This document shows positions 1 to 64,000 of a DNA stretch of 64,000 nucleotides, in pieces. This DNA comes from Clostridia bacterium (lineage in GTDB: Bacteria > Bacillota > Peptococcia > DRI-13 > UBA5745): NCBI GenBank assembly GCA_018436095.1, contig JAHDMJ010000008.1, positions 294,518 to 358,517 of the forward strand, given 5' to 3'. Every line of letters begins with the position of its first letter. Within the stretch, counting starts at the first letter, position 1. A model generated the notes under the pieces. It searched no databases, was not told the DNA's origin, and worked only from the letters and a program-made list of their open reading frames with translations. Both the position numbers and the translations under genes were made by a program.

Positions 1-369
1 TTGTTTACCATCACGCCGGAAGGCGGCACCACGGTGCTCAACGGCGCCGGATCTGCGGTAATGCTGGGTCAAAGCATCCGGGAATCCCGGGCTGTGGCGG
101 CTTACGGCAAAGCGGCGGAAATCAATCCCGGCAGCAATAGTTTTTATGTGATTACCGCCGAAGGGGTTAAGGAAATGAACAAGGATGAATCCGGCACAGT
201 GACTGCCTATGTTTTTGACGGCAAAGGCTATGGCCACGGCGTGGGCATGAGCCAGTGGGGAGCCATCGGCATGGCTCAGCAGGCCGGCATGACCTATGGA
301 CAAATCATTGAGCATTATTATAACCAGGGTAAAAACGACGGCCGTCTGGTGATCAAAACGGTGCAATAA
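1..369 (+). CDS. spoIID: SpoIID/LytB-family stage II sporulation protein D, C-terminal part
   Basis: This is the 3' end of a gene that begins before the window; only about 122 residues are visible. The segment GYGHGVGMSQWGAIGMAQ near residue 80, followed by a Tyr-rich helix, is the signature of the SpoIID/LytB domain. SpoIID is a lytic transglycosylase that works with SpoIIM and SpoIIP to remodel septal peptidoglycan during engulfment; this role is family knowledge. The upstream part, including any membrane anchor and catalytic residue, cannot be seen. It precedes queA-tgt-yajC-secDF, an order common in Clostridia. The TTG at position 1 is simply where the window begins and is not a real start. 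Confidence 0.85.
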   Translation: MFTITPEGGTTVLNGAGSAVMLGQSIRESRAVAAYGKAAEINPGSNSFYVITAEGVKEMNKDESGTVTAYVFDGKGYGHGVGMSQWGAIGMAQQAGMTYGQIIEHYYNQGKNDGRLVIKTVQ

Positions 370-446
370 GACGAGGGCACTAAAAGTCGCCCAAGTCAGC
401 CGGATGTACCATTTCTGCAAATTAATGTATAGAAAGGCTTTTATGG

Positions 447-1466
447 ATGGAAATTTCCTTATTTGATTACCTGTTGCCTAAAGAATTGATTGCCCAGCAC
501 CCTATGGAGCCCAGAGATCATTCCCGGATGCTGGTTTTGCCAAAGGATACAGGCCTGATCCACGACCGTTTTTATCATTTGCCTCAATATTTGCAGCCGG
601 GAGATTTGCTGGTATTTAACCATACCCGGGTATTGCCGGCCCGGCTTTTGGGCTATAAAGAAGGCAGCGGCGGCCAGGCGGAATGTTTTTTACTGCATCA
701 GGCGGCGCCGGGGCTATGGGATTGCCTGGTCAGGCCCGGCCGGCGGCTGCAGCCCGGCACCAGGCTGATTTTTGGCCAGGGAGAGATGAGGGGAACCATA
801 GAAGAGCGCAGGTCAGCAGGCGGCCGGCTGGTCCGTTTTGAGTGGCAGGGTGATTTTGAAGAGGTGCTTAACCAAGTAGGCCAGGTGCCGCTGCCTCCCT
901 ATATCCACGAAGACCTGGACGATCCGGAAAGGTACCAGACGGTATATGGAAATAAGGCGGGATCGGCGGCGGCTCCCACAGCGGGCTTGCATTTTACGGA
1001 GAATACCTTGGCGGAACTGAAAGCAATGGGCGTGGAGCTGGCGGAAGTATTGCTTCATGTGGGGCTGGGTACATTCCGGCCTGTGGAAGCCCAGAAGATT
1101 GAGGACCATAAGATGCATAAAGAGTATTATGAGGTCAGCAAAAAAACGGCGGCAGCAGTGAACCGGGCCAAGTCCGAAGGCCGCCGGGTTATCGCTGTGG
1201 GCACCACTGCCGTCAGAACCCTGGAATCCATGGGCCAGACGGGGAATTTGCGGCCGGGCCAGGGCTGGACGGATATTTTTATTTATCCCGGATACCGATT
1301 TAAGATTATTGACGGGCTGCTGACTAATTTCCATCTGCCTAAGTCTACGCTGCTGATGCTGGTCAGCGCTTTGGCCGGCAGAGAGCGGGTGTTGGCGGCT
1401 TATGAAGAAGCGGTTCGGGAGCAGTACCGGTTTTTCTCTTTTGGCGATTGCATGCTGCTACTATAA
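447..1466 (+). CDS. queA: S-adenosylmethionine:tRNA ribosyltransferase-isomerase QueA
   Basis: QueA transfers and isomerises the ribosyl group of SAM onto 7-aminomethyl-7-deazaguanine in tRNA, giving epoxyqueuosine. The protein has 339 residues, the usual length. Family motifs are visible: NHTRVLPARL (58-67), GQVPLPPYI (about 145-153) and AAPTAGLHFT (175-184), with a conserved FHLPKSTLLMLV segment near the C terminus. The ATG at 447 follows a GAAAGG ribosome site about 10 bases upstream. It lies 24 bases before tgt, which acts earlier in the same queuosine pathway, so the two are probably co-transcribed. Nothing odd was seen. Confidence 0.97.
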   Translation: MEISLFDYLLPKELIAQHPMEPRDHSRMLVLPKDTGLIHDRFYHLPQYLQPGDLLVFNHTRVLPARLLGYKEGSGGQAECFLLHQAAPGLWDCLVRPGRRLQPGTRLIFGQGEMRGTIEERRSAGGRLVRFEWQGDFEEVLNQVGQVPLPPYIHEDLDDPERYQTVYGNKAGSAAAPTAGLHFTENTLAELKAMGVELAEVLLHVGLGTFRPVEAQKIEDHKMHKEYYEVSKKTAAAVNRAKSEGRRVIAVGTTAVRTLESMGQTGNLRPGQGWTDIFIYPGYRFKIIDGLLTNFHLPKSTLLMLVSALAGRERVLAAYEEAVREQYRFFSFGDCMLLL

Positions 1467-1490
1467 TAGAAATGGAGAAGCAAAACGTAA

Positions 1491-2600
<1,110 letters not shown>

Positions 2601-2607
2601 AATAGGC

Positions 2608-2636
2608 TTGCATTCTTCGCCGCTACAATGTATTAT
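2608..2636 (+). promoter_or_regulatory. Candidate sigma-A promoter of yajC
   Basis: TTGCAT (2608-2613) is followed by a 17-base spacer and TATTAT (2631-2636). It sits 44 bases before yajC and just after the tgt stop codon, so yajC can be transcribed independently of queA-tgt. Confidence 0.6.
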
Positions 2637-2679
2637 TTTCTTTGGAGAGTTTTTGTATTATATTTAAGGAGGTTTTTAA

Positions 2680-3048
2680 ATGGGCCAATATGGAAGCCTC
2701 ATCTGGATCGTCGTTATGGTGGCCATGATGTATTTTCTCATTCTGCGTCCCCAGAAAAAGCAGCAAAAAGAAAGAGCGACGATGATGGATAGCCTGAAGA
2801 AGGGAGATCGGGTAGTGACCATCGGCGGTATCCATGGTATCGTCAGAGGGATCAAGGAAGACCGGATTACCTTGGAAATTGCTTCAGAAGTTTATGTCCA
2901 TTTCGCCAAGTCGGCTATCGGCAGCATTTTACGCAGTGAAACCAAGGCTTCAAAAACACCGGAGCCTGAGGTATTGCCGGACGAAGATATGGCAGATGCT
3001 GATTATGTCATTGATCAGGATCAGGACGACGATCAAGAGAATCGTTAA
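2680..3048 (+). CDS. yajC: Preprotein translocase subunit YajC
   Basis: YajC is a small membrane partner of the SecDF complex at the Sec translocon. The 122-aa protein has one N-terminal transmembrane helix (about residues 6-24), then LRPQKKQQKE and a cytoplasmic domain with the family segment LKKGDRVVTIGGIHGIV. The C terminus is very acidic (DQDQDDDQ). A strong AAGGAGG site precedes the ATG. A terminator and a fresh promoter separate it from secD, so the three partners are adjacent but are two transcription units. Confidence 0.95.
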   Translation: MGQYGSLIWIVVMVAMMYFLILRPQKKQQKERATMMDSLKKGDRVVTIGGIHGIVRGIKEDRITLEIASEVYVHFAKSAIGSILRSETKASKTPEPEVLPDEDMADADYVIDQDQDDDQENR

Positions 3049-3070
3049 AGGGAAGACTTCCTTAATGACG

Positions 3071-3099
3071 GCGCGAACCGCCAGGGTTCGCGCTTTTTA
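3071..3099 (+). terminator. Rho-independent terminator after yajC
   Basis: Arms GCGCGAACC (3071-3079) and GGTTCGCGC (3085-3093) form a perfect 9-bp stem with a 5-base loop, followed by five T residues. Confidence 0.9.
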
Positions 3100-3101
3100 T
3101 T

Positions 3102-3130
3102 TTGACAAAGCTAATGAACAGCCATATAAT
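3102..3130 (+). promoter_or_regulatory. Consensus sigma-A promoter of secDF
   Basis: TTGACA (3102-3107), a 17-base spacer and TATAAT (3125-3130) match both hexamers exactly. It begins three bases after the yajC terminator T-tract and drives secD-secF. Confidence 0.92.
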
Positions 3131-3198
3131 ATTGCAGTAATACTGTTGCCGGATTTTAATTCGTAAATAGTATAATCCATGATGGAGGAGGACGAGCA

Positions 3199-4494
3199 AT
3201 GAAAACCGGAAAGACGGCGGCCGTCATATTGGTCCTGATCCTGACAATAGTCAGCGGTTATTTGGGCATGACCTATTTAGGCAGCTATCTGAAGCTGGGT
3301 CTGGATCTAAAAGGCGGCGCTCAAGTCCGGGTGCAGGCCACCACGGATGTAACCCAGGCGGAGATGGATAAAGTTATGTCGATTATGAATCTTCGTATTA
3401 ATAGTTTGGGAGTAACGGAGCCCACCATACAGCAGGAAGGTAATAACCGGGTACTGATTGAACTGCCGGGGGTTCAGGATCCCGAGGAAGCTATTGCCAT
3501 GATCGGTAAGACAGCTTATCTGACCTTCCGCACCTTTGATGAGGCAGGCAATCAAACCGTCATTTTAGACGGCAGCCATCTGGCCAGCGCTACAGAAGCT
3601 ATACAGTCAAGCAATCGTCCCGGGGCGATTAAAACTGACGAATATGTGGTCAGGCTGGAATTTGATGATGAGGGCAAGAAAATCTTTGCCGATACCACCA
3701 AAATGCTGGTGGAGTCTTATCCTGAGTTGACTATTGAAGGCGCCCTGTCAAAGGGCGATATGCGGCGCAACATCGCTATTTATTTGGATGAGGAAATGAT
3801 TTCTTTTCCCTTTGTCAGCACGGCCATTCCTACCGGTGACGCGGTGATTACAGGCTACAGCTCCTTACAGGATGCCCGTCAGCTAGCCTTGCTCCTGCAA
3901 TCCGGCGCTTTGCCGGTGCCGGTGGAGATTGTAGAGAAAAGGACTATCGGTCCCACCCTGGGCGCTGATTCCATTGAAAAAAGCCAGAAGGCCGGTATAG
4001 TAGGTCTTGTTTTGGTAGTGATTTTTATGATAGTGGTGTACAGGCTCCCCGGTGTTATTGCCGGCTTTTCCCTGGTCCTTTATACAGTGCTTCTGATGGC
4101 CTCTATGGCTTTAATTAAAGCCACTCTGACCTTGCCGGGCATATTGGGTATTGTGCTGACCATAGGCATGTGTGTGGACTCCAATATCATCATTTACGAA
4201 CGGCTGAAGGATGAGCTGAGCCGGGGCAAGACTCTGCGGGCTTCGATTAACGCCGGCTTTTCCAGGGCCTTGTGGACGATTATCGACTCAAATGTCACCA
4301 CGCTGATTGCCGCTGCCGTACTATTCTGGAAAGGCACCGGCAGCATCAAGGGATTTGCCGTTACCTTAAGCCTGGGTATTCTGATCAGCATGTTTACCGC
4401 TATCGTTTACACCCGGTTCCTGCTGAAAAATGTGGCTGAGTCTGGTATGTTTACCAATCCCTGGTTATATGGCGGGAAAGGAGCAGGAAAATGA
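3199..4494 (+). CDS. secD: Protein translocase subunit SecD
   Basis: SecD is an RND-type membrane protein that uses the proton gradient to pull exported proteins through SecYEG. The 431-aa protein has an N-terminal transmembrane helix (about 8-27), the family opening LGLDLKGGAQVRVQ, an extracytoplasmic P1 region to about residue 255, then a block of five transmembrane segments containing CVDSNIIIYERLKDE. A GGAGGAGGACG site precedes the ATG at 3199. It overlaps secF by 4 bases, which indicates translational coupling. SecD and SecF are separate proteins here, unlike the fused SecDF of Bacillus. Confidence 0.97.
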   Translation: MKTGKTAAVILVLILTIVSGYLGMTYLGSYLKLGLDLKGGAQVRVQATTDVTQAEMDKVMSIMNLRINSLGVTEPTIQQEGNNRVLIELPGVQDPEEAIAMIGKTAYLTFRTFDEAGNQTVILDGSHLASATEAIQSSNRPGAIKTDEYVVRLEFDDEGKKIFADTTKMLVESYPELTIEGALSKGDMRRNIAIYLDEEMISFPFVSTAIPTGDAVITGYSSLQDARQLALLLQSGALPVPVEIVEKRTIGPTLGADSIEKSQKAGIVGLVLVVIFMIVVYRLPGVIAGFSLVLYTVLLMASMALIKATLTLPGILGIVLTIGMCVDSNIIIYERLKDELSRGKTLRASINAGFSRALWTIIDSNVTTLIAAAVLFWKGTGSIKGFAVTLSLGILISMFTAIVYTRFLLKNVAESGMFTNPWLYGGKGAGK

Positions 4495-5354
4495 ATATCA
4501 ATTTTTATAAAAACCGTAAGATCTACTATATAATCTCTGCTCTGCTTATCGTCGCCGGTTTGGTTTCACTATTAGCCCAAGGTCTAAACCAAGGCATTGA
4601 TTTTCAAAGCGGTACTTTGCTGGATTTGAAATTCAGCAGCGAGGCCGTTACTATGGAACAAGTCAGAGATGTGCTGAAAGAAGACGGTCTGGACAACAGC
4701 ACCATCATCCAGGACGGCGAAGGCACCTATATCATCAAGTCCGTTGAGATAGATGAGGCTACCCAAAATAAGATCCTGGATGCTTTCAAAGAGACGCTGG
4801 GTGAATATGAATTAAAGCGCATAGAAAGCGTCGGCCCTATTGTCGGCAAGGAATTGACCCGCAATGGTTTAATTGCCTTGGCTCTGGCCGCAGCCTTGAT
4901 GCTTGTTTATATTTCCCTGCGTTTCCAGTGGAAATTTGCAGTATCCGCCATCTTGTGCCTGCTCCATGACGTTATCATTATGCTGGGCTTTTTCTCAATC
5001 TTCCAGTATGAAGTGGAGAGCTCATTTATCGCTGCGGTATTGACCATTATCGGTTATTCCATCAACAATACCATCGTCGTTTTTGACCGTATTCGCGAGA
5101 ACATGAAGGTTAACAGCAAAATGAAAGGCAATGAGCTGGTCAATGCCAGTATCAGTCAAACTTTGACCCGCTCCGTCAATATGTCCCTGACCGTGGTCTT
5201 GGTGTTGTTATGCCTGATTTTCCTGGGCGGCGAAACCACCCGGGTCTTTGCCATCGCTTTGATTGTAGGCAACGTGGCCGGCTTTTATTCTTCCGTATTT
5301 ATTTCCGGCAACCTTTGGCTGGAATTTAAGCCCGACGGAATCAAGATAGACTGA
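4491..5354 (+). CDS. secF: Protein translocase subunit SecF
   Basis: SecF is the second half of the SecDF motor. The 287-aa protein has an N-terminal transmembrane helix, the signature NQGIDFQSGTLLDLKF (about residues 33-48), a small periplasm-facing domain and five more transmembrane helices with IGYSINNTIVVFDRIREN. Its ATG overlaps the end of secD (ATGA), and the secD tail carries an AAGGAG site. A terminator follows within about 40 bases, which closes the operon. Confidence 0.97.
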   Translation: MNINFYKNRKIYYIISALLIVAGLVSLLAQGLNQGIDFQSGTLLDLKFSSEAVTMEQVRDVLKEDGLDNSTIIQDGEGTYIIKSVEIDEATQNKILDAFKETLGEYELKRIESVGPIVGKELTRNGLIALALAAALMLVYISLRFQWKFAVSAILCLLHDVIIMLGFFSIFQYEVESSFIAAVLTIIGYSINNTIVVFDRIRENMKVNSKMKGNELVNASISQTLTRSVNMSLTVVLVLLCLIFLGGETTRVFAIALIVGNVAGFYSSVFISGNLWLEFKPDGIKID

Positions 5355-5394
5355 TCACCGCCTGCATTATAGACGCTAAATGACAAACAAGAAA

Positions 5395-5438
5395 AATCCG
5401 GGATTTGCGGCAGTTCAGCGAATTCCGGATTTTTTTTG
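5395..5438 (+). terminator. Rho-independent terminator after secF
   Basis: Arms AATCCGGGATT (5395-5405) and AATTCCGGATT (5421-5431) pair with one G-U. A run of eight T residues ends the structure. Confidence 0.88.
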
Positions 5439-5519
5439 TAGAAAATATTTTGCTAAATTGCCAACTTTGTACATATATTCTTCTTGAGAGGTAAGAATAG
5501 ACCTCAGGAGGTGGCTACA

Positions 5520-6695
5520 TTGAAGACGAACAAAAAAATCAAGGGTCTGGTTTCTATTGCCCTGGCCTTGCTTATCTTTGCTTGCCCTCTGGCAGAGTCT
5601 AAGGCTTTGGCTACGGCTCAATTGCCGGTGGAAGTGGAGGCGGAGTCGGCTATCGTTATGGAAGTCAGTACGGGAATGGTGCTCTATGAAAAGGAAATCC
5701 AGGAGCGTCATTATCCTGCCAGTACAACGAAGCTGATGACCCTGCTTTTGGCGGTGGAAGCGGTGGAAAGGGGAGAAGCAAGCTGGGAGGACCGGGTAAC
5801 GGCCAGCGCTTTGGCTGAATCTTACGGCGGTTCCCAGATTTTTTTGGCGGAAGGAGAAATTCTTACTTTAAAAGAGCTGGCTCTGGGAGTAGCTTTAGCT
5901 TCCGGCAATGACGCGGCGGTGGCCATAGCCGAATATTTGGCCGGCAGTCACGGCGCTTTTGTGGAGAAAATGAATGAAAGAGCGAAAGAGCTGGGCATGG
6001 AAGGCAGTCATTTTGTCAATGCCAATGGTCTGCACGACGAAAACCATTACACTACTGCCTGGGATCTCTGTCTGCTGGCCCGGGAGGCAGTAAAGCATCC
6101 CGATCTTTTGGAAATGACGGCTCTTAAACACTATAGGATTAGAGAGCATACCAGCAGGCCTTTCCAATACGACAACAAAAATAAATTGCTTTGGGAATTT
6201 GAAGGAGCCAAAGGGCTGAAAACCGGCTGGACTTTGGAAGCCGGCTACTGTCTGGTGGGTTATGCCCAGCGTCAGGGCCTGAGCCTGGTTTCCGTGGTGC
6301 TGCAAAGCCCTAAGGCCAAAGGCCATACCAATGATACGAAAACCTTGCTAAACTGGGCCTTTAATACCTATGTCAATTATAAGCCGGCTCCCCAGGAGAT
6401 TCCTCAAATCATTATTAATGTCAATAAGGGAAAGGTGTCCCAAATTCAAGGGCTTTTGCCGGATCAGTGGGGCATACCGGCGGTGAAGGGCCAGGAAACC
6501 ATTCTTCATTATACCTGGGAGGGACCGGAACATATTTCAGCCCCTTATGACAATAGCCAGCCCTTAGGCTACCTGCTGGTTGCCAATGACCAGGAGCAAT
6601 TATTAGTTAAGCTGCCGGTACGCGGCGATCAATCGGTGGAAAGGGCTAACATGGGTTTTATGATGAAAAATATTTTTACAAATTTACTTTCCTGA
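5520..6695 (+). CDS. dacF: D-alanyl-D-alanine carboxypeptidase DacF (penicillin-binding protein)
   Basis: This is a peptidase S11 enzyme that trims the terminal D-Ala of peptidoglycan stem peptides. In spore formers, DacF acts in the forespore on the germ-cell wall and cortex. From the TTG at 5520 the protein has 391 residues: a signal peptide (about 1-32), SxxK as STTK (Ser68, Lys71), SGN (128-130) and KTG (234-236), then a C-terminal beta domain. TTG is chosen because AGGAGGTGG lies six bases upstream; the earlier in-frame TTG at 5484 has no such site. It directly precedes spoIIAA, as in Bacillus, but a sigma-H-type promoter lies between them. Confidence 0.93.
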   Translation: MKTNKKIKGLVSIALALLIFACPLAESKALATAQLPVEVEAESAIVMEVSTGMVLYEKEIQERHYPASTTKLMTLLLAVEAVERGEASWEDRVTASALAESYGGSQIFLAEGEILTLKELALGVALASGNDAAVAIAEYLAGSHGAFVEKMNERAKELGMEGSHFVNANGLHDENHYTTAWDLCLLAREAVKHPDLLEMTALKHYRIREHTSRPFQYDNKNKLLWEFEGAKGLKTGWTLEAGYCLVGYAQRQGLSLVSVVLQSPKAKGHTNDTKTLLNWAFNTYVNYKPAPQEIPQIIINVNKGKVSQIQGLLPDQWGIPAVKGQETILHYTWEGPEHISAPYDNSQPLGYLLVANDQEQLLVKLPVRGDQSVERANMGFMMKNIFTNLLS

Positions 6696-6698
6696 TTT

Positions 6699-6727
6699 GC
6701 AGGATACTGGTAAAATATGGAGAATAA
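6699..6727 (+). promoter_or_regulatory. Candidate sigma-H promoter of the spoIIA operon
   Basis: GCAGGATAC (6699-6707), an 11-base spacer and GGAGAATAA (6719-6727) match the Bacillus sigma-H pattern RNAGGAWWW-N11/12-RNNGAATWW at all but one position. This is where the spoIIA operon is expected to be switched on at the start of sporulation. Confidence 0.72.
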
Positions 6728-6768
6728 GCATATAATGATGAATAGACAAACTACTAGGAGGTAATGGG

Positions 6769-7122
6769 ATGGCCTTAAAACTAGAATGCCGGAATGATGC
6801 GCTGCTGGTCTGGGTCAATGGCGATTTCGACCTGGTATCAGCCGCAGAGTTCCGGCAAAAGGTGGATACGGCTTTGGAGGATCAAAGGCCGAGGCATTTG
6901 ATTGTCAATATGTCCAGAATGACCTTCATGGATAGCTCCGGCCTTGGTGTGCTCCTGGGGAGACTAAAGCTCATACAAAACCGGAAAGGAAGGATGTTTT
7001 TGACCGGCGTACGGCCAGAAGTGCTAAAAGTATTAAATTTGTCAGGGATCATACCTCTTTTGCAGATAACGAAGACAGAGGATGAGGCTATGGCGTTGCT
7101 GCGAAAGGGGGCCGTGAAATGA
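6769..7122 (+). CDS. spoIIAA: Anti-anti-sigma factor SpoIIAA
   Basis: SpoIIAA is a STAS-domain protein. When unphosphorylated it binds SpoIIAB and releases sigma-F in the forespore; SpoIIAB phosphorylates it, and SpoIIE (not in this window) removes the phosphate. The 117-aa protein has the phospho-site loop FMDSSGLGVLLGR, with Ser56 as the expected target (equivalent to Bacillus Ser58). The ATG follows AGGAGG at a good distance. It overlaps spoIIAB by 4 bases. Confidence 0.96.
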   Translation: MALKLECRNDALLVWVNGDFDLVSAAEFRQKVDTALEDQRPRHLIVNMSRMTFMDSSGLGVLLGRLKLIQNRKGRMFLTGVRPEVLKVLNLSGIIPLLQITKTEDEAMALLRKGAVK

Positions 7123-7583
7123 ACAGGGACAAGCTTAAAATGAATTCCGTAATGATGACAATGCAGAGCAAAGCAGTAAATGTAGGCTTAGCCCGATCCA
7201 TGGTGGCGGCCTTGGCCTCCCAGTGCGATGCGGTTACCGTTAACGCTTTAGAGGAGCTGAAGGTGGCCGTATCGGAGGCGGTATCGAATGCCATTATCCA
7301 TGGGTATGAGAATCAGGAGGACAAGCAGTTGATCCTGCGGGCTGATCTGCTGGAAGACGGCATACTGATTGCCGTAGAAGATGAAGGGGTAGGAATAGCT
7401 AATATTGCTCAGGCTATGGAGCCGTCTTATTCCCAGGATCCGGAGCGGATGGGTCTGGGCTTTGCGTTCATGCAGTCGTTCACTGATCGCTTAGAGGTAG
7501 AATCCGCTCCCGGCCGGGGCACCACGGTCAGAATGTTTAAATATTTCTGCCAGGGAGATCAGAAAAACGCTTGTCAGGCTTAG
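7119..7583 (+). CDS. spoIIAB: Anti-sigma-F factor / serine kinase SpoIIAB
   Basis: SpoIIAB holds sigma-F inactive and phosphorylates SpoIIAA. The 154-aa protein is a GHKL ATPase with the N-box ELKVAVSEAVSNAIIHGY, the G1 box VEDEGVGI and the G2 region GLGFAFMQSFTD...GRGTTVRM. It starts on an ATGA overlap with spoIIAA and ends right before sigF, so all three are translated from one message. The length is near that of the Bacillus protein. Confidence 0.96.
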   Translation: MNRDKLKMNSVMMTMQSKAVNVGLARSMVAALASQCDAVTVNALEELKVAVSEAVSNAIIHGYENQEDKQLILRADLLEDGILIAVEDEGVGIANIAQAMEPSYSQDPERMGLGFAFMQSFTDRLEVESAPGRGTTVRMFKYFCQGDQKNACQA

Positions 7584-7592
7584 GTGGGGATC

Positions 7593-8354
7593 ATGGGCTA
7601 TACAGAGATGAATTTACCCCGCTATCCCAGGCTCTCCGATGAAGAGATGGTGCATAATCTCAACGCCGCCCGGCAGGGAGATGAAGAGGCCCGAGAACGC
7701 CTGATTCAAGGCAACTTGCGTCTGGTTTTTACCATAGCCTCCCGTTTTCAGGGCCGGGGCCCGGAGAGAGAAGACCTTTTTCAAATAGGGGTTATCGGAT
7801 TGATCAAAGCCATTGATCGCTTTGACCTTTCCTTTGACGTCAAATTTTCTACCTATGCCGTTCCCATGATCCTGGGAGAAATCAAACGTTTCTTGCGGGA
7901 TGACGGCCCTGTTAAGGTCAGCCGGTCTTATAAAGACAATCTCCGCCTGATCCGCCAGGCCCAAAGCAAGTTGGAAGAGGAACTGGGCCGGGAGCCAACT
8001 TTAGCCGAGCTGGAAGAAAAGCTGGACATGCCCAGGGAGGTGTTGATCAATAGCCTGGAGGCCACCAGCCTGCCGGTTTCCCTTTATGAGTCTGTGAATA
8101 ATGATCAACAGGATCCTTTATACCGCTTGGATCAAATTCGCAGCCAGGATGATGAGGAAAACACTTTCCGCAGGCTGATTCTGGAAGAGGCTCTGGACCA
8201 GTTGGCGCCCCGGGAGAAAGAGATCATCAGGATGAGGTTCTTTGAGGACAAAACTCAGGCTCAGGTGGCCGCCAAGTTGGGCTTGTCTCAAGTGCAGATA
8301 TCCCGCCTGGAGAAAAGCATTTTGGCCCGTTGCCGCGCCTTTTTGAAGGAGTGA
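7593..8354 (+). CDS. sigF: RNA polymerase sigma-F factor (SpoIIAC)
   Basis: This is the forespore-specific sigma factor that starts the early forespore programme. Region 2 is complete (GNLRLVFTIASRF, REDLFQIGVIGLIKAIDRFD, FSTYAVPMILGEIKRFLRDD), region 3 follows, and region 4 ends in LAPREKEIIRMRFFEDKTQAQVAAKLGLSQVQISRLEK (read as separate motifs). The start is uncertain: a GTG at 7584 abuts the spoIIAB stop, while ATG 7593 (253 aa, chosen) sits behind GGTGGGG with a short gap, and ATG 7608 is also possible. It is the last gene of the spoIIA operon. Confidence 0.95.
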   Translation: MGYTEMNLPRYPRLSDEEMVHNLNAARQGDEEARERLIQGNLRLVFTIASRFQGRGPEREDLFQIGVIGLIKAIDRFDLSFDVKFSTYAVPMILGEIKRFLRDDGPVKVSRSYKDNLRLIRQAQSKLEEELGREPTLAELEEKLDMPREVLINSLEATSLPVSLYESVNNDQQDPLYRLDQIRSQDDEENTFRRLILEEALDQLAPREKEIIRMRFFEDKTQAQVAAKLGLSQVQISRLEKSILARCRAFLKE

Positions 8355-8414
8355 GGCGGGTTGTATGCAGTCTCGGCTTAGGGTGTCCACGGCGCTGAGG
8401 CCTGGGCTCTCTGT

Positions 8415-8560
8415 TCAAAAAACGAGGTAGTGCAGCAATATTGAAAGGATATATGCAGATTTTTTGTTAGATATGCGCATATGCAGAACGAATATACCAA
8501 ATTATGCATATCTGCCCTTTCGCTTAATGCATTATCTCTTTTTTGCTCACTTGATTTTTC
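8415..8560 (+). repeat. MITE-like palindromic element, copy 1 (eroded)
   Basis: About 146 bases of AT-rich DNA begin with CAAAAAACGAGGTAGTG, which matches the left end of a second element at 52000 with one mismatch in 17. The right end (TTTGCTCACTTGATTTTT) is a weakened inverted copy. Inside are palindromic ATATGCGCATAT and further ATGCAT runs, paralleled in copy 2. It has no coding capacity. It lies in the 400-base gap between sigF and spoVAC; the rest of that gap holds only the spoVAC promoter. Confidence 0.5.
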
Positions 8561-8682
8561 CTAAGGAAGGGATGGGTTGCCTTGTCGAACGTCCGCAGCC
8601 GTCCAAATTACCTTGATTAATTAAATTCTATCTTCTCAATTTGGCCGGCGAGGAGTGAGTGAGACTAATCTGCCCTGCTTTC

Positions 8683-8711
8683 GTATAAACTCCGGCAAAT
8701 AGTGGATACTA
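8683..8711 (+). promoter_or_regulatory. Candidate sigma-F/sigma-G promoter of spoVAC
   Basis: GTATA (8683-8687), a 17-base spacer and GATACTA (8705-8711) fit the forespore pattern GHATR-N17-CATWHTA with one mismatch (first base of the -10). It is 44 bases before the spoVAC start, as expected for a forespore gene. Confidence 0.62.
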
Positions 8712-8754
8712 TATTTAGTATGGATTGAAGACTATTAGCTGGAGGGCGCATCGT

Positions 8755-9369
8755 ATGGCTAAAGATCAAAAAAGTAAATTAGCTCCTGAGGATTTGCAGC
8801 AGAAGGAAAAAATCCGGCGGCAGCATCAAGAGGTACTGGCTCAGGAAGCCAAAGCTACCGATGAGGCAGAGAAAGAAAAGCTGCGGAATCAGCGGCTGGC
8901 TCTGGAAAAAGATCTATCAGATATCCAGAAAAAGATGCAAAAAACATATTTAGATAACATTAAGGATATGCCCACGCCTGTCCCCTGGTTTAAGAATATG
9001 GTGATGGCTTTTGTCATAGGCGGTCTGATCTGTACCTGTTCCCAGGCCTTAAATATGTGGTTCTCCGGCAAAGGCCTGGATGAAAAAATGGCCAATGCCG
9101 CTGTTATCAGCATTCTGATCGTCATCACCGGTATTTTAACCGGTATCGGCATTTTTGATGAAATCGGCAGAAGGGCGGGGGCAGGTACCATTGTACCCGT
9201 CACCGGTTTTGCCAACTCCATTGTATCCGCCGCTCTGGAGTTTAAGAAGGAAGGCTTTATTTACGGAGTGGGTTATAAACTCTTTACGGTAGCCGGCCCT
9301 GTGGTTGTATACGGTACTGTTGTTTCCGCTATTATTGGTATAGTGTATTTTTTCATGGGCGCCAAATAA
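8755..9369 (+). CDS. spoVAC: Stage V sporulation protein AC with a long charged N-terminal extension
   Basis: SpoVAC is an inner-membrane channel component that moves dipicolinic acid during spore formation and germination. The membrane part is typical: MVMAFVIGGLICTCSQALNMW, several helices, TGILTGIGIFDEIGRRAGAGTIVPVTGFANS and a C-terminal helix. From ATG 8755 (GGAGGG site) it has 204 residues, about 50 more than usual. The extra residues 5-70 are highly charged (Glu, Lys, Arg, Gln) and look helical or coiled-coil. The spoVAD and spoVAE partners are not next to it but lie at 33.6-35.0 kb. Family identity is firm; the role of the extension is unknown. Confidence 0.93.
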   Translation: MAKDQKSKLAPEDLQQKEKIRRQHQEVLAQEAKATDEAEKEKLRNQRLALEKDLSDIQKKMQKTYLDNIKDMPTPVPWFKNMVMAFVIGGLICTCSQALNMWFSGKGLDEKMANAAVISILIVITGILTGIGIFDEIGRRAGAGTIVPVTGFANSIVSAALEFKKEGFIYGVGYKLFTVAGPVVVYGTVVSAIIGIVYFFMGAK

Positions 9370-9390
9370 AAACCAATCAGGATTAACTAA

Positions 9391-9439
9391 AAAACAGGGT
9401 ATGCCGTCAAGCTTTTTGCTTGCAGGCATACCCTGTTTT
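9391..9439. terminator. Bidirectional terminator between spoVAC and the chemoreceptor gene
   Basis: A 15-bp stem pairs 9391-9405 (AAAACAGGGTATGCC) with 9425-9439 (GGCATACCCTGTTTT), with A/T tracts on both sides. It serves the convergent genes spoVAC (+) and the methyl-accepting protein (-). Confidence 0.88.
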
Positions 9440-9451
9440 TATTTCGTTTTA

Positions 9452-11548
9452 TTAATATTTTGCTGCTTCTGCCCCGAAACCTGGGTTAGGCAAGGCAGCA
9501 GATGGGGCAAGGGTATGGGAATACGCTGCTGCTTCGCGGTAGGAAGGCATACTTCCTGCCCGAAGCTTGAATTTTTCAACCTCCTGGCGCAGTATGGCGG
9601 ACTGTGCCGACATTTCCTCGCTGGTGGCGGAGTTTTCCTCGGCGGTGGCGGCGTTAGTCTGTACAACGGCGGAAACCTGGTTCAGTCCATCCTTGATTTG
9701 CTCGATGGAGATGGTTTGTGCCTTCGAGGACTCTTCGATTTTACTAAATCCCTCGACTACCCGCTGGGTATTTACACCTGTATTCTGCAATTCCTGTGCC
9801 GTATGTGAGGTGATTTGTTTTCCACGCTCTACTGTAGCCACGGAGGCTGCAATCAGCTGCGCAGTTTGGCCGGCGGCTTCGGCAGACTTAGCGGCAAGAT
9901 TACGTACTTCGTCGGCCACAACAGCAAAGCCCTTTCCGGCACTGCCGGCCCGGGCAGCTTCGATGGCGGCGTTCAGTGCGAGAATGTTGGTTTGGAAAGC
10001 GATATCCTCAATAACTTTTGTAATGTTTGCAATCTGGCTGGAGGAAGAACTGATTTCTGCCATCGCATCGGAAAGCTGCTGCATATATTCGTTGCTGGTA
10101 TTCACGCCTGCGGCGGCCTGCTCAATATATCCTGCGGCCACCTCTATAGTAGATAGGTTGGCAGCGGCTTGTTCGGCGATCTGTGTAATCGAGGCGTTCA
10201 GTTCCTCCACGGTGGCAGCCTGCTCTGTGGATCCGGAGGCCAGGGCCTGAGCCCCGCTGGAGACCTGGTCTGATCCTGCGGCTACCTGCTCGATGGAGCC
10301 CTTGATGCTGGAGAAAGTGGCGTTTAAGTTTTCAGAGATGCGGTTGAGGGAGTCCCTCAACTGCGCAAAGTCGCCGCGATACTCCTGCTGGGTTACGGCG
10401 GTGCAGTCGCCCTGGGCCAGATTGGCCAGCAGCTGGGAAATCTCCCCGATGTAGCCGTTTAAGCTCTCAGTGGTCTCGCGGAAAGAGACAGAGAGTGTCT
10501 CTATCTCGTCCCGGGTGTTGACCTGAGGCACCGGAGAGGTCAAATCGCCTACGGCCAGGCCACGAATACGTTCCACTAGTTCCACGATGGGCTTCACGAT
10601 GGGGGTTGCAATACGGAAGGCCACCAGAATTGAAACGGCAACAGCAACAACTATCAGCAGCACCGCAATAGTGAGGGAGGTTCGAAAGCTCTGCAGCAGC
10701 TCATCCGGGCTTGCACATACTCCGATAGACCAGCCATCTGTATGCGGAATGGGCATATAGCTGGCTATCAGCTTCTGGCCGCCCATGTTTACCTGCATCA
10801 TGCTGCTGTTTCCGGCGCGCATGTCCTCGAAAAGCGCGATGAGGGATGGGTCTACATCGTTTTCCTTGGCTTCCTCAAGATAATTAAGCTGCTTGTCTAC
10901 TATCTCAAGGTTGGGGTGGGCGATGATTTTACCGTTTTTGTCCGCAATCAGACCGTAGCCCTGTTGGCCGATTTTAATACCGTCAACCATGGCGCTGAAG
11001 GTACCGCTGTCCAGGGTTGCGAAGGCTACTCCGCGAAAGCCGGGGTGATTGACGGGGGCTGCTACCATCAGCGTTGTATTGCCGGTTCTTGCGTTGGTTA
11101 AGGTAGAGGAGACATAGGTTTCACCTGCCATGGCCCGTTGATAATGCTCCCGGGAGCTGACGTCAAAGCCATCTATGGCAATGCCTTTATCATTTGCGAA
11201 CATAAGGGCCGCAAAATCATAGCGCTTGGCCACTTCCTCAAAACGGGCTTCCAGTTCTGGCACCGTAAGACTGGCGTCGGTCAGGGCCTCGTCACTGGCA
11301 ATGGCCTCAATTCGAGTCTTGAAAATTTGAATAGCATATTCAACCGACTGTGCATAAGCGTTTCTGTTTTCTTCCAGGCGAATCTGCATATTCGTTGTGG
11401 CATCGCGGTACAGCAGCAGCGCATTGACTGCCCCTATCGTCACGCTTATGGCCACGGAAAGACCAATGATGGCAATTAGAAAGGTTCGCTTGAGAGAACG
11501 TCTTTTGGAATGCGCCACACCGCTATGCTGAGGTTCTGTCTGTCTCAT
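9452..11548 (-). CDS. Methyl-accepting chemotaxis protein with Cache-type sensor
   Basis: This is a membrane chemoreceptor that would signal to CheA/CheW, which are not in this window. In order it has a transmembrane helix (about residues 20-50), an extracytoplasmic double-Cache-like region (about 55-275, with segments such as [19 protein letters not shown]), a second transmembrane helix (about 282-305), HAMP, a long helical region and the signalling hairpin [21 protein letters not shown] followed by [15 protein letters not shown]. Length is 698 aa, normal. The ATG follows AGGAGA and a good sigma-A promoter. The ligand cannot be told. It is a single gene inserted between spoVAC and a sigma-factor gene. 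Confidence 0.93.
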
Positions 11549-11598
11549 ATAATCTCCTCTTTCATAATATACTTTTTCATAACATACTTTTTCATAAT

Positions 11599-11627
11599 AT
11601 TATAACTTTCTTATCAGAAAATTGCAA
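11599..11627 (-). promoter_or_regulatory. Sigma-A promoter of the chemoreceptor gene
   Basis: On the minus strand TTGCAA, a 17-base spacer and TATAAT (complement of 11599-11604) are present. Between it and the gene (11569-11610) the unit TTTTTCATAAYATAC is repeated nearly three times, which places direct repeats in the 5' leader. Confidence 0.72.
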
Positions 11628-11759
11628 CTTTTATTAAGCTTATCATGGCGCTTCTGTGGTGGCGGGTAATCATGACCAGTCAGTGTCCCAGGAAAATTTA
11701 AAAATTCCGTGGGATTTTTAAAATACTCCTGTATAGTAGAATAAGGGGGAGGTGAGGGC

Positions 11760-12287
11760 GTGCAGGATAAGATTGTCGAGATGATTAAAGAGCAAGAGGA
11801 AAAAGGGATAGAGCTTTTGCAGCAGCATTATTCGGGAATGATGCACTATATTGTGGGCCATATTCTGCCGAACCCCAAAGATATAGAAGAATGCATCAGT
11901 GATATCTGTATGAAGGTCTGGCATTCTATAGAGAGTTATGCTCCGGAAAAGGGTAAATTCTCTACATGGCTCACCGCCATATCCCGCAATACCGCTCTCA
12001 ATTATCAAAAGCGGGGCCTCAGAGAGCATGAAGAGCTAAAAGAAGAATCAATCCATACTCCTTCCCTGGAGGATGACATTCTGCGGCGGGAACAGGCTGA
12101 AGCTCTGAAACGGGCTATTTTGACCCTGTCGCCTGAAGAGCAGCATATTTTTTATCGTAAGTATTATTACCTGCAGCAGACTGCTCAAATTGCTGCAGAG
12201 CTTGGAATGACCCAGCGCAGTATAGAGGGCAAGCTATACCGCCTGCGCAAAAAGCTGCAAAAGGAATTGGGAGGTGATTTTAGATGA
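11760..12287 (+). CDS. ECF-type RNA polymerase sigma factor
   Basis: This 175-aa sigma-70-family protein has region 2 (PKDIEECISDICMKVWHSIESY, then FSTWLTAISRNTALNYQKR) and region 4 (ILTLSPEEQHIFYRKYYYL, then TQRSIEGKLYRLRKKLQ). The start is GTG at 11760 after GGAGGTGA. It overlaps the following membrane protein by 4 bases (ATGA), the usual arrangement for an ECF sigma factor and its regulator. Its targets are not known. No obvious autoregulated ECF promoter was recognised in the upstream 200 bases. Confidence 0.9.
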   Translation: MQDKIVEMIKEQEEKGIELLQQHYSGMMHYIVGHILPNPKDIEECISDICMKVWHSIESYAPEKGKFSTWLTAISRNTALNYQKRGLREHEELKEESIHTPSLEDDILRREQAEALKRAILTLSPEEQHIFYRKYYYLQQTAQIAAELGMTQRSIEGKLYRLRKKLQKELGGDFR

Positions 12288-13765
12288 GCGAAAAAGAGCT
12301 TCATTTCGACCGCCAAATGATTGAAGGACTCAGCGAAGCAGCGCCTCCGGATGAAGAGATCCGTAAGACGAATCCCTGGAGTATACCTCTGGACCGGATT
12401 ATCGGCGGCTTGATCCTGACAACGCTGCATCTGAATTTCTTCTATTTGCAATACATTTTGCCTACTATAGGCACAGTAATGATTTTCCTTGGCTTTCGCA
12501 GCTTAAGGAATGAAAACAGCTATTTTAAAATGCTATGGATATTTTCGATAATTAAGTTGCTTGTGCAGTTAGCCAGCCTGATTTGGCTGTCTACTCCTTT
12601 GCATTTATTAAATTATTCTGAGCTGGCCGCAGGCTTGATTATGCAGGGTTTTCAAATAGCAATGTTTCTCCTTTTTCATGGGGCCTTGAAGGTAACCTTC
12701 AAAAAAGCAGGCAAATTGATGACGGATACCCCCTTGATTTGGGCCGCTTTATGGACGGCAGCAATATTCTTTATTGCCTTATCCCCCCTTGCCCGAAGTT
12801 GGCTGGTGGCTATACCTATGATCGCCTGCTATATTTTTATTATCAGGCTGTTGTACCGCATAGAAGGCCAGTTGGAGGATACGGGATATCTTCTGGCAAA
12901 TGCACCGGTGAGGATTAGCAGCGGGGCCTTTGGAAAAGCTTATTGCCTTACCGCCTTAGTCCTTGTTCTTGCTTGTAATGGGTTTTACAATCACCTAAGC
13001 TTGGAACCCCAAGAATATCATCCGCCGCAAATTACGGAGTCAAGGCGGCGGCTGCTTGATCTGGATTTTCCGGCGGAGGCTTTGGAGCATCTTGCCGACG
13101 AAGATATGATATTACTAAGCGAAGCCGTACATGTTGAGGCTTTCAGCAAGCTCTTGATGTTTGATCCAAAGAAAATTGAGCACCGGGAGGGCAATGAAGG
13201 CCATATCTTTATTACCCATACTTATGAGCCGGGGCAAAAAAACCTGGAGGTTACCACAATCTATGCCGAAATGCCGGAAAAGCAGATGTATGTTATGCAA
13301 TATTTTAGCTGGCAGGGAGGGAAGCCGGTTTGGCAGGACGGTTTTCTGATCTCAGGCGGAACGGAAGACGAGGATAAGGAGATTGTCGGCAGCGGGCTGT
13401 TTTATAGTAAAAAAGGTATAAAGTATATGGCGGATTTTCCCCGCCTTACTTGTGAGCCGGTGATCCGGGAAACAATGTTTGGCAGCTACCGCTCCACTCC
13501 CATCACAGCGGCTTTAAGCTACCCCTTTGGCGCCGCGGATCAGAGGGGGTATGTGCTTTACCGCTATAACGTCATAGCCGACAGCGATGTTTACTCCGCT
13601 TATTCTTTGTTTAGCTACATTCACCGCACACATCCATTAGGGATTCCCTATGCCAGGACGGAGGACTTAATCCTGCAGGGGGCTTATGTTTTTGAAGACA
13701 GATTGCAACAGCACTATACAAATTATGAGTCTTTGGCTGTAAAGAGGATGGAAAACCCTAGTTAA
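12284..13765 (+). CDS. Multi-pass membrane protein, putative sigma-factor partner
   Basis: The 493-aa product has a cytoplasmic N terminus of about 40 residues, six or seven transmembrane helices up to about residue 240, and an extracytoplasmic C-terminal domain of about 250 residues. Its gene overlaps the ECF sigma gene by 4 bases, which suggests an anti-sigma or sensing role; this is inference, because no canonical zinc anti-sigma motif (HxxxCxxC) is present. Its last 63 bases are repeated 9 kb downstream at 22770, on the far side of a catabolic island. I do not recognise a named family. Confidence 0.75.
   Translation: MSEKELHFDRQMIEGLSEAAPPDEEIRKTNPWSIPLDRIIGGLILTTLHLNFFYLQYILPTIGTVMIFLGFRSLRNENSYFKMLWIFSIIKLLVQLASLIWLSTPLHLLNYSELAAGLIMQGFQIAMFLLFHGALKVTFKKAGKLMTDTPLIWAALWTAAIFFIALSPLARSWLVAIPMIACYIFIIRLLYRIEGQLEDTGYLLANAPVRISSGAFGKAYCLTALVLVLACNGFYNHLSLEPQEYHPPQITESRRRLLDLDFPAEALEHLADEDMILLSEAVHVEAFSKLLMFDPKKIEHREGNEGHIFITHTYEPGQKNLEVTTIYAEMPEKQMYVMQYFSWQGGKPVWQDGFLISGGTEDEDKEIVGSGLFYSKKGIKYMADFPRLTCEPVIRETMFGSYRSTPITAALSYPFGAADQRGYVLYRYNVIADSDVYSAYSLFSYIHRTHPLGIPYARTEDLILQGAYVFEDRLQQHYTNYESLAVKRMENPS
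13691..13753 (+). repeat. Left copy of the 63-bp direct repeat flanking the catabolic island
   Basis: This is the coding 3' end of the gene ending at 13765. It matches 22770-22832 at 56 of 63 positions with no gaps. Shared stretches include AATTATGAGTCTTTGGC and AAAGAGGATGGAA. Confidence 0.85.
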
Positions 13766-13794
13766 TTCTAAGAGGATTATAAACTTTAACAAAG

Positions 13795-13836
13795 CAAAAG
13801 CAAGTCACCTCATTTTTGGTGACTTGCTTTTGCTTC
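13795..13836. terminator. Bidirectional terminator at the left edge of the island
   Basis: A perfect 15-bp stem pairs 13795-13809 with 13818-13832 (CAAAAGCAAGTCACC / GGTGACTTGCTTTTG). It ends both the sigma operon and the convergent gntR-type gene, whose stop codon lies in the loop. Confidence 0.85.
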
Positions 13837-14523
13837 TTCTTTGTAGTTGTCTTTTACTTGCCGAAGGTGCTCTCTAGCATAGTGCTCGGCAGTGCCGGCA
13901 TCTCGATTACGGATTGCTTCAAAAACCTTTGTGTGCATTGAAAAAGAATGCATAGGAGCCAATGAATGTTTTTTTAAAAGCTCGGTAACAGGTGGATTGG
14001 TCGTTTGTAATAATTCTGTATACATATGGTGTAAAAAGACGTTTTGACAATTAGTAGCAATAAATGCATGGAATTGAGAATCCAAATCATAGAACAAATT
14101 CAAGTCTTGAGCCTCCAAAGCCTGTTTTTGATTCTCTAATATAACAGATAATTTTTGGATGTCTTCAGAACTAATATTTTCAGCACATTGTCCAGAAATG
14201 AAGCCCTCTAACAACATGCGTGCATCCAGTAGCTGGTATATTAGCTTTTCATCATCCAGAATAGAAGGAAGCAAAGGATATGCCCATTTCGAAGGATCAC
14301 CACATATGATCCTTGTGCCAATTTTGGGGCGACTGGTGACTGCGCCGATCCTTTCCATGATTTGCAACGCTTCTCGCAGCGACAACCGGCTCACACCTAA
14401 ACTCTTAGCATATTCGCTGAGATTGGGAAGCTTATCACCCTCCTTCAGCTCACCGCTGGCAAGCTTACTTTTAAAATCATCAATAATTATTTCAGACATT
14501 TTTTTCTGCCTAATAGCCGCCAT
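13810..14523 (-). CDS. GntR-family (FadR/FCD) transcriptional regulator
   Basis: The 237-aa protein has an N-terminal winged helix (DFKSKLASGELKEGDKLPNL, then GVSRLSLREALQIMERIGAV) and a C-terminal all-helical FCD ligand domain with the metal-ligand pattern DSQFHAFI, HTKVFEAI and REHL. Such regulators usually bind organic acids. ATG 14523 has AAAGGA eight bases upstream. It is divergent from the TRAP transporter gene, so it most likely controls the adjacent operon. A matching palindrome (14726-14738) lies just after the operon promoter. Base composition is AT-rich like the rest of the island. Confidence 0.9.
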   Translation of the reverse strand: MAAIRQKKMSEIIIDDFKSKLASGELKEGDKLPNLSEYAKSLGVSRLSLREALQIMERIGAVTSRPKIGTRIICGDPSKWAYPLLPSILDDEKLIYQLLDARMLLEGFISGQCAENISSEDIQKLSVILENQKQALEAQDLNLFYDLDSQFHAFIATNCQNVFLHHMYTELLQTTNPPVTELLKKHSLAPMHSFSMHTKVFEAIRNRDAGTAEHYAREHLRQVKDNYKEEAKASHQK

Positions 14524-14690
14524 ATCATCAATCCTTTATCAAAATTTAAAATAAAAGTACAAAAGTACAATAATACGATCATTATACTATAACGCAAAAG
14601 AAAAGGTCAATCAAGTATGCAAAATTAAGAACTTCTATACAAAAATTAAAAGATTTGTCTAAAAAATAGTTAATTAAAACTGAAAAGTAA

Positions 14691-14719
14691 TTGACAAACA
14701 CAAAGCACAAAGGTATTAT
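14691..14719 (+). promoter_or_regulatory. Sigma-A promoter of the TRAP/catabolic operon
   Basis: TTGACA (14691-14696), a 17-base spacer and TATTAT (14714-14719) are present in the 319-base intergenic region between the divergent regulator and dctP. The rest of this region is AT-rich, with the operator below and no ORF. Confidence 0.82.
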
Positions 14720-14725
14720 GATAAT

Positions 14726-14738
14726 ATGATCAGATCAT
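14726..14738 (+). promoter_or_regulatory. Candidate operator for the FadR-type regulator
   Basis: ATGATCAGATCAT is a perfect 6-1-6 palindrome placed 6 bases after the -10 box, where binding would block transcription. A related but weaker palindrome (ATAATACGATCATTAT, 14570-14585) lies in front of the regulator gene, consistent with autoregulation. Confidence 0.55.
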
Positions 14739-14842
14739 TAGAAGCGGATAATACCATAATTGAATGATTTTATGAACTGAGGTGATGTTGCGAGCAAATT
14801 ATTACTCAGGATCTTATTGCATACAAAAAGGGAGGAAATAAC

Positions 14843-15874
14843 ATGAAAAAGAACAGCAAAAGGATGGGTGTGATACTAGTTTTGGTCTTGTGCATTTTCT
14901 TGGTCTTAGCGGGTTGTGGAAGCAAGAATAATGCCGCACCTAGTGCTTCGAGCAGTTCAACACCAGATGCTGGGAAGGTAGTTACCGCTAAACTCGCCCA
15001 TGTGGGGGCACCGGATCACATCTTTGAATTAGGGGCACAGAAATTTTCAGAATTGGTTAAAGAATATACCAACGGTTCATTAGAGATTAAAACTTATCCT
15101 GGAGCTTCACTTGGAGGAGACCGAGATACTTTTGAAGGGCTCCAAATGGGCACAATTGAATTCTGTATCCAGGGGCCCATTGATTCTTTCCTTCCTGAGT
15201 CATCTATGGTTTCACTTCCTTATATGTTCAAAGATAGTGCAGCAGTTTACAAATATCTTGATAGTGATATCGCAACAGAAATATACAAAGGACTGGAAGA
15301 TAAGGGGGTCCGTTGTCTGGGGCATATGGAGAACGGTTGGAGACTGATAACATCAAATAGACCAATAAATACTCTTACTGATTTGAAAGGTCTGAAAATT
15401 AGAACACCTGAAAGTCCAGTGTGGACAGACACTTTTAAAGCGCTGGGTGCTAATCCGGTTCCAGTAGCGTTTAATGAATTATATAGCGCAATGCAGCAAG
15501 GAGTAGTTGATGGGCAAGAGAATCCTACCGCACATATTAAGACGCAAAGATTCTACGAGGTTCAGGAGTACCTTACCATTTCACGTCATATGTATCTTGA
15601 TGCACCACTTTGCGTAAGTGAAAAATTCTGGTTGACCCTTACACCGGAACAACAGGATGCTTGCAATAAGGCCGCAAAAGAAGCTGTCGATTATCAGCGT
15701 CAGGTTGCAACATCCCGTGAAGCGGAAGAAATTAACTATTTAAAGGAACAGGGTATGATTATAACTGAACCTGAACTTTCCGTATTTCAAGATGTTACTG
15801 AATCAGTTCGTAAAGCCTGGGCAGATAAATATGGACAGGATAAATATGATGCTATTGTGGCTTTGATTAAATGA
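14843..15874 (+). CDS. dctP: TRAP transporter solute-binding protein (DctP family)
   Basis: The 343-aa protein has a lipoprotein signal peptide (lipobox LAGC at about residues 24-27), a Ser/Ala linker and a DctP fold with EVQEYLTISRHMY and an SRP-like pocket region around GLKIRTPESPVWTDTFKALG. It would bind an organic acid outside the membrane and deliver it to the DctQ/DctM subunits encoded next. The ATG follows GGGAGGAA. A hairpin after the stop codon probably keeps its mRNA more abundant than the permease message. Confidence 0.95.
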   Translation: MKKNSKRMGVILVLVLCIFLVLAGCGSKNNAAPSASSSSTPDAGKVVTAKLAHVGAPDHIFELGAQKFSELVKEYTNGSLEIKTYPGASLGGDRDTFEGLQMGTIEFCIQGPIDSFLPESSMVSLPYMFKDSAAVYKYLDSDIATEIYKGLEDKGVRCLGHMENGWRLITSNRPINTLTDLKGLKIRTPESPVWTDTFKALGANPVPVAFNELYSAMQQGVVDGQENPTAHIKTQRFYEVQEYLTISRHMYLDAPLCVSEKFWLTLTPEQQDACNKAAKEAVDYQRQVATSREAEEINYLKEQGMIITEPELSVFQDVTESVRKAWADKYGQDKYDAIVALIK

Positions 15875-15887
15875 TTTTTGTATAGGG

Positions 15888-15919
15888 AAATAAGGTGCGG
15901 TTAATTCTGCACCTTATTT
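15888..15919 (+). terminator. Hairpin between dctP and dctQ (attenuating terminator)
   Basis: A perfect 11-bp stem pairs AAATAAGGTGC (15888-15898) with GCACCTTATTT (15909-15919). The T-tract is weak, which fits partial read-through that lowers permease relative to binding protein. Confidence 0.65.
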
Positions 15920-15945
15920 TATAAAAAATGAGAGGCGGTGTATTG

Positions 15946-16431
15946 ATGTATAAGAAAATGATTAGAAATCTGGAACATATTTCAGGTTGTCTATTCTTAA
16001 TAATGATAATAATGGTGCTTTACCAAGTATTTATGCGAAAAATAGTAAATGCATCTCCTAACTGGACGGAAGAATTAGCTCGCTATGCAATGATTTGGAG
16101 CATCCTTATTGCATCTCCTGTACTTATTGCGACTAAAGAGCATATCATGCTTGATTATTTCCTTGAAAAACTTCCATCCAATTGGAAAAAGGTATTTGTA
16201 GCTTTCTCCAGCCTTCTGATTTTTGTACTATTGGGTTGCTTTACTGTTGGGGGCTTTGGGATAATGCGCACGAGTATGGCGCTAACTCAGACTTCTCCGG
16301 GTATGCAGATTCCCATGTGGATAACTTACATAATATTGCCTTTATCCGGAATTATGATGATCATTGCGCAAATTGTCGCACTGCTAGAGATAAAAGAGAT
16401 AGACAAAAATGTCAAGGAGAATGATAGATAA
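15946..16431 (+). CDS. dctQ: TRAP transporter small permease subunit (DctQ family)
   Basis: This small membrane subunit of 161 aa has four predicted transmembrane helices and the family segment NWTEELARYAMIWSILIASPV near residue 40. ATG 15946 is preferred because GAGGCGGTG lies just before it; an upstream in-frame ATG at 15928 would make the site part of the coding sequence. It pairs with DctM and the DctP binding protein for Na+-driven uptake. Confidence 0.92.
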   Translation: MYKKMIRNLEHISGCLFLIMIIMVLYQVFMRKIVNASPNWTEELARYAMIWSILIASPVLIATKEHIMLDYFLEKLPSNWKKVFVAFSSLLIFVLLGCFTVGGFGIMRTSMALTQTSPGMQIPMWITYIILPLSGIMMIIAQIVALLEIKEIDKNVKENDR

Positions 16432-16469
16432 TTTATTGCCCTGATCTAAAAGTAAAGGACTGATAATTT

Positions 16470-17747
16470 ATGTCTATTGGATTGATGCTGCTATTATTTG
16501 TTGTGTTTTTGCTGCTCGGCGTCCCTGTGGCTTTCACCATTGGCTTTACTTCGCTGCTGGCCATCATATCTCAAGGTTTTCCGATTGGTTTGATTTCTCA
16601 GAGAATGTTCGTGGGGCTTGATAGTTTTCCGCTGATGGCCTTACCAATGTTTATCTTAGCAGGCAATCTTATGGGCGGCGGCGGCATAACCCGAAGGTTA
16701 TGGCAATTTTCCCGCAGTGCTCTTGGTAATGTTCCTGGGGGCTCTGGTCATGTAAGTGTTGTCAGCAGCATGATATTTGCGGCAATGAGCGGGTCTGCAT
16801 TAGCCACGGTAGGCGGATTGGGGAAAATGCAAATCGAGGGTATGGTAGAGGATGGATTCAAAACGGAAGATGCAGCGGCAATCTCTGCAGCGGCATCCAC
16901 CATAGGTCCAATAATTCCGCCTAGTATAGTTTTTGTACTTTATGGTGTTTTGGCAGGTGTGTCAGTCGGCAAGCTATTTATTGCCGGTGTTGTACCAGGT
17001 GTTCTGATGGGAGCAGCTCTGATGGCTTATGTTGCATTTCTCGCTGGCCGTCACCCGGAGCAATATATTCGTCGGCCCCAGGTTAGAGGCAAGGCGCTTT
17101 TTATGGCGTTCCTGAGTGCGGTGCCTTCGTTTATGACGCCAGTCATTATTATTGGAGGAATACTTTTCGGTATATTCACACCTACTGAAGCAGCTTCTGT
17201 CGCAGGATTTTACGCATTCATTCTTGGGTTGATTTATAAGGAATTTACGTTGAAATCACTATGGAGGATTCTTATCGACACGGCTAAGACCTCGGCAAGT
17301 ATTATGCTTATCATTGGTTTTGCCAATGCATTTTCTTGGCTACTGACTTCTTTAGGCGCTGAACAATTATTTCTGAATTTTATTACTAGTTTTAGCAGTT
17401 CAAAGATAGTGGTTTTGATACTTTTAAACGTAGCTCTTCTCATTGTCGGGTGCTTTGTTGAAACGAATTCCGCAGTTATCCTGCTTACCCCAATTCTTGT
17501 GCCGACGATGACAGCGTTAGGTGTGGATCCGGTACATTTAGGCATTATCATATCGGTCAACCTGCTCATAGGTATTTTGACACCACCCATGGGTATAGCG
17601 CTATATATTGTACAGGGCATATGTCATGCTCCTTTCGAAAAAATTGTACATGCTGTTCTTGCACCGATTATATGTCTCCTTGTGGTTCAACTGCTGGTAA
17701 CGTATATCCCATGGATTTCCCTAGCCTTGCCCGCATTGATTAAATAG
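16470..17747 (+). CDS. dctM: TRAP transporter large permease subunit (DctM family)
   Basis: The 425-aa protein has about 12 transmembrane helices. Family features include PMFILAGNLMGGGGI, SGSALATVGGLGKM, IIPPSIVFVLYGVLAG and FVETNSAVILLTPILVP. It forms the sodium-coupled substrate pathway with DctQ. It is 39 bases downstream of dctQ and 45 bases upstream of the isomerase-like gene, so it is part of one operon. The substrate cannot be inferred directly; the neighbouring enzymes suggest a hydroxylated organic or sugar acid. Confidence 0.95.
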   Translation: MSIGLMLLLFVVFLLLGVPVAFTIGFTSLLAIISQGFPIGLISQRMFVGLDSFPLMALPMFILAGNLMGGGGITRRLWQFSRSALGNVPGGSGHVSVVSSMIFAAMSGSALATVGGLGKMQIEGMVEDGFKTEDAAAISAAASTIGPIIPPSIVFVLYGVLAGVSVGKLFIAGVVPGVLMGAALMAYVAFLAGRHPEQYIRRPQVRGKALFMAFLSAVPSFMTPVIIIGGILFGIFTPTEAASVAGFYAFILGLIYKEFTLKSLWRILIDTAKTSASIMLIIGFANAFSWLLTSLGAEQLFLNFITSFSSSKIVVLILLNVALLIVGCFVETNSAVILLTPILVPTMTALGVDPVHLGIIISVNLLIGILTPPMGIALYIVQGICHAPFEKIVHAVLAPIICLLVVQLLVTYIPWISLALPALIK

Positions 17748-17791
17748 TTAATACCATTGATGGAAGAAAACATGAAGGGAGGTGGGATTAT

Positions 17792-18580
17792 ATGAAATAC
17801 GGATTGTGTACCGACATGGCTAATTATGAACAACTCTGCAAAATCGGCTATGATTATATTGAGCTGGCAGGTACTGAGGTATTAAAGGTAACGAATTTAG
17901 CTTTGCAAGAGTTGAGACGAAAAATACAAGACTCAGGTGTACCTTGTATCGGATTTAACAGCTATTGCGATGGGTCCTTGCCGATTGTGGGAGATGGCTA
18001 TAGAAGTGAAGCGACAGCAACTTATGCAGAAGTAATTTGTGAAAAAGCTGCTTTTTTAGGTGCAGGAGTTTTGGGAATTGGCTCTCCAGCGGCGAGGAAG
18101 CTACCCCGTGGGTATGACTTGAAACGGGCGGATGCACAAGCAGAGGAGTTCCTTCGCATCACGGCTGAAATTGCAAAGCCTTATGGTATTACAATTCTTT
18201 TTGAATCACTATGTACAAAAATGTGTGATTATATGGTACACACACAGGAAGCCCTTGCCTTAGTAAAACGGCTGCAAGATGTTGGAAATATAGCTATGGT
18301 CCTTGACTTCTATCAGATGAGTATGATGAACGAGGATATAACTGATATTAAATATGTAATGCCCTATGTCCGTCACCTGCATATCAACGGGTTTGACGGT
18401 ATTGGAAATAGAATATATTTATTCGAAGATCAGCTTGCCTATTTTTCCTTGGCAATTTTAAGTGCCAAAGGATGTGGCTATGATTCAACAATCAGTATAG
18501 AGGCAGGCACCACAAATTTTCAGGAGGATGCAATGCGCTCACTAAAAATATTAAAATACTGTGATGGTATTCGTATTTAA
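17792..18580 (+). CDS. Sugar phosphate isomerase/epimerase-like TIM-barrel protein
   Basis: This 262-aa protein of the AP-endonuclease-2 / xylose-isomerase-like superfamily starts MKYGLCTDMANYEQLCKIGYDY, with later strands ILFESLCTKMCDY, VLDFYQMSMMNE, YVRHLHINGF and STISIEAG. The His, Glu and Asp residues at strand ends are the usual metal ligands of this fold. A GGGAGGTGGG site precedes the ATG. In related catabolic operons such proteins act as hydroxypyruvate, 2-oxo-tetronate or similar isomerases; which reaction applies here is inference. Confidence 0.8.
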   Translation: MKYGLCTDMANYEQLCKIGYDYIELAGTEVLKVTNLALQELRRKIQDSGVPCIGFNSYCDGSLPIVGDGYRSEATATYAEVICEKAAFLGAGVLGIGSPAARKLPRGYDLKRADAQAEEFLRITAEIAKPYGITILFESLCTKMCDYMVHTQEALALVKRLQDVGNIAMVLDFYQMSMMNEDITDIKYVMPYVRHLHINGFDGIGNRIYLFEDQLAYFSLAILSAKGCGYDSTISIEAGTTNFQEDAMRSLKILKYCDGIRI

Positions 18581-18635
18581 CATGGGGTATCAGCATGAAA
18601 ATGCAATTTATAAAAAATATTAAGGAGGAATCACA

Positions 18636-19097
18636 ATGGAAACAAGAGTTAAGTATGCGTCAACTATCACCGGGAAGAAGGTTTTAGGCCGAATCTTACC
18701 CGGAAGTGATGTTATCGAAGGCATCGAGAAAATCTGCATTGATAACGATATTAAGAATGGTTGGGTTGATTGCATTGGCAGCCTGAGAGAAACGAATTTC
18801 TTTATTCTAACTAAACAACCACAAACCAAGGCCGGTGCGGCATATGGTGATCCCCTGCATAAAGATTTTCCTGTAGAGCTGATTGCAGGTCAAGGTTTAT
18901 TAGTTGATGGTGGTGCGCATGTTCATGCAATTATGTGCGGTGATGATGGTGTATGCTTCGGCGGACATCTGATCAAGGGTGGTAGTCCTGTTTTGGTTAC
19001 CTGCGAAGTTTCTATTACGGAAGCCGTCAATCTAAACTGTGCCCGTGGCGATGACGGAGAAGTCGATGGTATGCAGTTTTTCCCCGCAGGTAAATAA
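18636..19097 (+). CDS. PPC/DUF296-domain protein
   Basis: The 153-aa protein matches the PPC (PCC) domain: it opens with KVLGRILPGSDVIEGIEKIC, has GSLRETNFF, and a metal-binding-like GGAHVHAIMCGDDGVCFGGHL. In plants the domain occurs in AT-hook proteins; in bacteria it is a small stand-alone protein of unknown role. It lies between the isomerase-like and dehydrogenase genes with an AAGGAGG site, so it probably belongs to the same pathway. Confidence 0.78.
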   Translation: METRVKYASTITGKKVLGRILPGSDVIEGIEKICIDNDIKNGWVDCIGSLRETNFFILTKQPQTKAGAAYGDPLHKDFPVELIAGQGLLVDGGAHVHAIMCGDDGVCFGGHLIKGGSPVLVTCEVSITEAVNLNCARGDDGEVDGMQFFPAGK

Positions 19098-19149
19098 ATT
19101 TTTTTGAATTAATAATAGTCATATCATCAGATTAAAGGAGAGGTTAATT

Positions 19150-20010
19150 ATGAAAGTTGGTTTTATTGGGCTGGGCATTATGGGTAAACCAATGGCAAAA
19201 AACCTGATAAAAGCAGGCTATGAAGTTTATGCATATGACATAATTGGTGCGAATGTTCAGGATTTAGGAAAAGCTGGCGCTGTTGAGTGCAAATCTATTC
19301 ATCAAGTGGTAAAAGCCTGTACAACAATAATTACTATGTTGCCTAACAGCCCTCATGTGAAATCAGCAATCCTTGGTGATGGCGGTATTGCTGAAGTCGC
19401 TGAAAAAGGCACATTGATAATTGACATGAGCTCTATTGCACCTGATATATCTAAAGAGATTGATTCAGAGTTGAAAAAAAAGGGGATTCGTATGATTGAT
19501 GCTCCGGTGTCGGGTGGTGAAGGAGGAGCAATTGCAGCTACGCTGTCTATTATGGTTGGCGGAGCAGATGAAGATTATGCAGAGGCAAAACCTTTGTTCG
19601 AGGTTCTGGGCAACGGCGGAAATTTAGTCGGGCCTATTGGCTCAGGAAATGTATGCAAATTAGCAAATCAAATCATGGTTGCCGCAAACCTTGCTGGTGG
19701 TGCTGAGGCGTTAAATCTGGCAGAAATGGCTGGTGCAGATGTTGAGAAGGTATTTAATGCGATTAAGGACGGATTTGCTGGGTCTAACGCAATGAACGCT
19801 AGAGGTCCGAAAATGCTTAAGGAAGACTATGCACCTGGATTCCGGATTGATCTACATTGGAAGGATCTTAATAATGTGTTGGAGACTGGCTATTTAACAG
19901 GAGCCCCTCTTCCGCTTACCATACAAGTTCAGAATATGTTTAATTATCTTCGTGCAGATGGTGATGGAATGAGCGATCATAGTGCTCTTATAAAGTATTA
20001 CAAAAAGTAA
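19150..20010 (+). CDS. NAD(P)-dependent beta-hydroxyacid dehydrogenase (GarR / 2-hydroxy-3-oxopropionate reductase-like)
   Basis: The 286-aa protein has the Rossmann opening GFIGLGIMGKPMAKNLIKAGY, the substrate loop DAPVSGGEGGA (about 118-128), GSGNVCKLANQIM with the catalytic Lys, and the C-terminal helical domain. This family includes tartronate semialdehyde reductase, 3-hydroxyisobutyrate dehydrogenase and L-threonate dehydrogenase. The neighbouring isomerase-like gene resembles the arrangement of 4-carbon acid pathways, but no DUF1537 kinase is present, so the exact substrate stays open. AAGGAGAGG precedes the ATG. Confidence 0.85.
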   Translation: MKVGFIGLGIMGKPMAKNLIKAGYEVYAYDIIGANVQDLGKAGAVECKSIHQVVKACTTIITMLPNSPHVKSAILGDGGIAEVAEKGTLIIDMSSIAPDISKEIDSELKKKGIRMIDAPVSGGEGGAIAATLSIMVGGADEDYAEAKPLFEVLGNGGNLVGPIGSGNVCKLANQIMVAANLAGGAEALNLAEMAGADVEKVFNAIKDGFAGSNAMNARGPKMLKEDYAPGFRIDLHWKDLNNVLETGYLTGAPLPLTIQVQNMFNYLRADGDGMSDHSALIKYYKK

Positions 20011-20076
20011 GGGTTTGAGGGAAAAAGTTTTTAAAAATATAATCGCTCCACCGTATATCTTTACCTCTTTCTAAAT

Positions 20077-20107
20077 ACGGCGTGATCCATATAATGGATC
20101 ACGCCGT
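20077..20107 (+). terminator. Perfect 14-bp hairpin between the two dehydrogenase genes
   Basis: ACGGCGTGATCCAT (20077-20090) and its exact complement (20094-20107) leave a 3-base loop. There is no clear T run, so it may be a partial terminator or an mRNA-processing hairpin that splits the operon into two expression levels. Confidence 0.6.
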
Positions 20108-20147
20108 CTAAGAAATTTTATAATAATTTATGAGGGGATGATTCTAT

Positions 20148-21080
20148 ATGAATAAGGTAGTTATTGCCGGCGCTGGTGTTATGGGAGCCTCATTGGCGCA
20201 AGTCTATGGGTTAAGCGGTTACGAAACAATTGTCTATGATGTGATTGAAACAGGTCTGGAAAAAGGGAAACATTTAGTAGATCTAAATCAGGATACGCTG
20301 ATCAGCGAGGGGATTATTACTCCTGAAGAATCTCAAAAAGCCTATTCTCTCATCAGCTATACATTGGAAAAGGAATGCTTTAAGGATTGTGATCTTGTTG
20401 TAGAATGCATTGTAGAACGGTTAGATGTCAAGCGGGATTTTTGGTCTGAGGTTTCTGAAATTGTTCCTTCAACAGCTCTTTTGGCCACCAACACCAGCGG
20501 CTTATCTATCACTGATATTGCAGAATCTGTTAAGTTTCCGGAGCGCTTTATCGGACAGCACTGGCTTAATCCACCCCATCTGCTGCCCCTCTGTGAGCTG
20601 ATTGTTGGTGAAAAAACCAGTGAGGAAACGGTTAAGAAGATGCGCCAGTTGGTGGAAGGCCTTGGTAAAAGTCCTGTAGTGGTTAAGGATATCAATGGTT
20701 TCATCATTAATCGTATACAGTTTGCGGTACTTCGCGAAGCATTATATATCGTTGGAACCGGTGCAGCTACATTCGAAGATGTTGATACAGTGCTGAAGGC
20801 TGGTATGGGGTTGCGCTATGCAGCTCTTGGGCCCTTTGGAGTTGCTGATTTCGGCGGGCTTGATACTTTTGACCGAATTAATAGCTATCTGAATAAAGAT
20901 CTTTGCGATGCTAAGGAAGGTAGCAAATTACTTCATGATATGGTTGCAGAAGGCAAATTGGGTGTTAAGAGCGGCGCCGGTTTCTATGATTATTCTGGCG
21001 ATAAAGCAGATAAAGCTATTACAGAACGGGACAAATTGTATATTCAACTTGCTAAAGTTTTATATTTCAACAAGAAATAA
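20148..21080 (+). CDS. 3-hydroxyacyl-CoA dehydrogenase / lambda-crystallin-type dehydrogenase
   Basis: The 310-aa protein has an NAD-binding N terminus (VVIAGAGVMGASLAQVYGLSGY), the conserved LATNTSGLSITDIA, and QHWLNPPHLLPLCELIVGEK, followed by the C-terminal helical domain (GLRYAALGPFGVADFGG). The NPPHLLPLCEL version resembles L-gulonate 3-dehydrogenase (lambda-crystallin) more than short-chain fatty-acid enzymes, which usually read NPxxxMKLVE. Oxidation of a C3 hydroxyl on a sugar acid is therefore plausible. The call rests on motif reading only. Confidence 0.82.
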   Translation: MNKVVIAGAGVMGASLAQVYGLSGYETIVYDVIETGLEKGKHLVDLNQDTLISEGIITPEESQKAYSLISYTLEKECFKDCDLVVECIVERLDVKRDFWSEVSEIVPSTALLATNTSGLSITDIAESVKFPERFIGQHWLNPPHLLPLCELIVGEKTSEETVKKMRQLVEGLGKSPVVVKDINGFIINRIQFAVLREALYIVGTGAATFEDVDTVLKAGMGLRYAALGPFGVADFGGLDTFDRINSYLNKDLCDAKEGSKLLHDMVAEGKLGVKSGAGFYDYSGDKADKAITERDKLYIQLAKVLYFNKK

Positions 21081-21095
21081 GGAGAGGTGTTCGAA

Positions 21096-22763
21096 ATGAG
21101 AAGCGATTTAATGAAAGCCGGTGTACAGCGTATTCCACATAGATCCCTGTTCAAAGCCCTTGGATTGACGGATGAAGAAATATCTCGTCCTATTATCGGA
21201 GTTGTCAATGCGCAAAATGAAATCATTCCTGGCCATATGCATTTAGACAACATTGCGCAAGCGGTTAAAGACGGGATCCGAATAGCTGGAGGAACCCCGG
21301 TGGAGTTTCCGGTTATTGGTGTATGCGATGGCATAGCAATGAACCATGAAGGCATGTTTTATTCTCTGCCTAGCCGGGAAATTATTGCGGACTCCATCGA
21401 AATCATGGCCAATGGCCATCCCTTTGATGCATTGGTTTTCATACCCAACTGCGATAAGATTGTTCCTGGTATGCTGATGGCGGCAATGCGTTTAAATTTG
21501 CCTTCGATCTTTATTAGCGGAGGTCCTATGCTGCCTGGCAAAGCAAACGGAGAGGCTGTCGCATTAACAGATGCTTTTGAAGCCCCCGGTGCGTTAGAAA
21601 CTGGTAAAATGAGCAAGAAGGAAGCGTGTGATATTGAGAATAATGCCTGCCCCGGTTGTGGTTCATGTGCAGGATTGTTTACCGCTAACTCAATGAACTG
21701 TATGTGTGAAATACTCGGTATAGCATTGCCTGGCAATGGAACGATCCCCGCTGTTTACTCCGAGAGAATTCGCTTGGCAAAGCATGCGGGTATGCAAATC
21801 ATGAAGTTGCTGGAAATGAATCTGCGTCCTCATGATATTATTACAAAATCGACTTTTTTAAATGGTTTAGTTGCTGACATGGCCTTGGGATGTTCAACAA
21901 ACACTATACTGCATTTGCCTGCAATTGCCCATGAAGCCAATATTAAAATTGATTTAAAGGAGGTCAATGCAGCCAGTGAGAGGGTGCCCCATATTGTTAA
22001 GTTAAATCCTGCAGGCAAGCATTTCATGGTTGATTTATACGAGGCGGGGGGCCTGCAAGCAGTTCTAAAGAGGCTGGATGAAATGGGTCTGATTGACTCA
22101 GCAGTAAAAACAGTTACCGGGAAGACGGTTTTTGAAAATATTGCTAATGCAAAAGTTCTTAATTCTGATGTTATTCGCACAAAGGAAAATGCATATAGCC
22201 AGACCGGTGGTCTTGCAGTATTGTGGGGAAATATTTGTCCCGACGGTGCTGTTGTCAAAAAAGGCGCCGTCCTTCCAGAGATGCTTGTACACTCCGGACC
22301 TGCAAAGTGTTTTAATAGCGAGGAAGAATGTGTTTCAGGTCTGGTTGCCGGCAAAGTCAAGGCTGGTGATGTTGTTGTTGTTCGCTACGAAGGGCCCAAG
22401 GGCGGACCAGGAATGCGTGAAATGCTTACTCCGACTGCAACTTTGGCCGGTATGGGGCTGGATAAATCCTGTGCATTGATTACAGACGGCCGTTTCTCAG
22501 GGGTATCGAAGGGGGCTTCAATCGGCCATATTTCCCCTGAAGCTGCATCTGGCGGGCTGCTGGCTTACATCATGGAAGGAGATATCATTGAGATAAATAT
22601 TCCCGGTCATAAGCTTAACCTGAATATTTCTGATGAAGAAATTGCTAAGAGAAAAGCTGCTATCCAGCCCAGGCCTATCAAAAAGGTTCATGGATATCTG
22701 AAACGTTATCGTGCAATGGTAACTTCCGCAAGTGAAGGCGCAATTTTGGATGATACCAATTAG
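21096..22763 (+). CDS. IlvD/Edd-family dehydratase
   Basis: The 555-aa iron-sulfur dehydratase has the family landmarks [62 protein letters not shown] (cluster cysteines) and [19 protein letters not shown]. The family includes dihydroxy-acid dehydratase (IlvD), phosphogluconate dehydratase and several aldonate dehydratases. Because it sits in a TRAP/dehydrogenase operon and no other ilv gene is near, an aldonate or hydroxy-acid dehydratase is more likely than branched-chain biosynthesis; this is inference. ATG 21096 (AAGGAGAGG site) is chosen over the GTG at 21087. Confidence 0.88.
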
Positions 22764-22769
22764 TTGGAT

Positions 22770-22841
22770 TTTGAAGACGAATTGAAATAGCACTATACGA
22801 ATTATGAGTCTTTGGCGCTAAAGAGGATGGAAGGGAATTAA
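22770..22841 (+). pseudogene. Remnant of the 3' end of the membrane-protein gene (right direct repeat)
   Basis: This stretch begins 7 bases after the dehydratase stop and aligns with 13691-13753 (56 of 63 bases). Read in the same frame it gives FEDELK-stop-HYTNYESLALKRMEGN-stop, against FEDRLQQHYTNYESLAVKRMENPS in the intact gene, so a Gln codon has become TAG. It is the tail of a second or former copy of that gene with no 5' part. Confidence 0.85.
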
Positions 22842-22854
22842 TATAGCAACATAT

Positions 22855-22898
22855 AAGGAGGGGCTGCCCATTAATTAGGCGCCCCTCCTTGATTTGTT
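22855..22898 (+). terminator. Rho-independent terminator at the right edge of the island
   Basis: Arms AAGGAGGGGC (22855-22864) and GCCCCTCCTT (22881-22890) pair perfectly, extended inside by GCC/GGC. A T-rich tail follows. It lies after the gene remnant and may be the original terminator of the sigma operon. Confidence 0.8.
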
Positions 22899-22928
22899 TT
22901 CTCATAAATGACTATCCCGTTTAGGGCA

Positions 22929-22957
22929 TTGACATGTTTTATGTTTCGTTCTATTAT
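22929..22957 (+). promoter_or_regulatory. Sigma-A promoter of the padR operon
   Basis: TTGACA (22929-22934), a 17-base spacer and TATTAT (22952-22957). Confidence 0.82.
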
Positions 22958-22989
22958 TATGTCATGCGATATATCGTGAGACATAATAA
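22954..22989 (+). promoter_or_regulatory. 36-bp palindromic operator overlapping the padR -10 box
   Basis: The outer arms TTATTATGTC (22954-22963) and GACATAATAA (22980-22989) are exact inverted copies, and the centre CGATATATCG (22967-22976) is itself a perfect palindrome; only 3 bases per side fail to match. PadR-family operators typically carry ATGT...ACAT half-sites, as here. Binding would cover the -10 box and start site, so autorepression is likely. Confidence 0.78.
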
Positions 22990-23006
22990 TAAGTGAGGGG
23001 GATCAT

Positions 23007-23318
23007 ATGCCCAACTCAGGAATGCCGATGACGGAAGCAATGTATTACATACTCTTGGCTTTGCTAAATCCCAATCATGGCTATCAATTAATGGCTGCTA
23101 TTGAGCAAGTATCAAAGGGGCGTATCAGAATGGGGCCGGGAACACTGTATGGCGTTCTTACCAGGCTGCAAAAGGATCAACTCATTGAAATATTGCAGGA
23201 TGACGGTCGGCGAAAGACTTATGCCATCACGGAAGAGGGTAAAGCAGCCCTTAATGGGGAATATAAAAGGCTGCAGCAGATGATTGAGGATGGAAAAATC
23301 CTGGAGGAGAAACGATAA
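23007..23318 (+). CDS. PadR-family transcriptional regulator
   Basis: The 103-aa winged-helix protein has the PadR core YYILLALLNPNHGYQLM, then MGPGTLYGVLTRLQKDQLIE and GRRKTYAITEEGKAAL. These repressors release DNA on binding small compounds. It is the first gene of an operon whose second gene starts immediately after its stop codon. A large palindrome covers its promoter. Confidence 0.93.
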   Translation: MPNSGMPMTEAMYYILLALLNPNHGYQLMAAIEQVSKGRIRMGPGTLYGVLTRLQKDQLIEILQDDGRRKTYAITEEGKAALNGEYKRLQQMIEDGKILEEKR

Positions 23319-24521
23319 ATGGGCAAATTAGTAAAAAGACTAATGCTTGACGATATTTATGCCATCGGCCGCAACGAAAACTGGTTTTCGGCGATGGCCA
23401 AAAAAGGCTTGCATTTAAGAAAATTCGGAACTCTGTTTGTTTATTTTGAAAAGGAAGAGCCCAGGGAAACAAAATATCGAATCGATTATATAAAGGGCAA
23501 GCCTTCGCCGGAACAATTGGAGGTTTATGGTGATTGCGGCTGGGATTTTGTCGCAAATAACGGCGATTTTTCCATTTTTTCGGCCCCTGAGAATTCCTGC
23601 GTCGCCGAGCTGCACACCGATACGATTGAGCAAGGCTTTTCATTGTCGGAGTTAAATAAACGGCTCAGAAAAAATCTAATTATCATATCCATTGGCATGG
23701 TTTTGTTTTTGGGGATGATGGCCAGCATTTATACCTTTAATGATGAACCCTTCTTGTTCATGATAAAAGGGCAGTTTGTCCAGCAAATGCTTCTCGTAAT
23801 TATTGAACTCTACGTCTTTTATACAGTGACACACAACTATATATTGGTTCGCCGGCTTAGAGAATCCCTATTGCAAGGGCAGGAAATTAACCATCATGAG
23901 GATTATCGAAGAGCCAGGCTGCTGGGCGGTATATTGGCCGCTATATATTTACCCCTTGCCTTATCTACCGTTTTTATCCCCTTCATCGATATTGCCAGAA
24001 GCAAGGATTATACGCTGCCGGAAGGAACTGCTAATCTGCCGGTTATACGGCTTGGGGAAATAGAAAAACATCCTGGTCTTATACGCAAAACAGGTTATCG
24101 GGACAATAATGTGGATTGGGAAAATCGGGTCAGCTCTGACTGGAGCCTGTTATCCCCTGTTCAGTACGAGATAGATGAACACGGCATTATCGAAGATGAA
24201 ATGTGGGACGATCAAAGCGGCATATATTCGCCTAGCATAACCACCCGGTATTATCAGCTGACTTTTGGCGGCCTGGCGGAAAATCTGACTTCTGATCTCA
24301 TCCACCGCTATATTTATCGCGAGGATGTTGATATCCGGGAAATTAACTATCCCGGACTGGATAAAGCTTATATTGCTGAGGAGGGTACCCGGAAACATAT
24401 ATTTGCTTATGCGGATAATCAAGTGATCCATATTACTTACTATGGCAAGGAGAACATCGAGAATATTGTGCCTTTGATTCCTCAACGGCTGCGTTATCAG
24501 CAAGAGGCCAAAGAAGGATAG
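23319..24521 (+). CDS. DUF2812-domain membrane protein
   Basis: The 400-aa protein begins with a DUF2812-like cytoplasmic domain (about 1-110, with NENWFSAMAKKGLHL and a YRIDY strand), followed by two transmembrane helices (about 118-170), one more near 205-225, and a C-terminal extracytoplasmic domain. PadR/DUF2812 pairs are common in Firmicutes and the membrane protein is thought to be controlled by, or to work with, the PadR partner; its function is unknown. The ATG directly follows the padR TAA, with GAGGAG in the padR tail. Confidence 0.8.
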   Translation: MGKLVKRLMLDDIYAIGRNENWFSAMAKKGLHLRKFGTLFVYFEKEEPRETKYRIDYIKGKPSPEQLEVYGDCGWDFVANNGDFSIFSAPENSCVAELHTDTIEQGFSLSELNKRLRKNLIIISIGMVLFLGMMASIYTFNDEPFLFMIKGQFVQQMLLVIIELYVFYTVTHNYILVRRLRESLLQGQEINHHEDYRRARLLGGILAAIYLPLALSTVFIPFIDIARSKDYTLPEGTANLPVIRLGEIEKHPGLIRKTGYRDNNVDWENRVSSDWSLLSPVQYEIDEHGIIEDEMWDDQSGIYSPSITTRYYQLTFGGLAENLTSDLIHRYIYREDVDIREINYPGLDKAYIAEEGTRKHIFAYADNQVIHITYYGKENIENIVPLIPQRLRYQQEAKEG

Positions 24522-24595
24522 GGTAACGGGAACCTTTTGTTCATCTGTGGAGTCTAAGCAATAAAGAAACCTTAAAGATGAAGGGGGAGCTGCCA

Positions 24596-25387
24596 ATGAA
24601 GAGAGCTGTCTTGATTTTTCTGGCGACGTTAACTATACTGACTCTTGTTGCTTGCTCGCAGTCTATTTCCTGCCCGCCCGGGCCTGAAACCCAGGGGAAG
24701 GATGATCCTAATGTTTCTGAGGCAATTTTGACCGCAAAGGTTATAGATATCAATGGTTCATCAATCTTGCTGGCCAATATGGCGGAAGATGCGGGGCCGG
24801 CAGATATCTACCGGCTTGGCGGTGATGGAATAGAGGTTATTGCAGAGGATGGAACCCAATTAGGTATCGAAGCATTAGAGCAAGGAATGCTGGTGGATGT
24901 GGCTTTCGACGGCAGGGTGCAGGAAAGCTTTCCTATGGGCCTTGGCGGCATAAAGGGCGTCCATATTAAAGGCCGGGGCGACGATATCACCGGCCTTTAC
25001 AGGAGGGTGATCGACGACTTATACAAAGTTGATCCCGGCTTGAATAGCAATATCAGCATTTTGGCTTTTGACTTCACCAAAGTCTCCAATTTGACGGAAG
25101 CAGAAAAAGCAGCGCTGCTTCATTTGCTTAGGGAAACCTATAGCGAGGAGATCATGGCGGCAACCTATTCAGAGCTAAGTGAGCAAGGGTATATCGACAA
25201 GGATAAGCTGTATTTTGAAAAAGGCCTATTGTTCAACATTGAAGACACAGCTATATCCGGTGATGAACTCACCTTTAATGCAGGGAAATGGCGCAGCGGC
25301 CTCGGGGCCTATTTCTTCCACGAATGCACGGCCATAAAATCTGAGGGAGCCTGGACCTACACCATTGGCGCTGAAATGATATCCTAA
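24596..25387 (+). CDS. Putative lipoprotein, unknown function
   Basis: The 263-aa protein has a lipoprotein signal peptide (lipobox LVAC, about residues 14-17). An N-terminal part of about 100 residues contains beta-rich segments such as AILTAKVIDINGSSILLANM and DVAFDGRVQES, resembling DUF3221-type small domains. A C-terminal part follows (about 110-263, ending in an FFHECTAIK segment). ATG 24596 is chosen because AAGGGGGAG precedes it; the ATG at 24578 would place that site inside the gene. It may be co-expressed with the PadR/DUF2812 pair 75 bases upstream. It overlaps the convergent gene by 4 bases. Confidence 0.7.
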   Translation: MKRAVLIFLATLTILTLVACSQSISCPPGPETQGKDDPNVSEAILTAKVIDINGSSILLANMAEDAGPADIYRLGGDGIEVIAEDGTQLGIEALEQGMLVDVAFDGRVQESFPMGLGGIKGVHIKGRGDDITGLYRRVIDDLYKVDPGLNSNISILAFDFTKVSNLTEAEKAALLHLLRETYSEEIMAATYSELSEQGYIDKDKLYFEKGLLFNIEDTAISGDELTFNAGKWRSGLGAYFFHECTAIKSEGAWTYTIGAEMIS

Positions 25388-26118
25388 AGATTTAGCAGCA
25401 AGGTCATGGCATGAAATATTAAACCGGCACCGATAATACCCATCAACGTAGGGGCCAAAATATTAGCACATTTCGCAATTTGAGTTTTAATCACCAGATA
25501 AAGGCGATCAAATTTATCCTGAGCCTTGATATAGACAAAATATAAAATTATTAAAGGCAGGGTATAGATCGTATTGTAAAGGACAAGTATAAATGATAAT
25601 TGTAAAAATGAGAGCTGATAATTTAGGAGGATAGCCAAAAAAGCAAAGTAAGGCAGGGCGGTCGTCAGTTCGGAAAGTGTTGCGCCTACTCCTAAAGTTA
25701 TTAAGGCAAGGGGAGATACGGATTTTATTTTGCTTACAGCTTCTTCTTCATCATTTTTATTGATTTTTTCACCGGATTCTATAGATTGAATCCGGTTTTT
25801 TAATTGGCTAACTTTATTGTTATGAATTAAAAAGAAGACGCTGCTGCAAAAAGTGATGCCAAGTATTAATTCGGCAATAAATAGAAGTTGTCCATAGCTT
25901 TCTAGAATTCTGTTAAAGAAGTTGGCAATAAAAGCGGCCAGTCCGAAATATACCAAAAAGCCGCCGATTAAATTGACGACGCCTGTTGGTAGAATAAAAT
26001 ACCATATATGTTTTGGCTTTTTAACCATGCCCTGCAAAACAAATTGTTGAGTTATAGCAAAGGGATTAAGGCTGTCCGCAGCGCTTGCTAAAATTGTTGG
26101 CAATAATAGTCCCCACAT
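25384..26118 (-). CDS. LysE/GAP-superfamily membrane protein under a guanidine-I riboswitch
   Basis: The 244-aa protein has six or seven transmembrane helices. It opens with ILASAADSLNPFAITQQFVL, which resembles the Sap/GAP and DsbD/LysE-type families (a small-residue N terminus with an NPF motif), has a charged cytoplasmic loop (about residues 108-132) and a second half starting SPLALITLGVGATLSELTTALP. A strong AAGGAGGAAAA site precedes the ATG. A guanidine-I aptamer with its terminator lies in the leader, so the natural inducer should be guanidine. Guanidine or guanidinium export is the simplest hypothesis, supported by context only. Confidence 0.75.
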   Translation of the reverse strand: MWGLLLPTILASAADSLNPFAITQQFVLQGMVKKPKHIWYFILPTGVVNLIGGFLVYFGLAAFIANFFNRILESYGQLLFIAELILGITFCSSVFFLIHNNKVSQLKNRIQSIESGEKINKNDEEEAVSKIKSVSPLALITLGVGATLSELTTALPYFAFLAILLNYQLSFLQLSFILVLYNTIYTLPLIILYFVYIKAQDKFDRLYLVIKTQIAKCANILAPTLMGIIGAGLIFHAMTLLLNL

Positions 26119-26141
26119 TTTATTTTCCTCCTTTTTTGAGC

Positions 26142-26184
26142 AAAAAAAGAAGCCAGGGAGATATCGTTAAATAACTCCTAGGCT
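26142..26184 (-). terminator. Riboswitch expression-platform terminator
   Basis: In the RNA direction, AGCCUAGGAG (complement of 26175-26184) can pair with CUCCCUGGCU (complement of 26151-26160), followed by UCUUUUUUU. The 5' arm is also the 3' end of the aptamer, so ligand binding and termination are mutually exclusive, the classical on-switch design. Confidence 0.82.
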
Positions 26185-26270
26185 TTTATCCTACCGTGTA
26201 CATAGTCTTATAAGACTATGGGTTTTCTCTCGGACCAGACCAACAGTTCTTGTTGCGGAACCCTAGAAAA
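26175..26270 (-). ncRNA. Guanidine-I (ykkC) riboswitch aptamer
   Basis: Reading the minus strand, the conserved blocks occur in order: CUAGGGUUCCGC, then GGUCUGGUCCGAGAG, AAAAC, a variable hairpin (AUAGUCUUAUAAGACUAU), then ACACGG, GGAUAAAAGCC and GGAG. These are the hallmarks of the ykkC RNA class, and the set is closest to the guanidine-binding subtype 1. The subtype-2 variants that bind ppGpp, PRPP or nucleotides differ at a few core positions, so ligand assignment should be confirmed. It lies between clcA-like and the LysE/GAP-like gene, with its own promoter. Confidence 0.93.
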
Positions 26271-26295
26271 CTAAAAGGTTATTAAATTATTAGGT

Positions 26296-26324
26296 AGTAT
26301 ATCAACGTATTCAGATAATGTCAA
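26296..26324 (-). promoter_or_regulatory. Sigma-A promoter of the riboswitch transcript
   Basis: On the minus strand TTGACA (complement of 26319-26324), a 17-base spacer and TATACT (complement of 26296-26301). The aptamer begins about 25 bases downstream. Confidence 0.86.
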
Positions 26325-26372
26325 GGTTATGGTAAATACAATTAAATCTAGGTTAGAAACTGATATTTGTTA

Positions 26373-27938
26373 TTAATTGCTATGGCACAAATTTCTCATC
26401 CCGATGCTTATGTCATTGTAAGTAGATTCGGAGGATAAAACAATCAGATAGTCTCCTGCTTTGATTTCGGTATTGCCGCCAGGTACTATATCTCTATCTC
26501 CTCTTCGTATGCTGACAATTAAAACCCCTTGAGGCCATTTCACTTCACTTATCCGTTTGCTCGAAACCGAACATCCAAATTCAACGGGGATCTCAAGCAG
26601 GCTGCCGGCCTTATCATTTTTTGTTGTTTCCCCATGTTTGCTAACAATACGCTGCAATAAAGCTTCGTAAATCGGCGTCGTTTTTAAAATGTCGGATAAA
26701 AAAAGAGCGATAAATGAACAGGCGGCCACAGGCAGCAGATGAGTAAGGGAGCCGGTCATTTCCGCAGTCAAAAGAATGCTGGTAACAGGAGCTTTTACCG
26801 AGCTGGATAAAACGCCTGCCATGCCGCAAACGGCGAAGTCGGCTATATAAATTACCGGCAATCCGAATTTTATGGCAATCAGGCCAACTAAGCTTCCTGA
26901 TAAAGCACCGACAGACAGCATAGGCAAAAATATGCCTCCTGGGGTGCCGCTGCCAAAGCATATGCATGTAAACAATATTTTTACTGCGAGATAAAGAAGC
27001 AATACTCTAAAGTCACTATCAGCTTTTTGAGCCAGTTCAATTAAATTCGAACCCCCGCCCAAAACCTGAGGCAGGAAAAGCCCGCATGCGACAGCAATCA
27101 ATAATGCGATAGCCGGGCGTAGAAACCAGGGGAACTTAGCATAATATAATTGAAACTTCAATAAAGCCTTATTCATCAATACGCCGACGAGACCGGAGAG
27201 AATTCCTAATGGAAAAAGCCAGATATAATAGTCAATTGATAAGGGCGAGGTTTCCATAAAACTCAAAACCGGTTTGAGTCCGAAAAAATATTTTGATACT
27301 ACATCAGCCGTTAAAGCGGCCGTTGTAGCAGCTACAAGGATAAGCCCCGAAAAGCTTCTATGCACTTCCTCAAGAGCAAAGACAATACCGGAAAGGGGCG
27401 CATTAAAGGCAGCGGCCAGGCCGGCGGCAGCTCCGCCTGTCATTAGATAGTTTTCCTCAAGCTTGTTTTTGCTTATCTTCTTGGATAAAGCCTGACTTCC
27501 CGCCGCTCCTATCTGTATTGACGGGCCTTCCCTGCCAAGGGAGAGACCAAATATTGATGATAATATCCCCGCGATAAATCTTACCAAAAGAACACTATAC
27601 CATTTTATTCTCAGGCCGTAGATTAACTGCCCCTCAACCTGGGGAATTCCGCTTCCGGAGGACATTGGTTCATATTTAATAAGCCAGGCAATAAACAGTC
27701 CGGCAATAATAGCAAATAGAATCCATGGTAAAATCATAGCGGGCTGCGATTTTAAAAAGTCATATATATGTAATGCCGTTTCAGTTCCATATTCAATTCC
27801 GAAACGATATAAGACTACCAGCAAGCCGATAATGATGCCGGAAAATATACCGTTAAGAGCAAGGCGCCATTTGATTTCGTTTAATTCGGATAATACCCTG
27901 TAAACTCTGGATGTGCTTTCCTTTTCCAACCTGTTCAT
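26373..27938 (-). CDS. CLC-family chloride channel/antiporter with RCK C-terminal domain
   Basis: The 521-aa protein has the CLC signature motifs GSGIPQVEG (about 93), GREGPSIQIG (about 135, with the gating Glu), and GGIFLPMLSVGALSG (about 325), over about 18 helices. Residues from about 430 form a TrkA-C/RCK-like domain (VSIRRGDRDIVPGG...IKAGDYLIVLS). The Glu in GREGP suggests an H+/Cl- exchanger rather than a passive channel. It ends 254 bases before the riboswitch-controlled gene, with a promoter in between, so the two are not an obvious operon. The ATG follows AAAGGAGAGG at short distance. Confidence 0.93.
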   Translation of the reverse strand: MNRLEKESTSRVYRVLSELNEIKWRLALNGIFSGIIIGLLVVLYRFGIEYGTETALHIYDFLKSQPAMILPWILFAIIAGLFIAWLIKYEPMSSGSGIPQVEGQLIYGLRIKWYSVLLVRFIAGILSSIFGLSLGREGPSIQIGAAGSQALSKKISKNKLEENYLMTGGAAAGLAAAFNAPLSGIVFALEEVHRSFSGLILVAATTAALTADVVSKYFFGLKPVLSFMETSPLSIDYYIWLFPLGILSGLVGVLMNKALLKFQLYYAKFPWFLRPAIALLIAVACGLFLPQVLGGGSNLIELAQKADSDFRVLLLYLAVKILFTCICFGSGTPGGIFLPMLSVGALSGSLVGLIAIKFGLPVIYIADFAVCGMAGVLSSSVKAPVTSILLTAEMTGSLTHLLPVAACSFIALFLSDILKTTPIYEALLQRIVSKHGETTKNDKAGSLLEIPVEFGCSVSSKRISEVKWPQGVLIVSIRRGDRDIVPGGNTEIKAGDYLIVLSSESTYNDISIGMRNLCHSN

Positions 27939-28047
27939 CCTCTCCTTTAATAAAAATATTATAACAGTTTAGTTGGGAAATTGCACCTTTTGAATATCCC
28001 GGTTGAAAAATATATTTAAACCGTTAAAGTTTTTATAGCATAATAAC

Positions 28048-28090
28048 AAAACCCAATGGATAATCATTTTAATTATCCGCTGGGTTTTTT
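28048..28090. terminator. Terminator-like hairpin in the gap between clc and ppdK
   Basis: AAAACCCA-AT-GGATAAT (28048-28064) pairs with ATTATCC-GC-TGGGTTTT (28072-28088), with T residues on the plus-strand side. Confidence 0.7.
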
Positions 28091-28375
28091 GAACATACTA
28101 CATATATAGTGTGCTTGATTTCCATAATTCATAAAACATGACTTTTGACACCCGAATCATGTTCTTTAGATAAGCAAAACGTTGGAGAATTCATGGAGCA
28201 TTGGCCGGCGACGCGCGGCAATAGAACAATGCAGCGATGACTGCCGGTACTGCTGTTAGTGGACCCTTGGCGGCGGCAGCTTGTACAAATAATAGCCTGG
28301 GTATGCCGGAAGCGATGCGATTACGCTCAGGTCATGGAACCTTGGGGGCTTGGCGAATACCGAAAAGAGCGAAAA

Positions 28376-28400
28376 ACAAAAAAGGAGGGTGCCCCTCCTC
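28376..28400 (-). terminator. Rho-independent terminator of ppdK
   Basis: On the minus strand AGGAGGG-GCA-CCCTCCT is followed by six T residues, about 55 bases past the ppdK stop codon. Confidence 0.85.
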
Positions 28401-28455
28401 AGCTCTTTTCAGTGCTGTTTTGAGACACCCCCTCTGATTACGGCTTTATTGATAC

Positions 28456-31098
28456 TTACGCCTTCAGCGCCGCCTGTGCCGCTGCCAACCTGGCGACCGG
28501 CACCCGGAAGGGAGAGCAGCTAACAAAGGTGAGGTTAGCCTTCTGGCAGAAGTGGATGGAGGCAGGGTCACCGCCATGCTCGCCGCAGATACCGAAGGAA
28601 AGACCAGGCTTCGCTGCCCGGGCCCGGTTGATGGCAATCTCCATCAGTTCGCCTACGCCTGTTGTATCCAATACGGCAAAGGGGTTTTCCTTGAGGATTT
28701 TCTGGTCAAGGTAGTCGCTTAAGAATTTGCCTTCAGCATCATCACGGCTGAAGCCCAGGGTGGTTTGAGTTAAATCATTGGTGCCGAAGGTCATGAAATC
28801 GGCTTCCTTAGCCAATTCGCCGGCCATCAGGCAAGCCCGGGGCAGTTCCAGCATGACGCCTACATGGTATTCTAAAGTTAAACCGCTGTCCTTCATGACT
28901 GTATCGGCTTCTTCCTTGATCGCCTGCCGCAGGATGCTCAGTTCCTTTTGATCGATGACCAAGGGAATCTCCACTAGGGGCTTAGGATTAAAGCCTTCTT
29001 TCTTTAATCGGACGGCAGCCTGGAAGATTGCTTTGGCCTGCATGCGGTAAATCTCGGGGTACCGGATACCCAGCCGGCAGCCCCGGGTGCCCAGCATGGG
29101 ATTGGCTTCGTGGAGAGAACGTACCTTATGAAGTAAAGCTTCTAACTCCTGGCATTTTTTCTCGTCACATTGCGTAAGTCTTAAGGTGGTAATCTCTACT
29201 ACCAGGCTTTCCAAAGAAGGCAGGAATTCATGGAGAGGGGGATCCAGCAAACGGATGGTGGTTTCTAAACCGTCCATGGCTTTGAGAATGCCATAGAAAT
29301 CCTCTTCCTGAAAGGGCAGAAGCTGATCCAAAGCTGCTTTGCGCTGTTTCAGCGTATCCGCCATAATCATTTTCTGCATGATGGGCAGGCGGTCCTGAGC
29401 CATGAACATATGTTCGGTGCGGCAAAGGCCAATACCTTCAGCCCCCATTTCCCGGGCCTTGGCAGCATCCTCCGGCGTGTCGGCATTAGTATAAACGCCC
29501 ATGGTCCGGAGATCGTCGGCCCATTCCAGAAAGGTGAGGAAAGCGCCGCTGAGGACAGGATCGATTAAAGGCACTTGGCCGACGATTACCCGGCCTGTGC
29601 TGCCGTCCAGAGAGAGCAAGTCATTTTCTTTCAGGAGAATATCGCCTACGGCAACGGTTTTCTTAACCAAATCAATTTGCAGGGCATCGCAGCCGCAGAC
29701 GCAGCATTTGCCCATACCTCTGGCTACTACGGCAGCGTGGCTGGTCATGCCGCCCCGGCTGGTCAAGATTCCCTGAGCCATTACGATACCGTGAATATCG
29801 TCGGGAGTGGTTTCCGGCCGCACCAGAATCACTTTTTCACCGGCGTTGCCCCGGTCATGGGCAGTGTCGGCATCAAAAACGATTTTACCGCAGGCGGCGC
29901 CGGGAGAGGCAGGCAGGCCGGTGGCCAAAACTTCAAATTTAGCCTTGGGATCGATACGGCGGTGGAGCATTTGTTCTAAATCGGCAGGAACTACCCGCAT
30001 GATAGCTTCTTCCTTGGTGATGAGGCCTTCGGACACCATGTCTACGGCTACCTGGACCGCCGCCTGAGCAGTACGTTTGCCGTTTCTTGTCTGCAGCATA
30101 TACAGCTTCTGATTTTGAATGGTGAATTCGATATCCTGCATATCCCGGTAATGGTTTTCCAAAGTGGTGCAAATATCATGGAACTGCTGGTAGATAGCGG
30201 GGGAATCTGCCGCCAGCTTGGAGATGGGCTGGGGGGTTCTGATGCCGGCCACCACGTCCTCGCCTTGAGCGTTCATCAGGTATTCACCGTAAAGAGCTTT
30301 TTCGCCGGTGGAGGGATTGCGGGTGAATGCCACGCCGGTACCGGAATCGTCGCCCATATTGCCGAAGACCATACATTGAACATTGACGGCAGTTCCCAAA
30401 TCTTCGGAAATTTTGTTGATCCGGCGGTAGACTTCGGCCCGGGGATTGTACCAGGAAGCGAAGACGGCTTCAATGGCTTTCAGCAACTGTTTCTTGGGAT
30501 CGTTGGGGAAATCCTCACCGCTTTCTCTCTTAACCAGTTGCTTGTAAGTCTGGATTAAAGCCCGCAGAGATTCGGGGCTAAGGTCTTTATCTTCTTTAAC
30601 ACCCTGAGCTTTTTTCTGATCTTCCAAAGCCAGCTCAAACTGATAATGTTCCACACCCATGACCACATCGCCAAACATCTGGATGAAGCGGCGATAGCTG
30701 TCCAGAGAAAAACGGGGATTGCCGGTGGCGGCAATGAGGCCTTCTACCGTGTCGTCGTTGAGACCTAAATTGAGAATCGTATCCATCATGCCGGGCATGG
30801 AAACGGGAGCGCCGGAACGAACGGAAACCAGCAGAGGATCTTTGACGTCACCGAAAACCTTGCCGATTTTCTTCTCGACCTGGGCCAGTTTGGCCCATAA
30901 TTGCTCTTCCATTCCGGCAGGGAAGGTTTTTCCGGCTTTAAAATATTCTTTGCAGGTATCGGTGGTTAAAGTTAAACCGGGAGGTACGGGCAGCCCGATA
31001 TTAGTCATTTCCGCCAGATTGGCACCCTTGCCGCCCAGCAATAGCTTCATATCTGCCCGGCCTTCTTCAAAAAGATACACAAATTTCTGTTCTGTCAT
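28456..31098 (-). CDS. ppdK: Pyruvate, phosphate dikinase
   Basis: PPDK interconverts pyruvate, ATP and Pi with PEP, AMP and PPi. The 880-aa enzyme has the N-terminal ATP-grasp domain (GGKGANLAEMTNIGLPVP; VSVRSGAPVSMPGMMDT), the swivelling phosphohistidine domain with GGMTSHAAVVARGMGK (His454, regulatory Thr452) and the C-terminal PEP-binding TIM barrel (GAEGIGLCRTEHMF; FGTNDLTQTTLGFSRDD; GICGEHGGDP). Length is normal. It is 2 bases downstream of ppsR, whose product phosphorylates and dephosphorylates Thr452, so enzyme and regulator are made together. Confidence 0.98.
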   Translation of the reverse strand: MTEQKFVYLFEEGRADMKLLLGGKGANLAEMTNIGLPVPPGLTLTTDTCKEYFKAGKTFPAGMEEQLWAKLAQVEKKIGKVFGDVKDPLLVSVRSGAPVSMPGMMDTILNLGLNDDTVEGLIAATGNPRFSLDSYRRFIQMFGDVVMGVEHYQFELALEDQKKAQGVKEDKDLSPESLRALIQTYKQLVKRESGEDFPNDPKKQLLKAIEAVFASWYNPRAEVYRRINKISEDLGTAVNVQCMVFGNMGDDSGTGVAFTRNPSTGEKALYGEYLMNAQGEDVVAGIRTPQPISKLAADSPAIYQQFHDICTTLENHYRDMQDIEFTIQNQKLYMLQTRNGKRTAQAAVQVAVDMVSEGLITKEEAIMRVVPADLEQMLHRRIDPKAKFEVLATGLPASPGAACGKIVFDADTAHDRGNAGEKVILVRPETTPDDIHGIVMAQGILTSRGGMTSHAAVVARGMGKCCVCGCDALQIDLVKKTVAVGDILLKENDLLSLDGSTGRVIVGQVPLIDPVLSGAFLTFLEWADDLRTMGVYTNADTPEDAAKAREMGAEGIGLCRTEHMFMAQDRLPIMQKMIMADTLKQRKAALDQLLPFQEEDFYGILKAMDGLETTIRLLDPPLHEFLPSLESLVVEITTLRLTQCDEKKCQELEALLHKVRSLHEANPMLGTRGCRLGIRYPEIYRMQAKAIFQAAVRLKKEGFNPKPLVEIPLVIDQKELSILRQAIKEEADTVMKDSGLTLEYHVGVMLELPRACLMAGELAKEADFMTFGTNDLTQTTLGFSRDDAEGKFLSDYLDQKILKENPFAVLDTTGVGELMEIAINRARAAKPGLSFGICGEHGGDPASIHFCQKANLTFVSCSPFRVPVARLAAAQAALKA

Positions 31099-31100
31099 AA

Positions 31101-31913
31101 TTACACGCTCCTCTGCATGATTTGCATTATTTTTCCTGCCGTTTCTTCCATGGCTTTGTTTGAGGTATCAATGACGGGGCAACCAAGTTTTTTCATAATT
31201 TGCTGACCGTACTCCAGTTCTTTCAATATTCTCTCCATATTGCTGTAATGGGTTTCCTCATAAAGGCCCATTTCTTTCAGCCGGTTTACCCGGATGGAAT
31301 GGAGGACGTCTGGTTGAATGGTAAGGCCTATAACTTTAAACCGGGGCAATTGGAACAATTCCTGAGGAACTGACGTCTCTGGAACTAAAGGGACATTGGC
31401 GGCTTTGATGGCCTGATAGGCTAAATACATGCAAAGAGGGGTTTTGGAAGTGCGGGATATTCCCACCAGCACCACATCGGCTTCTTTCAGGCCGCTATTA
31501 TCTTTGCCGTCATCGTATTTGATAGCGAATTCAATTGCCTCTACCCGTTTATAATAAGCCTGATCCATCTGGTGGGTCAGCCCCGGTTTCAACCGGGGAT
31601 CAAGGTTAAGCATGCGGGCTACCTGTTCCATAAAAGGCCCCAGTATATCCATGGTTACGATATTTAATGCTTTGCCTTTGTTCAGCGTATAGGCTCGCAG
31701 CTCGGGAGAAACCAGAGTAAAGGCAATCATACCATTTGCCGGATTGCTGTTTTCCTGCTGATAATCCTCAAATACCTTGTCAATGGTGTACGTATCCCGG
31801 ACAAAAGGAAAACGGCGGATTTCCAGATTATCGATAGGAAATTGGCTGGTGGCTGCCTGGATTACTTTTGTGCCTGTTTCTCCGATGGAGTCTGAAATGA
31901 CGAAAATTAACAT
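31101..31913 (-). CDS. ppsR: Pyruvate, phosphate dikinase regulatory protein (bifunctional Ser/Thr kinase / phosphorylase)
   Basis: The 270-aa protein belongs to the DUF299/PPDK regulatory family: it opens with IFVISDSIGETGTKVIQAA and contains the P-loop-like VLVGISRTSKTPLCMYLA near residue 148. It inactivates PPDK by ADP-dependent phosphorylation of the Thr near the catalytic His and reverses this with Pi. It sits between ccpN and ppdK, as yqfL lies next to ccpN in Bacillus. Confidence 0.96.
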   Translation of the reverse strand: MLIFVISDSIGETGTKVIQAATSQFPIDNLEIRRFPFVRDTYTIDKVFEDYQQENSNPANGMIAFTLVSPELRAYTLNKGKALNIVTMDILGPFMEQVARMLNLDPRLKPGLTHQMDQAYYKRVEAIEFAIKYDDGKDNSGLKEADVVLVGISRTSKTPLCMYLAYQAIKAANVPLVPETSVPQELFQLPRFKVIGLTIQPDVLHSIRVNRLKEMGLYEETHYSNMERILKELEYGQQIMKKLGCPVIDTSNKAMEETAGKIMQIMQRSV

Positions 31914-31967
31914 GAAACGACCAATCCCTTTCAGCGATTTTAGCTCCTGAATTATGCCCCGTGACTC

Positions 31968-32606
31968 TTAGGATCCCAGGCCCACAAAAGCCTTGACAAT
32001 AGTTGTTTTGGTGATCCTGCCTAAAGGCTGCAAAGTCTTGGCGCCGCTTACCGGATCATTGCCGATCACCGGTAAGCTGTCAATCTGGTGATCCTGGAGC
32101 TTTTGGGCTGCCGACAGCAGCGTGTCTTCAGGCTGACAGGTGATCAGATTAGGCATTCTGGTCATAATCAGAGAAACCGGCATCTGCTTGATATCCCCCT
32201 GGCCCATATTGGCCCGGAGCAAATCCTTTCGGGATACGATACCTACTAAACCTTCGTCTGCGTTTATAATAAATAGACTGCCTACATCCCGCATAAACAT
32301 TTCTACGATAGCGTCATAGACGGAGAGCTTGCTGTCAATGACTTTAGGCACACCCATCCAGTCACCGACAATGAGTTTGTTCAATTTACTGCTGATCTGG
32401 TCGGGAATGCCTCTGCCATCATAATAATAGCCTACCCGGGGTTTAGCGCCGATAATACCTGTACGGGTAAGAAAAGCCAGATCCGGCCTTAATGTAGCCC
32501 TTGCCAATCCCAAAGCGTCGCCGATTTCTTCGCCGGTGATGGGGCCTTTCTTTTGTACTAAAGATAAAATAGCCTCCTGACGCTTGCTCAGTAAAATAAA
32601 ATTCAC
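31968..32606 (-). CDS. ccpN: CcpN-like transcriptional regulator (HTH plus CBS pair)
   Basis: The 212-aa protein has an N-terminal HTH (SKRQEAILSLVQKKGPITGEEIGDALGLARATLRPDL) and two CBS domains, with VPKVIDSKLSVYDAIVEMF and IMTRMPNLITCQPEDTLLSAAQKL. In Bacillus, CcpN represses gluconeogenic genes when glucose is present. The start is unclear: GTG 32606 overlaps the AGGAGGTGA site, and an ATT four codons later has better spacing. Three direct repeats lie in front of the gene, so autoregulation and control of ppsR-ppdK are likely. Confidence 0.9.
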   Translation of the reverse strand: MNFILLSKRQEAILSLVQKKGPITGEEIGDALGLARATLRPDLAFLTRTGIIGAKPRVGYYYDGRGIPDQISSKLNKLIVGDWMGVPKVIDSKLSVYDAIVEMFMRDVGSLFIINADEGLVGIVSRKDLLRANMGQGDIKQMPVSLIMTRMPNLITCQPEDTLLSAAQKLQDHQIDSLPVIGNDPVSGAKTLQPLGRITKTTIVKAFVGLGS

Positions 32607-32612
32607 CTCCTA

Positions 32613-32692
32613 CATCTGCGTACTAAGTAATTAAGGATAGCAGATTGAGTCTGTAAGACCATCTGCGTACTAATTAGGACATCTGCGCACAA
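32613..32692 (-). promoter_or_regulatory. Three direct-repeat operator candidates in front of ccpN-ppsR-ppdK
   Basis: CATCTGCGTACTAA occurs at 32613-32626 and 32660-32673, and CATCTGCGCACAA at 32680-32692. Copies two and three are 20 bases apart (about two helical turns), copies one and two 47 bases apart. They all point the same way. In the coding direction the core is TTAGTACGCAGATG. Confidence 0.7.
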
Positions 32693-32862
32693 TATATGGT
32701 GACATAATTGCGCTTTAATTAATAATAATGTTATACTATATATCGAGCCCTTTGTCCAGTATTACTTTTTATTTAAAAATCTTAATGATAATTTAAGTTT
32801 GATTTGCTTTTCTAATGGATTTTTTCATGATATCATAAAATTTGGGAAGGAGAGTGACCTTG

Positions 32863-33558
32863 TTGAAAAAGAAAAGCTTTTACCTGCTTGTGATTTTTAT
32901 TCTGTTAACTGTAGCTGCCTGTGGCAATAAGCCTGCAGAAACGCCGGTTTCTCCGTCGCCTGCCGTCACCGACCCCGAGACGCAGCCGGAGAATACGGAT
33001 CCGGTGACCGATGCCGAAGAAGATAAAGAGAAGGACCACCAAGAGATTCATGCTCTTTTGTCCAAAGGTCTCGACATCCAAAACATCAGCTACACTGCTA
33101 AATTTAACAGCAGCAATAATGAATTTATCTACGAATATTACAAAAGAGATAATCTGGTCAAGATGGTTACCCAGGAAGGCGAGAGCCAATCCGTATCTAT
33201 TTGCGACGGCCAGTCCACAGTATATTACAGCCTCCCGGAAAAAATCGGCTACCGGATGATGGAAGCCGGTGACGACATGGGTCTCGTTCCCAATACGGAA
33301 GCTTTGCTTAATGAGCAGGTATACCGTTTTAAGACAGTGGGGGAAGAAGTTTTATCCGGCTTGTCCTGCCAGGTGGTGGAGACGGAAGATGAGTTTGGCG
33401 TTTTAAAAATCTGGGTCAGCAAAACTTTAGGCTTACCTGTTAAATACATCGGTACCGACGATAATGGCTGGTACAGTCTGGAGCTTACGGAGATTCAGAC
33501 CGGCGCTCCGGCAGAAAGCCTGTTTGTTGTGCCGCCGGATGTAGAAATGAATAATTAA
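32863..33558 (+). CDS. Putative LolA-like lipoprotein
   Basis: The 231-aa protein has a lipoprotein signal peptide (lipobox VAAC at about residues 17-20), an acidic, proline-rich linker (residues 22-55), and a beta-rich domain with NISYTAKFN, YYKRDNLVKMV, QSTVYYSLPEKIGYRM and LKIWVSKTLGLPVKY, which resembles the LolA/LolB-like outer-membrane-lipoprotein-sorting fold also found in Firmicute surface lipoproteins. The TTG at 32863 is chosen because AAGGAGAG lies 8 bases before it. It precedes spoVAD; a direct link is not shown. Confidence 0.68.
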   Translation: MKKKSFYLLVIFILLTVAACGNKPAETPVSPSPAVTDPETQPENTDPVTDAEEDKEKDHQEIHALLSKGLDIQNISYTAKFNSSNNEFIYEYYKRDNLVKMVTQEGESQSVSICDGQSTVYYSLPEKIGYRMMEAGDDMGLVPNTEALLNEQVYRFKTVGEEVLSGLSCQVVETEDEFGVLKIWVSKTLGLPVKYIGTDDNGWYSLELTEIQTGAPAESLFVVPPDVEMNN

Positions 33559-33635
33559 TGAATATTTCATCCTTTTCCCAGGCAGAATAACGAAAAAGCG
33601 TCATGTGCGTGACTGCAGAGGAAAGGGATGATAAT

Positions 33636-34658
33636 ATGGCGTTAAAGAAAGTAGGCGCTCAGACCATTTCTTTTCCCAACCGGCCGGCGATCCTCAATTG
33701 GGCTACGGTAACCGGCCCTAGGGAAGGGGAAGGCCCTATGGGAAGCTATTTTGATATGGTAGGTGAGGACCCGTTATTGGGTCAGGAATCCTGGGAAAAG
33801 GCCGAGCAGCGGCTTATGCAGTACAGCGTGGAATTAGTATTGTCAAAATTGGGATGGCAGCCCCAGGATCTAGACTTTCTTTTTGCCGGCGATCTGCTTA
33901 ATCAGATTATTTCATCAAACTTTACCGCCAGAGAGTTGGGCGTACCTTTTTTTGGCCTCTACGGCGCCTGTTCCACCTTAGCGGAAGGAATGGCTCTGGC
34001 AGGGATATTGATTGACGGCGGTTACGGTGATAAAATTGGCGTGGCGGCCGTTAGTCATCATAATTCAGCCGAAAAAGAGCTGCGCTTTCCTACAGAGCTG
34101 GGCAGTCAAAGAGCGATGACCGCCCAATGGACAGTCACCGGTGCCGGCGCTTATATTATGGCCCCTTCTGAAACCGGCAGCCCTGCCGGCTGGCATTTAA
34201 CTATGGCTACCATAGGGAAGGTTAATGATCTGGGTGTGCAAGACAGCAATGATATGGGTTCTGCTATGGCGCCCGCCGCTTTTGATACGATTATGACTCA
34301 TTTTGAGGATACCGGCAGAGGAATGGCGGACTATGATTGCATCGTTACCGGTGATTTGGGTTCCTTAGGCAATAAGGTTTTGCTGGATTTTTTCCAAAAA
34401 GCTAATTTAAATCCAGAACCGGTTACGGATTGCGGATTATTTATTTACGACGAAACCCAGGATGCCCATAGCGGCGCCAGCGGCTGCGGCTGTTCTGCCG
34501 TAGTTTTTGGCCCTTTGTTTTTAGAGGGCCGCTGGAATAAACCCCTTAACCGTGTTCTTTTTGTGGGTACCGGCGCATTGCTGTCACCGGCTACCTCTTT
34601 CCAAGGCGAAACGATACCTACTATAGCTCATGCAGTTTGCTTGGAAAGGGGGAATTAA
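33636..34658 (+). CDS. spoVAD: Stage V sporulation protein AD
   Basis: SpoVAD binds dipicolinic acid and passes it to the SpoVA membrane channel. The 340-aa protein shows its thiolase-like fold: VGAQTISFPNRPAILNWATV at the start, FFGLYGACSTLAEGMALAG (Cys at about residue 108) and HSGASGCGCSAVVFGP. ATG 33636 with AAAGGGA upstream is chosen; an in-frame TGT-containing upstream extension from 33603 lacks such a site. The partner spoVAE follows at once, but spoVAC lies 24 kb away. Confidence 0.95.
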   Translation: MALKKVGAQTISFPNRPAILNWATVTGPREGEGPMGSYFDMVGEDPLLGQESWEKAEQRLMQYSVELVLSKLGWQPQDLDFLFAGDLLNQIISSNFTARELGVPFFGLYGACSTLAEGMALAGILIDGGYGDKIGVAAVSHHNSAEKELRFPTELGSQRAMTAQWTVTGAGAYIMAPSETGSPAGWHLTMATIGKVNDLGVQDSNDMGSAMAPAAFDTIMTHFEDTGRGMADYDCIVTGDLGSLGNKVLLDFFQKANLNPEPVTDCGLFIYDETQDAHSGASGCGCSAVVFGPLFLEGRWNKPLNRVLFVGTGALLSPATSFQGETIPTIAHAVCLERGN

Positions 34659-34659
34659 C

Positions 34660-35028
34660 ATGTCGGATATGCTGTCTATTTTTTTGAAAGCCTTTATTAC
34701 CGGCGGAGCAATCTGTGCTATCGGCCAGTTGATTATGGATCTAACGCCTTTTAAAGTTACGCCGGCCCACGTCTTAGTTGGCTATGTCACCGGGGGGGCC
34801 ATTCTCAGCGCCTTTGGGCTTTATAAGCCCCTCATTGACTTTGGCGGATCCGGGGCGGCGATACCCTTATCGGGCTTTGGCCACTCCATGGCTCAAGGCG
34901 CTATTGAAGGAGCTAAAGAAGGCTTCCTGCAAGCCATAGGCGGCGGCTTGAAGGCCGGTGCCGTCGGTATTTCTGTGGCCATTATCATGGGTGTAGTAAT
35001 AGCAGCCACCTGCAACCCTAAAGGCTAA
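34660..35028 (+). CDS. spoVAE: Stage V sporulation protein AE
   Basis: The 122-aa membrane protein has four transmembrane helices and the family segments FITGGAICAIGQLIMDLTP and GYVTGGAILSAFGLYKPL, then GAAIPLSGFGHSMAQGAIEGA. It is a channel subunit for dipicolinic acid with SpoVAC. ATG 34660 starts right after spoVAD, whose last codons carry a GGAAAGGGGG site. Confidence 0.95.
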   Translation: MSDMLSIFLKAFITGGAICAIGQLIMDLTPFKVTPAHVLVGYVTGGAILSAFGLYKPLIDFGGSGAAIPLSGFGHSMAQGAIEGAKEGFLQAIGGGLKAGAVGISVAIIMGVVIAATCNPKG

Positions 35029-35051
35029 CGAAAAGAAAACAGGGGAGTTTT

Positions 35052-35504
35052 ATGGATTTTCGCCTGCGGAGACAACACAAGTTTTGGCCTGCCCAGTGGC
35101 GTTTATGCCGCCGTCTGGGCTTTGAAGCCTGCTATGATGACGATGGGGATATTGACCGGGAAAAAGGGGGGGAGGGTATCCCCCTTTTCACCGTAAAAAA
35201 AATGGCGGTGAAATATTTGCGTCAAGAGCCTATATGGCGCTGGCACCATCTTTTTTTGGCTTTTGAAGAATATTGGGAATGTATAGCCTACTTGTCTTTT
35301 TTGCAGAAAGAAGCCCGCTTGGTTAAAACTCCTTGGAACCAGACTTTAGTCAATCAAATCCTGGAGCAGGGTTGCCGGGATTTTATCAGGGAGATGCCCG
35401 ATTGCTGGCCGGAATTAACAGGACTAATTACCCAAAAACTCAGGCATTTGATGTATTATGATGAACTGAAAGGGAATCTATTATCTTTTTACGGGGAGAA
35501 GTAA
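35052..35504 (+). CDS. Hypothetical protein downstream of spoVAE
   Basis: The 150-aa protein has many Trp residues, a short acidic stretch (YDDDGDIDREKGGEG), no transmembrane helix and no motif I recognise. AGGGGAG precedes the ATG. It follows spoVAE by 24 bases, so it is likely co-transcribed with spoVAD/AE and could be a sporulation protein; this is inference from position. Confidence 0.62.
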   Translation: MDFRLRRQHKFWPAQWRLCRRLGFEACYDDDGDIDREKGGEGIPLFTVKKMAVKYLRQEPIWRWHHLFLAFEEYWECIAYLSFLQKEARLVKTPWNQTLVNQILEQGCRDFIREMPDCWPELTGLITQKLRHLMYYDELKGNLLSFYGEK

Positions 35505-35511
35505 GGAGATA

Positions 35512-35540
35512 TTGCTCTTTTTTCACAATATTGTTATAAT
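35512..35540 (+). promoter_or_regulatory. Candidate sigma-A promoter of the first DUF2294 gene
   Basis: TTGCTC (35512-35517), a 17-base spacer and TATAAT (35535-35540), 32 bases before the start codon. Confidence 0.72.
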
Positions 35541-35571
35541 ATAAGCAGAAACTAGACCGGGGGCGAAGCTC

Positions 35572-35973
35572 ATGCAGATGGGGGAATTTAAGCAGGAGAT
35601 TATTAAGGTTAATAATAGGGTTAATATGGAAGTGTTCAATCAGGGCTTGCGGTCACAAAAAGTGGAGATTTTTCAGGATAAAATTCTGATCATTGCCAAC
35701 AACAACAGGGTTAAAGTCTTGTCCATGGTTGACAAGAAGGACACTACCACCACAAAATTAATGGACATAGCCCTGATCATCGAATTTAAAGACCGTTTTG
35801 TCCGGGCTATGGAGGACCACCTTGGCGTAAAGGTTCTATCCCATTTAAAAGATTACGACCCCCATTTAGAAATCTCCATAAGTGTTACCATATTAGACCG
35901 TCCCGTAGAAGAAATATTGCCTGCGTTAAAAGTTAAGGAAGATAGGCAATCAGTGGATTTTCCATTAAAATAA
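35572..35973 (+). CDS. DUF2294 (YbcI-like) protein, paralogue 1
   Basis: The 133-aa protein starts MGEFKQEIIKVNNRVNMEV and has ILIIANNNRVKVLSMVD and FVRAMEDHLGVKVLSHLKDYDP, the pattern of the DUF2294 family, whose function is not established. No membrane helix is seen. A paralogue of the same layout lies at 36931. A terminator follows at 35988, so it is a single-gene unit. Confidence 0.82.
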   Translation: MQMGEFKQEIIKVNNRVNMEVFNQGLRSQKVEIFQDKILIIANNNRVKVLSMVDKKDTTTTKLMDIALIIEFKDRFVRAMEDHLGVKVLSHLKDYDPHLEISISVTILDRPVEEILPALKVKEDRQSVDFPLK

Positions 35974-35987
35974 GTGAGCAAACGATT

Positions 35988-36028
35988 AAAACAGGCGACT
36001 GGCTAGCTGCCTGTTTTAAATTTTTTTA
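35988..36028 (+). terminator. Terminator after the first DUF2294 gene
   Basis: AAAACAGGC (35988-35996) pairs with GCCTGTTTT (36009-36017, one base looped) and an A/T-rich tail with seven T residues follows. Confidence 0.8.
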
Positions 36029-36053
36029 GCATATGTTTAGTTTTAAAGAAGGA

Positions 36054-36257
36054 GAAATAATTTTTTCGTCGAATTATTTCACAGCAACTATATAAGCCGG
36101 GTGAATTGAGAACTCAAAAAAGGGATCCGCCAAGAAACTCACAATCATAGAATTATGTTGAGAGTTTAATGGCAGTACCGTACATTTACGAGTGCTGAAG
36201 ACAACCGCAAAATTCGGGAATAATATATGGTTATACCCGGTATTTTGCGGTTTTTAT
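36054..36257 (+). other. Structured intergenic segment ending in a terminator
   Basis: Four hairpins follow one another: GAAATAATT/AATTATTTC (36054-36080), TTGAGAACTCAA (36106-36117), AAACTC...GAGTTT (36135-36167) and ACCGCAAAAT/ATTTTGCGGT (36204-36251, extended by GGG/CCC), the last with a T tract. No ORF fits. This could be a small RNA or a leader; I cannot assign it to a known family. Confidence 0.5.
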
Positions 36258-36285
36258 TTGTCCGTAAATGGCCACAGGTTGGTTC

Positions 36286-36741
36286 TCAACGTTTGATCAG
36301 ACTATCCAAGCTGGCAAGATCCATAAGGAAAAGGCCCTGGCCCTCCCAATATACCTTCATCAGCGGAGAGAGCAGAGGCAGGGAAAATTCCCGGTCATTG
36401 CAGTAGACTTTTAAGCGATAATAGGTCTGCAACTCTCCCTGGGACATGATGGAATTATTGTCCAGCCAAAGGGATAACCCTTTAAAATCCTCCTGAAGCA
36501 CTTCAATAGGACAAGCAGGAGTGCCTTGGTAGATAGTCAGTCCCGGCTCGTAGCTGTGGAGGACTTTACGTCCGGTACCGGTAACGGGATAATCAGCCAA
36601 CAACATGCCGTTATAATCGAAGGTATCCTCGCCCAAGGAGTCTTTCAGCACCACATCATCCTTTTTCAAATAGAGATTAAATTTGTGGTGGGGAGCAAAA
36701 TGCACAGGTAATCCGGTAATCAGTTCAAAGGCCAGTTTCAT
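36286..36741 (-). CDS. Hypothetical protein between two DUF2294 genes
   Basis: The 151-aa soluble protein has no motif I recognise. It is rich in Leu and Tyr, with a segment FAPHHKFNLYLKKDDVVL near the N terminus. The ribosome site GGGAGGTGG is strong, which supports it being a real gene. It is convergent with the upstream DUF2294 gene and divergent from the second one. Confidence 0.68.
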   Translation of the reverse strand: MKLAFELITGLPVHFAPHHKFNLYLKKDDVVLKDSLGEDTFDYNGMLLADYPVTGTGRKVLHSYEPGLTIYQGTPACPIEVLQEDFKGLSLWLDNNSIMSQGELQTYYRLKVYCNDREFSLPLLSPLMKVYWEGQGLFLMDLASLDSLIKR

Positions 36742-36930
36742 AAGGCCACCTCCCTTTCATTTATGCCTTACTTTATGGAATACAGAATGAAAAGGTGCCT
36801 GGCCAGGAAAAAATTGTTGGAATCCATCAGCCGGGGCGGTAATTGAGAAAGAAGGTAATCGGTTTTTATTGTTGTCTGTGTCGGAATATGATGAAAGATT
36901 GCAAATCTAGACAAAATGGAGACAAAACTG

Positions 36931-37287
36931 ATGCTATCATTGTCGGAATTACGTCAGGAAATCATGCGAATCAACAATCAGGTCAATACGGAACATTACG
37001 GTTACGGAGTGAAATCCCAAAAGGTTTATTTCGTTAACGACGAGATCATTTTGATCATGGCCCATAATAAGCGTATAACTGCTTTGGAGGTATTGGACAA
37101 GCAAGGCCACAGTACAGCGGAGGTTCATCATGTTCTATTGAGCAACTTCAAGAAGAGACTGGTGGCATTGCTTGATCAGGAGTTAGGTATCAAAGTCAGC
37201 TTTATCAGCAAGGACTATGATTCGCCTACGGAAACCGCTACTACAGTAATAAGGTTGCATGACCCTATTTCCACTTTTGCCGTATAA
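36931..37287 (+). CDS. DUF2294 (YbcI-like) protein, paralogue 2
   Basis: The 118-aa protein starts MLSLSELRQEIMRINNQVN and has ILIMAHNKRITALEVLDKQG and LVALLDQELGIKVSFISKDYD, lining up with paralogue 1 along its length. ATG 36931 is used because GGAG lies 9 bases before it; ATG 36916 is upstream in frame. The function of the family is unknown. Confidence 0.8.
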   Translation: MLSLSELRQEIMRINNQVNTEHYGYGVKSQKVYFVNDEIILIMAHNKRITALEVLDKQGHSTAEVHHVLLSNFKKRLVALLDQELGIKVSFISKDYDSPTETATTVIRLHDPISTFAV

Positions 37288-37660
37288 TCCTGCGCGCGAG
37301 ATAAAGTGGGCCCCTTTCCCTAAAACGACAATTTCATGACAACTGGCTGAGGGACCATTGAGCCCAAAAAGACCGTTACTCGTGACGCAGTTTTTCTTGA
37401 TTGCTCTTGAAATACAAAAAATATTTCAGGAAGCAAAAGGGATTTGACTGAGGAGAGTACGGTTTTTTCTTTTTATAGGGTTGAATAACGAATAAAGTTA
37501 ATCCAAAAAGGTTAGCTTGTAAGGAGGTGATCAACAGAAAAAAATCTTAACATCGGTTTTGGCTTGCGGGGGCAAGCTGCTGCGGAATCTTTCCTGCAAT
37601 ATTTTTCTTTACCTTATTATCATACTTGCAATTATTGTAACTTAAGACAGGAGGAAAATA
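37288..37660 (+). other. 373-base leader region before the GATE permease
   Basis: No gene was found here. Imperfect long-range pairing is possible between TGGGC...TCCCT (37307-37321) and AGGGA...GCCCA (37350-37366). Further on are GAAATA/TATTTC (37409-37427) and GCTTGC-GGGG-GCAAGC (37563-37578). An AAGGAGGTGATC segment (37521-37532), an exact complement of the 16S rRNA 3' end, is not followed by a usable start codon. No known riboswitch class was recognised. Confidence 0.45.
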
Positions 37661-38746
37661 ATGAGTACTGATAAACAAGCAATGGATCGTAAAAAACTGG
37701 CGCCTATAGAATATGTTGGCCTTTGCATGGTGGCCCTTTCCGTTGTCGTTTTACTGTTTTTCCAAGAAGGTTTTGCCGGGATTTATGATGCGATGTTTAA
37801 TAGAGCTTTCCAGATTTTCGGCTTTTATCTGTTTGACCGTAATCTGGGCGCTGCTATCGTCGTTAGCGTTATGACCGGCCGTATTCTGGAACGTCTCGGC
37901 TTTACCGATGCTTTAATGCGTCTTTTCGTTCCTTTAATGAAATACATTAAGGTTAACTCCGCTATCGTAGTCGGCGTTATCTATAATATCCTGGGCGATG
38001 TCAATGCCGCCGGCCGTATCGCAGCTCCTGTAGTTATGAAAGCCGGCTGTACGAAGGACGAACAGAAGATCGCCCTTGCTACCCTGTGTCAGGCCCCTTG
38101 TTCTTTTTCTATCATCGTTTTTGGTATCATGGCTTTGACTTATGCTAAAGTCAGCGTCTTTCCGGTAATCATCGTTGGCTTGATTCTGCCGATATTTGTG
38201 GTTCCCTTGTTCCTGCGGCTGTTCTGGAGAGATACGAAGGCTGTAGATATCACAGATCTGCCTCGTTTTACTCCTACCACCAGCCCCATGGATACGATCT
38301 TTGGCGCTGCCCGTGAAGGTGCTCAGTTGGTCTTCTTGTTCATCGTTCCCGCCGGCGTGGTTATTTTCTCACTCATCGGCGCTTTAGAGCACTTTGGCGT
38401 TTGGCAGCCCATCAGCGGTATTTTGAATTCCTTCCTGGGTGCGGTTGGTATTGAGCCTGAAAGCGGTGTTTTGACCATCATCACTTCAAATACCTTGGCT
38501 ATGAGCACCCTGGCAAAAACCTTGCAGGAGGGCACTGTAATTCTGCCTAAGCTGGTTGTCGGCTCTTTCGTACTGGCCAACTCCGCTTTCCCCATCCAGG
38601 TTCCTTTCGGTCAGATTCCTGCCGTTTGGTCTCCTATTCTGGACCTGACCGAAGGCGAGTGCATGAAAGCTGCTGTCCTGGGTTGTATCATCCGCGTGGT
38701 TTACGCTATTCTCTGCGCATTCCTGTTAACTCCCCTGGTGTCCTAG
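37661..38746 (+). CDS. Nucleoside-recognition (GATE)-domain membrane protein
   Basis: The 361-aa protein has about nine transmembrane helices and the duplicated GATE-type pattern (GRILERLGFTDALMRLFVPL, later NTLAMSTLAKTLQEGTVILP), as in YjiH/SpmA-related permeases. Transported substrate is unknown. The ATG follows AGGAGG. Two tandem Nif3-like genes begin 130 bases later in the same direction, so the three may act together; the link is by position only. Confidence 0.8.
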   Translation: MSTDKQAMDRKKLAPIEYVGLCMVALSVVVLLFFQEGFAGIYDAMFNRAFQIFGFYLFDRNLGAAIVVSVMTGRILERLGFTDALMRLFVPLMKYIKVNSAIVVGVIYNILGDVNAAGRIAAPVVMKAGCTKDEQKIALATLCQAPCSFSIIVFGIMALTYAKVSVFPVIIVGLILPIFVVPLFLRLFWRDTKAVDITDLPRFTPTTSPMDTIFGAAREGAQLVFLFIVPAGVVIFSLIGALEHFGVWQPISGILNSFLGAVGIEPESGVLTIITSNTLAMSTLAKTLQEGTVILPKLVVGSFVLANSAFPIQVPFGQIPAVWSPILDLTEGECMKAAVLGCIIRVVYAILCAFLLTPLVS

Positions 38747-38876
38747 TCGGTCTTAGCGGTTTTTAATATCTAATTATAGCTAGTATTATTTCCATCTTTA
38801 ATTGAACCGCTGTCCTGCCCCCGCAGGTTTTAACATTTTTCATGGGCCCTTTTAACCGGAAGGAGGGTAATAAAGC

Positions 38877-39884
38877 ATGACCTATTACGTTAAAGATCTT
38901 TTGAATGCCTTAGACGATATTACGAATGGCCGCTGTTTAAAAACCTCGGCAGATTGGTCTTCAGGAAAGAATCCTTTTGTAGTAAGCAAGACCTCCAATA
39001 TCCCCGGTAAAGCGATTACGGAACTGCCTGGCTTAGTCTGGGGTGATCCTGAAAAAGAAATCAAGAAGATTGCTGTTATAATGACTCTGACGGAAAGTGC
39101 CATCGAATTGGCAGGGGGGACAGGAGTAGATGCTATTGTTACCCACCATCCCGTTGCCGAAGCGACCAACTCCGGTGGCGTTCTCTTTAATGTCTATCTC
39201 AATCTATATAATTTAGCCCTTTTTGAGCTCCACGAAGCCTTCCACGGCCTTCACCCCGGTATTCCCTGGCTCCACGGCCATAAGCCTTATTACACTAATA
39301 TTGCTGTAGGCGGTATTCAGGGTTGTGTGGTCAATGTGGGCGAGGTCCTGCCGGAAATCTCCAATGTTGGCGATCTCATTGACCGGTTGAACTTGCTGAT
39401 TAACCGGGCAGAAGACGAAAAGGTATTGGAGATGGAGCGCCAGATCCGTAATTGCCCGGAGTTGGAAGAAACCAGCATTAAAGTCGGCGCTAAAATTTAT
39501 TTAGGTAAGAGGGAGAATCCTGTTAAGCATATTGCCCATATCCACCCTCATACCGGATTTAATGTGAAGCATCTGGAGCAATTGCTGGCGGAGCATCCTA
39601 AAATCGATACCATACTGGCCTCCATCAGCCGGGTCTATCCGGGCCATGAGCTGATTGCTAAAGCTGAAGAGTTAGGTCTCAATTTTATCTGCGGCAACTC
39701 CCATGCCATGGAGATTTTTGAAAACGGCGTACCTTTGGCTCAGGCTATTCAAAACCACCTGCCGGAAGCAGAAGTAGTAATCTTCCGGGAAAGAATGGCC
39801 AGCATTCCCCTGACGGCTATCGGATCGCCGGAAATCAGAGCTTATGGCCAAAATATTGCCGGTACTTATTTAAAACGAAAATAA
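38877..39884 (+). CDS. Nif3/DUF34-family dinuclear-metal protein, tandem copy A
   Basis: The 335-aa protein has the family motif AIVTHHPVAEATNSGG (about residues 85-100), the opening DPEKEIKKIAVIMTLTESA, and the C-terminal metal half FICGNSHAMEIFENG. Nif3-like proteins form hexamers with a two-metal centre; GTP cyclohydrolase activity was proposed for some but is not settled. It has an almost equally long neighbour, copy B, with about two-thirds identity by eye. GGAGGG precedes the ATG. Confidence 0.88.
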   Translation: MTYYVKDLLNALDDITNGRCLKTSADWSSGKNPFVVSKTSNIPGKAITELPGLVWGDPEKEIKKIAVIMTLTESAIELAGGTGVDAIVTHHPVAEATNSGGVLFNVYLNLYNLALFELHEAFHGLHPGIPWLHGHKPYYTNIAVGGIQGCVVNVGEVLPEISNVGDLIDRLNLLINRAEDEKVLEMERQIRNCPELEETSIKVGAKIYLGKRENPVKHIAHIHPHTGFNVKHLEQLLAEHPKIDTILASISRVYPGHELIAKAEELGLNFICGNSHAMEIFENGVPLAQAIQNHLPEAEVVIFRERMASIPLTAIGSPEIRAYGQNIAGTYLKRK

Positions 39885-39903
39885 CCCTAAAGGAGAGAAG
39901 ATA

Positions 39904-40911
39904 ATGACCTATCGCGTAAAAGACGTATTGCAGGCTTTAGATGATCTGACCAATGGCCGTTGTATTATGACACCTGGTGACGCCTGCAGCGGCAAAAACC
40001 CTTATGTTGTAACTAAGAGCTCCAATATTCCCGGTAAAGCTGTTACGGAAACCCCTGGTTTGGTCTGGGGCGATCCGGATATGGAAGTGAAAAAGATCGC
40101 AGTAATGATGACCATGACGGAAAGCGCCATCGAACTGGCCGCAGCCACCGGCGTCAACGCCATTGTTACCCATCATCCCATTGCCGATGCTGCCAACTCC
40201 GGCGGCGTGCTGATCAAATATTACCTGGGCACCTACAATCTGGCAGCTTTTGAGCTTCATGAAGCCTTCCACGGCATGCATCCCGGTCTGCCCTGGCTCC
40301 ATGGTCATAAACCTCATTTTGCCACGGTGGCTTATGACGGCATTCCCGGCAACATCGTCTATGTCGGCGATGTACTGCCGGAAATCAATACGGTAGGGGA
40401 TATGATGAGCCGGCTGGATCAGCTCATGAATGTTGACGAAGATTTAGAAATGCTGGCTGCCGAGAAGAGGATCCGCAAATGCGAGGATATTGAGGAAACT
40501 AGTATTGCTGCCCGCTGCAAGATTTTAGTGGGCAAGCCGGAAAATACCATGAAAAAAGTAATCCATATGTTCCCCCACACCGGCTTTACGGCTAAACACT
40601 TGGAGCGTTTAGTCAGCAATTATCCGGATGTAGATACACTACTGGCCACCATCAGCCGGGTTTATCCGGGCCATGAATTAATTGCCAAAGCAGAGGAATT
40701 AGGCTTGAATTTTGTATGCGGCAACTCCCATGCTCTGGAGATTTTTGAAAATGGTATGCCTATGGCCAATGCCATCAAAAAACATCTGCCGGAAGCGGAA
40801 GTTGTGATTTTCCGGGAAAGAGTAACCAGCATTCCTTTAGAGAAATGCGGCTCCCAGGGAATCCGGGATTATGCCGAAGACATGTCCACCACTTATTTGA
40901 AACGGAAATAA
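39904..40911 (+). CDS. Nif3/DUF34-family dinuclear-metal protein, tandem copy B
   Basis: This has the same length (335 aa) and layout as copy A: AIVTHHPIADAANSGG, HEAFHGMHPGLPWLHGHKP and FVCGNSHALEIFENG. All the putative metal-ligand His and Glu residues visible in copy A are kept, so both copies look functional. It lies 19 bases after copy A (AAGGAGAG site) and ends in a terminator, so the two come from one message. They probably arose by local duplication. Confidence 0.88.
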   Translation: MTYRVKDVLQALDDLTNGRCIMTPGDACSGKNPYVVTKSSNIPGKAVTETPGLVWGDPDMEVKKIAVMMTMTESAIELAAATGVNAIVTHHPIADAANSGGVLIKYYLGTYNLAAFELHEAFHGMHPGLPWLHGHKPHFATVAYDGIPGNIVYVGDVLPEINTVGDMMSRLDQLMNVDEDLEMLAAEKRIRKCEDIEETSIAARCKILVGKPENTMKKVIHMFPHTGFTAKHLERLVSNYPDVDTLLATISRVYPGHELIAKAEELGLNFVCGNSHALEIFENGMPMANAIKKHLPEAEVVIFRERVTSIPLEKCGSQGIRDYAEDMSTTYLKRK

Positions 40912-40953
40912 CCTCTAGACTTCCTGCCTCTCAAAATGGTCCCTTAAGTCCCT

Positions 40954-41003
40954 AAAAGCCAAGCGTCAGTTGCTTATTAAGCATCTGGTGCTTGGCTTTT
41001 TTA
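40954..41003. terminator. Rho-independent terminator after the Nif3-like genes
   Basis: AAAAGCCAAGC (40954-40964) and GCTTGGCTTTT (40990-41000) form an 11-bp stem with T residues after it. Confidence 0.85.
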
Positions 41004-41059
41004 CGGTGACTAGTCCCACGAAGGAAAGGTAGAGGATCCGTAAAAGTTATCGGAAGTTA

Positions 41060-41743
41060 TCAGAGCATATGAATAAATCCCACAACCTTACCCAAAATCT
41101 CCAGCTCATCGGCGTTGACCGTTATGGCTTCGATAGGATCCTGGCTATCATCATGCTCGGCTTGTAAACGAACCTGTCTGAGACCTTTTGAATAGGTGCG
41201 TACGAATGTTTCGCTACCCAATCGGCCTAAGATGATATCGCTGTTGTTTGCTGAATTTTGCCGGCGTATGATCAGCAGGTCCCCGGCAGATAATTGACGG
41301 TTATGCATGGTATCATCAGGCATCCGGGTTAAAAAATAATCACTTTCATCCAGCCTGGCGGCAGGAATCAGCCAGGGGCCCTCATCAGCGCCAGCCTTGC
41401 CGTCAAAGTCAACAAAGGGTAATTTTTTCAGAGTATCGTCTAAAAACGGCTTCTCAGAATGTCCTATAGAGGGTTCAAAAGAGTCTTCAGGTAATTTATC
41501 ACCTGAGAGCTTTTCCAAGCTGTCCATTTGTACAACCATAGCCCGGGGTTTAGCGGCGTCACGGCGCAACAATCCCGATTCCTCCAAACGCTTGAGATAA
41601 CCGTGGACAGTGGAGCTGGAGGAGATGTTTCTGGCCTTGCCGATTTCCCGGACGGAGGGAGCATAGCCATTATCTTCAATATATTGTTGGATGAAGAGTA
41701 AGATAGCCTGCAGGTGGGAAGGCAGCATATCGTAATTTGTCAT
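41060..41743 (-). CDS. lexA: LexA-family repressor with substituted catalytic dyad
   Basis: LexA represses SOS genes until RecA filaments trigger self-cleavage. The 227-aa protein has the LexA winged helix (YAPSVREIGKARN, SSSSTVHGYLKRLEESGLLRRD, AKPRAMVV) and an S24-like C-terminal half with an Ala117-Gly118 bond in a suitable loop. The catalytic Ser position reads MPDDTM (Thr145) and the Lys position reads ETFVRTY (Arg182); the gap of 37 residues equals that between Ser119 and Lys156 of E. coli LexA. Cleavage may therefore be lost or altered. ATG 41743 follows AGGTGA; a GTG at 41752 is also in frame. No SOS box was seen upstream. Confidence 0.85.
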   Translation of the reverse strand: MTNYDMLPSHLQAILLFIQQYIEDNGYAPSVREIGKARNISSSSTVHGYLKRLEESGLLRRDAAKPRAMVVQMDSLEKLSGDKLPEDSFEPSIGHSEKPFLDDTLKKLPFVDFDGKAGADEGPWLIPAARLDESDYFLTRMPDDTMHNRQLSAGDLLIIRRQNSANNSDIILGRLGSETFVRTYSKGLRQVRLQAEHDDSQDPIEAITVNADELEILGKVVGFIHML

Positions 41744-41895
41744 ATTAATCACCTGATCAAATTATACCTCATAAATCGAAATATTACGACTGCGGAATCT
41801 TCTTTATTTATTTTGCCTCTATTACTTCCGATAATAAGCATTTTGTAAAGTAGAATGATTAAAGGGTAAGTCAGGTTCTTTTGAACCCCTCCCCT

Positions 41896-43845
41896 TTAAG
41901 CCTCTTCCAGTTGGCTGCCGGCTTCTTCCCATTCCTGATAAGCAGCGGGCAAACGCTCCTGAATGGCCTGCAAGCGCTGATTAAGCTGGCTCACCAATGT
42001 ATTGGCGTCACTATCGTTATATGTGTCCGGATTGCTTAAAGCTGCTGTTGTGGCGGTTTCCTCGGACTCCAGTTCATTGATTTCTTTTTCAAGCTCCTGC
42101 AGACGTTGCCGCAATTTGGCTTTAGCATAACGGTCTAAGGGTTTGTTTTGATTGTTTTTAGGGCTGCCGGCGCCATTACCTTTCTGTGAGAACGTTTGTT
42201 CGGATGGGGATTTTTGTTCTTTTGTTCGCCGCTCTTCCCTTTCTTTGCGGTCCTTCCATTCCCGGTAATCGGAGTAGTTGCCGGGGTAGGAAACCAGGCC
42301 TTCCGGCGTCAGCTCCAAAACCCGTTCTGCCAAAGCATCCAGGAAATAGCGGTCATGGGAAACCATTAAAAGGGTACCGGGATAATCGGCCAGGTACTCC
42401 TCCATTACTTCTCTCGATTGAATATCCAAATGGTTGGTGGGCTCGTCAAGGATTAGGAAGTTGCCCTTTTCCAGAGTCAGTTTCAGCAGAGATAAGCGGC
42501 CCTGTTCGCCGCCGCTGAGCTTATTGATTTCCTTATCCCATTCTTCAGCGGTAAAGAGAAAACGGGCTAAATAGGCTTTCGTCTCTTCTACGGTCAAATC
42601 ATATTGATTGAGAATCTCCTGAAATACCGTATTGGAGGAGTTGAGATTTTGGTGTTCCTGATCAAAATAGGCCGGTTTTACGCCGGAACCCAGGTGAACT
42701 CCGCCCTTTTCGGGCTTTAGCTGGCCCATGATCAGCCTCAGGATGGTGGTTTTACCGGCGCCATTAGGACCTAGAAGAGCTACCCGTTCGCCATAGCGAA
42801 TTTCGGCATTTAACTGTGCGAACAATTGTTTGCCTGGATAACTGTAGCTAAGCTGGTCAAGAACCAGCACCTTTTCCCCTGTCCGCCCATCAATACCGGC
42901 CGGACCCATATTCATTACGGAAAGTTGGCCCGGTTTTTCCAGCCTGGCCAAGCGGTCAAGCCGGGTTTGCCGGCCCCGGGCCTGTTTTGATTTGATGCCG
43001 GCTTTAAATCGCCGGATATAGGCTTCCGTCTCCTGAATTTCCTTTTGCTGCTTATCGTAAGCTCTGGCCTGGGCCTTAGTCTCCTCTTCCTTTTGCAGTG
43101 CGTAGCGGCTATAACCGCCTTTGTACCGCTTCAGCCGGCCATTTTCTAAATCAAAGGTGGTTTCCGTTACTTTGTCCAGAAAATAGCGGTCATGGGAGAT
43201 GATCAGCAATGCCCCGGGATAGGTCTTCAAATAGCCCTCCAGCCATTCGACGGAGGTCAAATCCAGATGGTTGGTGGGTTCGTCCAAAAACAGCAAGGGA
43301 TGCTCTCTGACCAGTATTCTGGCCAGGCCGATTCGGGTTTTTTCGCCGCCGCTGAAGCTGGCAAAATTGCGGTTAAATTGTTCTTCCGTAAAGCCCAGAC
43401 CAATGAGCACCCGCCGCACCTGGCTTTCGCAGGCAAAACCGCCGGAACGCTCATACTGCTCCCGCTCGTTGCCGTAACGGGATAAAATTCGCTGCAGCTC
43501 CTCGCCCTGAACCTGACTCATGGCGGCTTCCAAATCCGCCAAACGCTTTCGCTGTTCAAAAACATCGGCAAAGACAGCCATTACCGCTGACAATAAAGTA
43601 TCTTCAGGAGCCATTTCCAAGGTTTGCTCCAGAAAGCCGATGGAAGCATAGGGTTTAAGACGGACAAAGCCCCCCTCCACCGGCTCCCGGCCGGCTAAAC
43701 AATTGAGGAGGGTGGTTTTGCCGGCGCCGTTTGCCCCCACCAGCCCGGCCTTCTCTCCTTCTTCCAAAGCCAGGCGTACCTGGTCAAAAATGCCAGTGGC
43801 GCCAAAATATTTTGTTAGCTGGTCCGCTTCCAATATAAAGGCCAT
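41896..43845 (-). CDS. ABC-F ATP-binding protein
   Basis: The 649-aa cytosolic protein has two ABC domains and no transmembrane helix. Walker A GANGAGKTTL (about 37) and GPNGAGKTTI (about 356), signature FSGGEKTR and LSGGEQGR, and Walker B LLFLDEPTNHLD and FLILDEPTNHLD are present. A linker of about 80 residues (rich in Lys/Glu) separates them, and the C terminus is a coiled coil. ABC-F proteins act on the ribosome; this is closest to the YdiF/Uup type. Its start is 2 bases before the HAD phosphatase stop. Confidence 0.93.
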   Translation of the reverse strand: MAFILEADQLTKYFGATGIFDQVRLALEEGEKAGLVGANGAGKTTLLNCLAGREPVEGGFVRLKPYASIGFLEQTLEMAPEDTLLSAVMAVFADVFEQRKRLADLEAAMSQVQGEELQRILSRYGNEREQYERSGGFACESQVRRVLIGLGFTEEQFNRNFASFSGGEKTRIGLARILVREHPLLFLDEPTNHLDLTSVEWLEGYLKTYPGALLIISHDRYFLDKVTETTFDLENGRLKRYKGGYSRYALQKEEETKAQARAYDKQQKEIQETEAYIRRFKAGIKSKQARGRQTRLDRLARLEKPGQLSVMNMGPAGIDGRTGEKVLVLDQLSYSYPGKQLFAQLNAEIRYGERVALLGPNGAGKTTILRLIMGQLKPEKGGVHLGSGVKPAYFDQEHQNLNSSNTVFQEILNQYDLTVEETKAYLARFLFTAEEWDKEINKLSGGEQGRLSLLKLTLEKGNFLILDEPTNHLDIQSREVMEEYLADYPGTLLMVSHDRYFLDALAERVLELTPEGLVSYPGNYSDYREWKDRKEREERRTKEQKSPSEQTFSQKGNGAGSPKNNQNKPLDRYAKAKLRQRLQELEKEINELESEETATTAALSNPDTYNDSDANTLVSQLNQRLQAIQERLPAAYQEWEEAGSQLEEA

Positions 43846-43847
43846 AA

Positions 43848-44711
43848 TTACAGTCTGGCTCCTATCTCTTTAGGGTGATTTACAACCAGGGCCGCTCCTG
43901 CCTCCTGCAGCTCTTGAGCGGTACCATAGCCATAGGTGACGCCGATGGTAGGTAATGCCCAGGTCTTGGCTCCGGCCACATCATAAAAGCGGTCGCCGAT
44001 CATTACTGCTTTTATCCCGGCTGCCGTTGCTGCCGGGGAACCGGGCAGGGATAAGGCGCGGTCTTTTTGTCCTCTTTGCCGGCCCGCTGCCAGCAGTTTT
44101 TTGCCGGAATAGTGCTCCAGTAAAGCCTGCAGCACCAAAGCTTTGCTGTCCAAACGCCCGTCTATATAGCAACCGAAAACCGTATCAAAATACTGGCGGA
44201 GGCCAAAGTAGCTCAGCACCCGGTGGGCTAATACCCAAGGCTTGGATGTACCGACGGCCAGCAAATAGCCCTTATCCCGAAGTTCCCGGAGCAGCTCCGG
44301 AATACCGTCGTATACCGTAGCCTCATAAATGCCCTTCTGGTAATAAAACATCCGGTAGCAATGGAGGGCCTCTTCGGCTTTTTCTGTGGTCAGGCCAAAT
44401 TCCTTTTGAAAGGAAACCCGCAGGGGAGGCCCAATAAAGCTGTTCAGTTGATCTTCTGATTTAGCCGGCAGTCCCATCTTGCCGATGGCTTTGCTGATGC
44501 TGTTTTTGATGCCGGGGCCGGAGTCTACAATGGTGCCGTCCAGGTCAAAGATGACCAGGCGGCATTGGATTGATCCGTCCTCATTAAAAGTTGCCGGCAA
44601 AATGGCCGGTTCAAGGAAAGGGCCGGCTGCCGCCGCCGCTGGGGATACCTGCATTTTGTTTACCGCCTTTCTGCTACCGCCAAAACGAATCCGGCAGACT
44701 GCTTCTTTCAT
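43848..44711 (-). CDS. HAD-superfamily phosphatase (Gph/PpaX-like) with N-terminal extension
   Basis: The 287-aa protein has HAD motif I DLDGT (Asp56, Asp58), motif II VGTSKP and motif III/IV VMIGDRFYDVAGA. About 50 residues precede the usual HAD start (CRLVIFDLDGT), and a 25-residue insert (around AGRQRGQKDRALSLPG) lies before motif IV. It is likely a phosphoglycolate- or pyrophosphatase-like enzyme. Whether translation really starts at ATG 44711 is uncertain: the start region is in a hairpin. Confidence 0.8.
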   Translation of the reverse strand: MKEAVCRIRFGGSRKAVNKMQVSPAAAAAGPFLEPAILPATFNEDGSIQCRLVIFDLDGTIVDSGPGIKNSISKAIGKMGLPAKSEDQLNSFIGPPLRVSFQKEFGLTTEKAEEALHCYRMFYYQKGIYEATVYDGIPELLRELRDKGYLLAVGTSKPWVLAHRVLSYFGLRQYFDTVFGCYIDGRLDSKALVLQALLEHYSGKKLLAAGRQRGQKDRALSLPGSPAATAAGIKAVMIGDRFYDVAGAKTWALPTIGVTYGYGTAQELQEAGAALVVNHPKEIGARL

Positions 44712-44713
44712 AA

Positions 44714-44745
44714 CGAATCCCTTGACAAAGCTGCCAAGGGATTCG
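44714..44745 (-). promoter_or_regulatory. 11-bp hairpin enclosing the HAD gene ribosome site
   Basis: CGAATCCCTTG (44714-44724) and CAAGGGATTCG (44735-44745) are exact complements. In the RNA of the minus strand the AAGGGA ribosome site lies in the 3' arm, two bases before the ATG, so the hairpin could mask translation. It has no T tract, so it is not a good terminator of the upstream ispH-rpsA gene. Confidence 0.6.
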
Positions 44746-44800
44746 ACAATAAAAACCGTTGTTTCGTTAGGGCCTTTTTATTTCACGGTTATCTGACGGC

Positions 44801-46954
44801 TTATTCTTCAATGGCTTCATTGACGGCATCCGCCTGGGTCTCATCCTCTTTCGTCTCTGCTTGCTCCGGAGCTGCTTCAGCGGCAACGCTGGCGGCGGCC
44901 GGGGCGGCTTTTTCTTCTTCCTGAGCTTCGTCTTTTGTCAGCTTCGGCAGGTCGATGGCTTCCTTAACGCTTAAACTGATGCGTTTTTTCTCCAGGTTGA
45001 TGTCTAGAATCTTGACGGGAATCTCCATGCCTTCGGTAAGCACATCTTCTACTTTGTTGACACGGAATCTGGCCAACTGGGAGATGTGGGCCAAACCTTC
45101 CAAATTGGGCTCCAATTGAATGAAAGCGCCAAAGGAAGCACCCCGCATTACCTTACCAGTATAGATGCCGCCCACCTGATACTTCTCGGAAGCCAGATCC
45201 CAAGGATTGGGAATAAGTTTTTTCAGGCTGAGGGAGATTTTTTCTTTTTCCCGGTCTACTTTTAAGATGTAGACTTCGATTTCGTCATTGATGGCCACTA
45301 CGTCGGCAGGTTTGGCGACTTTGCCCCAGCCCATTTCCGAAACGTGGAGAAGACCGTCGCAGCCGCCGATATCCACAAAAGCGCCGAAATCCGTCAGCCG
45401 CTTCACTATGCCTTTTCTGGTCTGGCCTTCTTCAATGGTACTCCAGAAGCTCTCTTTGATTTTCTGATACTCTTCTTCCAGCAGAGCCTTCCGGGATAAA
45501 ATTACCTTGCGGCCCTGGCGGTTCAGCTCCAGAATCTTGAAATCCAGAGTCTGCTTCAGGTATTCGCTGAGATCCTTTACAAAGCCCCGTTCAACATGGG
45601 AAGCAGGAACAAAGCCCCTCATGCCCACGTCTACCAGCAGGCCGCCTTTAACTACATCAATAACCGTGGCTGTAACCGGTTCGCCTTTTTCGAAAGCCTC
45701 TTCAAGAGCATTAATCCGCTCTTCAAATAATGCATTTTTACGGGAAAGGATGACATTGCCTTCCCGGTCTTCCTTCACCACTTCAACACTGATTTCATCC
45801 CCTACTTTAACTACCGTTTGGGGGTCAACTTTGGTGAAAGCAAGCTCAAAGGCAGGAATGATTCCCTCCGACTTATAACCGATATCCACCAGTACTTCGT
45901 CGGGAGAGACTTTAACCACAGTTCCTTTAACTACATCACCGGGATGGAATTCCAGGCAGCCCATTTCCGCTTCCATGTCGGAGAAATTTGCCTCCACCTC
46001 GTGATCTGTTTCGTTCTCCTGAGCAGCCACCGTCTGCTCTTGCACTTGCTCCTGGTCTTTGAACTCTTCCATCATCTCAACAACCTCCTTGATTATCCAC
46101 TCAGGGGTAGAAGCCCCTGCGGTGATCCCTATAGTTTTTATCCCCGCAAACCACGACGGATCGATGTCTTCTTTCGTCTCGATCAGAAAGGTCGGCGTCA
46201 GTTTTTGACAGTATGCCGCTAAATTTTTTGTATTGGCGCTATTTTTGCCACCGATCACCACCATAGCATCCACCCGGGCGGCCAGATTTTCTGCTGCTTC
46301 CCGCCGCTCCTTTGTGGCGCTGCAAATTGTATCTAATACTAAGGGCTGATAGCCTTTTTCGTGTAACCAATCGATAAGCCTGCTGAATTCTGCTTGATTT
46401 GCCGTGGTTTGAGCCATGACCGCCAACCTTGAAGGCGGTGGAAAGTCTTGCAACTCCGTCTCAAAATCCTTGACCACCCGGCAACCCTCACCCAACCACT
46501 CCTGGTAGCCCATAACTTCCTCATGGCCGGGATCGCCGTAAATCAGCAGAAAATAATTCTCTGCCTGGAGGCTCTTAGCCTTTTTTAAGGCCTGGCTTAC
46601 AAAGGGGCAAGTAGCGTCTACAAGGGTGCCGCCTTTTCTCTCTATTATATCATAGATAAGAGGCCCTTTGCCATGGCTGGGTACAATGTATATACCGCCG
46701 GCTTCATGGTCTTTCAGCTCTGCGCTGCTGATCTCCTCAACGCCTTGACGGGAGAGCCAGTCAGATACTTGCCGGTTGTGAACCAATTGGCCCAGCACCC
46801 AGGCCCTGGGATTGTTGTCCTGAGGCTCGCCGGTTTCATCCGGGGCGCCGGCCTGCCGGGCTAAATCCAAAGCCCGCTTAACGCCAAAGCACATACCGGA
46901 TTTGCCGGCTAAAATAACCTCTATCCCCTGATGGGGGTTCTTTCCCTCCCTCAA
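44801..46954 (-). CDS. ispH-rpsA: Fusion of HMB-PP reductase (IspH) and ribosomal protein S1
   Basis: The 717-aa protein joins two functions. Residues about 10-300 are IspH (last step of the MEP isoprenoid pathway) with cluster cysteines Cys22 (GMCFGVKRA), Cys116 (DATCPFV) and Cys211 (DTICSAT). Residues about 340-680 hold four S1 RNA-binding repeats (GTVVKVSPDEVLVDIGYKSE; TVIDVVKGGLLVDVGMRG; GIVKRLTDFGAFVDIGGCDG; GKVMRGASFGAFIQLEPNLE). The C-terminal 40 residues are acidic and Ala-rich. Such fusions are known in Clostridia. It overlaps plsC by 4 bases. Confidence 0.96.
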   Translation of the reverse strand: MREGKNPHQGIEVILAGKSGMCFGVKRALDLARQAGAPDETGEPQDNNPRAWVLGQLVHNRQVSDWLSRQGVEEISSAELKDHEAGGIYIVPSHGKGPLIYDIIERKGGTLVDATCPFVSQALKKAKSLQAENYFLLIYGDPGHEEVMGYQEWLGEGCRVVKDFETELQDFPPPSRLAVMAQTTANQAEFSRLIDWLHEKGYQPLVLDTICSATKERREAAENLAARVDAMVVIGGKNSANTKNLAAYCQKLTPTFLIETKEDIDPSWFAGIKTIGITAGASTPEWIIKEVVEMMEEFKDQEQVQEQTVAAQENETDHEVEANFSDMEAEMGCLEFHPGDVVKGTVVKVSPDEVLVDIGYKSEGIIPAFELAFTKVDPQTVVKVGDEISVEVVKEDREGNVILSRKNALFEERINALEEAFEKGEPVTATVIDVVKGGLLVDVGMRGFVPASHVERGFVKDLSEYLKQTLDFKILELNRQGRKVILSRKALLEEEYQKIKESFWSTIEEGQTRKGIVKRLTDFGAFVDIGGCDGLLHVSEMGWGKVAKPADVVAINDEIEVYILKVDREKEKISLSLKKLIPNPWDLASEKYQVGGIYTGKVMRGASFGAFIQLEPNLEGLAHISQLARFRVNKVEDVLTEGMEIPVKILDINLEKKRISLSVKEAIDLPKLTKDEAQEEEKAAPAAASVAAEAAPEQAETKEDETQADAVNEAIEE

Positions 46955-47574
46955 GCCCGGGACGCCTCCTTTTGCAGACTAACGATGCCTTGACGGAATC
47001 TGTCCGTCATGTCGTCCAATAAAGCGGCATCGCTTTTTCTGCCTTGAAATTCCGTAAGATCTAAAGGATCGCCGCAAATAATTCGGATTTTTTGGCCAAT
47101 GGCCCTGGGAAAAGTTTTTGTCGTATTTTCAAATAGTACCGGAACAACGGCTGCTCCTGCCCGGTGGGCAAAAAGGGCGGCTCCTTGCTTAAAAGGCTGC
47201 AATTCTCCCGTCTTGCTGCGGCTGCCCTCGGGAAAAATCACCAGCAGGTGGCCTTGCTCTAAGACTTGCGCCGCTTTTTTTAGCGCTTGGCGGTCAAGGC
47301 TGTTGCGTTTGACAGGAAAAACATTGATGCGGCGTAAAAGAAAGCCGATGACCGGTATATCGAAGAGCTCTGCTTTGGCCATGAAATAGCTGCGCCGGCG
47401 AATCAAACAGTACAAATAAATAGGATCCCATAAACTGATATGGTTGCCGATGATCACTGCCGGCCCCTGGGCCGGAATGCAATCCAAACCCTTGACCTCC
47501 ACCCGGTTAAACAGCTTGAGAAACGGGCCGACGATCCATGGCGCCACAACGTGATAGACAAATTGATACAACAT
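46951..47574 (-). CDS. plsC: 1-acyl-sn-glycerol-3-phosphate acyltransferase
   Basis: PlsC adds the second acyl chain to lysophosphatidic acid. The 207-aa protein has the catalytic NHISLWDP (NHx4D motif) near residue 41 and the substrate motif FPEGSRSKTGEL, with an N-terminal hydrophobic segment. ATG 47574 with GGAGAG is chosen; a longer frame to 47598 would overlap cmk. It lies between cmk and ispH-rpsA, as in many Firmicutes. Confidence 0.93.
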   Translation of the reverse strand: MLYQFVYHVVAPWIVGPFLKLFNRVEVKGLDCIPAQGPAVIIGNHISLWDPIYLYCLIRRRSYFMAKAELFDIPVIGFLLRRINVFPVKRNSLDRQALKKAAQVLEQGHLLVIFPEGSRSKTGELQPFKQGAALFAHRAGAAVVPVLFENTTKTFPRAIGQKIRIICGDPLDLTEFQGRKSDAALLDDMTDRFRQGIVSLQKEASRA

Positions 47575-47594
47575 GCAGTGATTCTCTCCATTTA

Positions 47595-48266
47595 TCAAGC
47601 TTGTACCGAGCGGACGAAAGCAAGGGCTTTTTCCACAACCTCCTGAAAGCTCAAAGCCGTGGAATCAAGTAAAATGCTGTCTGCCGCCGGCCGTAAAGGA
47701 CTGGTAATTCTGTGAGTGTCTTCGTAATCCCGCCTGGCGATATCCTGAACGATGTCCTCCAGAGTCTGATCCCGGTCTTTGGCTCCTCTTTCTTTCCAGC
47801 GGCGCAAAGCCCGTTCCTCTACGGAAGCCGTCAAATAAATCTTGCAATCAGCCTGGGGCAGAACAACAGTACCGATATCTCTGCCGTCCATGACCACATC
47901 CCGCTGGGCCGCTAAACGCCGCTGGGCCCTGGTCAGTGCTTCCCTGACCCCTGCCACAGCAGCTACTTGGGAAACTGCCCGGCTAACCTCCTGGCTGCGG
48001 ATTACTTCCGTAACATTTTGCCCTTGACAGAACACCTGTTGGCTTGCTTCGGCGTCCTGCCCTGTCCGGAAATCAATAACAGCTTCCCGGGCCAGCCGGC
48101 CTAAAGCCTGCTCATCCGTCAAAGGGATGCCCTGCTGCAATGCCAGCCAAGTCAAGGCTCTGTACATAGCGCCGGTGTCAATATGGATGAATCCCAGCTT
48201 AGCGGCTAAGGCTTTAGCTACGCTGCTTTTTCCTGCTCCGGCAGGTCCGTCTATACTTACCTGGAT
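47595..48266 (-). CDS. cmk: Cytidylate kinase (non-canonical AUC start inferred)
   Basis: Cmk phosphorylates CMP and dCMP. The 223-aa protein contains VSIDGPAGAGKSSVAKALA (P-loop), IDTGAMYRALTWLA, VVMDGRDIGTVVLPQADCKIYL and ARRDYEDTHRITSPL. The P-loop lies upstream of the first ATG (48167), so the gene must begin further 5'. In that frame no ATG, GTG or TTG occurs between the P-loop and an in-frame TGA; the only good position is ATC at 48266, with GGGGAGGG six bases before it. AUC initiation is rare but known. A sequencing error cannot be excluded. It overlaps hutP by 10 bases. Confidence 0.9.
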   Translation of the reverse strand: MQVSIDGPAGAGKSSVAKALAAKLGFIHIDTGAMYRALTWLALQQGIPLTDEQALGRLAREAVIDFRTGQDAEASQQVFCQGQNVTEVIRSQEVSRAVSQVAAVAGVREALTRAQRRLAAQRDVVMDGRDIGTVVLPQADCKIYLTASVEERALRRWKERGAKDRDQTLEDIVQDIARRDYEDTHRITSPLRPAADSILLDSTALSFQEVVEKALAFVRSVQA

Positions 48267-48703
48267 GAGGCTCCCTCCCCTGTCCTGAGATCCGGCGCTA
48301 CTCGATGAGCTAAGCCGATGGCAATCTCATTCAAGTGAAGAAGGCCGATGGCCAAATAAACGCAGACCGTAATATGATCGCCGCTGCGGGCAATAGCCAG
48401 CTTGCCGCCTACATTAAGACCGAAGGCCTTGTTTAAAATCTGGCCTAAAGCTTCCCGGGTGGCGCCGGCTACGGCTCCCTCATCGTAGTGGTTATCCTTG
48501 ATGACCTGCTCCCGTTTTGCGGCAACGATGGCCCTCTCGATAATCTTTTTTGTGGACATGGCGAAATCGCCGCCATAATCTACTGCGACGGCGCGAATAC
48601 CGATCAATGCCAGATCTTTTTTTAAGGCCTGCTCATCCTCTCTTGTGTCCGTCAATGCCATGCGAATTGCAGCCGATGAGATTTTCTTTGATCCGTGTTC
48701 CAT
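48257..48703 (-). CDS. hutP: HutP-family RNA-binding protein
   Basis: In Bacillus, HutP binds histidine and Mg2+ and acts as the antiterminator of the hut operon. The 148-aa protein fits the family: KISSAAIRMALTDTREDE, RAVAVDYGGDFAMSTKKIIERAIVAAKREQVI, and the C-terminal GLNVGGKLAIARSGDHITVCVYLAIGLLHLNEIAIGLAHR (read in parts). No histidine-utilisation gene is near; instead it is in a cmk-plsC-ispH operon. ATG 48703 (AGAGGCG site) is chosen over TTG 48733 because 148 aa matches the family. Its RNA target here is unknown. Confidence 0.85.
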   Translation of the reverse strand: MEHGSKKISSAAIRMALTDTREDEQALKKDLALIGIRAVAVDYGGDFAMSTKKIIERAIVAAKREQVIKDNHYDEGAVAGATREALGQILNKAFGLNVGGKLAIARSGDHITVCVYLAIGLLHLNEIAIGLAHRVAPDLRTGEGASSR

Positions 48704-48826
48704 CAATACGCCTCTACCCTCGTTAATGTCCAATCTTAATTTTACTATTTTCTGCTCAAGATTGCAAGGTATTTCAAGGCAGGCCCTTTAATCGGCAATT
48801 CCAGGGAGAATCCCTTTTGGGATTCC

Positions 48827-49549
48827 CTAAGAGGACTGGCCAACTAGCGCCTTTAATTTCTTTACTTCCTGGGTTTTAAGCCGGCGGTGACCCCCCAAAG
48901 CCAGGCCGTTTAAGTTCAAAAAGCCCATTTTTGTACGGCAGAGATACACCACATTCAGCCCGATAGCCTGGCACATCCGGCGCACCTGGCGATTGCGCCC
49001 TTCGGTGATGGTGAGATAAAAGCGGCTGCCTTCCTGGCTGTAATACTCGATTTTTACCTTGGCCGGCTGGGTCAGGCCGTCTTCCAGCTTAACTCCTTTA
49101 GCCAGCTTGGCTGCTTTTTCTTCGGTGATTAAGCCGTCGGTTTCCACTAAATAGGTTTTGGGAATTTTATACTTGGGATGAGACAATTGATTGGCCAATT
49201 CGCCGTCATCGGTGAGCAGCAGCAAGCCCTCCGTCTCGTAGTCCAAACGTCCTACGGGAAAAAGCCGCTCTTTGCCGGGCAGCAAATCCAGAACTGTTTT
49301 GCGCCGCTGAGGATCCCGGCAGGTAGTAACTACTCCCGCCGGCTTGTAAAGCAAAATATAGGTCTGGGCCTCTTTTGTCCGCAAGCGGCGGCCCTCTACG
49401 GTTACCCTGTCCTTTTCCGGATCGATCTGGGTCCCCATCTCCGTTATCACTTTGCCGTTGATTTTGACCTTGCCCTCCCGGATCATTTCTTCAGCCTGCC
49501 GGCGGGAGGCCAGGCCACAGCGGGCTATATATTTTTGTAAACGCTCCAA
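48827..49549 (-). CDS. rluB: 23S rRNA pseudouridine synthase RluB-like
   Basis: The 240-aa protein has an S4 RNA-binding domain (LERLQKYIARCGLASRRQAE at the start) and the RluB/RsuA catalytic domain with VGRLDYETEGLLLLTDDGEL (Asp) and EGRNRQVRRM. The start is the TTG at 49549: it follows AAAGGAAG and gives MERLQK, the usual family N terminus. The ATG at 49597 overlaps the spmB stop, but lacks a ribosome site. A hairpin at 48803-48828 covers the stop region. Confidence 0.94.
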   Translation of the reverse strand: MERLQKYIARCGLASRRQAEEMIREGKVKINGKVITEMGTQIDPEKDRVTVEGRRLRTKEAQTYILLYKPAGVVTTCRDPQRRKTVLDLLPGKERLFPVGRLDYETEGLLLLTDDGELANQLSHPKYKIPKTYLVETDGLITEEKAAKLAKGVKLEDGLTQPAKVKIEYYSQEGSRFYLTITEGRNRQVRRMCQAIGLNVVYLCRTKMGFLNLNGLALGGHRRLKTQEVKKLKALVGQSS

Positions 49550-49593
49550 AGTACCGCTTCCTTTAATCTGTTTTTTAATAGTATACCAAATGT

Positions 49594-50103
49594 TCATTTA
49601 AGCAGCAAGGCCAGCCAAAAGAGCCCTGCTCCATAAACAACGAAATCCGCCGTCAGGCAGGCCTTTAAAGTGTGACGGTAATTTTTGACGCCTACGGAGC
49701 CGCAATAGACTGTAAGCACAAAAAAAGTAGTATCCGTGCCTCCCTGATAAATGGAGGCTAGAAGCCCCGCCGGGGAATCGGGACCCTGGCGGCTGAAAAT
49801 ATCCGTCAATATACCCAGAGAAGCGCTGCCGGAAAGGGGCCGCATGATCATCAGCGGCAGGACTTCACCGGGCAGGCCGATAAAAGCCAGCCAGGGAGCC
49901 AGCTTGTCACAAATGGCCCCCGTCAGGCCCAATCCCTGCCAAAGATATACAGGGAATAAAATGGCCAGCAGATAAGGAATCAGCCCCAAACCGCTTTTGA
50001 TGCCCTGGGCGGCTCCGGTGACGAAGGAATCATACAAATCTACCTTGCGGTAATAACCGAATAATAAGATAAAGCAAAGCAGCAGCGTTATCCCGTTATC
50101 CAT
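49594..50103 (-). CDS. spmB: Spore maturation protein B
   Basis: SpmB is a membrane protein of the nucleoside-recognition type needed, with SpmA, for proper core dehydration of the spore. The 169-aa protein has four or five transmembrane helices with VTGAAQGIKSGLGLIPYLLAILF, IMRPLSGSASLGILTDIF and YQGGTDTTFFVLTVYCGSVG. The ATG at 50103 lies 2 bases after spmA with GGGGTGG before it. The open frame extends upstream inside spmA, but that part is a shadow. Confidence 0.94.
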   Translation of the reverse strand: MDNGITLLLCFILLFGYYRKVDLYDSFVTGAAQGIKSGLGLIPYLLAILFPVYLWQGLGLTGAICDKLAPWLAFIGLPGEVLPLMIMRPLSGSASLGILTDIFSRQGPDSPAGLLASIYQGGTDTTFFVLTVYCGSVGVKNYRHTLKACLTADFVVYGAGLFWLALLLK

Positions 50104-50105
50104 AG

Positions 50106-50690
50106 TCACCACCCCTTTTTGCTGCGGCGCAGCAGCCGGTCTATGATTAACGCGGCTATCGTACCTGTTAAGCCAGTCAGCACCATGGGCAGTAAAAAGG
50201 CTGCCGGCCATTGAGAACCTTGAGCCAGCCGCAGGCCTAAAACGGTAGTAGGGATAATGGTTAATCCGGCGGCATTTAAAGCCAAAAAAGTGCACATGGC
50301 GTCGCTGGCTGTGCCGGTATGGCCGGCTAGCTGATCCATCTGCTCCATGGCTTTCAGGCCAAAAGGCGTAGCGGCATTGCCCATGCCGAGAAAATTAGCG
50401 GTAAGATTCAGTAAAATGCTGCCCAGGGCCGGGTGGTCCGGCGGCAGGGAGGGAAACAGCTTGACCAGCAAAGGCCGGCAAGCCTTGGCCATTTTTTCCA
50501 CCAGGCCGGAACGCTGGGCCACTTCCATAACCCCTAGCCAAAAGGCCAATATTCCCGCTAGCTGCAAGCCGTTTTTTACCGCCGCCTCCCCTGCGGCAAT
50601 CGCCGCTTGAAGTACGGCGCTGCCTTCTCCCTTTAATATGCCGTAGGCCCCGCCGATCAGAATCATACCCAGCCAGATTTTCGACAACAA
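50106..50690 (-). CDS. spmA: Spore maturation protein A
   Basis: The 194-aa membrane partner of SpmB contains LGMILIGGAYGILKGEG, ANFLGMGNAATPFGLKAM and ALNAAGLTIIPTTVLGLRL, typical of the family. The start is ambiguous: GGAGG lies 8 bases before TTG 50690 (chosen), and GTG 50699 is too close to the site. It ends 2 bases before spmB. Confidence 0.93.
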   Translation of the reverse strand: MLSKIWLGMILIGGAYGILKGEGSAVLQAAIAAGEAAVKNGLQLAGILAFWLGVMEVAQRSGLVEKMAKACRPLLVKLFPSLPPDHPALGSILLNLTANFLGMGNAATPFGLKAMEQMDQLAGHTGTASDAMCTFLALNAAGLTIIPTTVLGLRLAQGSQWPAAFLLPMVLTGLTGTIAALIIDRLLRRSKKGW

Positions 50691-50815
50691 CTGTCCCACC
50701 TCCGTCTCTTCGTTTAACTTATGGGCGGAGGCTTTTCCCTATAACACCTCAGTAGAAAAATTTCGTGTGTAGAAATTTTTCTTACCTATGTGCGTTTTAA
50801 CGAGGCGATAGTCTG

Positions 50816-51343
50816 CTATATATCTATGCCGCTTAAATTTGTTGCTGTGCTGACGGCATCGCTTGGGCCAGAGCCTTTTTTGCTCAGCACCTGCTTCAGC
50901 TTTTCTATGGCTTTCGGCGTCAAATCAGCCACCCGTTCCACCAGATTTACCGTACTGTCCGAAGTCACCAAACGTACCTGATCTCCCTGAACAACCAGAA
51001 AGCCGATAGGTGTGATGCCGACGCCGGCGCCGCTGCCGCCGCCAAATGGAAAGGACGGTCTGGCATTTGCTGAACCGCCGCTTGATGAATTGGCAGGGGC
51101 TTGGGGATTGCTCTCTTTCTTCTGAGCATTGTTGTCATTGCTGTTGCCTGAGCCGCCCCCTATTTCCAGGCTGCCAAACTCACTGCCGCCGGAGATAAAG
51201 CCGCAACTAACCTTACAAATGGGCACCATAAATATACCGCTGCCGTTGTCAATGGGATCCCCTACCACAGTGCTGACGTCCACCATATCTTTGATATTTT
51301 CCAGAGCCGTTCGCATCAAACCTTCAATAGGATGCTGTTCCAT
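50816..51343 (-). CDS. ytfJ: Spore protein YtfJ (GerW family)
   Basis: The 175-aa protein opens with HPIEGLMRTALENIKDMVDV and STVVGDPI, has VPICKVSCGFISGG, a low-complexity Gly/Ser/Asn linker (about 80-115), and GAGVGITPIGFLVVQGDQVRLV. In Bacillus, GerW is a forespore protein needed for germination with L-alanine. It overlaps the upstream DUF2953 gene by 20 bases. Confidence 0.92.
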   Translation of the reverse strand: MEQHPIEGLMRTALENIKDMVDVSTVVGDPIDNGSGIFMVPICKVSCGFISGGSEFGSLEIGGGSGNSNDNNAQKKESNPQAPANSSSGGSANARPSFPFGGGSGAGVGITPIGFLVVQGDQVRLVTSDSTVNLVERVADLTPKAIEKLKQVLSKKGSGPSDAVSTATNLSGIDI

Positions 51344-51875
51344 AAGCTATACCCTCCCTTTTTCGCAGCCTGCGCTGCTGAATCATAAAAATTCCTAAAC
51401 TAACCACAATATGCCCCAGGTTTAACCGCAGCATACATAAAAACTCCCCGGACAGGCTATAGCCGCCGCCAAAGCCGGGCTTTAGGCTGTAAGAGACCAC
51501 CTTGTGCCTCTTGCCGCTTTTAGTCTGCAGCCAGCCGGCGGCCAGATCGAAGCAGGTCAGCAAGACGCCGCTGCTTAAAGCCAGGACTGCAGGATCAGGC
51601 AAGGAGTAGGCTAACTGCCAGGTTACCTTCCGGATTCGGATATACTTCGTCAGGTACCGGATTGCCGGCAGGGCCGGGACAGCGCCGTCCTTTTGCATGT
51701 CCGCTATCTTAGATATATTTTTACCGGGAAAAAGGGTATAACGAAAAGGCCCCATTCTCACCTGACAGCGAAAATGCAGAGGCTTTTCTTCCAGCCGGCC
51801 CTTTATTTTGACGGTAAAGGGCCAAAGCAGCAAAAGCATAATAATGATCAGCAAAGAAATAATGATGATAAGCAT
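51324..51875 (-). CDS. DUF2953-domain membrane-anchored protein
   Basis: The 183-aa protein has an N-terminal transmembrane helix (about 1-20) and the beta-rich DUF2953 region (IKGRLEEKPLHFRCQVRMG; SYSLKPGFGGGYSLSGEFLCMLRLNLGHI). It almost always lies before ytfJ in Firmicutes and is presumed to have a sporulation role; the function is unknown. Confidence 0.85.
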   Translation of the reverse strand: MLIIIISLLIIIMLLLLWPFTVKIKGRLEEKPLHFRCQVRMGPFRYTLFPGKNISKIADMQKDGAVPALPAIRYLTKYIRIRKVTWQLAYSLPDPAVLALSSGVLLTCFDLAAGWLQTKSGKRHKVVSYSLKPGFGGGYSLSGEFLCMLRLNLGHIVVSLGIFMIQQRRLRKREGIAYGTASY

Positions 51876-51998
51876 GGCCTTAGTGTTAGCTAAGAACTGG
51901 CAAAATATACAAATACAGAGTTAAGGGTTTTTCCGCTTTGATTGTAATCAGCTAACTGCACAAAAATGCAGGTTTATCACCATTAGGGGTTGCTAACA

Positions 51999-52143
51999 CT
52001 CAAAAAACGAGGTTGTGTGGTATTAATAGTAATTATTACAAATATAAAGCCCGCTTTTTGATTAATTATGTGCATAATTAGGTAAAGTTTGCATATATGC
52101 ATTCGCTTTTGCATAAGCCTGTCACACAACTTCGATTTTTGAG
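51999..52143 (+). repeat. MITE-like palindromic element, copy 2 (intact inverted repeats)
   Basis: Terminal inverted repeats CTCAAAAAACGAGGTTGTGTG (51999-52019; read here as two blocks CTCAAAAAACGAGG and TTGTGTG) and its counterpart at 52123-52143 match at 19 of 21 positions. The AT-rich interior holds near-palindromic ATTATGTGCATAAT and ATATGCAT runs like those of copy 1. No ORF is present. It lies in the 440-base gap between DUF2953 and scpB, whose rest holds only the hairpin at 52253-52307. Confidence 0.68.
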
Positions 52144-52252
52144 CAACTGGCCAGCAACCATCCTTTTTGAGCATCTTTCTGAGCATCTGCCTGAGATTAA
52201 GGCGACTTGTTCAGCGCGCTCCTTCAAACTGGCATTTTTGTGCAGTTGTTTA

Positions 52253-52307
52253 AAGGAGCTGCCTCATAAACTGGTCTTTCAAAAACCAATTTATGAGGCA
52301 GCTCCTT
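52253..52307. terminator. Strong hairpin downstream of scpB
   Basis: An 18-bp perfect stem pairs 52253-52270 (AAGGAGCTGCCTCATAAA) with 52290-52307; GGT/ACC extends it. It lies 9 bases after the scpB stop codon on the minus strand. The T tract is short, so termination is probable but not certain. Confidence 0.72.
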
Positions 52308-52316
52308 GTTCTAGTT

Positions 52317-52883
52317 TCAGCCATTGCCATAAAGCGATTCGTTATTTAAGGGGCTTGTTTCCTCCGTCTGTAATGTCTCTAAAGCCGGCAGATCCTGCAG
52401 AGAAGTCAAGCCGAAATATTTCAGAAAATCTGTAGTGGTGGAAAATAAAATAGGCTTGCCGGGGGCGTCTTTACGGCCCGATTCCCGGATCAGATTGCGC
52501 TCCAGCAGGGTGTTAACGGAGGAGTCGCAGCTAACGCCCCGGATTTCCTCCATCTCCCCCCGGGTAATGGGCTGGCGGTAGGCGATGATGGACAAAACCT
52601 CCAAGGAAGCCTGACTTAAAGTAGACAGCCGGGGCTTAACCAGTTTCTCAATATAAGGAGCATGCTTGGGAAAGGTGGCAAACATCCAGCCGCCGGCGAT
52701 TTCACAGATTTCAAAACCCCGGCCCTGCTGGACATATTCTTGCTGCAGACGGCTTAGCGCCTCTAAAATCTGGTCAGATTCGTAACCGGTGATTTCGATG
52801 AGGGCAGACAAGGTCAGGGGCTCGGCAGAGCAAAGCAGCAAGGCTTCCAGTATTTCTTTAGTCTCCTGCTGATACAGATTCAA
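52317..52883 (-). CDS. scpB: Segregation and condensation protein B
   Basis: ScpB and ScpA bind Smc to condense and separate chromosomes. The 188-aa protein has the two winged-helix domains of ScpB: LEALLLCSAEPLTLSALIEITG, LSTLSQASLEVLSIIAYRQPITRGEMEEIRGV (in parts) and LIRESGRKDAPGKPILFSTT. The TTG start at 52883 with AAGGAGG upstream is inside the scpA end (26-base overlap). A frame open far upstream is a shadow of scpA. Confidence 0.94.
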   Translation of the reverse strand: MNLYQQETKEILEALLLCSAEPLTLSALIEITGYESDQILEALSRLQQEYVQQGRGFEICEIAGGWMFATFPKHAPYIEKLVKPRLSTLSQASLEVLSIIAYRQPITRGEMEEIRGVSCDSSVNTLLERNLIRESGRKDAPGKPILFSTTTDFLKYFGLTSLQDLPALETLQTEETSPLNNESLYGNG

Positions 52884-53634
52884 GGGCCGGCTCCTCCTTT
52901 TCCGGGAAATTATTGATGCAGACAAAGATTTCATCAAATAAGCTGGTTTGCCGCACCCAAACCCGGCCCTTAGCCAGCAGCTCCAGTAGGGCCAGAAAAG
53001 CCGTGACCACTTCCATAACGCTTTGGCAAGGTTCCAGCAAATCCGCAAATTTAGCGCTGCCCCCATGACCGGCCAGGGTGCTGAGCATTAAATTCATATG
53101 GTCCTTCAAGCTCATGGTATCTTTCTGAAGAGTGATGGTTTGGCTTCTGGCCGTCATCAGCCGGAGTACCTCCTGAAAGGCCTTATGCAGGTCCGCGGCT
53201 TTCAAATTGCCGATGGGATTAGGGGGCGGAAAAAGAGTCAAAAGACGCTTGTCATCCACTTCCCGGTAATAGATCCGGGTTTGGCTGGTCTCCATTTTCT
53301 TTAATTCCTGGGCATTCTCTTTATAAAGACGGTATTCCAGCAGTTTTTCCACCAGCTCATCTCTGGGGTCCAGATCATCCGTGCCTTCCGCTGCTTCCTG
53401 AGGCCTTTTGGGCAAGAGCAGCTTGGCCTTGATGGCCAAAAGAGTACCGGCCATCACCAGGAAATCTCCGGACAGATTCAAATCGATCTCATCTGCCTTC
53501 TTCAGATAATCCATATACTGGCCGGTAATAAACGCAATAGGGATATTATAAATGTCCAGCTTATGAGTATCGATTAAATGAAGGAGCAAATCCAGGGGAC
53601 CTTCAAATACGGGCAATACCACTTGATAGCTCAT
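52858..53634 (-). CDS. scpA: Segregation and condensation protein A
   Basis: The 258-aa kleisin subunit opens with VVLPVFEGPLDLLLHLIDTHKLDIYNIPIAFIT (read in parts), followed by DEIDLNLSGDFLVMAGTLLAIKAKLLLP and a C-terminal winged helix (FLALLELLAKGRVWVRQ). AAGAGG precedes the ATG. It overlaps scpB and follows trpS by 38 bases. Confidence 0.95.
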   Translation of the reverse strand: MSYQVVLPVFEGPLDLLLHLIDTHKLDIYNIPIAFITGQYMDYLKKADEIDLNLSGDFLVMAGTLLAIKAKLLLPKRPQEAAEGTDDLDPRDELVEKLLEYRLYKENAQELKKMETSQTRIYYREVDDKRLLTLFPPPNPIGNLKAADLHKAFQEVLRLMTARSQTITLQKDTMSLKDHMNLMLSTLAGHGGSAKFADLLEPCQSVMEVVTAFLALLELLAKGRVWVRQTSLFDEIFVCINNFPEKEEPALESVSAGD

Positions 53635-53672
53635 GTTAGCCTCTTTGCTACTAAATATTGATGATTATAGGA

Positions 53673-54665
53673 TTAAATGTTCATGGCTTTTCTGACTAAA
53701 GCCATGGTTGCTTCCGCTTGCCGGTTAGCCTTGGCGTCGCCTTCGGCAATAACCTCCGCCAAAAGCCCCGGGTTTTGGGCAAAAGTCTCCCGCCTTTCCC
53801 GGATGGGAGCCAGCTTGGCGTCGATGATGGCGGCAAGCCGTTTTTTGCACTCTACGCAGCCGATTTGGCCCTGGCGGCAGGCCTCTTGAATCTCCGGTAC
53901 GGCGGCTTCGTTATAGATGGTATGGTATTTGTAGACCACGCAGACTTCGGGATGGCCCGGATCTGTTTTCTTGATACGGGCAGGGTCCGTCACCATGTTT
54001 CTCACCTTTTCGGTAATTTCCGCCGTGGTGGCGCTAAGGGCGATGTCGTTGTGATAGCTTTTGCTCATCTTCCTGCCGTCAATGCCGGGCAGCGAGGCAA
54101 TCTTGGCGTATTTGGGCTGGGGTTCCGGGAAAATTTCGGTATTATACAGGTGATGGAAGCGGCGGACCAGCTCCCGGGAAAATTCAAGATGAGCTCCCTG
54201 ATCCTCCCCTACGGGCACCAGATTAGCCCGGTAAACCAGGATATCTGCCGCCATTAAGAGGGGATAACCCAGAAAACCGTAGGTATTGATATCTTTGCCC
54301 TGTTTGCCCAGCTGCTCAATCTGATCCTTGTAGGTAGGAACTCTTTCCAGCCAAGGCAAGGGCACATTCATACCCAGAAGCAGGGTTAATTCAGCATGAG
54401 CTTTGACATGGGATTGAATAAATATGGAGGATTGCTGAGGATCCAGCCCGGCAGCCAGCCAATCCAGCAGCATGGTCTGACGGAAGCCGTCAAGGCGGGA
54501 GGTATCGTCATAATCGCTGGTTAGCGCATGCCAATCTGCCACCATATAGAAGCATTGATAATCCTGTTGTAATAAGGCCCAGTTCTCCAGAACGCTGAGA
54601 TGGCCAATGTGCAATTGGCCTGTGGGCCGCATACCGCTCAAGATAATGCCTTTTTTTTGTGACAT
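53673..54665 (-). CDS. trpS: Tryptophanyl-tRNA synthetase
   Basis: The 330-aa class I synthetase has the HIGH motif as HIGHL (about residue 18), KMSKS exactly at about 196, and ATP-site GYPLLMAADILVYRA. The start follows AAGGGAGGAA. No T-box leader was seen in front of it. It lies between scpA and the M50 protease, a common clostridial order. Confidence 0.97.
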   Translation of the reverse strand: MSQKKGIILSGMRPTGQLHIGHLSVLENWALLQQDYQCFYMVADWHALTSDYDDTSRLDGFRQTMLLDWLAAGLDPQQSSIFIQSHVKAHAELTLLLGMNVPLPWLERVPTYKDQIEQLGKQGKDINTYGFLGYPLLMAADILVYRANLVPVGEDQGAHLEFSRELVRRFHHLYNTEIFPEPQPKYAKIASLPGIDGRKMSKSYHNDIALSATTAEITEKVRNMVTDPARIKKTDPGHPEVCVVYKYHTIYNEAAVPEIQEACRQGQIGCVECKKRLAAIIDAKLAPIRERRETFAQNPGLLAEVIAEGDAKANRQAEATMALVRKAMNI

Positions 54666-54691
54666 GGATGTTCCTCCCTTAGATGAGTTCG

Positions 54692-55324
54692 TTAATTAAA
54701 CAAGCCGAATAATTTTACAAAGCTATTGACCAGGCCGTTGGAAAGGGGACCGATAATCCTTGAGGGGACGTTGCCGAATATCAGCAGCAATAAGATAACA
54801 AAGCCGTATTGCTCCACGATCTGAGCTCCATGATAAAAGCGGTCAGGCAAAAGGCCGAAAAGGATTTTCGAGCCGTCTAAAGGCGGCACAGGGATTAAAT
54901 TAAAGAAAGCCAGGCTGGCGTTAATGGAGCAGAAATAGACTAAAAATCGGTAAAGCCAGGGCATGGTGTAGAGGAAATAGTCAGGTATAAAGGTGAACAC
55001 GCCTACGCCGATAAAACACAGCAGCACATTGGACATTGGCCCTGCCAAGGCCGTAAGCAGCATACCGGTTTTTTCGTCCACATTGCGAAATTGGTAGGGA
55101 TTTACCGGTACGGGCTTAGCCCAGCCAAAGCGAAAGAACATCAAAGCCAAAAGACCTATGGGATCAATGTGGCGCAGAGGATTAAGAGACAGACGGCCAG
55201 CATTCTTGGCCGTGCTGTCCCCTAATTGATAAGCGGAAAAGGCATGGGAAAACTCGTGAAACGATAAGGAAATAATGATTGCCGGTAAAATGAACAGCAA
55301 ATCACTAAAAGAAAAATTAATCAA
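54692..55324 (-). CDS. Site-2-protease-like M50 metalloprotease (YwhC/SpoIVFB-type)
   Basis: The 210-aa membrane protein has zinc motif HEFSH (residues 23-27) and the second motif NLIPVPPLDGSKI, with about six helices. These proteases cut substrates within the membrane; the physiological target is unknown. Start TTG 55324 has an AGGTG site and lies at the end of lysA (8-base overlap). It has neither a PDZ nor a CBS domain. Confidence 0.9.
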   Translation of the reverse strand: MINFSFSDLLFILPAIIISLSFHEFSHAFSAYQLGDSTAKNAGRLSLNPLRHIDPIGLLALMFFRFGWAKPVPVNPYQFRNVDEKTGMLLTALAGPMSNVLLCFIGVGVFTFIPDYFLYTMPWLYRFLVYFCSINASLAFFNLIPVPPLDGSKILFGLLPDRFYHGAQIVEQYGFVILLLLIFGNVPSRIIGPLSNGLVNSFVKLFGLFN

Positions 55325-56693
55325 CAGGCACCTGTCCCTTCGGTAATGTGAGTTTTTGCCATTGGTGGCCGTGATCCCAAAGCAAATGCTCAGGTATAAG
55401 GTCGTTGCGGACAATGTCCTCAAAAGTCTCTCTTTTGACGATAATATGGGCCTTGCCGCCGGAAACCATGACTACGGCAGGCTTGGCAATACGGTTGTAA
55501 TTGCTGGCCATGGAATAATTGTAGGCGCCGGTGGTGGAGATGGCCAGGATATCGCCGGTTTCCACCCAGGGCATGGAAGCATCCCAAAGCAGCATATCGC
55601 CGGACTCACAGCACTTGCCGGCTACGGAGGCCACAATCTGATTGGCGGCCGTCATCTTGTTGGCCAGGCACATTTCGTACTTGGCCTGATATAAAGCCGG
55701 CCGGGGATTATCTCCCATGCCGCCGTCTATAGCCACGTAAGTACGAACCCGGGGAATGGTCTTGATGGAGCCTACGGTATATAGAGTAGTGCCCGCATTG
55801 CCTACAATGGCCCGGCCCGGCTCGATGGAAATTCGCCGGGGCATGGGGTGGTTGTGGCGGGACAGCTCTTCCTGTAAGGCTTCGTAAATGGCCTTGGCAA
55901 AATCAGCGGGAGTTACCGGCGTATCGCCTTCCCGGTAATAAACGCCGAAGCCGCCGCCCAGATTAATTTCAGGCAGATGAAAGCCTAAATTGTCGCTGGC
56001 ATAGGCCATAAAGGAAGCCATGATTCTGGCGGTCTGGGCAAAGGATTCCACTTCAAAAACCTGGGAGCCGATGTGGCACTGGATACCTACCAGCTCCATA
56101 TGCTCCTTGGCATGCATCAGGTGCAGAGCTTCCATAGCCTGGCCTGTAGAAATGCTGAGGCCAAACTTGGAATCGATCTTGCCGGTTTGAATATACTCAT
56201 GGGTATGGGCTTCAATGCCGGGCTGAACCCGTAAAAGTACCATAGGCCTTAGGCCCATGCTGCCGGCAATCTCGTCAATCAACTGAATCTCCGTAAAATT
56301 ATCCACGATAATCCGGCCTACCCGGTTTTCCAAAGCATAGCGGATTTCATCGGGAGTCTTGTTGTTGCCGTTGAAATCGATGCGGGAAGGATCGGCTCCT
56401 GCAGCTAAAGCCGTGTAAAGCTCGCCGGAGGATACCACGTCGATGCCTAAATCCTCCTGAGCCGCCAGCCTTAACATAGCCAGGCAGCAAAAAGCCTTGC
56501 TGGCGTATGCCACCTCGCCGCCGGGAATCCCTTCAATAAAAGCCTTGTGAAAGGCCCGGCAGTTTTGCCGCAGCAAATCTTCATCCATGACGTACAGAGG
56601 GCTGCCAAACTCCTTGACCAGATCCACCGTATCACAACCGCCGATGACCAGATGGCCATCTTCATTTACTGTCATTGTACCGTGTCTTTTCAT
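55317..56693 (-). CDS. lysA: Diaminopimelate decarboxylase
   Basis: LysA makes L-lysine from meso-diaminopimelate with PLP. The 458-aa protein has VAYASKAFC (Lys66 as PLP anchor), HIGSQVFEV, LGGGFGVYYREGD and KCCESGDMLLWD (Cys and Glu of the active site, from the partner subunit). ATG 56693 follows AGGAGAGG; an open frame up to 56750 is upstream leader. A lysine riboswitch sits in the leader, so this gene is repressed by lysine. Confidence 0.97.
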   Translation of the reverse strand: MKRHGTMTVNEDGHLVIGGCDTVDLVKEFGSPLYVMDEDLLRQNCRAFHKAFIEGIPGGEVAYASKAFCCLAMLRLAAQEDLGIDVVSSGELYTALAAGADPSRIDFNGNNKTPDEIRYALENRVGRIIVDNFTEIQLIDEIAGSMGLRPMVLLRVQPGIEAHTHEYIQTGKIDSKFGLSISTGQAMEALHLMHAKEHMELVGIQCHIGSQVFEVESFAQTARIMASFMAYASDNLGFHLPEINLGGGFGVYYREGDTPVTPADFAKAIYEALQEELSRHNHPMPRRISIEPGRAIVGNAGTTLYTVGSIKTIPRVRTYVAIDGGMGDNPRPALYQAKYEMCLANKMTAANQIVASVAGKCCESGDMLLWDASMPWVETGDILAISTTGAYNYSMASNYNRIAKPAVVMVSGGKAHIIVKRETFEDIVRNDLIPEHLLWDHGHQWQKLTLPKGQVPVD

Positions 56694-56718
56694 TTGATTC
56701 CTCTCCTTTTTTAATTCT

Positions 56719-56925
56719 GATGAGATAGTGCTCCACCTTTCAATCCACACCCTCCTTGCGGAGAGTGACGTTGATAATGGTGACAGTCCTGCACTTATTC
56801 AATGCAGTCCCAGCCCGGGGCTTTGCCAAGCCCTGACTTCGGCGGGTGACCCTTTCCTCCCATTCAACGCCTGCCGGCTCCCGGGAGTAATCTTGCCATC
56901 CGCAACCTCTACCTCATCTCGGGAG
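56719..56925 (-). ncRNA. Lysine riboswitch (L-box) of lysA
   Basis: In the RNA direction, the conserved blocks occur in order: GAGGUAGAGGUUGCGG, GGCAAGAUUACUC, GGGUCACCCGCCGAAG, GGGCUGGGACUGCAUU, ACUGUCACC and, after a variable hairpin, GGUGGAGCACUAUCUC, which closes P1. No strong intrinsic terminator lies before lysA. A CUCUCC segment just upstream of P1 is complementary to the lysA GGAGAG ribosome site, so control at translation start is possible. Confidence 0.92.
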
Positions 56926-56954
56926 AGATGAGGCTTTATCTGTATATATTACCA

Positions 56955-58337
56955 CTAGATACATTCCATGACAAGTGCTTTTGCCGCTAAGAGCAGCCCC
57001 AGCCGTATTTGCGCCAGAGAAAAGCCTCCTTGAAGGTATGCTATATAGGGAGGACGTAAAGGGCCGTCGGCGCTAAGCTCGCTGGAGGAGCCTTGGATGA
57101 AGCCACCGCCGGCCATTACCACCGGGTGGTCGTAGCCCGGCAGCAGGTCCGGCTCCGGCAAAAAAGTACTGTCCAGAGGGCAGGCCTGCTGGATGGCTTG
57201 ACAGAAGCGCACCAGCTTCTGGCTGTCTTCCAGCTTGACGGCCTGAACAATGTCGGCTCTTTGGGGGGCGAAACCGGCCCCGCTGGCCGTACCGCCGGCT
57301 TCAAGGGCGGCCGGCAGCACTTCATAGCCCAGACGCTGAAAAAGAGCGGCAGCCAAAAGAGCGCCTTTGAGAGACTGGCCTACGGTATGGGGGGCTTGAA
57401 AAAAGCCCTGAAAGGCCAGCCGGTTAAAGCCTAAAGAAGCTCCTAAATCCTTACCCAAGCCGGGAGCCGACAGCCTTCTTCCGGCAGCTTCCACATAAGC
57501 TTTTTTGCCGGCAAGGTAGCCGCCGGCAGGAGCCAGAGTACCGCCGGGGTTTTTAATCAGTGAGCCGATAACCAGATCCGCCCCTATATGTCCCGGCTCT
57601 TCTGTTTCTACCATTTCACAATAGCAATTATCCACCAGGCAGATCACATCAGGCCCTTTGGCTTTGACGGCTGCGATGACTTCCTTTAGCTCCGCAATAG
57701 TTATGGAAGGCCGCCACTGGTAGCCCTTTGACCGCTGCAGCAAAACCATTTTTGTTTTTTCATTGATGGCCTTTAAAAGCCGGGGCAGGTCGATGACGCT
57801 GCCGGCCACTTCCTGGCCGTCAGCTTGATCTGCCCTTTCACTTTTTAAAGGTATTTCCTGATAAGTCACGCCCAGATCCAGCAAAGAGTCGGCCTCGCCT
57901 CCTAAACCGATGACTTTAAGTAAAGTATCGTAAGGCTTGCCGGCGGCGCTGATCAGCTCCTGGCCCGGCCGCAAATTACCGTATAAGCCTAAAGCCAGGG
58001 CATGGGTGCCGGAAAGAATCTGGCTCCTGACTAAAGCCGCCTCGCCGCCGAAATATTCGGCAAAAATAGCTTCCAGGGCATCCCGGCCCACATCACCATA
58101 GCCGTAACCGGTGGAACCGTTGAGATGAAAATCCGTTATGCCGTTTTTTTGAAAAATATGCAGCAGCCTGGCTTGATTATAATAAACTCTGCTCTCTATG
58201 GAAGCGAATTCCGCCTGCAAAGCAACTTCCGCTTTTTCCAATTCCAGAATTAAATGCTCCGGCACTTGATAAGTCTGCTGCAAAAAATGCCGGAGCCGGC
58301 TGTTGGGATCGCTGTTAAAACTATTGCTGTTGGTCAT
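56955..58337 (-). CDS. Methionine gamma-lyase-like PLP enzyme (aluminium-resistance family)
   Basis: The 460-aa fold-type I PLP protein has SLIKNPGG with the PLP Lys near residue 262, VRSQILSGTHALALGLYGNLRPGQEL and DLVIGSLIKNPGGTLAPAGGYLAG (in parts). The family is annotated from aluminium resistance or as methionine gamma-lyase-like; its true substrate is not established. ATG 58337 has GAGG nine bases upstream; it overlaps hflX by 17 bases. Confidence 0.88.
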   Translation of the reverse strand: MTNSNSFNSDPNSRLRHFLQQTYQVPEHLILELEKAEVALQAEFASIESRVYYNQARLLHIFQKNGITDFHLNGSTGYGYGDVGRDALEAIFAEYFGGEAALVRSQILSGTHALALGLYGNLRPGQELISAAGKPYDTLLKVIGLGGEADSLLDLGVTYQEIPLKSERADQADGQEVAGSVIDLPRLLKAINEKTKMVLLQRSKGYQWRPSITIAELKEVIAAVKAKGPDVICLVDNCYCEMVETEEPGHIGADLVIGSLIKNPGGTLAPAGGYLAGKKAYVEAAGRRLSAPGLGKDLGASLGFNRLAFQGFFQAPHTVGQSLKGALLAAALFQRLGYEVLPAALEAGGTASGAGFAPQRADIVQAVKLEDSQKLVRFCQAIQQACPLDSTFLPEPDLLPGYDHPVVMAGGGFIQGSSSELSADGPLRPPYIAYLQGGFSLAQIRLGLLLAAKALVMECI

Positions 58338-59739
58338 TGATTTCATCCTCAGTCAGATATTGGCGGTACTGTTCCGCCTGATGTTTGGGCAAAATAACGG
58401 TGCCGGTAATCCGGTCCGCTTCATAATTAACCTGGCTGACGCTGCCCAAGTGATAAAAGCGGTTCAGCAAACCGCCCTGATCCTGGCTTAAAACGAATTG
58501 TTTTGTGACTAAAGGTTGAGGTAAATGCTGGGCCAGTAGTTTTTTCAGTTGGTCTATACCCTCGCCGGTTTTGGCGGATATCATCACCGCCGGCTGGTAA
58601 TCCGACAAGTAATGCTGAACATCCAAAGGATCCGGCAATAAATCGATTTTATTGAAAACATGGATCATGGGCTTTTCTTCACAGCCCACCTCTTCCAGTA
58701 CCCGGTGGACGGTTTTGATCTGGCCGGCCAGATCCTTATGGGAACTGTCGGCCACATGAATAAGGACATCGGCATAGATAGCCTCTTCCAGAGTAGCCCG
58801 AAAAGCGCTGATCAAGGAATGGGGCAGTTGCTGGATGAAGCCTACGGTGTCCGTGAGCAGCACTTCCGTTTCCTCCAGCCGGAAGCGCCGGGTTGTAGGA
58901 TCAAGGGTAGCAAACAGCTTATCCTCCGCCTTGACGCCGGCGTCGGTCAGCGTATTGAGCAATGAGGATTTGCCGGCATTGGTATAGCCTACCAGGGCCA
59001 ATACCGGCACCTGGTTTTTCTCCCGCCGGCCCCGGTTGACCATCCGCTGGCGTCGGATCTGTTCGATTTCGCTTTTAAGATTATCTATGCGCTGGCGAAT
59101 ATGGCGCCGGTCTTTTTCCAACTGGCTTTCACCGGGGCCCCGGGTACCGATGCCGCCGCCCAGACGGGACAGCTCTTTGCCTTTGCCGCTGAGACGGGGC
59201 AGCAAATAGCTGAGCTGAGCCAGCTCAATCTGCAATTTTCCTTCTCTGGTGTGGGCGTGATCCGCAAAAATTTGTAAAATTAATGCCGTCCGGTCAATAA
59301 CCCGGCAAGGCAGCCGCTGATCCAATTGGTTTTGCTGCCGGACGGAAAGCTCGTCGTCAATGATAACCAGATCAATAACTTTTTCTGCAATCAAATCTTT
59401 GATTTCTTCCAATTTGCCTTTGCCAAAATAATGGGCGGGATCAGGCCGGTCCCGGTTGGCCATTAGGCTATGAATAACCAAGCCGCCGGCAGTTTCCGTC
59501 AAACCGGCCAATTCCTGGAGAGAAGCTTGAGGATCAAGCTCGCCGGGACTGCGGTGGTTGCTTAAACCCAAAAGCAGAACTCTTTCCGGCTCAGTATTTT
59601 CTACAATATGGAGGCTTCTGCTTCTTTTTTGATCAGGCCAAAGAGCCTCATCAGCTAAAAGATTTTTCTCAAGCAAAAGCTGCTCTTCTTCTGCGTTATT
59701 GTTTTCCAGGTTATCCAAAATTTCACGAATATCTGTCAT
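58321..59739 (-). CDS. hflX: Ribosome-associated GTPase HflX
   Basis: HflX splits stalled ribosomes. The 472-aa protein has the N-terminal HflX domain with FGKGKLEEIKDL and DLVIIDDELSVRQQNQLDQRL, a linker with GGIGTRGPGESQLEKDRR, and the GTPase part GYTNAGKSSLLNTL (G1), DPTTRRF (G2) and DTVGFIQQLPH (G3). Start follows AAGGAG. It lies between the PLP enzyme gene and miaA; hfq, often found here, is absent. Confidence 0.95.
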   Translation of the reverse strand: MTDIREILDNLENNNAEEEQLLLEKNLLADEALWPDQKRSRSLHIVENTEPERVLLLGLSNHRSPGELDPQASLQELAGLTETAGGLVIHSLMANRDRPDPAHYFGKGKLEEIKDLIAEKVIDLVIIDDELSVRQQNQLDQRLPCRVIDRTALILQIFADHAHTREGKLQIELAQLSYLLPRLSGKGKELSRLGGGIGTRGPGESQLEKDRRHIRQRIDNLKSEIEQIRRQRMVNRGRREKNQVPVLALVGYTNAGKSSLLNTLTDAGVKAEDKLFATLDPTTRRFRLEETEVLLTDTVGFIQQLPHSLISAFRATLEEAIYADVLIHVADSSHKDLAGQIKTVHRVLEEVGCEEKPMIHVFNKIDLLPDPLDVQHYLSDYQPAVMISAKTGEGIDQLKKLLAQHLPQPLVTKQFVLSQDQGGLLNRFYHLGSVSQVNYEADRITGTVILPKHQAEQYRQYLTEDEINDQQQ

Positions 59740-59782
59740 GGGTACTCCTTTTACGATTAATGAATTTCGCCATTTAAATCCG

Positions 59783-59811
59783 GCATAGCCGGGGATGACT
59801 GTGGCATACTA
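59783..59811 (+). promoter_or_regulatory. Sigma-F/sigma-G promoter of the small antisense gene
   Basis: GCATA (59783-59787), a 17-base spacer and CATACTA (59805-59811) match GHATR-N17-CATWHTA at all positions. The start site would fall about 15 bases before the ATG, leaving room for just the GGAGGTGA ribosome site. Confidence 0.8.
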
Positions 59812-59832
59812 AAAAACGGAGGTGATAACAAA

Positions 59833-60030
59833 ATGAAAAGATCTTTAAACAGGGCCAGCAAATCGGCTTTAGGTACCGGGGCTTTAATCACCGGGGCAGG
59901 CGCTTTGATCGGCGGCCGCATCGGTTTTAGTATTGCCGGATTTGGCGTTGCCCAAATGATTCTTGGCGGTTCCAATATGATCCAGGAAAGCCATTCCCAT
60001 TTGATGAAGAAAGTCTCTGATCTTATCTGA
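59833..60030 (+). CDS. Small glycine-rich, forespore-type protein, antisense to the miaA tail
   Basis: The 65-aa product has a basic N terminus (MKRSLNRASKSAL) and a hydrophobic Gly-rich stretch of about 35 residues (GTGALITGAGALIGGRIGF and onwards) with glycine-zipper spacing, then a polar end. It looks like a small membrane-associated or spore protein. GGAGGTGA precedes the ATG and a consensus sigma-F/G promoter lies directly upstream. The whole 3' part (59884-60030) overlaps miaA on the other strand. I do not recognise a family. Confidence 0.75.
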   Translation: MKRSLNRASKSALGTGALITGAGALIGGRIGFSIAGFGVAQMILGGSNMIQESHSHLMKKVSDLI

Positions 60031-61023
60031 ACCCCAGCCTGATCCTTCCTCGGTGCTCTCGCTTACTCCTTCCCTCTCTTGAAGAAATGCTGCTAATATC
60101 TCTGCGCTTCTTTCTTCCTGCATTTTTTTGCCGTCCAGCCAAAAAATATAAGGGTTACGGCGAAACCAGGTTAGCTGCCGCTTGGCATAGCGGCGGCTTT
60201 CCTGTTTTATGGCCTCTATAGCTTCTTCTAAAGTATATGTGCCTTCCAGAAACAGCAATAATTGTTTATAACCGATGGCCTGACCTGCCTGGCTGTCCAG
60301 TTTTAAACCTCCTTTTTGTAAAGCAAGGACCTCTGCCGCCAATCCTGCCGCCGTCATTTGGTCAACCCGCAGATTAATCCGCTGATACAACTCCTGACGA
60401 AGCATAGTTAAGCCAAAAAAAATAGTGGGATAGATTAGCCGGGGCGCTTTATAAGCCTGGACATTTTCGGAAATCGGTTTGCCATGGAGCTTTTCGTACT
60501 CCAAGGCTCTGATTATACGTTTGGTATCGTTGGGATGGAGGCGTTTGGCCGACTGGGGATCAACCTGGTACAGCTTCTGCCATAATTCAACGGTACCAAG
60601 TTTTGCGGCCTCAGCCCTTAAAGCTTCCCGTAAGGAATTAGCCTCAGCCTCTTCTCCCTCTTCTTTGTTATATTCATAATTATATAAGGCGCTGTCGATA
60701 TATAAGCCGGTACCTCCTGCCAGAATAGGCGTTTTGCCCCGGTGAAAAATGTCTGCAATACAGGCGCGGGCCAGTTTTTGATATTCCGCCGCGCTGAAGG
60801 ATTCGCCAGGCAGACGTAAATCCAGCAGATGATGGGCAATACCTTGGCACTCTTCCCGGGTTACCTTGGCGGTGCCGATATCCATACCTTTATAAATTTG
60901 CATGGAATCACCGGAGATGATTTCTCCATTCAGGGCCTTAGCCAGATTGATGGCCAGGCCGGATTTGCCGGAAGCCGTAGGGCCAACCACGGCAATCACT
61001 TTTTTTAAGGCTTTATTTGTCAT
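59884..61023 (-). CDS. miaA: tRNA dimethylallyltransferase with about 60-aa C-terminal extension
   Basis: MiaA adds dimethylallyl to A37 of tRNAs reading U-starting codons. The 379-aa protein has GPTASGKSG (about 14-22), DSMQIYKGMDIGTAK, LAGGTGLYIDSAL and the C-terminal RRYAKRQLTWFRRNP. Normal MiaA ends near residue 318; residues 319-379 (starting GVSESTEEG) are polar and low in conservation signals. Their codons overlap the antisense small gene, so the stop codon seems to have been lost or shifted. It overlaps the methyltransferase by 11 bases. Confidence 0.94.
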   Translation of the reverse strand: MTNKALKKVIAVVGPTASGKSGLAINLAKALNGEIISGDSMQIYKGMDIGTAKVTREECQGIAHHLLDLRLPGESFSAAEYQKLARACIADIFHRGKTPILAGGTGLYIDSALYNYEYNKEEGEEAEANSLREALRAEAAKLGTVELWQKLYQVDPQSAKRLHPNDTKRIIRALEYEKLHGKPISENVQAYKAPRLIYPTIFFGLTMLRQELYQRINLRVDQMTAAGLAAEVLALQKGGLKLDSQAGQAIGYKQLLLFLEGTYTLEEAIEAIKQESRRYAKRQLTWFRRNPYIFWLDGKKMQEERSAEILAAFLQEREGVSESTEEGSGWGSDKIRDFLHQMGMAFLDHIGTAKNHLGNAKSGNTKTDAAADQSACPGD

Positions 61024-61831
61024 AGGTATACCTTTCCTTTTCCCAGATACCGTAAGCCACAGGGCCGTATTTTGTTTTTTCCAGCCGGGTTGCCTCTAAT
61101 TTCTTAAAAAGCGGCGAAAACCAGCGTTCTTTCAAAACCACCCGCCGCCGGCTAACCCGTAAAGCCTCGGTCAAAACTTCCTGATCAAAAGGAGCGTAGC
61201 AGGCCAAAGGCCGCAAGTTGTTGATACCGGAGGATTGATGGTTGGCGGCCCGAAACATGGGATCAAAATAAACCACGTCCCAGCTATCTGCCTCCTGGCC
61301 GCGTAAATAATCCAAAGCCTCTGCAGAAAGCACGCTGATTCGGCGGGCTATAGCCACAAGAGGCGTTTTTTTGCTGTCAAATTGCGGCGTTTCCCGCCGT
61401 AAGCCCCAATCGGTAATGGCAGCGATAATTGGCGATGCTTCAAGCCCCAGCACCTTTCCTTCTTCCCCTACAGCCCAGGCGGCTACCAAAGCGTCGGCAG
61501 CCAGGCCCAAGGTACAGTCAAGGACCTGCTGGCCGGAAGTCAGCCCCGCCGCAGTTAAGAAGATATCCGGTTTGCCTGCCGCTATCTGGCGCAGCCTGGG
61601 TATGGCCATAGAGGGATGCCAATGCAGAGGCGGTTCTTCCATAAACAAATGGCAATCCCTGTCCAGGGTAAGCAGATAGTCCAGACCCCGGTCCGCTTTT
61701 AGATGGCTGAGGCTTAAGCGTTCCCGGGGCATATAGGGTACATTATAGCGGCCTGCCAGCTCCAGGGCTTTTTCTACCTGGTCTCTGCCGCTTTTGGTGC
61801 TGGTGGTCACTCCCCAACGATAGCCCGGCAT
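61013..61831 (-). CDS. Class I SAM-dependent methyltransferase, RsmJ-like
   Basis: The 272-aa protein has a SAM site VLDCTLGLAADALVAAWAVG (about 107-126), LGLEASPIIAAI, and VVYFDPMFRAANHQSSG. The DPMF motif and overall layout resemble RsmJ, the 16S rRNA m2G1516 methyltransferase, although RsmJ is typical of Gammaproteobacteria; a different RNA or protein target is possible. It overlaps mutL by one base (TGATG) and miaA by 11, so all are translated together. Confidence 0.8.
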   Translation of the reverse strand: MPGYRWGVTTSTKSGRDQVEKALELAGRYNVPYMPRERLSLSHLKADRGLDYLLTLDRDCHLFMEEPPLHWHPSMAIPRLRQIAAGKPDIFLTAAGLTSGQQVLDCTLGLAADALVAAWAVGEEGKVLGLEASPIIAAITDWGLRRETPQFDSKKTPLVAIARRISVLSAEALDYLRGQEADSWDVVYFDPMFRAANHQSSGINNLRPLACYAPFDQEVLTEALRVSRRRVVLKERWFSPLFKKLEATRLEKTKYGPVAYGIWEKERYTYDK

Positions 61832-63915
61832 CAGGAGGAGCGCCCAAAAGCCTGAATCAGGCGGTGGTAAGGCAATAAATACATAATGGGCCGGCCATGG
61901 GGGCAGGTCATTGGATGGCAGGTTTGCTGCAAGCCTCCCAGCAGAGCCGCCATTTCCTGCCGGCTGAGAACCGTATTGGCTTTTACTGCGCTTTTGCAGG
62001 AGGCCATGATCAACAAGGCTTGTTTGGCCTGCTCCAGATCATTGCCGCCACCTCCTTCTGCCAGCTTCTCCAAAAGCTCCCGAAACATAGACTGATCCAT
62101 AGTTTGCCCTGCCGGTACGGAGCGCAGCACGTATTGACGGGGGCCGAAACGCTCTACGATCAGGCCCAGGTCATTAAGCAGCAAAATATGGCGGATTAAT
62201 ACTTCTTCTTCACCGGTAGTTAGACTTAAGGATATGGGCTGCATCAGCATTTGAGCTGCAGTCTCTTTCTGCCGGGATTTGGTCAAAAGCCGCTCGTAGA
62301 TGATGCGCTCGTGGGCCACATGCTGGTCTACCACCAAAAGGCCGGCTTTGACTTCCGCTAAAATAAAGGTGGCATGGAGCTGGCCGATAATGGTGAATTC
62401 CACATCGGGGCCGAAAAAAAAGTCTTCCCGCCGCCAGTCGGCAGCCAGGGCTTGCATACTTTTGTTGTGGGAGCTAACACCCCACTGGCCCGGCAAAAGC
62501 CCTGCTGTCTTTTCCTCAAGGCCGGCAAATAGATTTGCGCTTTCCGCCCTATCGTCCTGGCTTTCTGCGGCGGCATACGCTGATTGTGGAGATGCTAAGC
62601 TTGTAGCTTCTAAATTCGCCGGTTTTAAGCCGGCGGGCTCTTCGGACAGGCTGAAAGCATTGGCGTCAACCAGCCGGTTTAGCTGGTCTTCCCCTTCGGC
62701 AGTAAAGCTATATAAAGTCTCCCATTGGCGTACCGGTTGGGCAAAGCTGATTTGGCCCCCGCCGGATTTGGCAGCCGAACTGCCGGAGAAGAATCCTGGA
62801 CCGCCCTGAGCAGTCCCGGCAGCCACGGAATCGTTTTTAGCGGACTGGACAATTGGGGAGTTGCCGATTCCTGCCGCCATGCCCAGCTTGCCGGCGTCCG
62901 GCAGCAACTGGCCGCCGGAGATAGCCGTTCTTAAAACCCTGGTAATGGAGGGATTTAAATCCGGGTCATTAATTCGGATCTCCAACTTACCGGGATGAAC
63001 ATTGACGTCCAGCAGCTCTCCCGGCAACTGAAAAGCCAATATAGCCAGGGGAAAGCGGCCTTTGGGCAGCACATACTCAAAAGCCCGTTCAATGGACCAC
63101 TGCATATCTTTTACGGAGATACGGCGGCCGTTGACGTAGACGTGAAAACCTTTCCTGGTACCCCGGCTGTAAGGCGGCGCCGTAATCCAGCCCCTGAGCC
63201 GGCCTTTGGAAACCGCTGATTCGAGGGGGACCAGAGCTTGTCTGGCCTCCTTGCCGTAAAAAAGCTCCACCAGGTCTTCGGTGTTGTTGATACCGGCAGT
63301 ATCCAGGATCATTTTGCCCTGGTTTTCCAGCCGGAAATCGGTGGCCGGATAGCCCAGGGCAAGCTGCGTGATCAGGTCATGGATCAAACCGCCCTCATAG
63401 CCGGGAGTTTTCATAAACTTCAAGCGGGCCGGCGTGTTGAAGAACAGATGCTCCACCGTAATGCTGGTGCCTTCGGGACAACCGGCTTTGCTGATAACCG
63501 GCTCCTCCTCCTCGCCTTTGACCCGCAGGCAGTGGCCTTGAATCTCCCCGGTTTTGCGGGTGATGATCTCCAAGGCTGCTACGGAAGCTATACTGGCTAA
63601 GGCTTCGCCTCTAAACCCCAGTGTCGTCAAATCATCCAGGTCCTGAATCTGCCGCAGTTTACTGGTGGCGTGGCGTTCCACAGCTAAAGGCAGGTCCTGG
63701 CCGGGGATGCCGCTGCCATTGTCGATAATGCGGATCAAAGAGAGTCCGCCCTCCCGAATCTCGATTTTGATTTTAGTGCTGCCGGCATCAATGGCGTTTT
63801 CCACCAGCTCCTTCACTACGGAAACCGGCCGCTCAATGACCTCACCGGCAGCAATTTGGTTGGCTGTCAGGTTATCTAAACGTTGTATCCTGTTTTCAGT
63901 GCTTATTCTTTCCAT
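61831..63915 (-). CDS. mutL: DNA mismatch repair protein MutL
   Basis: MutL links MutS mismatch recognition to repair. The 694-aa protein has the GHKL ATPase domain at its N terminus (AGEVIERPVSVVKELVENAIDAGS; IDNGSGI; TLGFRGEALASIASV) and a C-terminal dimerisation domain with DQHVAHERIIYERL and CPHGRP. DQHVAHERIIYERL replaces the DQHAxxERxxYE motif of MutL endonucleases with close variation, so endonuclease activity is plausible. ATG 63915 with AAAGAGA is chosen; ATG 63921 is six bases earlier. Confidence 0.95.
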   Translation of the reverse strand: MERISTENRIQRLDNLTANQIAAGEVIERPVSVVKELVENAIDAGSTKIKIEIREGGLSLIRIIDNGSGIPGQDLPLAVERHATSKLRQIQDLDDLTTLGFRGEALASIASVAALEIITRKTGEIQGHCLRVKGEEEEPVISKAGCPEGTSITVEHLFFNTPARLKFMKTPGYEGGLIHDLITQLALGYPATDFRLENQGKMILDTAGINNTEDLVELFYGKEARQALVPLESAVSKGRLRGWITAPPYSRGTRKGFHVYVNGRRISVKDMQWSIERAFEYVLPKGRFPLAILAFQLPGELLDVNVHPGKLEIRINDPDLNPSITRVLRTAISGGQLLPDAGKLGMAAGIGNSPIVQSAKNDSVAAGTAQGGPGFFSGSSAAKSGGGQISFAQPVRQWETLYSFTAEGEDQLNRLVDANAFSLSEEPAGLKPANLEATSLASPQSAYAAAESQDDRAESANLFAGLEEKTAGLLPGQWGVSSHNKSMQALAADWRREDFFFGPDVEFTIIGQLHATFILAEVKAGLLVVDQHVAHERIIYERLLTKSRQKETAAQMLMQPISLSLTTGEEEVLIRHILLLNDLGLIVERFGPRQYVLRSVPAGQTMDQSMFRELLEKLAEGGGGNDLEQAKQALLIMASCKSAVKANTVLSRQEMAALLGGLQQTCHPMTCPHGRPIMYLLPYHRLIQAFGRSS

Positions 63916-63940
63916 AAACATTCTCTTTCTATGTACTCTC

Positions 63941-64000
63941 TTAGCTGCTATGCAGGCTTTGCTGCAGCTTATGCAAATAATTTAAAGCCTCTAAAGGCGT
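63941..64000 (-). CDS. mutS: DNA mismatch repair protein MutS, last residues
   Basis: The minus strand gives TPLEALNYLHKLQQSLHSS and then a stop at 63941. TPLEALN-LxxLQ is the usual end of bacterial MutS, and mutS-mutL is the expected order. Only 19 residues are visible; the rest lies beyond the window. Confidence 0.8.
   Translation of the reverse strand, partial: TPLEALNYLHKLQQSLHSS

Follow-up and report, generated by a model that had tools for sequence, protein, structure and literature searches.

A guanidine-I riboswitch precedes an SfLAP/GAP-family membrane protein gene, a candidate guanidinium exporter that may stand in for Gdx in Clostridia

Introduction

Guanidine export is established for few proteins. 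It is proven for Gdx, which exchanges guanidinium for two protons by way of paired glutamates (PMC12186494, PMC9574504), and MATE and PnuC types have been proposed as further guanidine exporters (PMC7736828). Under guanidine-I switches, guanidine turns genes on (PMC12186494, PMC9574504). The GAP family, part of the LysE superfamily, comprises proteins of 180–290 aa with six TM segments in a 3+3 arrangement, and its characterised member has been linked to mycobacterial peptidoglycolipid transport (PMC4608589).

Here, we describe a guanidine-I locus in a 64,000-nt stretch of Clostridia bacterium GCA_018436095.1 (contig JAHDMJ010000008.1, positions 294,518–358,517), referred to below in its entirety as the window. 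As at loci of Gdx (a SugE-type SMR protein), the guanidine-I switch has an overlapping terminator, a small membrane protein gene lies directly downstream, and this gene occupies the same place in related Clostridia. The two proteins, however, are unrelated in sequence: the window protein has 244 aa, belongs to PF11139 and probably spans the membrane about 6 times, whereas Gdx has about 105 aa, belongs to PF00893 and has 4 TM segments. The locus also resembles those of MATE (MepA) and PnuC under guanidine-IV, non-SMR transporters for which the exporter proposal likewise came from riboswitch association (PMC7736828); it differs from them in protein family and in that SfLAP proteins appear to be tied to two guanidine riboswitch types. 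A riboswitch–exporter unit is thus already known, and it is the SfLAP family within one that appears to be new. Term searches of main-text literature returned no link between SfLAP, PF11139 or the LysE family and guanidine riboswitches, although an unremarked supplementary listing is possible.

Results

A monocistronic unit with an overlapping terminator

The unit lies on the minus strand and begins with a near-consensus, housekeeping-type promoter (26296–26324; 11 of 12 consensus bases), in which a -35 element TTGACA (26324–26319) and a -10 element TATACT (26301–26296) are separated by a 17-nt spacer. The aptamer of a guanidine-I (ykkC subtype 1) riboswitch follows at 26173–26277, matching Rfam RF00442 in cmscan over its full length (1–107 of 107) with 92.6 bits against a gathering threshold of 63 (E = 1.9e-15); the 3.7-Mb genome contains this one guanidine-I copy, located before the SfLAP gene. 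Sequence and folds identify an intrinsic terminator, the expression platform, at 26142–26185, with the stem AAGCCTAGGAG...CTCCCTGGCTT followed by CTTTTTTT (stem 26185–26150 plus T7). Its 5' strand (26185–26175) is part of the aptamer 3' end, and the leader fold has a z of -2.85. Because of this overlap, ligand binding should block termination, and we infer that the riboswitch is an ON switch.

A ribosome-binding site (AGGAGG, 26127–26132) and the gene itself (25384–26118), a single ORF with a match to PF11139, complete the unit. The next gene (24578–25387) lies on the plus strand, convergent with the SfLAP gene and with an overlap of 4 bases; the unit is therefore monocistronic. We excluded the adjacent ClC gene as a component, the related locus L029 from the same genus having a different upstream gene. 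A preliminary description of the window, made by reading its letters, had called a guanidine-I riboswitch here and placed promoter, aptamer and terminator on the minus strand leading into one gene only; the covariance search bears out the former, and the latter holds at the coordinates given above.

Base 46 separates the ykkC subtypes, with A denoting guanidine and a pyrimidine found in subtype 2 (ppGpp/PRPP) (PMC6031431). In the window aptamer, whose core reads ACACGGTAGGATAAAAGCC, the equivalent of A46, mapped by eye, is A (CCGAGAG), as it is in all six close relatives described below. This base and the gene context rule out a ppGpp/PRPP subtype for the window aptamer. Membership of another ykkC subtype, which the preliminary description had named as grounds for rejecting its reading, was thus looked for and not found.

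An SfLAP-family protein with two conserved acids

The window protein passes the cut-off of Pfam SfLAP (PF11139) narrowly, with 36.5 bits against 35, and five of its close relatives score 38–51 bits. We take PF11139 to correspond to the GAP family, TC 2.A.116, with which the protein agrees in size (180–290 aa) and in its predicted number of segments. Pfam searches with the window protein returned no LysE match at E up to 1, no DsbD match and no PF00893 (SMR) match; the initial assignment to the LysE/GAP superfamily therefore stands by way of PF11139, and the LysE and DsbD models themselves are unmatched. Hydropathy across the alignment fits about six segments with a charged loop at about 100–133, suggesting a six-segment topology. 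Two acids, D15 (in DSLNP) and E150 (in ELTTALPYF), are kept in all aligned sequences of both branches of the family described below, and the alignment contains no invariant cysteine. An AlphaFold2 model of the window protein from a 6-sequence alignment reached a pLDDT of 43 and was discarded as unusable. The characterised SfLAP/GAP member has been linked to mycobacterial peptidoglycolipid transport, unlike the window gene, which lies under a guanidine riboswitch and in Clostridia; for this reason, the family name is no predictor of guanidine.

The switch and gene are conserved as a unit in close relatives

The closest family members (branch A) number seven including the window, the six relatives being 58–88% identical to the window protein; five came from a genome scan and one more (L040) from a family search. 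A guanidine-I aptamer lies upstream of the gene in 7/7, that is, in all family members of at least 58% identity, and scores 85.8–95.7 bits against RF00442 in the six relatives. The preliminary description had proposed looking for other genomes with the same aptamer and a GAP-like gene, and these relatives provide them. In all six relatives (L029–L033 and L040), promoter, overlapping terminator and start codon are ordered as in the window and the leaders retain a TTGACA-type -35, with the gene of L033 starting about 440 bases past the aptamer. The flanking genes vary by locus, even upstream between the window and L029, which share one genus, so what is conserved is the unit of switch and gene. 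No carboxylase, hydrolase or guanidinase gene adjoins the SfLAP gene at the branch-A loci.

Distant relatives carry a different structured RNA

Profile searches recovered a second group, branch B, 28–39% (about 35%) identical to branch A, in whose leaders an Rfam search found no guanidine-I aptamer in any case. These leaders contain another RNA, in which a short hairpin with the loop RCCG precedes a long hairpin with the loop UAGGYC...G that closes in a T run; the two hairpins are joined by a pseudoknot, and the second is a terminator. The element is present at 12 of 12 interpretable branch-B loci, counting copies beside the start codon, and a pattern scan of all collected loci placed it at branch-B loci only. 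Pairing across ten elements holds in 96% of cells, compared with 39–48% when the pairing is slid, and 12 of 16 pairs have changed on both sides. The pseudoknot is kept in 10/10, including an A-U to G-C change, with the pair at columns 8/51 being G-C in five, A-U in three and G-U in two.

A covariance model of the element (R1) found L049 (E = 3.5e-8) and L054 (E = 3.6e-14), both outside its training set; L054 has a broken gene only and is not counted among the 12 interpretable loci. Searched against 753 kb of unrelated viral DNA, R1 gave no match at E below 0.1, and near the SMR genes of relatives it reached E = 0.16–0.24 at best, which we read as chance. These SMR genes lack Rfam guanidine riboswitches and are therefore unusable as a positive control for R1. 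Viral-contig loci from the branch-B pattern search were rejected, as none scored with the model and a stricter pattern found none. A blastn search of the element against plasmids gave chance matches only, and viral contigs and phages contained no SfLAP relatives.

Guanidine-IV RNAs combine two hairpins with a pseudoknot and a terminator, and in L. lactis the loop bases G66, U67 and G72 are essential (PMC7736828); these correspond to G71, U72 and G77 in C. botulinum. Kissing pairs A29-U72 and C30-G71 have been described, G77 is essential, and the double mutant A29G/U72C rescues (PMC11611296). In the branch-B element, both essential G positions are invariant with the published spacing, and the essential-U position is U or C, with C always accompanied by a compensating G in loop 1. 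Pairs matching A29-U72 and C30-G71 occur with G77 at the same spacing, and where A-U has changed to G-C in nature, the exchange is the one made in the double mutant that rescues. The guanidine-IV variant Gd4v, which has another ligand, never has G at D1 and carries an extra hairpin (PMC9788692); the branch-B base that we equate with D1 from the published text is G, and the extra hairpin D2 was not seen. No Rfam 15 model matched the branch-B leaders, and Rfam 15 may hold no guanidine-IV family. The RNA thus looks guanidine-IV-like, an assignment made by published positions and architecture and not by a match to a model or a validated sequence.

A PNPOx-like gene directly precedes the branch-B gene in L038, L041, L049 and L053 (in L049 as read from the leader), and those of L038, L041 and L053 are 45–63% identical to the PNPOx-like genes inside the guanidine-I/SMR loci L003 and L006. 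In L047, the two RNA copies are separated by a remnant, EKEAIELVNN, that corresponds to the last part of the PNPOx-like gene; this gene was apparently lost, leaving two RNA elements in tandem. Just before the SfLAP start, L038, L041, L046, L047 and L049 repeat the guanidine-IV-like loops in a shorter form (AGCCCGCCGGGG...UAGGCC.GCG). Loop 2 of this second copy also supplies the 5' strand to a hairpin resembling a terminator, and the expression platform seems to differ from that of the distal copy. Of the branch-B gene, two loci (L035/L054, genomes G306/G523) contain the C-terminal part only; it is flanked by fragments of a pyruvate phosphate dikinase gene, a strong branch-B RNA element lies close by, and the contig is probably rearranged or misassembled.

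The SfLAP gene occupies the position of SMR genes

Only 19 of 376 Clostridia genomes surveyed for guanidine-I had a match over the cut-off. We examined 17 loci (L055–L071) that are true guanidine-I by sequence, leaving out two second copies, and the downstream gene was SMR in 15, SfLAP in one (L056, the SfLAP locus of the L031 genome) and another gene in one (L061, G804). At L061, the first gene after the switch resembles one that lies downstream of the SMR gene at sister loci. The SMR genes under guanidine-I at L060 and L066 have an in-frame stop, reflecting either a pseudogene or a sequencing error. Matches that exceed the threshold and precede genes of other kinds, purE among them (L007, L008, L072, L073), seem to belong to subtype 2. 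Among nearer relatives, the other true guanidine-I loci (L003, L005 and L006) all include SMR genes.

PF00893 was not found in any of the seven branch-A genomes (window, G004, G428–G431, G844), some of the genomes in this comparison being incomplete. Among guanidine-I genomes, 18 of the 19 that lack SfLAP have an SMR gene at the switch, compared with 0 of the 7 that carry SfLAP (Fisher p = 1.2e-5, a value that ignores shared ancestry; in the nineteenth genome, SMR was sought at the switch locus only). SMR is also missing from many relatives that have no SfLAP gene, of which only 17 of 60 have SMR above the cut-off, and many relatives without guanidine-I likewise have no SMR. That the SfLAP gene seems to take the slot of Gdx, in genomes without Gdx, supports a role in export.

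Discussion

We interpret the window locus as a self-contained guanidine detoxification unit in which the SfLAP protein exports guanidinium, replacing Gdx, and assign this reading a probability of roughly 0.75. Accumulating guanidinium would bind the aptamer and block the terminator, allowing transcription to reach the SfLAP gene; its product would then export guanidinium, and possibly simple substituted guanidines too, standing in for the SMR exporter Gdx. Export would probably proceed by proton antiport using D15 and E150, perhaps in the role of the paired glutamates of Gdx. Branch B seems to fulfil the same function under riboswitches of the guanidine-IV type. Guanidinium export best explains why one transporter family would have guanidine switches of two unrelated classes, and the same switch in close relatives, a guanidine-IV-like one in distant relatives and the missing usual pump point to a probably separately evolved exporter. 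A clade of the SfLAP/GAP family probably represents a new guanidinium exporter class with no relationship to SMR; it would have come under two structurally unrelated riboswitch classes, guanidine-I in branch A and guanidine-IV in branch B, and would replace Gdx in several Clostridia.

The preliminary description had already suggested an exporter, and this idea gains support from the aptamers in 7/7 close members, the Gdx slot and the guanidine-IV-like RNA of branch B. It had also held that finding the family away from guanidine riboswitches with a different known function would speak against it. Branch B does lack guanidine-I, but its context is another guanidine switch-like RNA, and no different function emerged. 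The analogy to arginine export, drawn in the same description, adds little, since guanidine-I RNAs reject arginine (PMC7266159). LysE arginine/lysine exporters (TC 2.A.75) share the superfamily and the six-TM architecture, but the window protein has no Pfam LysE match and the likeness in substrate is by analogy only.

The transported compound could instead be a related one (methylguanidine, guanylurea or another substituted guanidine), with guanidine serving only as inducer or co-substrate. That guanidine-IV RNAs bind amino- and methylguanidine too (PMC7736828) and that a guanidine-IV variant has another ligand (PMC9788692) lend this some substance, but guanidine-I rejects arginine and urea (PMC7266159) and the gene sits where Gdx, an exporter selective for guanidinium (PMC12186494), is usually found, so we regard it as unlikely. 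We give less credence still to a guanidine-linked role in membrane repair, lipid translocation or redox chemistry that protects the cell without moving guanidine: the link of the characterised GAP member to peptidoglycolipid transport and the electron-carrying function of DsbD (PMC4608589) offer precedents, set against the mutual exclusion with Gdx, the lack of an invariant cysteine in the alignment and the two types of guanidine switch on the SfLAP family.

Import of guanidine as a nitrogen source is very improbable. Some guanidine riboswitches do control importers, but the known ones are mostly ABC systems (PMC12186494), export is the direction given for most LysE-superfamily families whose polarity is stated (PMC4608589), and the branch-A genes stand alone, with no adjoining carboxylase, hydrolase or guanidinase and in genomes that lack the usual exporter. 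That a riboswitch merely happens to precede an unrelated membrane gene might be entertained for the single guanidine-I copy in the window genome, but the unit is common to 7/7 close members in differing neighbourhoods while so few of the surveyed Clostridia genomes have any match, and conservation effectively refutes this explanation.

If guanidinium export by the SfLAP protein is correct, a LysE-superfamily guanidine exporter would represent a convergent solution to one toxic cation and would provide a substrate for a family that is poorly characterised and known chiefly for its part in lipid transport in mycobacteria. It would also account for how certain bacteria that have guanidine riboswitches manage without Gdx, and the guanidine-IV link, if true, would extend the gene classes under that riboswitch by one.

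Additional observations

A lysine riboswitch (RF00168, 100.8 bits) lies elsewhere in the window, at 56718–56919 on the minus strand, directly before an ORF resembling a PLP-dependent decarboxylase (55317–56750); the ORF is probably lysA, an ordinary pairing. Beyond chromosomes, SfLAP relatives on plasmids were limited to a gene in an integron region of Klebsiella (31%) and a match on a Kovacikia plasmid (26%). The former (L036, positions 5959–6648 of Klebsiella quasipneumoniae plasmid LC621169.1), at whose locus a guanidine riboswitch was not found, scores 69.3 bits against PF11139, is 31% identical to the window protein and lies, annotated as hypothetical, in a class 1 integron, where resistance-gene cassettes flank it.
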